DNA from: Bacteroidales bacterium
GTDB taxonomy: Bacteria > Bacteroidota > Bacteroidia > Bacteroidales > GWA2-32-17
NCBI GenBank assembly: GCA_026417155.1
Contig: JAOADU010000044.1
Coordinates: 1 to 34,625, forward strand
Length of the DNA stretch: 34,625 nucleotides
Direction of reading: 5' to 3'
Shown: in pieces, positions 1 to 34,625 of the stretch
Layout: each line of letters opens with the position of its first letter
Position numbering within the stretch: position 1 is the first letter of the stretch
Notes under the pieces: model-generated
The model's input: the letters and a program-made list of their open reading frames with translations, nothing else
Databases searched by the model: none
What the model was told of the DNA's origin: nothing
Position numbers and translations under genes: made by a program

Positions 1-27
1 TTTTATTTTTAAAACTTTAGATTCTTC

Positions 28-54
28 AAATGGGCTTAATGCCCATTTTTTTTT
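28..54 (+). terminator. Intrinsic terminator of an upstream off-window gene
   Basis: A perfect 6-bp stem (ATGGGC at 30-35 pairing with GCCCAT at 41-46) encloses a TTAAT loop and runs directly into a T tract (46-54). Two A/T pairs extend the stem. This is a standard rho-independent terminator reading rightward, so a plus-strand gene probably ends just left of the window. The partner gene is not visible. Confidence 0.75.
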
Positions 55-90
55 GCTCTAAATATTTATATTTTTACGACAAAATTTTTC

Positions 91-1002
91 ATGATGAGAT
101 CGTCTATATTAAAACTTATTGGGAATACGCCACTTATTGAACTGGAAATACATGGTGTAAATTTATTTTTAAAACTAGAATCTTTTAATCCTGGCGGATC
201 TGTTAAAGATAGAATTGCATTAGCCATGATTGAAGATGCAGAAAATAGAGGATTAGTTAATGAAAATACTGTTATAGTTGAACCCACTAGTGGAAACACT
301 GGCATTGGACTTGCTATGGTATGTGCTGTTAAAGGATATAGTTTATTGCTTACAATGCCAGAAAGCATGAGTCTCGAGCGTCGAAAAATCTTAGAGATGT
401 ATGGTGCAAAACTCTTTTTAACACCTGCCGAAAAAGGTATGAAAGGAGCTATCGAAAAAGCTGAAGAAATAGCATCACAATTGCCTAATGTCTATATCCC
501 CTATCAATTTAAAAATAATGCAAACCCGCAAATTCACTACCGAACAACAGGTCCTGAAATTTGGGAACAAATGCAACAACAAATTGATATCCTTGTTGCA
601 GGTGTTGGAACTGGAGGCACTATTACAGGTGCAGGTAAATTTTTAAAAGAAAAAAATCCTAATCTTTACATTGTTGCTGTAGAACCTGCCGACTCTCCTG
701 TTTTATCGGGCGGGACACCATCACCTCACAAAATTCAAGGCATCGGAGCAGGATTTATACCCGAAATACTCGATACAACAATATACAACGAAATTATTAC
801 TATGGGTGCCAACGATGCATATGAAACTGCTATTACTTTAGCAAAAAAAGGAATCTTATGTGGAATATCATCTGGAGCTAATGTCCATGCTGCAATTCAA
901 ATATCAAAGCGACCTGAACATTATGGTAAAAGAATAGTAACTTTCATTTGCGACACAGGCGAAAGATATCTCAACAATTTTATTGAATTTAAAAAACAAT
1001 AA
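91..1002 (+). CDS. cysK: Cysteine synthase A (O-acetylserine sulfhydrylase)
   Basis: A PLP enzyme that makes L-cysteine from O-acetylserine and sulfide in the cytoplasm. The 303 residues match the usual CysK length of about 310. The PLP lysine is K39 in the motif NPGGSVKDR. The substrate loop PTSGNTG is at about 65-71, the phosphate-binding GTGGT loop at about 173-178, and the CysK-type stretch [11 protein letters not shown] lies near 225. SSGAN near 261 fits the C-terminal PLP-ring contact region. Two adjacent ATGs (91 and 94) are possible starts; no Shine-Dalgarno is seen, as usual for the phylum. It appears monocistronic, and its stop codon abuts the stop of the convergent gene with no intergenic base. 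CysM or cystathionine beta-synthase are less likely given the length and the GIGAGFIP motif. Confidence 0.93.
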
Positions 1003-1512
1003 TTATTTGCTTTGATATTCCGAAACCCAACCTGGATCTTCCATCGCTTTGAATAATTCAAAAAGTTTTTCGCCTACAACAAAATCGTTTAGGCTAAAAA
1101 TGCCAAACCTGTTTAACATTTTCATTTGCTCATCACTCGGCTTTCTAGGATTAGACGCCCAGCCTTTTTCATCACTCGAACGATATGGAAACTCTGAATA
1201 TCTCAATTTCCATAGCTCTTTAACTATATCAGGATTCTCAACTCCTGCTTCTTTCATTAAATTTTTGCCTTCAACATTAGCTATAGACTCTTGTATGCCA
1301 ACTATTTGACGCAACCAATCCGTTCGTTTTAAAAAAATCCGATTTACAACTTCGCCTTTTTCATTTAACTCTACGATAGCAAACGTTATTACATCGGATG
1401 TGCTTGGTTGCAAACTAATGGCAAAATATGCTCCCGGCTCTATACCCTTCTGTTGAGCAAATAATAAAGTACCTGCAAAAACAGATATTGCAAATATACT
1501 TAACGTCTTCAT
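1003..1512 (-). CDS. Small secreted protein of unknown function
   Basis: I do not recognise the family. From the ATG at 1512 the product is 169 residues. It opens with a clear signal peptide (MKTLSIFAISVFAGTLLFAQ), so it should be periplasmic or outer-envelope. The mature part is mixed alpha/beta with many Lys, Glu and Trp and no cysteine. A longer reading from a TTG at 1551 is rejected: that TTG coincides with the -33 box of a good promoter, and the extension would bury the signal peptide. The -7 box ends only 8 bases before the ATG, suggesting a very short leader. The gene is convergent with cysK and divergent from secA. Confidence 0.72.
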   Translation of the reverse strand: MKTLSIFAISVFAGTLLFAQQKGIEPGAYFAISLQPSTSDVITFAIVELNEKGEVVNRIFLKRTDWLRQIVGIQESIANVEGKNLMKEAGVENPDIVKELWKLRYSEFPYRSSDEKGWASNPRKPSDEQMKMLNRFGIFSLNDFVVGEKLFELFKAMEDPGWVSEYQSK

Positions 1513-1520
1513 TTTTATTT

Positions 1521-1551
1521 CAAATGTAACAAATGTTATATAAGTAAACAA
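1521..1551 (-). promoter_or_regulatory. Bacteroidetes-type promoter for the secreted protein at 1003-1512
   Basis: Reading leftward, TTG (1551-1549) is followed by 20 bases and then TAcaTTTG (1528-1521), a full match to the TAnnTTTG -7 consensus of the phylum's primary sigma factor. Only 8 bases separate it from the ATG at 1512, so the mRNA leader would be very short. Confidence 0.6.
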
Positions 1552-1595
1552 GGTAAGTTTTTAATATTTATTAAACCATGTAATCATAAGCTTTA

Positions 1596-1627
1596 TTTGC
1601 TTATTGAAAAAATAGAACTTACCTTTG
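1596..1627 (+). promoter_or_regulatory. Bacteroidetes-type promoter for the secA operon
   Basis: TTTG (1596-1599), a 20-base spacer, then TAccTTTG (1620-1627) matches the TTTG/TAnnTTTG consensus completely. The expected transcript start is around 1633, leaving a leader of about 20 bases before the secA ATG at 1654. It is divergent from the promoter at 1521-1551. Confidence 0.68.
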
Positions 1628-1653
1628 TCATAGATAATTTAACAATCTAGCAT

Positions 1654-4600
1654 ATGAACATTGGAAATATTCTGAAACGCTTTTTTAAAACAAAATCGGA
1701 GAAAGATGTAGAAGAAATTCTACCCATTGTAAAAAAAATCAATGAAATTTACGAAACACTTCATCAATTATCAAACGATGAATTACGTCAGCGGACACAA
1801 ATATTAAAAACAAAAGTACAAGACTATTTTGCTGCCGAAGAAAAAGAAATAGAAAATTTAAAGCAATATGCCGAAAATGACGAAGTTTCGCTCGATGAAA
1901 AACAACGCATTTACGAAAAAATAGAGAAACTACAAAAAGAAGTTTACAAAAAAATTGAAGAAATTTTACTTGAAGTATTACCCGAAGCATTTGCTATTGT
2001 TAAAGAAACCGCACGTCGCTTTGTTGAAGACAAAGAACTTATTGTAACAGCAACCGACTTTGACCGCGACTTAGCAGCTCGAAAAAGTAATGTCGTTATT
2101 CAAGGCGATAAGGCTATCTGGAAAAATAAGTGGATAGCTGGAGGGAACGAAATTACTTGGGACATGATTCATTACGACGTGCAGCTAATTGGTGGTTATG
2201 TTTTACATCAAGGGAAAATAGCTGAAATGGCTACCGGCGAAGGGAAAACACTAGTTGCTACGCTTCCTGTTTTTCTTAATGCCTTGGCAGGTAAAGGAGT
2301 GCATGTCGTTACAGTCAATGATTATCTTGCCAAACGCGATAGTGAATGGATGGGTCCATTATACGAATTTCATTTGTTGCGCGTAGATTGTATTGATAAG
2401 CACATGCCAAACTCTGCTGCACGTCGTAACGCATATTTAGCTGACATAACATACGGTACAAATAACGAATATGGTTTCGATTATTTACGCGATAACATGG
2501 CTATTAGTCCCGACGATTTAGTTCAAAGAACTCACCATTATGCCATTGTCGATGAAGTCGACTCGGTTTTAATAGATGATGCACGCACGCCGTTAATTAT
2601 CAGCGGACCTGTTCCTAAAGGAGAAGATCAACTATTTGTTGAGCTTAAACCCAAAGTAGAACGTATTGTAAACGCTCAAAAAAATCTCGTCAACGATATG
2701 CTCAATCAAGCCAAAAAGCTTATTCAAAGCGGCGATACAGAAAAAGGAGGTGTATTGTTGCTTCGTGCTTTTAAAGGATTACCAAAAAATAAAGCACTAA
2801 TTAAATTTTTGAGCGAACAAGGAATGAAAACTCTACTCCTCAAAACCGAAAATATTTACCTTCAAGAAAATGCAAAACGAATGCCTGAGATTACAGACGA
2901 ACTATATTTTGTCATTGATGAAAAACAAAACTCTGTAGAACTTACCGATAAAGGAATCGATTACATCACTTCTTCTTCAGACGATCCTCAAATGTTTGTG
3001 CTTCCCGACATTGGTTCACGAATAGCCGAAATAGAAAAATCCAACCTCACATTAGAAGAAAAATTAAAAGCAAAAGATGACTTACTTCGCGAATATGCTA
3101 TAAAATCCGAACGTGTACATACCATACACCAACTGTTGAAAGCATACACCATGTTCGAAAAAGATGTTGAATATGTAGTAATGAACAACGAAGTAAAAAT
3201 TGTAGATGAACAAACAGGACGAATTCTCGAAGGACGCCGTTATTCCGACGGTTTACATCAAGCCATTGAAGCCAAAGAAAATGTAAAGGTTGAAGCTGCT
3301 ACACAAACATTTGCTACCATAACTCTTCAAAACTACTTTCGCATGTATCATAAGTTGGCAGGCATGACCGGAACAGCCGAAACCGAAGCTGCTGAATTTT
3401 GGAATATTTACAAACTCGATGTTGTCGTTATTCCTACTCATAAACCCGTTATTCGAAAAGATTTCGAAGATAAAGTATATAAAACAAAACGCGAGAAATA
3501 CAATGCCGTTATTGAAGAAATTGTGCATTTAACTTCGCAAGGTCGTCCGGTGCTAGTTGGTACAACTTCAGTTGAAATTAGTGAACTATTAAGCCGCATG
3601 CTAAAACTTAGAGGAATAAAACATAACGTTTTAAATGCTAAACATCATCAACGGGAAGCCGAAATCGTAGCCGAAGCAGGTAAAACAAGTACAGTTACCA
3701 TTGCAACCAACATGGCAGGAAGAGGTACCGACATAAAACTTAGCGACGACGTTCGAAAAGCAGGTGGTTTAGCTATTATAGGCACAGAGCGACACGAATC
3801 TCGTCGTGTAGACCGACAGCTACGCGGACGTGCAGGACGTCAAGGCGACCCGGGGACATCGCAATTTTACGTTTCGCTCGAAGATGACTTGATGCGACTA
3901 TTTGGCAGCGACCGTATTGCCAAGTTAATGGACAGAATGGGCATTAAAGAAGGTGAAGTCATTCAGCACTCCATGATTACAAAATCTATTGAGCGAGCTC
4001 AAAAAAAAGTAGAAGAAAACAATTTCGGCATTCGTAAGCGTCTCCTTGAATATGATGACGTCATGAACCTTCAACGCAAAAAAATATACGAACGCCGACG
4101 CAATGCACTGTTTGGCGAAAAACTCGCCGTAGATATTGCTAATACTTTTCAACAGGTTTGTTTATCTTTAGTTAATGAATTTTACGGAGAAGACAATTAC
4201 GAAGAATATTCACTCAGCATAATTAAATACCTTGGCATTGAAAACCCAATTAGTTCTTCAGACTACGTACAACTAAACGAAGAGGAACAAGCAAAAATTC
4301 TTTTCGAAAAAACTTGGGAACATTATCAACACAAGTGTCAACAAATGGTTAAGCTTGCATTGCCCATTATCAAAGATGTTTACAAAACAAGTGGACATAT
4401 TTATCAAAACATAGTGGTACCTATTAGCGACGGAATTCGTATGTATCAGGTTATCACTAACCTTAAGAAAACTGTCGAAACTGAAGGAAAAGAGCTTATT
4501 AAAAACTTTGAAAAAACGGCTATACTCGCAATTATAGACGAATTATGGAAAGAACACTTAAGAGAAATGGACGACCTGAAAACTTCAGTTCAAAATGCCG

Positions 4601-4947
4601 TTTATGAACAAAAAGACCCATTACTTGTTTACAAATTTGAAGCTACAGAACTTTTTAATCGAATGCAAGAAGATGCTAATAGACAAATTATTTCACTGCT
4701 TACAAAAGGCTATATTCCAATGCAAAACCCCGATGACGTAAAAGAAGCTAAAGAACCCGTAAAAACCGATTTAAGTAAAATGAAAACAGGTAGAGACGAT
4801 TATTATTCTACTTCTGGTCCACAACAACAAGAAAGAAAAGCCGAACCTGTAAGAGTTGAAAAAAAGATTGGTCGAAACGAACCATGTCCTTGTGGTAGTG
4901 GAAAAAAATATAAGCATTGCCATGGAAAAAATGTTACTGTTGATTAG
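1654..4947 (+). CDS. secA: Preprotein translocase ATPase SecA
   Basis: The ATPase motor of the Sec pathway, driving unfolded secretory proteins through SecYEG. It is 1097 residues, longer than the roughly 900 of E. coli SecA but normal for Bacteroidetes. The extra length is an N-terminal charged helical stretch (about 55-105) and an insertion after the DEVD box (about 330-410). Walker A is ATGEGKT with K198; the DEAD-box equivalent is DEVD at 300-303. GRGTDIKL is near 690-696. The arginine-rich motif VI region with [14 protein letters not shown] is at about 721-734. The C-terminus carries the zinc-binding SEC-C motif: C1078, C1080, C1089 and H1090. It is first in an operon, and the next start lies inside its last codons. 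Confidence 0.98.
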
Positions 4948-5701
4948 TATTGCCTCATGTATATTATTAATCACTTCTTGTAATCAATCATACTCGCCCG
5001 AACAAGTTACATTTTCAAACGATTCTGCTTACGTATTAATAAACAACAAAAAAACTCCATTAACAGGCTATATTCGTACGTATTACGACACTAACCTTCT
5101 TAAGTCGGTAAAAACATATAAAAATGGTGTTCCCAATGGTTACTACATACGATTCTACCCGAACGGTCAAATGAGTTTAAAAATGATTTATTCAAAAGGT
5201 ACGCCTGTTCAATTTATTCAATATTACGAAAATGCAAAAATTAAAACTTTACAGGTAAATAACGATACCATTCAATATATCTTACGGTATAGTGAACAAG
5301 GAAAATTAATTCGCAAAGAAACATTAAAAAATAAATTACTGAACGGAAGAACCATTACATATTTCGATGATGGTTCTGTTGAAAGCATTCTGCACTATTC
5401 AAATGGGAAAAAACACGGTCCTTTTGTATTATTCTATCCAAACAAAAAAATTAAGGCACATTGCCATTTCAAAAACGATTCCATTGATGGAATTTTTAAA
5501 ACTTGGAATGAAGACGGATGCTATGGAATTGAACTTTTCTCTATGGGGAAACGCATCGGCACATGGAAATACTATTATCCTAACGGAAAAATAAAAACTA
5601 TTATTACATTTCATAACAATAGTTTAGTCAAAGAACGCATCGATTATGACGAAAAAGGAAATATTGTCTCAAAATTCACATCAAATTTAGAAACATTATG
5701 A
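4922..5701 (+). CDS. MORN_2/YwqK-like repeat lipoprotein
   Basis: A predicted lipoprotein of about 259 residues from ATG 4922, with ATG 4931 as an alternative. The N-terminus is a lipoprotein signal ending in ITSC, so the cysteine would be lipidated and the protein envelope-anchored. The rest is a series of roughly 20-23-residue units of the form G-x-x-x-G-x-(Y/W)-x-x-(Y/F)-(Y/D)-x-(N/D)-G, such as [21 protein letters not shown] and [10 protein letters not shown]. This is the MORN-variant repeat found in YwqK-type proteins. The family is often labelled an antitoxin, but nothing here shows a toxin partner. The start overlaps the secA 3' end by 26 bases in another frame, and the stop overlaps the asd start (ATGA), so translation is probably coupled. 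A longer reading from 4856 would add residues before the signal peptide and is rejected. Confidence 0.8.
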
Positions 5702-6690
5702 TACGATTAGCAATCGTTGGTGCCACAGGTTTAGTTGGTACGGAAATAATTAAAGTACTAGAAGAATTTAATTTTCCAACAAGCGAACTTTATTTATGTG
5801 CTTCCGAAAAATCTATCGGAAAAACTATTCCATACAAAGACAAGAATTTAAACATTATTTCCATAAATGAATTAATTCAAAAAAACATAGATATTGCAAT
5901 ATTTTCAGCAGGCAGCGAAGTTTCAAAACAATATGCACCCATTCTGAGCCAACAAGGTGTTTTTGTTATCGATAATTCATCGCAATGGCGACTTTATGAA
6001 AAGATTCCTCTTGTTGTTCCTGAAATTAATGCCCACACCATAAATGAAAATACCCGAATAATTGCAAATCCAAATTGTTCAACTATTCAAATGGTTTTAG
6101 CGTTGGCTCCTCTACATCAGTATTTTCACATTAAACGCATTGTAGTTTCTACCTATCAGTCTGTTACAGGTACAGGCATGAAAGCAGTACGTCAATTAAT
6201 GGCTGAGCGAAATGGCGAACAAGTAGAAATGATTTATCCTCATCCCATTGATTTAAATTGCTTCCCACATGGAGGTTCATTCTCTGAAAATGGATATACT
6301 ACGGAAGAATGGAAACTAATAAACGAAACAAGAAAAATTCTGAATGATAATAATATACAAATTACCGCAACTGTTGTACGTATTCCTGTAATAGGCGGAC
6401 ATTCCGAAAGTGTAAATGTTGAATTTTACCATCCATTCGAGCTTCATCAAATATACCAATTACTACAAAATCAACAAGGAATATTAGTTTTAGACAACCC
6501 TGAAAAAAATTTATATCCTACTCCATTAATGGCAAAAGGCAAAAATGAAGTATTAGTAGGAAGAATTCGAAGAGACCATTCAGTAGCCAATGGACTAAAT
6601 TTATGGATTGTAGCCGATAATCTTCGTAAAGGTGCTGCAACCAATGCCGTTCAAATAGCATTATATCTGTTACAAAATTATTTTTCCTGA
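5698..6690 (+). CDS. asd: Aspartate-semialdehyde dehydrogenase
   Basis: Converts aspartyl-4-phosphate to aspartate-4-semialdehyde with NADPH, the branch-point step to lysine/diaminopimelate, threonine and methionine. It is 330 residues, the usual length. The nucleotide-binding GATGLVG is at 8-14. The catalytic cysteine is C127 in NPNCST and the acid-base histidine is H235 in IGGHSESVN. SVTGTGMKA at about 155-163 and the C-terminal RIRRD region also fit. The gene starts within the stop of the preceding lipoprotein gene (ATGA), and its own stop overlaps the next start by one base (TGATG). It is therefore embedded in the secA operon rather than in an amino-acid operon. Confidence 0.95.
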   Translation: MIRLAIVGATGLVGTEIIKVLEEFNFPTSELYLCASEKSIGKTIPYKDKNLNIISINELIQKNIDIAIFSAGSEVSKQYAPILSQQGVFVIDNSSQWRLYEKIPLVVPEINAHTINENTRIIANPNCSTIQMVLALAPLHQYFHIKRIVVSTYQSVTGTGMKAVRQLMAERNGEQVEMIYPHPIDLNCFPHGGSFSENGYTTEEWKLINETRKILNDNNIQITATVVRIPVIGGHSESVNVEFYHPFELHQIYQLLQNQQGILVLDNPEKNLYPTPLMAKGKNEVLVGRIRRDHSVANGLNLWIVADNLRKGAATNAVQIALYLLQNYFS

Positions 6691-7901
6691 TGTTTGCTAA
6701 CAAACCATTATGCAACGCTCCATTTGCCAATATTTACATCGATGGTAAAGGAAATGTTACGCCCTGTTGCTTTAACAGAGATGATATTTTGGGAAACATA
6801 TTTACCAATGACTTGAGTCAAATTTGGAATTCTACAACTGCTATTAAAATTAGAGAATTGCTCGCTAATCATAAATTCCCCTTGGGTTGTATAATCTGCG
6901 AAGTAAACTTAAAATCAAACAATTATTATAACTCAGGCATATTCACCTATTCAACCTTAAATTATAAAAAAACACAAATTCAATCCATTGATTTTGAACT
7001 AAGTTATTGGTGCAATTTGTCCTGTGTGATGTGTTATTTGCACAATAAAACCTACGAATTATCCGAAATCCAAGAACAACAAATTTTGGAAAAACTATCA
7101 CCCTACTTAAAAAGTATTAGAAAAACACGATTCTTTGGTGGCGAACCGTTATTAATACCCATATATAGAAAAATATGGCAACAAATCGTTGAAGTTAATT
7201 CATCATGCAACATCTTAGTACAAACCAATGGAACAATAATTGATAGAGAAATCGAATCATTAGCCAAAAAAGGTAATTTTATTTTTAATATATCTATCGA
7301 TTCGCTTCATATTGAAAACTCATCAAAAATACGTCGTGGTAGTAACATAGAACAAATATTAAATAACCTCAAAAAATTTAAAGAACTATCAAAAAAAGAT
7401 ATTACGTTGACTATTACTCCCATGACACTAAACTGGAAAGAAATCCCTGCGATAGTTAAGTTTGCTAATAAAAATAAATTGCAAATAATTTTCAATAAAC
7501 TAATACAACCTCAAAATCTTTCCTTAGATTCACTTACAACTGATGAATTAAATGCGATATCACGTTTATACAAAAAAAACATATTTATTCCCTACACAAT
7601 AATTCAATTGATAAACTACATAAAATTCAAAAATTTCATAAATCATATTGAATTTCTTAAAAAAGAACGTTTAAAACATCCTCAATATTCACCTCAAGAA
7701 TTAATTCGTTATTCATTAGTCATATATCAACAATTAGCTGAAAAAATTCCAACTCTTCAACAATACGAAAAAACTTTAATTCTAAATAAAATTCAATCAT
7801 TGCTAAAAACAAAAGACATTGAATTTCTTCTTACGTTCATAAACAATACCCCTCCCGAAATACTTGAAAATAAAGTCAATGAAATTATTAACAACGAATA
7901 A
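6690..7901 (+). CDS. Radical SAM protein with N-terminal SPASM-like cysteine domain
   Basis: A 403-residue radical SAM enzyme of unknown substrate. The SAM-cluster motif C-x3-C-x2-C is C108, C112 and C115, followed by GGEP at 150-153. The N-terminal 70 residues look like a SPASM/twitch auxiliary-cluster module: C8, C26-C27, then LGNIFTNDLSQIWNS, then C67 and C70. This order (auxiliary cluster first, core second) is the reverse of the common SPASM layout but is known in 'twitch domain' radical SAM proteins. The last 130 residues are helical and lysine-rich, without a recognised motif. Members of this class modify peptides or sugars, but I see no short cysteine-rich or precursor-like ORF beside it. 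It is the last gene of the secA operon, overlapping the asd stop by one base. Confidence 0.87.
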   Translation: MFANKPLCNAPFANIYIDGKGNVTPCCFNRDDILGNIFTNDLSQIWNSTTAIKIRELLANHKFPLGCIICEVNLKSNNYYNSGIFTYSTLNYKKTQIQSIDFELSYWCNLSCVMCYLHNKTYELSEIQEQQILEKLSPYLKSIRKTRFFGGEPLLIPIYRKIWQQIVEVNSSCNILVQTNGTIIDREIESLAKKGNFIFNISIDSLHIENSSKIRRGSNIEQILNNLKKFKELSKKDITLTITPMTLNWKEIPAIVKFANKNKLQIIFNKLIQPQNLSLDSLTTDELNAISRLYKKNIFIPYTIIQLINYIKFKNFINHIEFLKKERLKHPQYSPQELIRYSLVIYQQLAEKIPTLQQYEKTLILNKIQSLLKTKDIEFLLTFINNTPPEILENKVNEIINNE

Positions 7902-7912
7902 ATCAACCTAAA

Positions 7913-7944
7913 TTTGCCCAAAACAAAAAAAACTTGTACGTTTG
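7913..7944 (+). promoter_or_regulatory. Bacteroidetes-type promoter for the 7968-8970 unit
   Basis: TTTG (7913-7916), a 20-base spacer, then TAcgTTTG (7937-7944) is a full consensus match. The expected transcript start is around 7950, before the ATG at 7968. The promoter lies over the first codons of a possible TTG-initiated reading (7914), which argues against that start. Confidence 0.65.
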
Positions 7945-7967
7945 CAAAAAAAATCATTAACTCTCTA

Positions 7968-8687
7968 ATGAACGGCAGACTTCAAAAAATGATACAAGAC
8001 ATTCTGGGAATTCAGCCCGACAAAGTAAATATTATACCCAACACTATTCCATTAGAAACACAAATTGAATACTTCGAAACATCAAAAAAAGTTAAAGAAA
8101 ACATTAGTTACGATACCGTATTACAAAATGCAGATTGGCTTTTTCATAGCGACATTTCTATCCCCGATAAAAAATGGTTATTAGCACAATTAGCTTCCAT
8201 TTCTAAACCCGAAGCATATCGCATAATTGAAAAATACTTACAAAATCCAGATCAAGAATTAGCCGATTGGGCAAGGCTTGCTTTTATAGAAAGCAGAACT
8301 TTATTAGAATCAGAATTTCTCAATGAAAATCAAATAATTATATCTTCCGGACTTGGAGGTGAAGAAAATTTATTGCGATATTTTGTTGTTTTCAAAATAT
8401 TAAATAACGATGTAAACGAGGGGCAACTCAAACTTCTGGAATTTGACATTCATAGCATTATAGAAACTGTACAAGGAAAAGTTGAAGAAATAAATATTCA
8501 ATATCCATTTGTTTCTATGCTTGTACTATTAAACATAAATACCGAATTAAAAGAAATTTTTACTAAGATAATCAATACAAGCCAAGAATATCAATTAAAC
8601 CTGCATAAGAAATTTATCATTACAAACGTTAAAAAATTAAACCGTAAAGAAATTCAACATTTTTTCGATGGTACCGAACAAGAATAA
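7968..8687 (+). CDS. Conserved hypothetical protein, function unknown
   Basis: I cannot assign a function. From ATG 7968 the product is 239 residues, with no signal peptide or membrane segment, so probably cytoplasmic. The sequence is mostly helical. The middle (about 65-115) has a HEAT-like run of helices, followed by a distinctive IISSGLGGEENLLRYFVVF segment near 125-145. From memory, similar segments occur in unannotated Bacteroidales proteins. A start at TTG 7914 would overlap the promoter and is rejected; ATG 7989 is a further alternative. The 3' end overlaps the next gene by 20 bases in a different frame, so the two are probably coupled. Confidence 0.72.
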   Translation: MNGRLQKMIQDILGIQPDKVNIIPNTIPLETQIEYFETSKKVKENISYDTVLQNADWLFHSDISIPDKKWLLAQLASISKPEAYRIIEKYLQNPDQELADWARLAFIESRTLLESEFLNENQIIISSGLGGEENLLRYFVVFKILNNDVNEGQLKLLEFDIHSIIETVQGKVEEINIQYPFVSMLVLLNINTELKEIFTKIINTSQEYQLNLHKKFIITNVKKLNRKEIQHFFDGTEQE

Positions 8688-8970
8688 AATTTCTGTAGCA
8701 ATTCAGGTATTACCAACAACAACCTACTCTCACCCATACGAAGTAATTGATAAAATTATACAACTTATTGCTTCTAAAGGATTTAACTATATGGTTTGTC
8801 CCTTCGAAACCGTTGTCGAATGTACCTTAAATGAAGCGCTTCTATTAATTTACGAAATTCATAACGAATGCTATAAATACGATACACAATCGGTATTAAT
8901 CAATATTAAAATACACAGCATTAAAAACACCGACGCATTAATGGAACATAAAATTTCAAAATACAGGTAG
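8668..8970 (+). CDS. Thiamine-binding-like protein (MTH1187/YkoF family)
   Basis: A 100-residue protein resembling the Thiamine_BP (former DUF77) family. It has an opening beta-strand ISVAIQVLPT, a helix with YEVIDKIIQLI, then GFNYMVCPFETVVECTLNEALLLI. The last segment resembles the family's pattern of glycine turn, beta-strand and T-x-(V/I)-E-G/C. Members form ferredoxin-like tetramers and some bind thiamine or its pyrimidine moiety; the physiological role is poorly defined. No thiamine biosynthesis or transport gene is nearby. The start lies inside the preceding gene (20-base overlap), so co-translation with that unknown protein is likely. A following gap of 64 bases holds the promoter of the acyl-CoA dehydrogenase operon. 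Confidence 0.72.
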   Translation: MVPNKNKISVAIQVLPTTTYSHPYEVIDKIIQLIASKGFNYMVCPFETVVECTLNEALLLIYEIHNECYKYDTQSVLINIKIHSIKNTDALMEHKISKYR

Positions 8971-8987
8971 ATATTTTTCAAAGATAA

Positions 8988-9017
8988 TTGCATAAGAATA
9001 AACTATTTGTATTTTTG
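8988..9017 (+). promoter_or_regulatory. Bacteroidetes-type promoter for the acyl-CoA dehydrogenase/etfBA operon
   Basis: ATTG, with TTG at 8988-8990, is followed by a 19-base spacer and TAttTTTG (9010-9017), a full -7 match. The leader to ATG 9035 would be about 12 bases. Confidence 0.62.
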
Positions 9018-9034
9018 CACAAAATTTACGTTTT

Positions 9035-10177
9035 ATGAATTTTGAATTAACAGAAGAACAAAAATTAATACAACAAGCTGCTCGCGACTTGGCCGAACGC
9101 GAAGCTTTATTAGATGTTATTGAACGCGATGAAAAAGCCGAATATCCCTACAAACATGTTCAGCGAATGAAAGAATTGGGATTCTTTGGCATGACCGTTG
9201 ATCCTAAATACGATGGCGGTGGAATGGATTCGCTTTCTTACGTTCTTGTACTCGAAGAACTTTCCAAACACGACTCATCATTAGCTGTTATCTTATCTGT
9301 TCACAATTCGCTAGCATGCTGGGGTTTAGAAAACTTTGGCAATGAGTACCAAAAAGAAAAATACCTTAAACCCATGGCTCGTGGCGAAGTTATTGGTGCG
9401 TTTCTGCTCTCCGAACCAGAAGCTGGAAGCGATGCTACACACCAAAAAACACTTGCCGAAGACATGGGCGACCATTATTTAGTAAACGGCATTAAAAACT
9501 GGATAACAAGTGCAAGCACAGCAGGTTATTATATTCTTATTGCACAAACTAAACCAGAGCTCAAGCATAAAGGCATAAACGCTTTTATTGTTGAAAAAGA
9601 CACTCCCGGAATAACCATCGGACCTCATGAAAATAAAATGGGGATGCGGAGTAGTGATACTCATTCGGTTATGTTTACCAATGTAAAAGTGCCTAAAGAA
9701 AATCGAATTGGCGAAGAAGGTTTTGGATTTAAGTTTGCTATGAAATGTCTTGAAGTAGGACGTATTGGCATAGCTGCACAAGCATTGGGCATTGCCGAAG
9801 GTGCCTATATGAGAGCTCTTAAATATGCCAAAGAACGTAAAGCATTTGGTACTGAAATTGCCAACCATCAAGCCATAGCATTTAAACTTGCCGATATGGC
9901 CGTAAAGATTGAAACAGCTAAACTACTTGTGTACAAAGCTGCAACGCTTAAAGATTTACACCAACCATTTGGTTTAATAGGAGCCATGGCAAAACGTTAC
10001 TGTGCCGACATTGCCATGGAAGTTACTACCGATGCCGTGCAAATTCATGGAGGTTATGGATATGTGAAAGAATATCACGTTGAACGACTTTTTCGAGAAG
10101 CCAAACTTACACAAATTTACGAAGGCACTTCAGAAATTCAACGGATTGTTATTTCAAGATCAATATTAAATGAATAA
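9035..10177 (+). CDS. Acyl-CoA dehydrogenase (short-chain/butyryl-CoA type)
   Basis: An FAD enzyme that oxidises acyl-CoA to 2-enoyl-CoA and passes electrons to ETF, or works in reverse in fermenters. It is 380 residues, the standard length. The N-terminal helical domain starts MNFELTEEQK. FAD/substrate contacts include AFLLSEPEAGSD (about 127-138) and the ITSAS strand near 157. The RKAFG segment lies near 270 and HGGYGYVKEYHVERLFREAK near 336-355. The catalytic base is E363 in QIYEGTSEIQR, the position used by short-chain and butyryl-CoA dehydrogenases. The directly following etfB and etfA (17- and 25-base gaps) supply the electron acceptor. Chain-length specificity cannot be fixed from sequence by eye, so no symbol is given. 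Confidence 0.93.
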   Translation: MNFELTEEQKLIQQAARDLAEREALLDVIERDEKAEYPYKHVQRMKELGFFGMTVDPKYDGGGMDSLSYVLVLEELSKHDSSLAVILSVHNSLACWGLENFGNEYQKEKYLKPMARGEVIGAFLLSEPEAGSDATHQKTLAEDMGDHYLVNGIKNWITSASTAGYYILIAQTKPELKHKGINAFIVEKDTPGITIGPHENKMGMRSSDTHSVMFTNVKVPKENRIGEEGFGFKFAMKCLEVGRIGIAAQALGIAEGAYMRALKYAKERKAFGTEIANHQAIAFKLADMAVKIETAKLLVYKAATLKDLHQPFGLIGAMAKRYCADIAMEVTTDAVQIHGGYGYVKEYHVERLFREAKLTQIYEGTSEIQRIVISRSILNE

Positions 10178-10194
10178 TTAAAACATATAGCGAT

Positions 10195-10944
10195 ATGAAA
10201 ATTTTAGTTTGTATAAGTAATGTACCCGACACAACAACAAAAATTAAGTTTACTAGTGATGGTAAACAATTCGATGCAACTGGTGTTCAATGGATCATAA
10301 ATCCATGGGACGAGTTAGCATTAACCCGTGCCTTGGAATTGAAAGAAACTACGGGCGGGCTTATTGAAAATATTACTGTTATAAATGTTGGTACAAAAGA
10401 TACCGAAATTACCATTCGAAAAGCATTATCAGTTGGTGCCGATCATGCAGTACGGATCGATGCTATTCCAACTGACGCCTATGCTGTTGCTAGCGAAATT
10501 GCAAAATATGTAGAAACTCATCCCTTCGATTTAATCTTAACAGGTATTGAATCGAGCGATTATAATGGCAATGCTGTAGGAGGCATGCTTGCCGAATTAC
10601 TCAACATTCCTAGTGTTTCATCTGTATCCTCTATTGAAATAAATGAAGGAAAACTTATAATTACCCGCGAAATTGATGGAGGAAAGCAAATTTTAGATGT
10701 ACCTACACCATTAGTAGCAATAGTACAAAAAGGAATTGCCAAAGAACCCCGTATCCCTAGCATGAGAGGTATTATGGCTGCTCGTACAAAAGTTATTGAA
10801 GTTGTAAATCCAATAAATGTTGCCCCCTTAACCGATTACATTCTCTTCGAGTTACCACAACCTAAGGGTAAATGTAAAATGATACCTGCCGATCAATTAG
10901 ACGAACTAATCCATGTTTTACATCAAGAAATTAAAGCTATTTAA
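10195..10944 (+). CDS. etfB: Electron transfer flavoprotein beta subunit
   Basis: The small ETF subunit (249 residues), which binds the AMP or second flavin and docks with EtfA. It starts MKILVCISNVPDTTTKIKF. It carries the family stretch INPWDELALTRALELKE near 35-51, VNVG near 65, and a DLILTGIESSDYNG segment near 113-126 that fits the nucleotide-binding loop. It lies between the acyl-CoA dehydrogenase and etfA genes with short gaps and no promoter of its own. Its sequence resembles the ordinary electron-accepting ETF of the phylum; I see nothing that proves a bifurcating type. Confidence 0.94.
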   Translation: MKILVCISNVPDTTTKIKFTSDGKQFDATGVQWIINPWDELALTRALELKETTGGLIENITVINVGTKDTEITIRKALSVGADHAVRIDAIPTDAYAVASEIAKYVETHPFDLILTGIESSDYNGNAVGGMLAELLNIPSVSSVSSIEINEGKLIITREIDGGKQILDVPTPLVAIVQKGIAKEPRIPSMRGIMAARTKVIEVVNPINVAPLTDYILFELPQPKGKCKMIPADQLDELIHVLHQEIKAI

Positions 10945-10969
10945 TGTCGAACTTTTAAATTAAAGAAAT

Positions 10970-11938
10970 ATGAATATTTTAGTATACCTCGAACATTGGG
11001 ATGGTAAATTTAAAAAATCAACTTTCGAATTGGTTTCCTATGCTGCTGCCATAGCAAAACAATTCCAATCTAATGTATATGGTATTGTTTTAGGAAATGC
11101 TGAAACCAACGAAATTGAACAATTATCAAAATACGGTTTAGAAAATATCATTCATATCCAAAATGATGTATTTAAAGTATTAGACAATCAACTATTTACC
11201 GATGTCATTTCGCAAACTGTCGAATTCGTAAATGCCAAATGCATCATTTTTGCTCACAACAATACAGGCAAAGCCTTAGCTTCTCGATTATCAGCAAAAC
11301 TTAAAGCGGGTTTAGTTAGCGGAGTAGTTGCCTTGCCCGAAAGCAAATCGCCTTTTATTATCCGTAAAAAGCTATTCACTGGTAAAGCTACCGCACAAGT
11401 TAAAGTAAATACTGAAAAATGTGTACTTACACTCTCTCAAAATGCCTACGGAGTATATGAAAATTCTGTTGCTATCAATAAAATTAACGCCGATATTAAA
11501 ATCAATGCAGAGCTTTGCAAAACAAATTTAAAGGAAGTTCAAAAATTTACAGCTAAAGTTTTACTAACCGATGCCGAAATCGTCGTTTCGGGTGGTCGAG
11601 GATTAAAAGGTCCTGAAAATTGGCATGTAATAGAAGAATTAGCCGATGTTTTGGGCGCTGCTACAGCATGCACACGTCCAGTTTCTGATGAAGGATGGCG
11701 TCCTCATCACGAACATGTAGGTCAAACAGGAAAAATCGTTGCACCAATGCTTTATTTTGCTTGCGGTATTTCGGGAGCAATTCAGCATGTTGCTGGAATA
11801 AGCTCATCAAAATACATCATTGCTATTAACAAAGATGCCGAAGCACCTATTTTCGAAGCTGCCGATTATGGCATTGTTGGCGATGTTATGCAAGTTTTAC
11901 CCGAGCTAACTAAGAAAATTAAAGAATTTAAAAAATAA
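10970..11938 (+). CDS. etfA: Electron transfer flavoprotein alpha subunit
   Basis: The FAD-binding ETF subunit (322 residues). The C-terminal FAD domain starts with VVSGGRGLKGPENW at about 205-218. It continues with GAATACTRPVSDEGW, HEHVGQTGKIVAP, YFACGISGAIQHVAG and SSKYIIAINKDAEAPIF, all hallmark segments contacting FAD. There is no N-terminal ferredoxin extension, which some bifurcating EtfA proteins have. It is the last gene of the acyl-CoA dehydrogenase operon; the hairpin at 11980-11999 follows it. Confidence 0.95.
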   Translation: MNILVYLEHWDGKFKKSTFELVSYAAAIAKQFQSNVYGIVLGNAETNEIEQLSKYGLENIIHIQNDVFKVLDNQLFTDVISQTVEFVNAKCIIFAHNNTGKALASRLSAKLKAGLVSGVVALPESKSPFIIRKKLFTGKATAQVKVNTEKCVLTLSQNAYGVYENSVAINKINADIKINAELCKTNLKEVQKFTAKVLLTDAEIVVSGGRGLKGPENWHVIEELADVLGAATACTRPVSDEGWRPHHEHVGQTGKIVAPMLYFACGISGAIQHVAGISSSKYIIAINKDAEAPIFEAADYGIVGDVMQVLPELTKKIKEFKK

Positions 11939-11979
11939 ACTATCTAAAAATTATCTTCTTATCCTTTTTGCTTTTTAAG

Positions 11980-11999
11980 TCAATAGTTTTTACTATTGA
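11980..11999. other. Perfect hairpin downstream of etfA
   Basis: TCAATAGT (11980-11987) and ACTATTGA (11992-11999) form an 8-bp stem around a TTTT loop, 41 bases after the etfA stop. No T tract follows, so it is not a classical intrinsic terminator. It may stabilise the mRNA 3' end or act as a factor-assisted stop. Confidence 0.4.
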
Positions 12000-12018
12000 A
12001 ATATTTGGTGTTATTTTA

Positions 12019-12049
12019 TTGTAATTGTGAAACTTACGGCTTATTTTTT
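12019..12049 (+). promoter_or_regulatory. Weak Bacteroidetes-type promoter for the GIN-domain gene
   Basis: TTG (12019-12021), a 20-base spacer, then TAttTTTT (12042-12049) matches seven of the eight -7 positions. It places transcription just upstream of ATG 12072, supporting that codon as the ancestral start. Confidence 0.35.
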
Positions 12050-12071
12050 CGTATAATTAAAAAAGAAATAA

Positions 12072-12912
12072 ATGATGTGTCCCTAATAAGACAATATTAA
12101 TATTAAGAATCTTTATTGTAGCGATAATATTGCTTGCGGGACAATTTTTTTTAAAAGCACAAACAGGTAAACAAAAAAAATTCAGTGACACTATTCCCGT
12201 ATTTTCTACAATAATAGCAACAGGAAACGTTAATATAATATACTATCAAGACGAATATTTTTCAGTTACCTTTAAAGGTAAAAATGCTATATTAAAAGAC
12301 ATATACAGTAGCATAAAAATAGACCATTTTAGTTTAAAAATTGATGCTAGCAAACTATTTCAAAATGAATTTATTACTGTCGAAATAATTGCACCTTCAC
12401 TTGATTCTATCAAGCTATTCAATGGTGCATCTTTTAAAACTCATACGAATATTTGGTTAAATAAACTATATGTTGAGAATTATTCAGAACGGAATTCAAT
12501 ATTTTATATCAACTCAAATGAGCTTCATTTCACTAGTAAAGGGCATGGCCGTATTTTACTATCGGGCATTATAGATATACTTTATATTACTGTTTATGAC
12601 AAGATTAATTTAGAACTTGAAACTATATCGAAGTATATTAACTTAAAATCGTACCATCAATGCCAAATTTTAGGAAAAGGAAAATCATTCGCATGCGAAT
12701 GCCATTCATTTCAGAGTTCTATTATAGATGCTTCACAAATGCTATGCGGACGAGCTAAGGCATTTTCTTTGGATGAATCTGTAATTGATATCAAAAGCGA
12801 AGAAAAGCCTCTAATACTTCCTTTAAACAAAAGTAGAATTAACTTTCTCGCACCCGATGCCATATTAATTGATTCGACACAAAGTGGAAAAATTAAAAAA
12901 TTGCAAGACTAA
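12072..12912 (+). CDS. GIN-domain (DUF2807-like) secreted protein, start broken by an apparent +1 frameshift
   Basis: The open frame from 12130 on encodes about 260 residues. They resemble the 'head GIN' beta-solenoid domain (DUF2807): GNVNIIYYQDEYFSVTFKG, VEIIAPSLDSIKLFNGASF, then repeating short strands. Such proteins are surface or periplasmic, with unknown function. This frame has no ATG or GTG start, only TTG at 12130, which would leave a clipped signal peptide. ATG 12072 begins ATG ATG TGT CCC TAA in another frame. Removing one C from CCC (12081-12083) joins it to the main frame and gives MMCPNKTILILRIFIVAIIL followed by LAGQFFLKAQ, a full signal peptide. The coordinates span this reconstructed gene. 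The cause is either a sequencing error or a real disruption. The 3' end abuts the guaA stop with no gap. Confidence 0.62.
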
Positions 12913-14445
12913 TTATTCCCATTCAATTGTTGCTGGTGGCTTTGAGCTAATATCGTAAACTACACGGTTAATACCTTTAACCTGATTTATTATAGTATTC
13001 GAAACTTCGGCTAAAAATTCGTATGGCAAATGTACCCAATCGGCTGTCATGCCGTCGGTACTTTGAACCGCCCTCAGAGCAATTACACGTTCATAAGTTC
13101 GCTCGTCGCCCATAACTCCAACTGAGTAAATAGGCAACAAAACAACTCCTGCTTGCCATACTTTATCATAAAGCTTATGTTCTTTTAATTTTGAAATAAA
13201 TATTGAATCTGCCTCTTGTAGTAAAAGAACATTTTCCTGAGTAACCTCACCAATTATTCTTATTGCCAAACCAGGTCCAGGGAAGGGATGTCTGTTTAAA
13301 ATTATTTCGGGCAATTGTAGTGCTTTGCCTACTTTTCTTACTTCGTCTTTAAACAGATATTTTAATGGTTCTATTATTTTTAAATTTAATTTATCGGGTA
13401 AGCCACCAACATTATGATGCGATTTTATCGTAGCCGAAGGTCCATTTACTGAAACAGATTCTATTACATCGGGATATATTGTTCCTTGGGCCAGCCATTT
13501 TACATTATTCTGCTTTTGAGCTTCTCGTTCAAAGACTTCTATAAATGTTTTACCAATTATCTTTCGTTTTTGCTCTGGATCAGTAACACCTTTTAAATTA
13601 TTTAAAAATTCGTCTGATGCATCAATACCAATAATGTTTAAGTGTAATTGTTCGTATGTATTGAGTACCTGTTCATATTCATTTTTTCGCAAAAGACCAT
13701 TATTCACAAAAATAGCAACCAAATTATTGCCTATTGCTTTGTTTAATAAAAGTGCAGCTACCGACGAATCGACACCGCCCGATATAGCTAATAATACTCT
13801 ATCCTGTCCAACTTGATTCTGAATTTCGCGAATTGTACTTTCAATGTACGAATCTGGTGTCCATGAAGGATTGCATTGGCAAATATTCAAAGAAAAATTT
13901 TTTAATATTTGAACCCCACAAGTTGTATGATACACTTCAGGATGAAACTGTATGGCATAAATTTTTGCATGTATATCACTAAATGCTGCTATAGGTATAT
14001 CGTTAGTCTTTGCCGAAACAGTAAAATTCTTAGGTAACTCCACAACGCTATCAGCATGCGACATCCATACCTGCGAGCTGTTCTCAATATTTTGAAATAA
14101 AGGGTTTGATTTCTCTATAACATGTAACATAGCACGCCCATATTCGCGGTATGAAGATGGGCTAACATTACCACCAAAATATTGAGCTAAATATTGTGCT
14201 CCATAACAAATTCCTAAAATTGGAATTTTACCATAAAATTTATCAACGGGTAATGTTGGATGATTTGTATCTCTAACGGAATGGGGACTCCCTGAAAAAA
14301 TTACACCTTTTATGTCGGACGTTAATTCTATTTGTTTATAATATGGAACAATTTCGCAATATACATTCAATTCTCTAATTTTTCGGGCAATCAGTTGCGT
14401 ATATTGTGAACCCGAATCAAAGATAACGATTTTATCGTGTTGCAT
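12913..14445 (-). CDS. guaA: GMP synthase (glutamine-hydrolysing)
   Basis: Converts XMP to GMP using glutamine and ATP, the last step of GMP synthesis. From ATG 14445 it is 510 residues, the usual length. The N-terminal class I glutamine amidotransferase has the nucleophile C80 in GICYGAQ, with H168 and E170 in FHPEVYHT. The ATP-pyrophosphatase domain has the P-loop SGGVDSS at 222-228. The C-terminal dimerisation domain includes [13 protein letters not shown] and ends in KPPATIEWE. The frame can be extended to a TTG at 14457, but that TTG lies inside a TActTTTG promoter box, so ATG 14445 is preferred. It is convergent with the GIN-domain gene and lies downstream of the coaX cluster, separated from it by about 60 bases. 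Confidence 0.96.
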
Positions 14446-14454
14446 TTTTTCTTG

Positions 14455-14462
14455 CAAAAGTA
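14455..14462 (-). promoter_or_regulatory. -7 promoter box for guaA
   Basis: TActTTTG on the minus strand (14462-14455) matches the -7 consensus fully and ends 9 bases before ATG 14445. No good TTG/TTTG lies at the expected -33 distance, so the call rests on one box. Confidence 0.4.
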
Positions 14463-14505
14463 GAAGAATTTATTGATTTAACGCACTAACCATTCAAAGC
14501 ATTTA

Positions 14506-15813
14506 TTAACGTACTCGAATTTTAATGGTTTCGTTAATCCAGCAACCTATAGTATAAGACTTACCTTCGGTATCGCCATGAAAAAACATATCTTCTTTAG
14601 TAGGATACATTGCTGAGTACGATGCAATAAGTTTATTTGCTTCGTCAGCAACATCTGGATCGATAGAACGTGCCGTAATAAACTTATCGACAGCAGCAAT
14701 GTATACTAATGATTGATAATAAGCATCGTCGCCACAATCCTTAGCACTTTGTGCATATAATTGTCCGATAAGAATATATGGTTTCCCCCAGTTTTTCTTT
14801 AATTCGGCTGCCTTTAATGCATAATTTCTTGCAGTACTTAACTGACCAAGTTTTGTTCCCGAAATGACAGCTAATTCATAATAATATTGAGCTTTTTGTT
14901 CAGAAATTGAATCGAGGTTTATAGCTTGCAAATAATACGTAGATGCTTTAGAAAATTCGCCTCTTTTTACAAATAGCTGAGCAAGAGAATAAGCCGAGAA
15001 TGCTGAGGGTTGCAATTTATTGAGTTGTTCAGATGCTTCGGCATAAACTTTAGAGTCGGTGCATTGTTGACGTGCTAATAGTTTCAATAGTACTTTTAGC
15101 ATATCTACGTTATCTTTATTGGCTTCATATTTTTTTGTAAAAATGGGAACAATCTTATCGCAAGTAGCTACACCCGAATTAATCAAAGCCAAATCAATAT
15201 TATCTTGTGCTTTTTTAATGTTTTCGTTGTCGGGTTTAGCTTCAAATTGCGAGGTAAGAGCTTCCGAACACTTATTATAAAACTCTAGTACTTGTTCGGC
15301 AGGTAATTTATTTTCTTTATACAGATCTACAGCTATACTCATAAGTGTTGTAATGGCTGCAGGATCGGAACTTTTTCCATCTATTTCGAGCGATTTTGCT
15401 AATATATCGAGTGCTTCTTTTTTCTTTTCAGGATATAATTTGTAAAAATCAATACCTTTATATCCAAGTACTTTACCTTCTTCGCCAAAATTTTCAATAC
15501 GTTTGTCGTACATTAACATTAATGTATCGGCATATTTCTTTCGTATGTTAGGATCTTTGGTATTATTAATCTTATACCACAAAATTTTAGGTCCGTGAAT
15601 ATACAGGTTTTTACTTGCTTTGGGGCACTCATTCAATACGATGCTCCAGGGTTGATACGCATCATTGAGATTGTTTTGACGATAAAATTCGACATACAAA
15701 GATAAATTCATTTTGCATCGTTCAGGATTCTTGCCCCATTTTGCATCATCGTCTTGTGCTTTTGCAAAAAAAGAAATTAAACAAAAAAATACTATTACTC
15801 TTACCGTTTTCAT
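14506..15813 (-). CDS. Secreted tetratricopeptide-repeat protein
   Basis: From ATG 15813 the product is 435 residues. It has a signal peptide (MKTVRVIVFFCLISFFAKAQ) and a largely helical body with TPR-like pairs. The clearest are AYSLAQLFVKRGEFSKASTY (about residue 270) and a following YYYELAVISG/ARNYALKAAEL unit. It is probably periplasmic or outer-membrane associated and may scaffold envelope proteins; no catalytic motif is seen. The start follows the upstream stop by only two bases (TGA TT ATG), so it is co-translated with the barrel gene before it. A TTG start six bases upstream is rejected. From memory, a coaX, barrel, TPR gene order recurs in Bacteroidales; this should be checked. Confidence 0.8.
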   Translation of the reverse strand: MKTVRVIVFFCLISFFAKAQDDDAKWGKNPERCKMNLSLYVEFYRQNNLNDAYQPWSIVLNECPKASKNLYIHGPKILWYKINNTKDPNIRKKYADTLMLMYDKRIENFGEEGKVLGYKGIDFYKLYPEKKKEALDILAKSLEIDGKSSDPAAITTLMSIAVDLYKENKLPAEQVLEFYNKCSEALTSQFEAKPDNENIKKAQDNIDLALINSGVATCDKIVPIFTKKYEANKDNVDMLKVLLKLLARQQCTDSKVYAEASEQLNKLQPSAFSAYSLAQLFVKRGEFSKASTYYLQAINLDSISEQKAQYYYELAVISGTKLGQLSTARNYALKAAELKKNWGKPYILIGQLYAQSAKDCGDDAYYQSLVYIAAVDKFITARSIDPDVADEANKLIASYSAMYPTKEDMFFHGDTEGKSYTIGCWINETIKIRVR

Positions 15814-15815
15814 AA

Positions 15816-17189
15816 TCAATTAAATTTACGCTTAATAAACCAAATATCATGTATATTAAGACTCAAAGAAAATTGCCAAAAATTTTCCTTAATCAAATTA
15901 TTCTTTAGTGTTCCCCTTGTACCATAAGCCAAAGATATGTTGAGCATTGGAGGTAATTTGCGACGTATCATAGTACTTTCTCCCTTGTCGGTTTTTGTTA
16001 TAGGTAATCCTAATCCAAATGTTATGCCAAATTCGTTAATATGTTGATTGTATATATCCAAATATGTTTGATTAAAATATGTTCCCAAACGATATTGAGT
16101 CATTTTCCAGTACTGATAAAATTTTGTAGGATCGGGAATAAATTGAATACCTGTAGCCACAAAAATACTGTTTTTTAAATTTGTAGGTTCATTATAGAAC
16201 TTTGTATTTGCCCAATGTTGAAATAATACATCGCTCGACCATGTAAATTTATCGTTTGTTTCTATAGTTAAACCAAAGCCTATTGATTGCGGCATTTCAA
16301 TTTTTCCTTTTTTGTTAACAATATTTTGTATGGTGTCTTTCGTAACCGTACCTTGTAAATTTAGAAATTTAGTTATTAATGTAGTTTGTTTCGCTTGTAT
16401 AGGTTCTAACATTTGATATGTTAAGCCTAAAATTACTTTGAGTTTATTTGTTTTTTCGAAATTATTTTCTTGTTGTAAAAGATATTGATATTGTAAACCT
16501 CCCTTAAAAATTACTCCATTAAGAATATTTCTCTCTGTTTTGTTCATATCAAATACATACAATTCTTCAGGAAATGTTGCTGATGTATATTTATCTAACG
16601 AACCAAATACATACGAAGATTTTAATCCTAATGCTAATCGATGGAAATGGTTTGTTTCAATATTTTCATTTTTTTTCGTGTGCTTCTTATGAATTATATC
16701 CCATGCATTGCTCCAAAAAACTTCATTTAATCCGCCATCGCCTTTGTATGTATTCGTTAATTGAAGAGTATCAATAATTTTATTTTCTTGAATTTGATAT
16801 CCAATATTGCTAATAGGTGCAAGTCCTATGTAATTTTTCCAGTTTTTTGTAATCGGAAAACCCATAGCTAAATAATGGATATCGGAATTGGATTGTGAAT
16901 GCGTATAATTCTGACTTTGCAACATAAAGTATCTGCCCATTATAGAAATATCTGTAACAAAGCTTAATGTATCTATTTGAGTGGCTGCAGCAGGATTTTC
17001 ACGATTTATATATCGATTTGATCGTTGTGCAATTGATGTAAAACCCATCGAATATCCTGGTACATAAGAAGGATAAGAAATATCTCCAAGTCCAAATTTT
17101 GAATATGGCGATAAAGTAAATGACTGTGAAATTGCATTTGCCGTAAATGACAAGCTCAGTGCTATGATGAATAATTTTTTATAACACAT
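15816..17189 (-). CDS. FadL/OmpP1-like outer-membrane beta-barrel protein
   Basis: A 457-residue protein with a signal peptide (MCYKKLFIIALSLSFTANAISQS) followed by amphipathic beta-strands throughout. The opening FTLSPYSKFGLGDI, with a later GFTSIAQRSNRYINRENPAA, resembles the FadL/OmpP1-like transport proteins of Bacteroidetes. In these, a conserved N-terminal region precedes a 14-strand barrel. The last strands (FSLSLNIHDIWF) end close to the C-terminus, as expected for a barrel recognised by BAM. The substrate is unknown. It overlaps the coaX 3' end by 11 bases and is followed within two bases by the TPR gene, so the three form one unit. Confidence 0.75.
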   Translation of the reverse strand: MCYKKLFIIALSLSFTANAISQSFTLSPYSKFGLGDISYPSYVPGYSMGFTSIAQRSNRYINRENPAAATQIDTLSFVTDISIMGRYFMLQSQNYTHSQSNSDIHYLAMGFPITKNWKNYIGLAPISNIGYQIQENKIIDTLQLTNTYKGDGGLNEVFWSNAWDIIHKKHTKKNENIETNHFHRLALGLKSSYVFGSLDKYTSATFPEELYVFDMNKTERNILNGVIFKGGLQYQYLLQQENNFEKTNKLKVILGLTYQMLEPIQAKQTTLITKFLNLQGTVTKDTIQNIVNKKGKIEMPQSIGFGLTIETNDKFTWSSDVLFQHWANTKFYNEPTNLKNSIFVATGIQFIPDPTKFYQYWKMTQYRLGTYFNQTYLDIYNQHINEFGITFGLGLPITKTDKGESTMIRRKLPPMLNISLAYGTRGTLKNNLIKENFWQFSLSLNIHDIWFIKRKFN

Positions 17190-17904
17190 TATGTTTCAAT
17201 ATATTAATAAGCCCTTTCAATACAAGATTTTGCTCCACAAAGATGGTATTTTTTAAATATTTTACCAAAAATAAACTATCGCCTCCTGTTAGTATTATTT
17301 TTAAAGGGTTAATTAAACGTTGAGTTATCATGATTTGTTGCTCTATTTCTGAAATAACACCTTGAATAACGCCATATTCTATGCAATCGAGAGTATTTTT
17401 TGCAGGAAATGACTTTAAATCGTTAATTTTTCCTAATGGCAACTTCCCGGTATAGTTGTGCAATGCTTTAAATCGTAGTTGAATGCCCGGCGAAATGGCA
17501 CCTCCAATATATTCATTCTGACAAGTAATAACATCGTAGGTTATGGCAGTGCCTACGCTTATTACAAGACAGTTATTGCCTGGGAAAATATTAGAAGCTC
17601 CTACAACTGCACCTATTCTATCATAACCCAAAGTGTTAGGCGTTTCGTATAAGTTAATAACTGGTAAATTTGTTTGACTATCAATGTTAATATATGTTTT
17701 AGATTTTTGCTTTATTGCTTTCTCCAAATTGTCTGTTAATGCCTGTTTAACATCGCATACAATAGCATGCAATGTATTATCTTTTATTTTCGTAATAAAC
17801 TCTAATACTTCATTTATAGATTGAAATGTATGAAAATACTGAAGTTCTTTTTCAAGACATACTTTTATTAAAGTGTTTCCGATATCAATAGCTAAAAAAG
17901 TCAT
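17179..17904 (-). CDS. coaX: Type III pantothenate kinase
   Basis: Phosphorylates pantothenate as the first step of coenzyme A synthesis, using ATP and a monovalent cation. From ATG 17904 it is 241 residues, within the family's usual 240-260. The N-terminal phosphate motif DIGNT is at 7-11. The pantothenate/nucleotide region PNTLGYDRIG is at about 89-98. The second phosphate motif reads SVGTAITYD at 116-124, and LTGGDS lies near 211. The first position of the second motif is serine (S116), whereas many family members have aspartate (D-x-G-T-A), so activity deserves a check. A TTG start two codons upstream is rejected. The gene heads a minus-strand cluster with the barrel and TPR genes. Confidence 0.92.
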   Translation of the reverse strand: MTFLAIDIGNTLIKVCLEKELQYFHTFQSINEVLEFITKIKDNTLHAIVCDVKQALTDNLEKAIKQKSKTYINIDSQTNLPVINLYETPNTLGYDRIGAVVGASNIFPGNNCLVISVGTAITYDVITCQNEYIGGAISPGIQLRFKALHNYTGKLPLGKINDLKSFPAKNTLDCIEYGVIQGVISEIEQQIMITQRLINPLKIILTGGDSLFLVKYLKNTIFVEQNLVLKGLINILKHNVL

Positions 17905-17982
17905 TGCCAAATACTACAATCATTCAGAAAAAAATGCTTATCTTCATGGTTTGAATTAATGCTGTAAAGGTATCAAAATTTT

Positions 17983-20900
17983 ATGAACAATATGCCTAAA
18001 AAAATTATCATTGTTGAAGATGATAAATTGCTATTAACAATTTTTACCTTATATATCAAAGATCTTGGTCATGAGCTTGTTGGAGCTTTTACAAATGCCG
18101 AAGACGCCATAGAATGCTTAAAAAAGCAAAAAGCCGATGTTGTATTACTCGATATTCAATTGCCCGATGGAATGAATGGCATTGACGCTTCGAAAATTAT
18201 TTACCTTGAATACAATACTCCTATTATTTACATTTCAAGTTATACCGATGAATTTAATACCTCAGCATCATTAAATTATGGAATATTTGGATATTTAGTA
18301 AAACCTATAGATAAATTTAATTTATCGGTTACCATAGATCTTGTATGTTGGAGACATCAGTACGAACAACACCGCAAATTAAGTGAGCAAGTTCTCAGTC
18401 AAATACAACATGGTGTACTTACATTGACTTTTGGAGGAAAAATTTTATACTCTAACGATGCAGCTCAACTAATGTTTAGCAAAAAACAAAGCAATGAAGA
18501 TTTTTTCCCCAATTGGCTTCAAATAGATACCGAAAAATTTATAGACGAAATAAGCGATGAGGTAATTAGTAAAGGATTTATTTCAAGAACATTTAAAGTA
18601 AAAATCGGCGAAAATATTAAAATATTCCAAACCAATTTTTCATTGCTGTTTGACGAAATAAATGAACCATTTGGAATAGCTGCATTTGTAAGCGAAATAA
18701 CTGAGTTGGCTCAGCTTTCCGACGGATTTATTAAGATAGGTTCTATCCACACATCGCTTATTAACAATATAAATCAATTATTATTAGTATTTGATACCAA
18801 CAATTCCTTATTGTTTTCGAATCCTTTGGCACAAAAATATTTTCAAACTCGTTTCGATATTCAACTATCTGAAAATTTATCTATTGAGCAAATACTTTTT
18901 TTTCTGCCTATTAGTGAAATTCACAGCTTACTTAAAAATGTTTACGCAGGTGTATATCATCATACGGAACGAATTATTGAAAAAAACAATAAAAGAATAT
19001 ATCTTCAACTAAATTGGATTCCTGTAGAATTAGAAAAACAGATTCTTTATAGTTTAATACTAATTAACGATATTACTCCCTACCGAGAATTAGAACAAGA
19101 ACTTGATGAAATTAAAAGCGAGCTAAGACCAATCTTCGACAGCAGTATTCAGCGATTTTATTTAGTTGATTTAAACTTAAAAATTATTTCTTTCAATAAG
19201 TCTGCTAAGGATATTATTTATAAAGAATTTAACCGACCACTTAAAAAAGGCGACTATGCATTAGATCTTATTCCACAAGAAGAAAGAAAAAAATTCTTTC
19301 TTACACAATTTGAATTGGCTAAAGCTGGACATAGTGTTTCGTTTAAAGAATCCTATCCATTAAAAAACGAGATAAGATGGAATGAAACCCATTTAGATCC
19401 AGTAATTGACGATAGAGGCGAAATAAAAAGAATTCTTATTTGGACACTCGATATTACTGAAAAAGAAAAATATTTGCATGACTTAAAAGAAAGTCAGGAG
19501 CGGTATGAACTTATTGCCAGAGGAGGTAATGATGGAATTTTCGACTGGGATATGATAAACAATACGGTTTATTTATCACCTCGCTGGAAAGCCTTATTAG
19601 GTTATGAAGACTATGAATTAAAAAATGAATTTGGAGTTAGAGATTCGTTAATTCATCCCGAAGACAAAGAAAAAGCACAAAAAATTTTAATCGACTACTT
19701 AGAAGGCAAATCGCCCATATATGAAAACGAATTTCGATTGAAGCACAAACGCGGGTATTATATTTGGGTAATAGAACGAGGCGAAATATTAAAAGATGAA
19801 CATGGAAATAAAATTCGTTTTGCAGGTTCAATTACCGATATCACACGATTGAAAAAAACTGAAGACGAACTGCTAAAACTAAATCAAACCTTACTCGACG
19901 AGCGAAAAATGTTTATGCAAGGAAGTGTTGTAATTACTCGAATAAAAGCTGATGAAAGCAAAAAATTTATTTATATTTCAGAAAATGTAAAAGATGTGCT
20001 TGGTTTTTCTGTCGAAGAATTTACACAAGGTAAAATTACATACGACTCACTAATTCACAAAGAAGACCTTGAGATGCATCAAAAAGAAAGAGAAGATGCT
20101 ATTAGTAAAAATGTTCATCAAATATCATTTACACCCTATCGCATGAAGCGAAAAGATGGCACATATATTTGGGTAAAAGATTTTTCTACGTTAGTAATCA
20201 ATTCCGATGGCACAACCGATATTTTAGGATATTTCATTGACATTAGCGAACAAAAACGATCGGAAGAAGAACTTATCAATTCAAACAAGCGATTTATTGC
20301 ATTATTTGAAGAAGCTAGCGATGCCATTCTACTATTAGATGAACTAAAAATTATTGATGCAAATAAAAATGCTGAATTATTATTCGGATATTCAAAAGAT
20401 CAACTGAAAACTATGGATATATTAGGCTTATCGCCAACTCTACAACCCAATAAAGAAAACAGCCTCGATAGATTCAACAGAAAAATATTAAATGCCATGA
20501 CTGGTACTACTAAAGCATTTTATTGGCAATTCTTAAACGCTCAACAAAAAATTGTAGATACAGAAATTGGCATTAGCCCTATTGTTGTTAATAATAAACG
20601 CATCATTTATCAAGCCATTATTCGCAATATTACGGATAGAAAAAAATTAGAAAACATTTTAAAAGAAAATGAGCGAAAGTTCAAAAATTTGTTAGAATCA
20701 ATACCCGATTTATTATTCATTCTCGACAAAACAAATACATATATATATTTTAAACCCGATAAGGACAAAGTTTTCGACATTCCGCACGATAAAGTTATTG
20801 GCAAAAAAGTTAGCGATTTCTTCACTGGCGATATCTTAGAGCGATATCTTCAATGTATTGATACTTGCAGAAAAACAAAGCAAATTACAACCATAAATTA

Positions 20901-21006
20901 TTCCATCAATTCACCAATAGGAATGAGAAAATTTGAAGCAAGATTATCATTATTAAACGAAAATGAAATATTACAAGTAGTTAGAGATTTAGGACCTGCC
21001 GAGTAG
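17983..21006 (+). CDS. Receiver domain plus multiple PAS domains, no visible output domain
   Basis: A 1007-residue cytoplasmic sensory protein. The N-terminal receiver domain (about 6-125) has the acidic pair D13-D14, phospho-acceptor D57 in LLDIQLPDG, and a KP pair near 107. It is followed by about seven PAS-type units. Those at roughly 136-245, 253-365 and 380-490 are divergent. Clearer ones lie at 507-632 (PAS_3-like, HPEDKEKA and GYYIWV), 640-757 (RKDGTYIWVKDF), 770-886 (ASDAILLLDELKIIDANKNAELLFGY) and 899-1007. The joins ITDITRLKK, DISEQKRSEEE and NITDRKKLE are typical PAS-to-helix linkers. No HisKA, HATPase, GGDEF, EAL, HTH or phosphatase motif is present. The frame stops within about ten residues of where such a domain would begin, overlapping the convergent gene by 26 bases. 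It may be a phosphorelay scaffold or a truncated hybrid kinase. Confidence 0.85.
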   Translation: MNNMPKKIIIVEDDKLLLTIFTLYIKDLGHELVGAFTNAEDAIECLKKQKADVVLLDIQLPDGMNGIDASKIIYLEYNTPIIYISSYTDEFNTSASLNYGIFGYLVKPIDKFNLSVTIDLVCWRHQYEQHRKLSEQVLSQIQHGVLTLTFGGKILYSNDAAQLMFSKKQSNEDFFPNWLQIDTEKFIDEISDEVISKGFISRTFKVKIGENIKIFQTNFSLLFDEINEPFGIAAFVSEITELAQLSDGFIKIGSIHTSLINNINQLLLVFDTNNSLLFSNPLAQKYFQTRFDIQLSENLSIEQILFFLPISEIHSLLKNVYAGVYHHTERIIEKNNKRIYLQLNWIPVELEKQILYSLILINDITPYRELEQELDEIKSELRPIFDSSIQRFYLVDLNLKIISFNKSAKDIIYKEFNRPLKKGDYALDLIPQEERKKFFLTQFELAKAGHSVSFKESYPLKNEIRWNETHLDPVIDDRGEIKRILIWTLDITEKEKYLHDLKESQERYELIARGGNDGIFDWDMINNTVYLSPRWKALLGYEDYELKNEFGVRDSLIHPEDKEKAQKILIDYLEGKSPIYENEFRLKHKRGYYIWVIERGEILKDEHGNKIRFAGSITDITRLKKTEDELLKLNQTLLDERKMFMQGSVVITRIKADESKKFIYISENVKDVLGFSVEEFTQGKITYDSLIHKEDLEMHQKEREDAISKNVHQISFTPYRMKRKDGTYIWVKDFSTLVINSDGTTDILGYFIDISEQKRSEEELINSNKRFIALFEEASDAILLLDELKIIDANKNAELLFGYSKDQLKTMDILGLSPTLQPNKENSLDRFNRKILNAMTGTTKAFYWQFLNAQQKIVDTEIGISPIVVNNKRIIYQAIIRNITDRKKLENILKENERKFKNLLESIPDLLFILDKTNTYIYFKPDKDKVFDIPHDKVIGKKVSDFFTGDILERYLQCIDTCRKTKQITTINYSINSPIGMRKFEARLSLLNENEILQVVRDLGPAE

Positions 21007-21985
21007 TTTTTTTTGTAAATAAACGGTACCCACCAATAATATCAACTCGCCCAAACATATGTTCTAAACTTATGTAATTGTTTAACGGATATTGATAAAA
21101 ATCGGTTATTCCTGCTAAAATGAAAAAAAATCTGTTTTTGCTGTATGTAGCTGCTAATCGGACATTTACAGCACCTCCTGTTGTTGAATGTGGATAAAGT
21201 TTGCCAGGCATACTTATTATTTCTTTATATTGTAATTGTGTTGCTAAGCCAAAGATAAAGCCAAAATGCAGAATCCAATTTTTACGTTTCCAATTGTATA
21301 AATACCCTCCTTGCAAACCAACTAGTAGTGTATTAAACTTTGTAATGCGAAAATCGCTTTTAAAAATAGAGTCGAGCAATTTGGAAGTTAATGATGAATC
21401 GGCCCCTAGAAAAAAAACATTAAACTTCCCACCTAAAACCCAAGTTCCTGCCGACTTTTTTTGAATTTCAGATGCCGAGAATACCGATTTTGCCGAAAAC
21501 TTATCGGGTTTTAATACACGAAATAAACTTCCACCAATTTGAGCCATTGCAACATCGGGACGTATGTATACTGTATTGCTATCGTTGGTAATGTAATGAC
21601 TTTCTGAATAAAAGCCCTGATAATACTGAAAAAATAAATCTATCAAATAATTTCTGGGGTATAAATGCGATTGAATATCTATTTTATTAGTTTTTCCGAA
21701 TAAGCTTTCGTCTTTTTTTCCATACGAAGCAATTCCAACTGACAAGTCAATCCAACGATAAGTAGCACCTATTCCCCATGATCCCCATGAATTAGGTATA
21801 TACTGTAACCTATAATTTTTTTCTTTGTTAAAATATTCTATTCGATTGTTCTTATTTATCCAATATGAATAAAAAGTTCCTTGATATGGATAAAACGCAA
21901 TGAAATTTGTATCTATAGGAGTGGAATAACAAAAATGAACGCAACATGTAAGAAAAGCAAAATACGAAGATAAACTCTTAATCAT
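20981..21985 (-). CDS. DUF4421-like outer-membrane barrel protein
   Basis: A 334-residue protein with an N-terminal signal (hydrophobic run ending near CYSTP) and alternating beta-strands. The order of features fits the Bacteroidetes DUF4421 family: an early DTNFIAFYPYQG, then YIPNSWGSWGIGATYRWIDL, then KIDIQSHLYPRNYLIDLFFQ with YYQGFY, then the QKKSAGTWVLGG segment. Function is unknown, presumably in the outer membrane. Its ATG overlaps the stop of the upstream M1 peptidase gene by one base (TAATG), so the two are translationally coupled. Its last 26 bases overlap the 3' end of the REC-PAS gene on the other strand. Confidence 0.76.
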   Translation of the reverse strand: MIKSLSSYFAFLTCCVHFCYSTPIDTNFIAFYPYQGTFYSYWINKNNRIEYFNKEKNYRLQYIPNSWGSWGIGATYRWIDLSVGIASYGKKDESLFGKTNKIDIQSHLYPRNYLIDLFFQYYQGFYSESHYITNDSNTVYIRPDVAMAQIGGSLFRVLKPDKFSAKSVFSASEIQKKSAGTWVLGGKFNVFFLGADSSLTSKLLDSIFKSDFRITKFNTLLVGLQGGYLYNWKRKNWILHFGFIFGLATQLQYKEIISMPGKLYPHSTTGGAVNVRLAATYSKNRFFFILAGITDFYQYPLNNYISLEHMFGRVDIIGGYRLFTKKTTRQVLNL

Positions 21986-23883
21986 TATGTCTTTACAAAT
22001 TTATACGTATGCAAATTTACTTTTAAAAAGTAAACACCTTTTGATAAATGTTGCAAATCTATACTGAATAATTCCGGATTGTATTTAATTGGTATTATTT
22101 TCCCATAAATATCTGACAAAGTAATCTGCGTAATGGGTTTGTTCGTTTGAATAAATAATACATCTTGTACAGGATTAGGATATAATATAATATTTTGATA
22201 TTCTTGCAAATTATCAACCTTGGTTATTGTTCCTACTTTGTTTACAATATAATTTTTTGGATCAATTGATACGGATATAATGTTTTCGGGAAAAAATACC
22301 TTTGCAATCACATTATTCTGCGTTGGTTCCATTCGAATATTCATATCGGTTCCATTTGAAGAGAATTGAATATCTACAGGATTGTGAAAAAAAGGTGTAA
22401 TGTTGGGAGCCGATGCTTGCTGCGAAAAAATAAATGTTAGCGTGTCGTTCGATTGTTGGTAAACTAATGAATATGTAGGATATCCTTCGCCATAAAACCA
22501 TTCATCGAAAAATTGCTGAAAGTTGATGCCCGTATAAGTTGTGGCAAAATTTTTAAAGTCTTCGGCAGTTGCTGTACTAAAAGCATATTGTTGTAAAAAT
22601 GCTTTTAGCATATTAAAAAACATTATATCGTTGTTTATTATGTATCTAATAGTATGTATTATTGCCGCACCCTTTTCGTATGTAAGACGATAGTCGAAAA
22701 TACGATTTTCGTTGTAAATATCAGAAAATGGCACATATACGCTTCCGTTGGGCTGAGCCATTACGTCATTATGCACATTATTCATCCATTGATCGGCTTC
22801 AGTTTGCGACAATAAATGCTGTGCACCTAAGTAATATGTATATGTAGCAAACCCTTCATTTATCCAAATATCTTGCCATGTAGCACATGTTACATAATCG
22901 CCAAACCACTGATGCCCGAGTTCGTGAATAACTAACTCAAAATCGAAATACGACAATGTAGTCATAGTTTGATGTTCCATGCCTCCACCAATTGGAGCTG
23001 TACAGTGTCCATATTTTTCGCTGTGAAAAGGATATAAACCGTATAATTCCGATAATAATTCAATGAAGTTCTTTGTATTATTTATTTGATTTTGAAAATA
23101 AGGCAAGTAACCAGGATTATCGTAAATATAATTCTGAATATAAATGGAATCATTATAACCTATCGGTTTTGCATATTGAATATATTCTTGATATTCGCTG
23201 ATTGTAAAGCTAAGCAAATAGTATGCAATAGGATAGTATGTTTTCCATTCATAACGAACCTTGTTTCCCGGAAGTGTTGTAATTTTGGTTAATAATCCAT
23301 TCGAACCCGCTTTTAAATTGTTTGTACAGGTGATAAACACATATGCCGAATCGGCTTTATCGGTTAAAACTTGTTTGCAAGGAAACCAGTCCATGGCATG
23401 ATACGATTCGCTTAACGTCCAAGTTACTTTTTTTTGCCAACTTGGCGACTGTCCGTTTTTTATTCCGGTGCCGGCAGATGTCCCTTTATAATAGACTGTT
23501 GCCGTAAAATATTGATTGACAGGAATAGGCTGAGCCGGAAAAGCATGTATTTCATGATTTGAAAATGTGTATGTAACTTGTACACCATCAATCGTAACCG
23601 AATCAACGGTTAGCGAAGAATGTAATTGTAATAAAAGTTCAGACAAAGGCTGATTAACTACTTTTGCTTTAATACTAGTTTTTCCACTGATGGCTTTGTT
23701 TAGGTTTGTCGCTTCAATATCAATAAAATAAAAGGACACATCATAATTGTTTAGCAAATTGTTTTTTTCTGATTTCGAAATGAAACTATGATAATGGCTT
23801 TTCTCTTGTTCAATATGTGTTGATAATTGTGATTGAGAAGTTAAAAATAAAAACACAAAAAGAAAAAACAATATCGTTTTCAT
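21985..23883 (-). CDS. M1-family zinc metallopeptidase with T9SS C-terminal sorting domain
   Basis: A secreted aminopeptidase-type gluzincin, 632 residues from ATG 23883; an ATG at 23904 is the alternative. The signal peptide is MKTILFFLFVFLFLTSQSQ. The substrate-binding motif reads GGGMEHQTMT, the zinc site is HELGH at 320-324, and the third ligand is E343 in NEGFATY, giving the M1 spacing HEXXH-x18-E. A later YEKGAAIIHTIRY segment carries the usual catalytic-tyrosine region. The last 75 or so residues form a type A T9SS sorting domain: NIILYPNPVQDVLFIQ, ITLSDIYGKII and LSKGVYFLKV. The enzyme is therefore probably exported through Sec and then T9SS to the surface or medium. It is coupled to the DUF4421-like gene downstream. 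Confidence 0.92.
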   Translation of the reverse strand: MKTILFFLFVFLFLTSQSQLSTHIEQEKSHYHSFISKSEKNNLLNNYDVSFYFIDIEATNLNKAISGKTSIKAKVVNQPLSELLLQLHSSLTVDSVTIDGVQVTYTFSNHEIHAFPAQPIPVNQYFTATVYYKGTSAGTGIKNGQSPSWQKKVTWTLSESYHAMDWFPCKQVLTDKADSAYVFITCTNNLKAGSNGLLTKITTLPGNKVRYEWKTYYPIAYYLLSFTISEYQEYIQYAKPIGYNDSIYIQNYIYDNPGYLPYFQNQINNTKNFIELLSELYGLYPFHSEKYGHCTAPIGGGMEHQTMTTLSYFDFELVIHELGHQWFGDYVTCATWQDIWINEGFATYTYYLGAQHLLSQTEADQWMNNVHNDVMAQPNGSVYVPFSDIYNENRIFDYRLTYEKGAAIIHTIRYIINNDIMFFNMLKAFLQQYAFSTATAEDFKNFATTYTGINFQQFFDEWFYGEGYPTYSLVYQQSNDTLTFIFSQQASAPNITPFFHNPVDIQFSSNGTDMNIRMEPTQNNVIAKVFFPENIISVSIDPKNYIVNKVGTITKVDNLQEYQNIILYPNPVQDVLFIQTNKPITQITLSDIYGKIIPIKYNPELFSIDLQHLSKGVYFLKVNLHTYKFVKT

Positions 23884-23967
23884 ACTAAATAAGGTATTTT
23901 GCATTATTTGAACGTAGAATATTTTTAAATGAAAGACAATAAAAATGTTATTTTAGTTGCATTAATT

Positions 23968-24222
23968 TTAAATTTCATTTACTTCAAACTCAAAATATTC
24001 AACGACAGGGTTAATAAGCATTTTTTTGCACATAGCTTCTACTTGTTCTTGAGCTTCTTTTTTACTTTTAGCCTCAAGTTCAATGTAAATATGCTTTCCG
24101 ATACGCACATTTTGAACATTTTTAAACTGAAGATTATGCAAACCGTGCATTACAGCTTTTCCCTGCGGATCTAATAATGCTTTCAATGGCATTACATTAA
24201 CATGAGCTTCAAATTTTTTCAT
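23968..24222 (-). CDS. purS: Phosphoribosylformylglycinamidine synthase subunit PurS
   Basis: An 84-residue small subunit that bridges PurL and PurQ in the three-part FGAM synthase of purine synthesis. The fold signature is a strand HVNVMPLKALLDPQGKAV, then GLHNLQFKNVQNVRIGKHI with the typical glycine-hydrophobic spacing, then helix KEAQEQVEAMCKKMLINPVVE. The length matches PurS (about 80-85). It sits 11 bases after recJ and is the last gene of lipB-recJ-purS; no purL or purQ is nearby. A plus-strand reading over the same bases (23929-24174) is a shadow. Confidence 0.88.
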   Translation of the reverse strand: MKKFEAHVNVMPLKALLDPQGKAVMHGLHNLQFKNVQNVRIGKHIYIELEAKSKKEAQEQVEAMCKKMLINPVVEYFEFEVNEI

Positions 24223-24233
24223 ATGAAATATTA

Positions 24234-25979
24234 TTAATCTTGTTCTTCATTACATGGAATTTGAAAATCGCGTACTCTCAATTGTAGCATTTCTTTATTC
24301 ATAAATTCATTTTTATCTATCGAGTAGCAAACATGAAATTTCTTGGCTTGTATAAGTTCATCCACTTTATACCCAAAATTAAATGCAATAGCTGGAAAGA
24401 AATACTTCTTATAAGTATCTTGCTTCAATTCAAGTTTTAAATGCTCCGAATTTTTACCTACAGTTTTTCCCGAGCCAGTGTCGTAAACATTGTACGATAC
24501 AAATATTGGTGTCATATTACCAGGTCCAAATGGTTCGAATAAATGCAGTACTTTAAAAAATTTGCTATCAATATCTTTAAACTCTAATTCGTCGTCGATT
24601 TCAATAAAAGGTGTAAGTTGCTCTTCTTTAATTGTTTCGGAAACAATTTTTTCAAAAGTTTGAACAAATTTATACAAATTTTCGGGTTTTAACGACAATC
24701 CTGCAGCAAACGTATGTCCGCCATAATTTTCAAGCAAATGTGCACAGCTTTCAATTGCTTTGTATAGATCGAACCCTTCAACTGTACGAGCCGATCCGTT
24801 AATTAAACCATTCGATTTTGTTAAAATGATTGTTGGACGATAATAATATTCTATCAAACGCGATGCAACTATGCCTATAACGCCCTTATTCCAGTCTTCT
24901 TTATATAAAACAGTAGTTTTTTTATTAGGATATTCTGGATCTTGTTGAATTAACTCTATGGCTTCCTTAAATATATTCTGGTCGAGTTCTTTACGGTCCT
25001 CGTTGCATTCGTTAATCTCTCTTGCCAATCTTCGAGCTTCGGCTTCGTCTGACGAAGTAAGTAAACGAACTGCTTTGTCGCCTTTTTCTATTCTACCAGC
25101 AGCATTAATTCTTGGTCCTATTTTAAAAACTACATCATTAACGTTTAGTTTTGTATCGGTAACTCTGGCAATTTCTTTAAGAGCTTTTAATCCTATAATG
25201 GGATTTTCGTTTAATTTCTTTAAGCCATAATATGCAATAATTCTATTTTCTCCTAAAATAGGAACTATATCGGATGCAATGCTCACGGCGACTAAATCAA
25301 TAAATGCAAACAACTTTTCAATTGGTATATTGTCGGTAATACATAGTGCTTGAAGTAGCTTAAATCCTACTCCACAGCCCGAAAGCTCCTTAAAAGGATA
25401 CTGGCAATCGGGACGTTTTGGGTCGAGCACTGCTATTGCTTCGGGTAAAGTATCACCCGGCAAATGATGATCGCATACAATAAAATCAACATTTTTCGAA
25501 TTTGCATATTTTATTTTTTCTACGGCTTTAATTCCACAATCAAGTGCTATTACTAAGGAATAATTGTTTTTGGCAGCATAATCTATACCTTTAAACGAAA
25601 TACCATAACCTTCGTCGTATCTATCGGGAATATAAAAGCCAATGTTTGGGTAAACATTATTTTTTAAAAAAGAATACATTAAAGATACAGCAGTAGTTCC
25701 ATCAACATCATAATCGCCATAAATAAGAACCTTTTCATGTCGTTCAAATGCTTGCTTTAACCGCCCAATAGCTTTATCCATATCTTTCATTAAAAATGGA
25801 TCGTAAAGATCATCGAGACTTGGGCGAAAAAATTTTTTTGCCTCATCAACCGTTTTAATATTTCGTTGAACCAGAAGATTGGCTAAAACCGGGTGAATCT
25901 CAAGTTTTTTTGATAATTCATCGATTAAATCAGCATCACCCTTCGGTTTTATTATCCATTTTTTTTCTGGCATTGTCAT
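24234..25979 (-). CDS. recJ: Single-stranded-DNA-specific exonuclease RecJ
   Basis: A 5'-3' ssDNA exonuclease used in recombination and in mismatch and base-excision repair. It is 581 residues, within the family range. Metal-binding motifs are YGDYDVDG at 87-94 and the DHH triad D170-H171-H172 in CDHHLPGD. GPRINAAGRIEKGDKAV near 285-301 and the DHHA1 motif GGHTFAAGLSL near 410-420 follow, then the C-terminal OB-like region. Its start overlaps the lipB stop (ATGA), so translation is coupled. ATG 25973 is a second possible start two codons in. Confidence 0.96.
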   Translation of the reverse strand: MTMPEKKWIIKPKGDADLIDELSKKLEIHPVLANLLVQRNIKTVDEAKKFFRPSLDDLYDPFLMKDMDKAIGRLKQAFERHEKVLIYGDYDVDGTTAVSLMYSFLKNNVYPNIGFYIPDRYDEGYGISFKGIDYAAKNNYSLVIALDCGIKAVEKIKYANSKNVDFIVCDHHLPGDTLPEAIAVLDPKRPDCQYPFKELSGCGVGFKLLQALCITDNIPIEKLFAFIDLVAVSIASDIVPILGENRIIAYYGLKKLNENPIIGLKALKEIARVTDTKLNVNDVVFKIGPRINAAGRIEKGDKAVRLLTSSDEAEARRLAREINECNEDRKELDQNIFKEAIELIQQDPEYPNKKTTVLYKEDWNKGVIGIVASRLIEYYYRPTIILTKSNGLINGSARTVEGFDLYKAIESCAHLLENYGGHTFAAGLSLKPENLYKFVQTFEKIVSETIKEEQLTPFIEIDDELEFKDIDSKFFKVLHLFEPFGPGNMTPIFVSYNVYDTGSGKTVGKNSEHLKLELKQDTYKKYFFPAIAFNFGYKVDELIQAKKFHVCYSIDKNEFMNKEMLQLRVRDFQIPCNEEQD

Positions 25980-26647
25980 ACTGTGAGATTAAAAATTTGA
26001 ATTATATTTTTTTTTAACACTTGCTTAACCATTTCTATGTCAATATGTTTGTTTAACTCTTTTTGTAATGAAGTAACACCTTTGTCTTGTATTCCACAAG
26101 GTACAATATACTGAAAATATTGAAGATTAGTATTAATATTAAAAGCAAATCCATGCATCGTTATTCCTTTCGATACCCTCACACCAATGGCACAAATTTT
26201 TCTTGCTCTAAATTTATCATTGGTTTCAATCCATACACCAGTAGCACCTTCTAATCGTTCGGCAACAATATCGAAATATTTGAGTGTTTGTATAATACTT
26301 TCTTCAATTAAAAATACATATCGTTTAATTCCAATATTTAAAATTCGCAAGTTAAAAATTGGATAACCTACAATCTGTCCAGGTCCGTGATATGTAATGT
26401 CGCCTCCTCTATTCGTTTTTACATATGTGGCTTGAATTGATTTTAAAAACTCTTCGTTTATAAGCAAATGATTTGGATTGCCACTATTGCCTAAAGTATA
26501 TACGTGTGGATGTTCGCAAAATAATAAATATCCAACTTTATTCGTGTTTTCAGAATTAGTAGATAATTTTTCAAATAATTCTTCTTGATATTTCCATGCA
26601 TCGATATAATTAATCAAACCTATATCCTGAAATTCAACGCTATACAT
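25976..26647 (-). CDS. lipB: Octanoyltransferase LipB
   Basis: Transfers octanoate from acyl carrier protein to lipoyl domains, the first step of lipoate synthesis. It is 223 residues. Substrate motif RGGDITYHGPGQIVGYPI is at about 80-97. The catalytic lysine is K150 in ARKICAIGVRVS and the acyl-carrying cysteine is C184 in VPCGI, followed by KGVTSL. It is the first gene of the lipB-recJ-purS operon. Upstream on the same strand is AGGAGG (26666-26661), a strong Shine-Dalgarno-like run, but at 13 bases from the ATG and unusual in this phylum. No lipA gene is in the window. Confidence 0.95.
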   Translation of the reverse strand: MYSVEFQDIGLINYIDAWKYQEELFEKLSTNSENTNKVGYLLFCEHPHVYTLGNSGNPNHLLINEEFLKSIQATYVKTNRGGDITYHGPGQIVGYPIFNLRILNIGIKRYVFLIEESIIQTLKYFDIVAERLEGATGVWIETNDKFRARKICAIGVRVSKGITMHGFAFNINTNLQYFQYIVPCGIQDKGVTSLQKELNKHIDIEMVKQVLKKNIIQIFNLTV

Positions 26648-26708
26648 GTATAATTATTATCCTCCTAAAATACGAAACTTTTTGCAAGTAATATATGAAT
26701 ACAGGTAA

Positions 26709-27473
26709 TTATATTTTATCATTTGTATATTGTCTTATTTTTGCATATTTAACAAACGAGGCAAAAGCTGATAAAATAGCTACTATAAAGCCATAATACC
26801 CATCTAAAAATCCTAAACGGATAAAATAATCTCTTTTAAATTTCCATATAGGATACATTATAAGCTTAAGCAATGTAATTTTTCTTCCGAGTTTAGCTTC
26901 CGTTTGAGCCGCAATTTCTGTGAACTTATTAATTTGTTCAATATGCTGTTTAATCGAAATGTATGAATAATGATATAAATCGCCCTTAATTTGTCCAAGC
27001 AAACTATTTTTCTCTAATACAAATTTTTCGTGTAAGTTTTCGCCTTCCCACTTCCCTTTTCTTACATCATACAGGCGTAGCTTTTTGTCGGGATACCAAC
27101 CACCGTGCTTTATCCATTTACCGCAATAGTTGGTTATTCTGTTTATTAGGTAACCGTCGCACGTCCAATTTTCTTTTACTTTCAATATAGACGATATTAG
27201 TTCTTCGCTTAAAACTTCATCGGCATCGAGGTTTAAAATATAAGGAGAAGATGCTTGTGAATTAGCAAAATTTTTTTGTTTTACATAGCCTTCAAATTGA
27301 TGTTCAATAAACTTTACACCATAAGTCAAACAAATACTTTTTGTTTTGTCGGTTGAATATGAATCAACCACAATTATCTCATCGGCAACTTTTAATGCTG
27401 CCTCCAAACAACGAGCAATATTTTTCTCTTCATTAAATGTTATAATAACAACCGAAAGTCTAATTTTATTCAT
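26709..27473 (-). CDS. Family 2 glycosyltransferase (WaaE/KdtX-like)
   Basis: A 254-residue GT-A glycosyltransferase. It begins RLSVVIITFNEEKNIARCLE, the usual GT2 opening. VDSYSTDKT (36-44) is the nucleotide-binding strand, and the metal-binding D-x-D is D83-A-D85 in LNLDADEVLS. GGWYPDKKLRLYD and ENLHEKF (about 130-155) are typical of the WaaE-like subgroup acting on LPS core or related glycans. A hydrophobic C-terminal segment (about 220-240) may be membrane-associated. The sugar and acceptor are unknown. The start overlaps the end of the murF/alr gene by 8 bases, so it is the third gene of the tdk operon. Confidence 0.88.
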   Translation of the reverse strand: MNKIRLSVVIITFNEEKNIARCLEAALKVADEIIVVDSYSTDKTKSICLTYGVKFIEHQFEGYVKQKNFANSQASSPYILNLDADEVLSEELISSILKVKENWTCDGYLINRITNYCGKWIKHGGWYPDKKLRLYDVRKGKWEGENLHEKFVLEKNSLLGQIKGDLYHYSYISIKQHIEQINKFTEIAAQTEAKLGRKITLLKLIMYPIWKFKRDYFIRLGFLDGYYGFIVAILSAFASFVKYAKIRQYTNDKI

Positions 27474-29934
27474 GATAATAAATACGTTTAACTCGCCGAG
27501 AAATGCTGGTTAATATTTCGTACGGTATAGTCCCCAATATATTGGCCATACGTTCAATATCGTCGGTATTTTCAAAAATTATTACTTCATCTCCTTCATG
27601 AACATTCGGTATGTGAGTAATATCTATCATACACATATCCATACAAATGGTACCAATAATGGGTGCTAGCTGGTGATTTACTTTAACATGAAATGCCCCA
27701 TTACTTAGTCTTCGATTTAATCCATCGGCATAACCTACAGGTAAGATGGCGATTTTACCATCATTTTGCATTATTCCCTTACGATTGTAACCAACTGTAT
27801 CGCCCTTTTTTAGGCTTTTAATTTGCGATATTTTAGTCTTAAACGTTAACACAGGGAGCAATTTTTGTTTAAGCTCAGGAGTTCTTGAAAAACCATATAA
27901 ACCGATTCCCAGTCGAGCTAAATCGAACCTGTATTGCGAAAATCGCTCTATTCCTGCCGAATTTTGAACATGAGACAAAATTGAATACGAAAATGATTTT
28001 CTAAATTTTTCTAAACAATTATTAAAAATAAATATTTGTTGCTTTGTATAATCATCTTCTTTTTCATCGTCGGCGGCAGCTAAATGGGTAAATACTGTAG
28101 CTATTTTTAACCACGAATACTTCTTTATTTCATCAATTAGTGCATCTATTTCTTGGTATGAAAAACCTAAGCGATGCATACCACTATCAATCTTTATATG
28201 TATAGGTAAGTTTATAAAACCCGATTTTTTAGAGGCTTCGGCATACTTGCGAAGTGTATAAAAGTTGTAAACAACTGGTTCTAAATGATATTCTATCAAA
28301 CTATTGAAAGAATAATGTTCAGGGCTCATTACCATAATAGGAATATGAATTCCATGTGTTCGTAGCTCAATTCCTTCGTCAGCAAATGCTACAGCCAAAT
28401 ATTGCACATTTTGATCTTGAAATAATCGGGCTATTTCCAATAATCCGCTACCATACGAGAAAGCTTTTACCATCACTATCATTCCTGTATTTTCAGGAAG
28501 TAGTGACTTGTAAGTAAGATAGTTCTGACGTAAAGCATTCATGTCAATAATAACCAAAGTTTCGTGCGATTGTTTTTCAAGAATATAACGAATTTTTTCA
28601 AATTCAAACTTTCTTGCTCCTTTTAATAAAATGGTAGAATTGGCTATGTCAAAGCGATAAAGTTGGTGAATAAAATCTTCTGCAGTGGAAAAATAATACG
28701 AATGTTGCGGAAAATAATCCTTATGTTGTTCTATTTCAGTGCCAATACCTACAAATACTTTGGGTTTTAATTCGCAAATCCATTGTCCCACTGTTTGATA
28801 TAACTGAGAGGGATTTATTCCTGTATGTGGTATGTCGGATAAAATCACTGCTTTGTTTGAATGTTTATTCTGTTGTTCTAAAAATTGTAGTGCTAATGAA
28901 ATAGACGAAAGATCGCTATTGTAATAATCATTAATTAATGTTGAATTATTTATAGCTTCTACCATCTCTAATCGCATGTCAACTGGTTTCAATCGAGCTG
29001 CTTTATGTGAGATAACTGATTTTTCTACATTCAAATATAAAACTGTTACTATTGCAGTTAATGCGTTTTCGATGAGCACCTCTTGTCGAAATGGTATTCG
29101 AAAAACAAATTCCTCGTTCTGTTTGTAAAAACCTTTTACTAAAGTATTAGCAGAATCTGTTTCGACATTTGTAATATAAAATGTATCGTTATGAGTATTG
29201 CCCCAAGTTATTAATTTTTTGTGTGGATAATTTCTTTTAAAGAGTTCAATAATGCTCGTATATTTCGATGGGACAATTACAACGCTAGAATTTTCAAAAA
29301 GTTTTAATTTTTCGAATATTTTTTGTTCTAATGTTTCAAAATTTTCTTGATGTGCTTTCCCAATGTTTGTAAAAATTCCGATAGTTGGTTGAATGATGTT
29401 AGCTAATTGTTGCATCTCGTTTGGTTGGGATATTCCCGCTTCGAAAATGGCAAGATTATGAGTATGTTGCATTTGTAAAACCGACAATGGAACTCCCAAT
29501 TGACTATTAAAGCTTTTAGGGCTACGAATCACAGAAAATTTTTCTTCTAATATATCGAAAAGCCATTCTTTTACGATACTTTTTCCATAACTACCTGTAA
29601 TAGCTATAACGGGAAAATTAAATTGAGCACGATGTGCCGATGCAATTTGTTGTAGTGCTGTAATACTGTTAATAACCTTTATGTACAATGCATCATTTTT
29701 GTATTCCTTGAGTTCTTTTTCAATGATAAAAGACTTTACACCTTTTTGGTACAACTCATCTATAAAAGCATGTCCATCGAAACGTTTACCTTTAATACAT
29801 ACAAATAACATTTGGTGAGGTAAAACCGGATGTATAAAGCGACTATCGGTAATAATTTGTTGAATGTTGTAATGACTATTGCCAATAACTTTACCGTTGC
29901 AAATTTCTGCTATTTGATTTGTATGCCAAGTCAT
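27466..29934 (-). CDS. Bifunctional MurF ligase / alanine racemase fusion
   Basis: An 822-residue fusion. The N-terminal MurF part (about 1-450) adds D-Ala-D-Ala to UDP-MurNAc-tripeptide. The C-terminal part (about 455-822) racemises L-alanine to D-alanine. The fusion is a known Bacteroidetes arrangement that couples D-Ala supply to its use. The MurF P-loop reads TGSYGKS (113-119), where the usual motif is TG(T/S)NGKT; the lysine is kept. NxGKAHQENF near 190-200 also fits Mur ligases. The racemase part has the PLP lysine K490 in MVKAFSYGSG and the opposing catalytic tyrosine Y716 in VGYNRKG, with GTICMDMCMIDIT near 760. It follows tdk by 4 bases. Confidence 0.95.
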   Translation of the reverse strand: MTWHTNQIAEICNGKVIGNSHYNIQQIITDSRFIHPVLPHQMLFVCIKGKRFDGHAFIDELYQKGVKSFIIEKELKEYKNDALYIKVINSITALQQIASAHRAQFNFPVIAITGSYGKSIVKEWLFDILEEKFSVIRSPKSFNSQLGVPLSVLQMQHTHNLAIFEAGISQPNEMQQLANIIQPTIGIFTNIGKAHQENFETLEQKIFEKLKLFENSSVVIVPSKYTSIIELFKRNYPHKKLITWGNTHNDTFYITNVETDSANTLVKGFYKQNEEFVFRIPFRQEVLIENALTAIVTVLYLNVEKSVISHKAARLKPVDMRLEMVEAINNSTLINDYYNSDLSSISLALQFLEQQNKHSNKAVILSDIPHTGINPSQLYQTVGQWICELKPKVFVGIGTEIEQHKDYFPQHSYYFSTAEDFIHQLYRFDIANSTILLKGARKFEFEKIRYILEKQSHETLVIIDMNALRQNYLTYKSLLPENTGMIVMVKAFSYGSGLLEIARLFQDQNVQYLAVAFADEGIELRTHGIHIPIMVMSPEHYSFNSLIEYHLEPVVYNFYTLRKYAEASKKSGFINLPIHIKIDSGMHRLGFSYQEIDALIDEIKKYSWLKIATVFTHLAAADDEKEDDYTKQQIFIFNNCLEKFRKSFSYSILSHVQNSAGIERFSQYRFDLARLGIGLYGFSRTPELKQKLLPVLTFKTKISQIKSLKKGDTVGYNRKGIMQNDGKIAILPVGYADGLNRRLSNGAFHVKVNHQLAPIIGTICMDMCMIDITHIPNVHEGDEVIIFENTDDIERMANILGTIPYEILTSISRRVKRIYYHE

Positions 29935-29938
29935 TTTC

Positions 29939-30520
29939 TTATTTTTTCATGACACTCAAATAGCATTCTCTACACAGTGGTTCATATTCGTTAGTTTCTC
30001 CCAATACTACTAATTTTTCGCTTTGAATTTTTCGATGAGAGAATTGTGCTAAACTTCCACAACTCATACAAATTGCATGAACCTTTGTTACGTACTCAGC
30101 AATCGCCATCAAATATGGCATCGGACCAAATGGCTTCCCCATATAATCCATATCGAGGCCAGCCACAATTACTCTTATACCACGATTGGCGAGCTGGTTG
30201 CAGACTTCTACAAGTGTATTGTCGAAAAATTGTGCTTCGTCAATACCTACAACATCCACATCATCATTTACATAGAGCAAAATATTTAATGCTGTATCTA
30301 CCGGAGTTGAAACCATTGCTGTTTCATCGTGCGAAACGACTTCCGATTCGGAATACCGAACATCTATTTTGGGTTTAAATATTTCTATTTTTTGTTTTGC
30401 TATTTGAGCACGTTTTAAGCGACGAAGCAATTCTTCTGTTTTACCAGAAAACATAGAACCACATATTACTTCTATCCAACCCCGTCGAATATTTTCCGAA
30501 TTTTTTAATTCAAGAAACAT
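29939..30520 (-). CDS. tdk: Thymidine kinase (type II, zinc-containing)
   Basis: Phosphorylates thymidine to dTMP with ATP in pyrimidine salvage. It is 193 residues, as in other type II enzymes. P-loop GSMFSGKT at 21-28, Mg-binding D94-E95 in GIDEAQFF, and the zinc-binding cysteines C151, C154, C183 and C186 are all present. [14 protein letters not shown] (121-134) is the conserved lid-adjacent loop. It is the first gene of the tdk-murF/alr-glycosyltransferase operon and is transcribed divergently from the hypothetical gene at 30593. Confidence 0.97.
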
Positions 30521-30541
30521 AAATTATACAAAGCTTATTTG

Positions 30542-30557
30542 TAACTTTACAAAGTTA
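30542..30557. repeat. Perfect dyad between divergent promoters
   Basis: TAACTTT (30542-30548) and AAAGTTA (30551-30557) form a perfect 7-bp inverted repeat around AC. It lies in the spacer of the rightward promoter and contains the leftward TAacTTTG box, so it could be an operator. It could also arise simply from two overlapping -7-like sequences facing each other. Confidence 0.55.
30550..30557 (-). promoter_or_regulatory. -7 promoter box for the tdk operon
   Basis: Leftward TAacTTTG (30557-30550) fully matches the -7 consensus and leaves a leader of roughly 23 bases to the tdk ATG. The -33 region is poor (TTTA-like), so confidence is moderate. Confidence 0.45.
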
Positions 30558-30592
30558 ATTCATAATTTTGCTTTACTAAAATATTTTTTTAT

Positions 30593-31336
30593 ATGAATCG
30601 TAATAGTCAGTGGTACAATGTTTTATCCAAAATTGAAGAATGCAGACGCGATCTCGAATACATTTTACAACAAAAAACGAACTTACCATTAATTGAAGTA
30701 GATATAGTTTTAAACAAACTTAGTTTAATCTATGATATGCTTATGACAATTAAACTTCAAACTGCAGTAAACGAAGAAACAGGCTTTCTTACACGCAATT
30801 CTTCATTGATTAACAAAATTATAAAAGAATCTGTTTTTAATAATGAAGATAGTCATTCTAAAAACGAAGAAAAAAACGAACCTACTTTTTCAAGCGAAAC
30901 AATTAAACATGAAAATAATTCCGTATCTAATCAAAAAGAGACAACCGAATCAAATTCAAATTATTATGAACATAAGACAGAATCTAAAACAGAAAATAAA
31001 AATATAAAAACACTTGCTGATACGTTCACTAAAACAAATAAAACTATCGCCGAAATGATGGAAGAAATTTACAAGAAAAAAGACATATCTAGCAGTCAAC
31101 AGTTTAAAAGTATCAAAGACTTAAAACATGCCATTAGTATTAACGACAAAATTATGTTTATCAGAGAATTATTTAACAATGATGTTGACAACTATAATTA
31201 TGTATTAGAACAAATAAATATGTGCAACAACCTTGATGAAGCATTGGCTATACTTGATAAAAATATTAAAGTTCAATCCGACAATGAAGCAATCAAGCAG
31301 TTATTAGAATTGGTTTATAGAAGATTTATGAATTAA
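30593..31336 (+). CDS. Conserved hypothetical protein with low-complexity linker
   Basis: A 247-residue protein without signal peptide or membrane segment. An N-terminal helical part (about 1-80) is joined by a long Asn/Ser/Glu/Lys-rich, probably disordered linker (about 85-140). The C-terminal helical domain (about 140-247) contains ISINDKIMFIRELFNNDVDNYNYVLEQI and ends in LVYRRF. From memory, this C-terminal pattern recurs in unannotated Bacteroidetes proteins; its function is unknown. It is cytoplasmic by default. It has a strong promoter divergent from tdk, and the next gene starts three bases after its stop. Confidence 0.7.
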   Translation: MNRNSQWYNVLSKIEECRRDLEYILQQKTNLPLIEVDIVLNKLSLIYDMLMTIKLQTAVNEETGFLTRNSSLINKIIKESVFNNEDSHSKNEEKNEPTFSSETIKHENNSVSNQKETTESNSNYYEHKTESKTENKNIKTLADTFTKTNKTIAEMMEEIYKKKDISSSQQFKSIKDLKHAISINDKIMFIRELFNNDVDNYNYVLEQINMCNNLDEALAILDKNIKVQSDNEAIKQLLELVYRRFMN

Positions 31337-31339
31337 TTT

Positions 31340-31948
31340 ATGCATTTTTTTTCTATTTCAATTTTTATCATTTACTCTTTTTCTAGCATTTTACATGCTC
31401 ATGCAACTTGTCCAAAAAGCGAAACCCCTATTCTTGCGCCAAGATTTAAGTTTTATTACGAAAACAATCACAATTTTTATATCGAAAGTGGTTATTTTTT
31501 GGGCAAATACAATGGCCCAAGGATTTCAGTTAATTACGATGGCATTGTTCGCAACTATCAATATCTAATTTTTTCCTTACGCATTGGTGCTGGTTATTCT
31601 TTTGCCGAGCATAATTCACAAAAACAAGAATTTATTTTTCCAATGTCTATTCATATTCAATATACTCGAGTTAACAGACAAGCCGGGGGTTTTAGAAGAT
31701 ATAACATTCGTAATATTTTTCAGCGATTTATGTTAAAATCAAATATTGACTTTGCTATTGGAGGCTACAATTACGCCAATAAACAGCTTGTCTCGCCATT
31801 TTTTTCTATTGGGCTAAGACGTCAAAACCCTGAAGGTGGATGGATGTATCGTTTCGCTGTTGATTTTCAATTAGACAATGTATTTAGTAAAAATTATTTT
31901 CAAACTTCGTACTATGGACCTATTTTAAGTTTAGGTTATACGTTTTAA
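31340..31948 (+). CDS. Small outer-membrane beta-barrel-like protein
   Basis: A 202-residue protein with an N-terminal signal sequence (hydrophobic run to about residue 20, cleavage near HAHA) and alternating aromatic/polar strands. It ends in GPILSLGYTF with a C-terminal phenylalanine, the usual BAM recognition residue. There are probably about eight strands. No family was recognised and the function is unknown. The ATG lies three bases after the preceding stop, so the two genes are co-transcribed. A 62-base gap follows before the SprB-repeat gene. Confidence 0.65.
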   Translation: MHFFSISIFIIYSFSSILHAHATCPKSETPILAPRFKFYYENNHNFYIESGYFLGKYNGPRISVNYDGIVRNYQYLIFSLRIGAGYSFAEHNSQKQEFIFPMSIHIQYTRVNRQAGGFRRYNIRNIFQRFMLKSNIDFAIGGYNYANKQLVSPFFSIGLRRQNPEGGWMYRFAVDFQLDNVFSKNYFQTSYYGPILSLGYTF

Positions 31949-32010
31949 TAAATGAAACATATGTTTAAGATTTTTCGTATAAATTTACTGTTAGATAACT
32001 TGCTAAGTCT

Positions 32011-34625
32011 ATGAAAAAGTTTATCATAAGTTTTTGCATTTTATTATTTATACATCATGTATATTCTCAAACTTACACAATAAGCCACACCATACCATGG
32101 TCTACATCGCATCAAAACATGTGGGGACCCAATGGCAATCCATTTCACTTAAACATAAATCAACAATTGTTCAACATAAATTTTAATGATACAACAACTT
32201 TTGGTGGAATAGAATATATATTTGGATTACCATTCGGTGCACAATTTGATTTAGCTACTCATTTATTGCTTGGTAGTACTTTTTCCATACAAGGATTTCA
32301 TACAGGTTGGATAGATGTTGATTATCCCGTTCGCATCGATCTAACATTTCCATCGCCATATACATTCATGCCTGGCGACTGGATTACCATTAATTCTCGA
32401 TACCATGTATTAAATGGCTGGAATTTAAACTCTTCGTTTCCACAAGATGGAATAATTTCGCTCGATTTAGATTTTGGCGTCAGTGTTTCATTAGATGGAA
32501 CTATTTGTTTTGGTGCATGCAACAACTTCAATATTATTAATGTTGGAGTACCTGACGACAGTATTGCCATAATTCACATAGATAATCAAAACGGAGACGT
32601 AACCTACCCTTGTATGCAAAACGGACAATTAACATTTTGCCACGATACCATTTTGCCTATTGTGTTTAATAATGCATGGGGAACAGGTATTTCAGGTGTA
32701 ATTGGACTACCATACGTAGTAACTAATGATTATATTGATTCTACTCAATTGTGTCATAAAAAGTTAATAGCTCAGGGCGACGACCCCTATGCGCAATTTA
32801 GTATCGATATCATTCAGTTTTTATGGGCAATCTCGAACCTATTACCGCAATCAACAGCTCAACCATTGCAAAATTTTTTAGGAATGCTCACCGACACCAT
32901 AAACATAGGTGGTGGGATTAGTATCTCCTATAATTTACTTTCTGCAACGTTAGATATTACCAATACTTTACAACAAGATTTAACTTTTAATCCAACCATC
33001 TGGAATCATTTTACATTGCCTACTGCTGTACAATATTATGTTACAGACCCCAATCAAAATAATATTACTGTTGCTCAAGGCAATTCTGCTCTGATAGATT
33101 TTCAGGCTTGCCACGATCTGCATATAAAATATCCATGCTTTGGATATCCGCAGTTTCCTATTGGCATTGCTCACTCGCTCGACAATCAATTTACAAATCA
33201 TACCTGGGACAGTGTAGCATTTTCGCTTACAGTAAATGCCTTTGAATTTTGGATTAATTTACCATTTTTCCTAAAAAAATTACAAGAAGATAGTATCCAA
33301 TATGAGTATTTTCAGCAAAATCCACAACTATTTATCGATACATTAAAAAAAATGTTTGCAAGTACAACTGTTAATCTCAACAACTCATCGAACGATACTT
33401 TAAAACATTACTTGATTAAACAAATAACAGAACAAGAACTTCTCTCTAAAGACTCTATAATGATGCAGCTATTATCTACCCGAAGCAGCATTCACATTGG
33501 ACCTTTATTACAATGGAATATTCCGTTAGGATATATACCCATTACATGGTTTAATCAAACTTGGGAGCTGGAAGGCTTTAATGATACTATATTTCCTCCC
33601 GAAACTTTGTTCCCGCTTCCCGAAATGAGTATCAATCTTACAGGGAAAATGTGTTATGAAGATGTATCTGGCACATTGACCGCAACTGTAACTCATGGAC
33701 GCCCACCTTACACTTATTCTTGGTCGAACGGAGTGGTTGTAACTGTAACTGATACATTTAATGTTCAAACAGGCTTTGCTCCTGGCACGCATTACGTTAC
33801 AATTACCGATAATAATGGATGCTCGCTTGTTGCATCGTACACTATCACCGGAAATAATCCACAAATTTTGTATCAATTTAATGTACAAAACGCTTTATGT
33901 TACGGAACTCCAACTGGTAATGTTACAGTTATAGCAAGTGGTGGTACGCCTGGATTTACTTATCAATGGTCTAATGGAGTGACTACTGCGCAAAATAATG
34001 CTATTTATGCAGGAACTTATACTGTTACCATTACTGATGCTGTTGGATGCACTACAGTAGGACAAGTTACAGTTGGTCAGCCATCTTCGTATGTATCATT
34101 ATCAGTAGATAGTATTGTCAAAGTAGAATGTATTGGAGGAACAACAGGTGCCATTTATTTAACTACTCAGGGAGGAACACCTGGATATACTTACATTTGG
34201 AACAACAATCAATTGACTGAAGATATTATTAATGTTCCTTCGGGAACATATTCCATTACAGTAGTTGACAATAACGGATGTACTCTTGTACAAACTTATA
34301 TAGTTCCTCAAGTTCCACATTGCTGTATGACACCTTTTGCCGGAAACGACAAAAATGTATGCGGATATACTACTCAGCTCGAAGCCAGCAACCCATCGCC
34401 CGGAAATACAGCTCACTGGCAATTTATCAATGGTCCGGGCAATGTTATTTTTAGTAATCCGTATCTACCCAACAGTACAGTGTTTGTCAACGCACCAGGA
34501 ACTTACACTTTTGTATGGCATGAAATTAGCCCAGTTTGCGATTCGTTAGATACAGTAAAAATTACTTTTATTACTCAACCACATGCCAATGCCGGACCAC
34601 CATCGGTACATGTATGTGGCACCTC
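32011..34625 (+). CDS. Large secreted SprB-repeat surface protein (3' end outside window)
   Basis: An uninterrupted frame from ATG 32011 runs off the right edge (871 codons seen). The signal peptide is MKKFIISFCILLFIHHVYSQ. Residues of about 20-530 are a unique extracellular-type region rich in Asn, Thr and aromatics; I do not recognise it. About 540-760 holds three SprB-type repeats, each with a (G)G-x-P-x-(Y/F)-x-Y-x-W core and closing on (I/V)xDxxGC. Repeats 2 and 3 have a 77-residue period. From about 777 an Ig/PKD-like unit begins (AGNDKNVCG) and a second copy starts at about 861 (84-residue period). Related proteins are T9SS cargo used in gliding or adhesion; a sorting domain would lie beyond the window. 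No strong promoter was found. Confidence 0.85.
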   Translation, partial: MKKFIISFCILLFIHHVYSQTYTISHTIPWSTSHQNMWGPNGNPFHLNINQQLFNINFNDTTTFGGIEYIFGLPFGAQFDLATHLLLGSTFSIQGFHTGWIDVDYPVRIDLTFPSPYTFMPGDWITINSRYHVLNGWNLNSSFPQDGIISLDLDFGVSVSLDGTICFGACNNFNIINVGVPDDSIAIIHIDNQNGDVTYPCMQNGQLTFCHDTILPIVFNNAWGTGISGVIGLPYVVTNDYIDSTQLCHKKLIAQGDDPYAQFSIDIIQFLWAISNLLPQSTAQPLQNFLGMLTDTINIGGGISISYNLLSATLDITNTLQQDLTFNPTIWNHFTLPTAVQYYVTDPNQNNITVAQGNSALIDFQACHDLHIKYPCFGYPQFPIGIAHSLDNQFTNHTWDSVAFSLTVNAFEFWINLPFFLKKLQEDSIQYEYFQQNPQLFIDTLKKMFASTTVNLNNSSNDTLKHYLIKQITEQELLSKDSIMMQLLSTRSSIHIGPLLQWNIPLGYIPITWFNQTWELEGFNDTIFPPETLFPLPEMSINLTGKMCYEDVSGTLTATVTHGRPPYTYSWSNGVVVTVTDTFNVQTGFAPGTHYVTITDNNGCSLVASYTITGNNPQILYQFNVQNALCYGTPTGNVTVIASGGTPGFTYQWSNGVTTAQNNAIYAGTYTVTITDAVGCTTVGQVTVGQPSSYVSLSVDSIVKVECIGGTTGAIYLTTQGGTPGYTYIWNNNQLTEDIINVPSGTYSITVVDNNGCTLVQTYIVPQVPHCCMTPFAGNDKNVCGYTTQLEASNPSPGNTAHWQFINGPGNVIFSNPYLPNSTVFVNAPGTYTFVWHEISPVCDSLDTVKITFITQPHANAGPPSVHVCGT
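33625..34290 (+). repeat. Three SprB-type protein repeats
   Basis: In the translated frame, three consecutive units share the glycine-proline turn plus YTYxW core (PPYTYSWSNG, GGTPGFTYQWSNG, GGTPGYTYIW). They also share the DNNGC or DAVGC closing turn. The DNA copies have diverged, so the repeat is clearer at protein level. Confidence 0.75.

Follow-up and report, generated by a model that had tools for sequence, protein, structure and literature searches.

Domain organization of the REC-PAS protein

The window, by which we mean the whole analysed stretch of 34,625 nucleotides, carries an open reading frame that starts with ATG, runs without internal stops, and encodes a receiver (REC) followed by seven PAS domains. 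Divergent from it lies coaX, and at its 3′ end it runs into a convergent gene (Table 1).

Table 1. Features of the REC-(PAS)7 locus, in window coordinates.
Feature	Coordinates	Strand	Basis
coaX (type III pantothenate kinase), divergent neighbour	17179..17910	-	Pfam Pan_kinase, synteny
Intergenic region of 72 bases separating coaX from the REC-PAS gene	17911..17982	.	
REC-(PAS)7 protein, 1007 aa, recognised output domain absent	17983..21006	+	ORF, Pfam
Receiver (REC), residues 8-115	18004..18327	+	Pfam Response_reg, 78.4 bits (cut-off 30.2)
Phospho-acceptor D57 codon	18151..18153	+	D57 in 39/39 clade receivers compared
PAS1, residues 129-246, divergent	18367..18720	+	Piecewise Pfam scan, profile-profile comparison
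PAS2, residues 247-372, divergent	18721..19098	+	Piecewise Pfam scan, profile-profile comparison
PAS3, residues 377-496, PAS_4 type	19111..19470	+	Pfam
PAS4, residues 502-626, PAS_3 type	19486..19860	+	Pfam
PAS5, residues 634-759, PAS_3 type, nearest to PAS4	19882..20259	+	Pfam, profile comparison
PAS6, residues 763-889, PAS_9/PAS_8 type	20269..20649	+	Pfam
PAS7, residues 890-1004, terminal PAS	20650..20994	+	Pfam; matches in long clade members
Tail-to-tail overlap of 26 bases with the convergent DUF4421 gene (ORF 20981..21985)	20981..21006	.	ORF list, Pfam

Response_reg and PAS families were the only Pfam families above cut-off in the protein. When scanned piecewise, PAS3–PAS7 each exceeded a Pfam cut-off; PAS1 and PAS2 stayed below (best PAS E 0.1 and 0.082) and were assigned by profile-profile comparison, which linked PAS1 to PAS2, PAS3, PAS6 and PAS7 at 89–92% and PAS2 to PAS3 at 97%. 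PAS4 and PAS5 formed a pair of their own (99%), several PAS pairs lacked a direct profile link (PAS1–PAS4 and PAS5–PAS7, for example), and the receiver matched no PAS domain at more than 10%. Pfam searches at E values up to 1 matched neither HisKA nor HATPase nor any further catalytic family anywhere in the protein, and no GGDEF, DNA-binding or LytTR family; among the best 25 of 107 NCBIfam families, all but the PAS domain model fell far under their cut-offs. A cryptic catalytic domain between the PAS cores is ruled out, as both a Pfam match and the space for one are absent: within the domain limits that we set, the seven cores occupy residues 129–1004 of 1007. Structure prediction from a two-row alignment returned a mean pLDDT of 29.4.

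These results bear out much of a sequence-only reading of this DNA, which had described a receiver with phospho-acceptor D57 and about seven PAS domains, lacking an output domain and stopping directly after a PAS core. D57 is accompanied by E12/D13/D14, S85 and K107, the PAS7 core reaches to within three residues of the end, and the domain search proposed there, residues 130–500 included, returned PAS families above cut-off and no catalytic domain. The make-up is that of an output-less REC-(PAS)n protein: an N-terminal receiver containing the acidic pocket along with D57, T/S and K, at least one PAS domain behind it (seven here, five via Pfam and two via profile comparison), and no known output domain in Pfam or NCBIfam. 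It lacks the HisKA (or equivalent) and HATPase domains of a hybrid sensor kinase and the LytTR DNA-binding domain of a REC-LytTR regulator, and it extends beyond the lone receiver of a single-domain response regulator.

Elsewhere in the window, positions 21985–23904 encode an M1 peptidase that carries a Por_Secre_tail sorting domain and is predicted to be a cargo of type IX secretion; by eye, the same genome also holds a PorX-like REC protein (L008). A second PAS-rich frame of this genome (contig C63, L002 874-2655, minus strand) likewise shows no output domain by eye; it has hydrophobic N-terminal segments, several PAS-like repeats and a PAS end, and no HATPase match was found there.

The C-terminal end is conserved

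The window's GTDB family is represented by ten genomes, including the window's own. A full-length match is present in nine and absent from the remaining one, which is 74% complete. The eight full-length relatives measure 1002–1041 aa, and all eight stop 2–10 residues past the same VRD motif (VRI in L029), so the conservation of the C-terminus that the sequence-only reading had proposed as a check is borne out. In the window protein, the VVRD motif occupies residues 999–1002 and the stop follows five residues later. Exceptions occur beyond the family. L030 and L071 lack a terminal VRD. L072 of genome G165, the receiver of which is cut off by the contig end, continues for about 33 charged, helical-looking residues past an ARD motif, the longest tail seen. 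As a query, the window PAS7 retrieved the last PAS domain of 10/10 other long clade members tested at 55–98 bits; the next match was a kinase at 14 bits.

Purifying selection acts on the window gene. With synonymous sites almost saturated, pN/pS was 0.19 and 0.29 against two congeners (L022 and L023, respectively) and was low up to PAS7. PAS3–PAS5 are among the most constrained domains (pN 0.06–0.08 against L022), PAS4 having the lowest pN of all eight; PAS1 and PAS2 are the least constrained (pN 0.26–0.40).

These observations bear on whether the window gene is a recent truncation, a pseudogene or an assembly artefact, as might be thought from its stop right after a PAS core and its overlap with the convergent gene. 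The sequence-only reading had taken that overlap to fit loss of the 3′ part. The overlap with the DUF4421 gene measures 26 bases in the window, against 18 and 11 bases in the two relatives nearest to it. Most other long relatives have a different convergent neighbour and zero overlap, and the shared terminal motif occurs without it; the overlap is therefore uninformative on loss, and we rejected it as a sign of truncation. The same end in independent genomes already refutes recent truncation, and the matching terminal PAS, the low pN/pS and the open frame count against it as well, so that we regard it as exceedingly improbable. The protein is thus not a recently truncated kinase, and the suggestion that the window gene itself had shed a 3′ kinase half is unsupported; what may survive of it is one such loss long ago, where the clade began, weighed below.

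The receiver defines a single clade

In a first tree, 39 receivers were separated from 28 others by a branch with 100/99 support (L019, the second piece of a gene in G042, was excluded). Adding 18 clade receivers gave a larger tree in which 57, from 57 genomes, form one group against 32 others, again at 100/99; these outsiders comprise the 22 nearest by profile and ten more, and include near kinases and LytTR-type regulators. A receiver profile built from clade members matched 97 of 393 sampled genomes of the window's order at E 1e-29. The scores were bimodal: 52 places, one per genome, scored 146–206 bits and the remainder at most 135 bits, the 52 omitting G002 and G169, the degenerate receivers of which fall under the threshold. 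A profile built from long members only left a smaller gap (clade 125–203 bits, nearest others 95–118 bits), REC-only and short forms scoring 125–172 bits. The receiver of L071 also falls below the Pfam cut-off (25.4 vs 30.2).

Among 295 genomes of the class, the receiver profile reached at least 146 bits in two, which belong to the window's order; beyond that order, class hits scored at most 140 bits and were mostly frames of about 250 aa, and frames of that length resembling REC-LytTR proteins occurred among the order and class matches alike. A whole-protein search of 395 genomes matched only the window's own (E 1e-60). The receiver clade is so far restricted to the window's order.

The nearest receivers outside the clade reside partly in REC-(PAS)-HisKA-HATPase kinases. 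HATPase was found in all six long second-tier proteins scanned from the 14 in the tree, where the label kinase denotes a length above 400 aa. REC-LytTR-type regulators occupy the same region of the tree (one scanned).

Linkage to coaX

coaX is the divergent neighbour of 48 of the 57 clade members, counting L030 of genome G056, where an AAA-type ORF (AAA_35; L030 5022-6299) codirectional with the REC-PAS gene lies in between. It was not seen in the flanks read of the other nine, some of which lie near a contig end, and a fixed linkage was accordingly rejected. Viewed from coaX, a clade receiver was present in 16 of 100 upstream stretches, chosen for family spread and high coaX scores, several of them cut by contig ends. 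The position upstream of coaX holds a receiver alone in some genomes (for example L136, 131 aa), a receiver with about one PAS domain in L149 and L178, and one with about two in L171 and L207. In G073, G085 and G211, coaX lies elsewhere with 4–5 kb of upstream sequence free of such a receiver, and in G009, of the window's family and 74% complete, the 1047 bases upstream of coaX contain no REC-PAS gene. A relevant paper on a coaX-linked regulator was not found in the literature search.

Neighbourhoods of the relatives were compared by ORF clustering and by viewing start sequences. Among the long relatives, a shared set of gene families commonly comes after coaX; by eye, we take these to be an outer-membrane protein, a TPR protein, LptC, CorC and PpiD. 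No histidine kinase or HPt was found among the nine window neighbours scanned, and an adjacent kinase partner is unsupported. Two further neighbours were noted by eye. In both genomes of family f90, a gene resembling a universal stress protein lies 13–18 bases downstream of the eight-PAS gene (L067 10408-11241; L068 3853-4680), suggesting an operon; in G165, a frame two genes past the REC-PAS gene (L072 3-2336, +) ends in an apparent SpoIIE/PP2C-type phosphatase domain.

A series of PAS numbers on one receiver

Combining length and Pfam matches, we counted no PAS domain in 23 of the 57 members, one in eight, two in four, five in two, six in two, seven in 15 and eight in two; one member (L236), the frame of which runs into N, was left unassigned. 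The REC-only status of the 23 rests on length, with two scanned, and one seven-PAS assignment is inferred from two unjoined contig pieces of a single G331 gene (L073 and L070). Scans of 29 clade members, comprising 27 of the 33 with known PAS domains and two of the 23 REC-only forms, revealed no output domain; only receiver, PAS or PAS-like sensor families rose above the Pfam cut-offs, one of these scans having listed families by member count. Diguanyl_cycl_sensor exceeded its cut-off in L147 and L235, overlapping PAS domains, and was classed as sensor and not output. No scanned member has a LytTR domain, and the 11 members of alignment A1 matched no HisKA, HATPase, GGDEF or DNA-binding family at E 0.001. 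The sequence-only reading had asked whether homologues normally carry a kinase domain: clade members scanned do not, and kinases appear only among the nearest receivers outside.

The receiver-proximal PAS domain matches across families with one (f32, f77, f85, f89), two (f30), five (f34), seven (f48, f65) and eight (f90) PAS domains, at about 20–105 bits between families. L141, with space for one PAS, gave no Pfam PAS match, yet matches the proximal PAS of others; the single PAS of the f11 family (L223, L245) matches them weakly, at 13.5 bits at most. The window PAS1 matches the second PAS domain of L235 and L030, not the first, which suggests that the window's family lacks the proximal PAS. 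The terminal PAS, in turn, is common to the long forms. Taken together, the proximal and terminal matches indicate that domains were gained or lost inside the array too, and not merely cut from its end.

Mapped on the trees, PAS number changed ten times (39 rows) or eight times (56 counted rows); the inner forks are weak and the direction of change is unreadable. The 23 REC-only forms group together, with the long-branched six-PAS L071 inside (88/63), and PAS-bearing forms sit at the unresolved basal fork of the clade. What is new in these findings is that one orthologous receiver comes with such a series of PAS numbers, a setting in which one can ask how PAS domains contribute to a response regulator and whether output needs anything beyond the receiver.

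Conservation of the receiver surface

Among the 39 clade receivers compared, D14, D57, K107 and P108 are invariant, T or S stands at position 85 in 38, and an acidic residue stands at position 13 in 37, with lysine in L024 and L071. L024 (4434-7442, genome G002) is a long-branched REC-PAS7 protein of the window's genus in which this lysine replaces D13, and its receiver is possibly phosphorylation-independent. Relative to other receivers, clade entropy was lowest at α1 (1.46 vs 2.73 bits) and β5 (0.90 vs 2.60 bits), followed by β4, with little difference at α4; the outgroup pools several paralogous families, which inflates its entropy. The α1 and β5–α5 region is the kinase docking site on receivers, and its low entropy suggests that the partner may have stayed the same while PAS number changed.

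A model for the REC-PAS clade

In the reading that we propose, and to which we assign a probability of roughly two in three, the window protein functions as a response regulator whose receiver exerts its effect by contacting other proteins, and the PAS stack serves as input and as a scaffold for dimerisation. D57 would receive its phosphate from a histidine kinase or hybrid kinase whose gene lies elsewhere; phosphorylation would alter the receiver surface and dimerisation; and the effect would be relayed by protein-protein contact, for instance by modulating a kinase or by serving as a phospho-intermediate. The PAS stack would supply ligand or redox input and a scaffold for the dimer and would not be the core of the function, since orthologues of the same receiver exist with zero PAS domains. 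The absence of an output domain supports the earlier suggestion that the phospho-acceptor and PAS bundle act on something else. Given the lysine in place of D13 in L024 and L071, phosphorylation may not be needed everywhere. On a broader reading, about which we are evenly divided, a single orthologous receiver, as a rule at the same chromosomal position, has been reshaped several times, its forms ranging from a CheY-like switch without PAS domains to an array of eight, with the kinase-docking face kept and an output domain never carried in the members scanned; the PAS array would then tune, and not provide, the output, and the clade would present a natural gradation of sensory-domain dosage over a constant signalling core.

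A different account concerns origin and is compatible with a protein-contact mechanism: an ancient REC-(PAS)n-HisKA-HATPase kinase may have shed its catalytic half in a single event that preceded diversification of the clade, with some lineages later trimmed to the receiver only. This is possible because the nearest outside receivers include the N-terminal receivers of such kinases, with HATPase in every long one scanned, and it agrees with PAS-bearing forms at the basal fork, the grouping of REC-only forms, and a receiver-proximal PAS shared by most REC+1 forms, by the +2, +5 and +8 families and by two +7 families. REC-LytTR-type regulators, however, are found in that region of the tree as well, the weak inner forks give no direction, and the queried PAS domains (among those of the window protein, PAS1 and PAS7) match the ten kinases of the set poorly, at no more than 14 bits among the hits listed. 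We hold such an origin to be a tentative alternative, somewhat on the doubtful side.

Two further accounts concern the mechanism. The protein could be a phosphorelay intermediate or phosphate sink, as Spo0F is, its PAS domains tuning phosphate flow. The REC-only orthologues are compatible with this, the conserved α1/β5 face provides the docking site for kinases and phosphotransfer domains, and output-less regulators in phosphorelays have been described (PMC12471899); the lack of any histidine kinase or HPt among the nine scanned neighbours weighs against it, and we think it unlikely. Alternatively, the receiver could be a docking module only, in a phosphorylation-independent scaffold in which the PAS bundle recruits partners. 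The substitution of D13 in two of 39 receivers and the strong constraint on PAS3–PAS5 point in this direction, but the near-universal retention of the phosphorylation residues (D57, D14 and K107 in every receiver compared, T/S85 in all but one) and the REC-only members, which keep the receiver alone, make it less likely still.

Comparison with known systems

N-terminal-receiver kinases of the REC-(PAS)n-HisKA-HATPase type are among the bearers of the nearest receivers and, in the PAS-bearing ones scanned, share the order REC then PAS; the window protein differs in lacking HisKA and HATPase, and its queried PAS domains are not closely related to theirs. REC-LytTR regulators are likewise among the nearest by receiver (one scanned), but LytTR is absent from every scanned member of the window clade.

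Single-domain response regulators, such as CheY and DivK, share with the window clade an intact receiver chemistry and an output that must be protein-protein interaction, and, judged by length, 23 of its 57 members consist of REC only; the window member differs in its seven PAS domains. MrrA is a single-domain response regulator as well (PMC5964349), and output-less single-domain regulators are known (PMC12471899).

A PAS-bearing output-less regulator of Bacteroidetes was not found in the literature searched, a set that leaves most subscription papers outside. The closest described counterpart is archaeal: according to a 2018 survey, REC-(PAS)n and REC-PAS-GAF regulators without an output domain are a numerous class in archaea, none had been studied experimentally and their partners were unknown; the survey proposes dimerisation and protein-protein interaction as output, and envisages that phosphorylation or ligand binding induces dimerisation or a change of conformation (PMC5847659). 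The window protein resembles that class in its N-terminal receiver, at least one PAS domain and no obvious output. The window clade differs in being bacterial, confined so far to one GTDB order and usually beside coaX, and in spanning forms from REC-only members to arrays of up to eight PAS domains.
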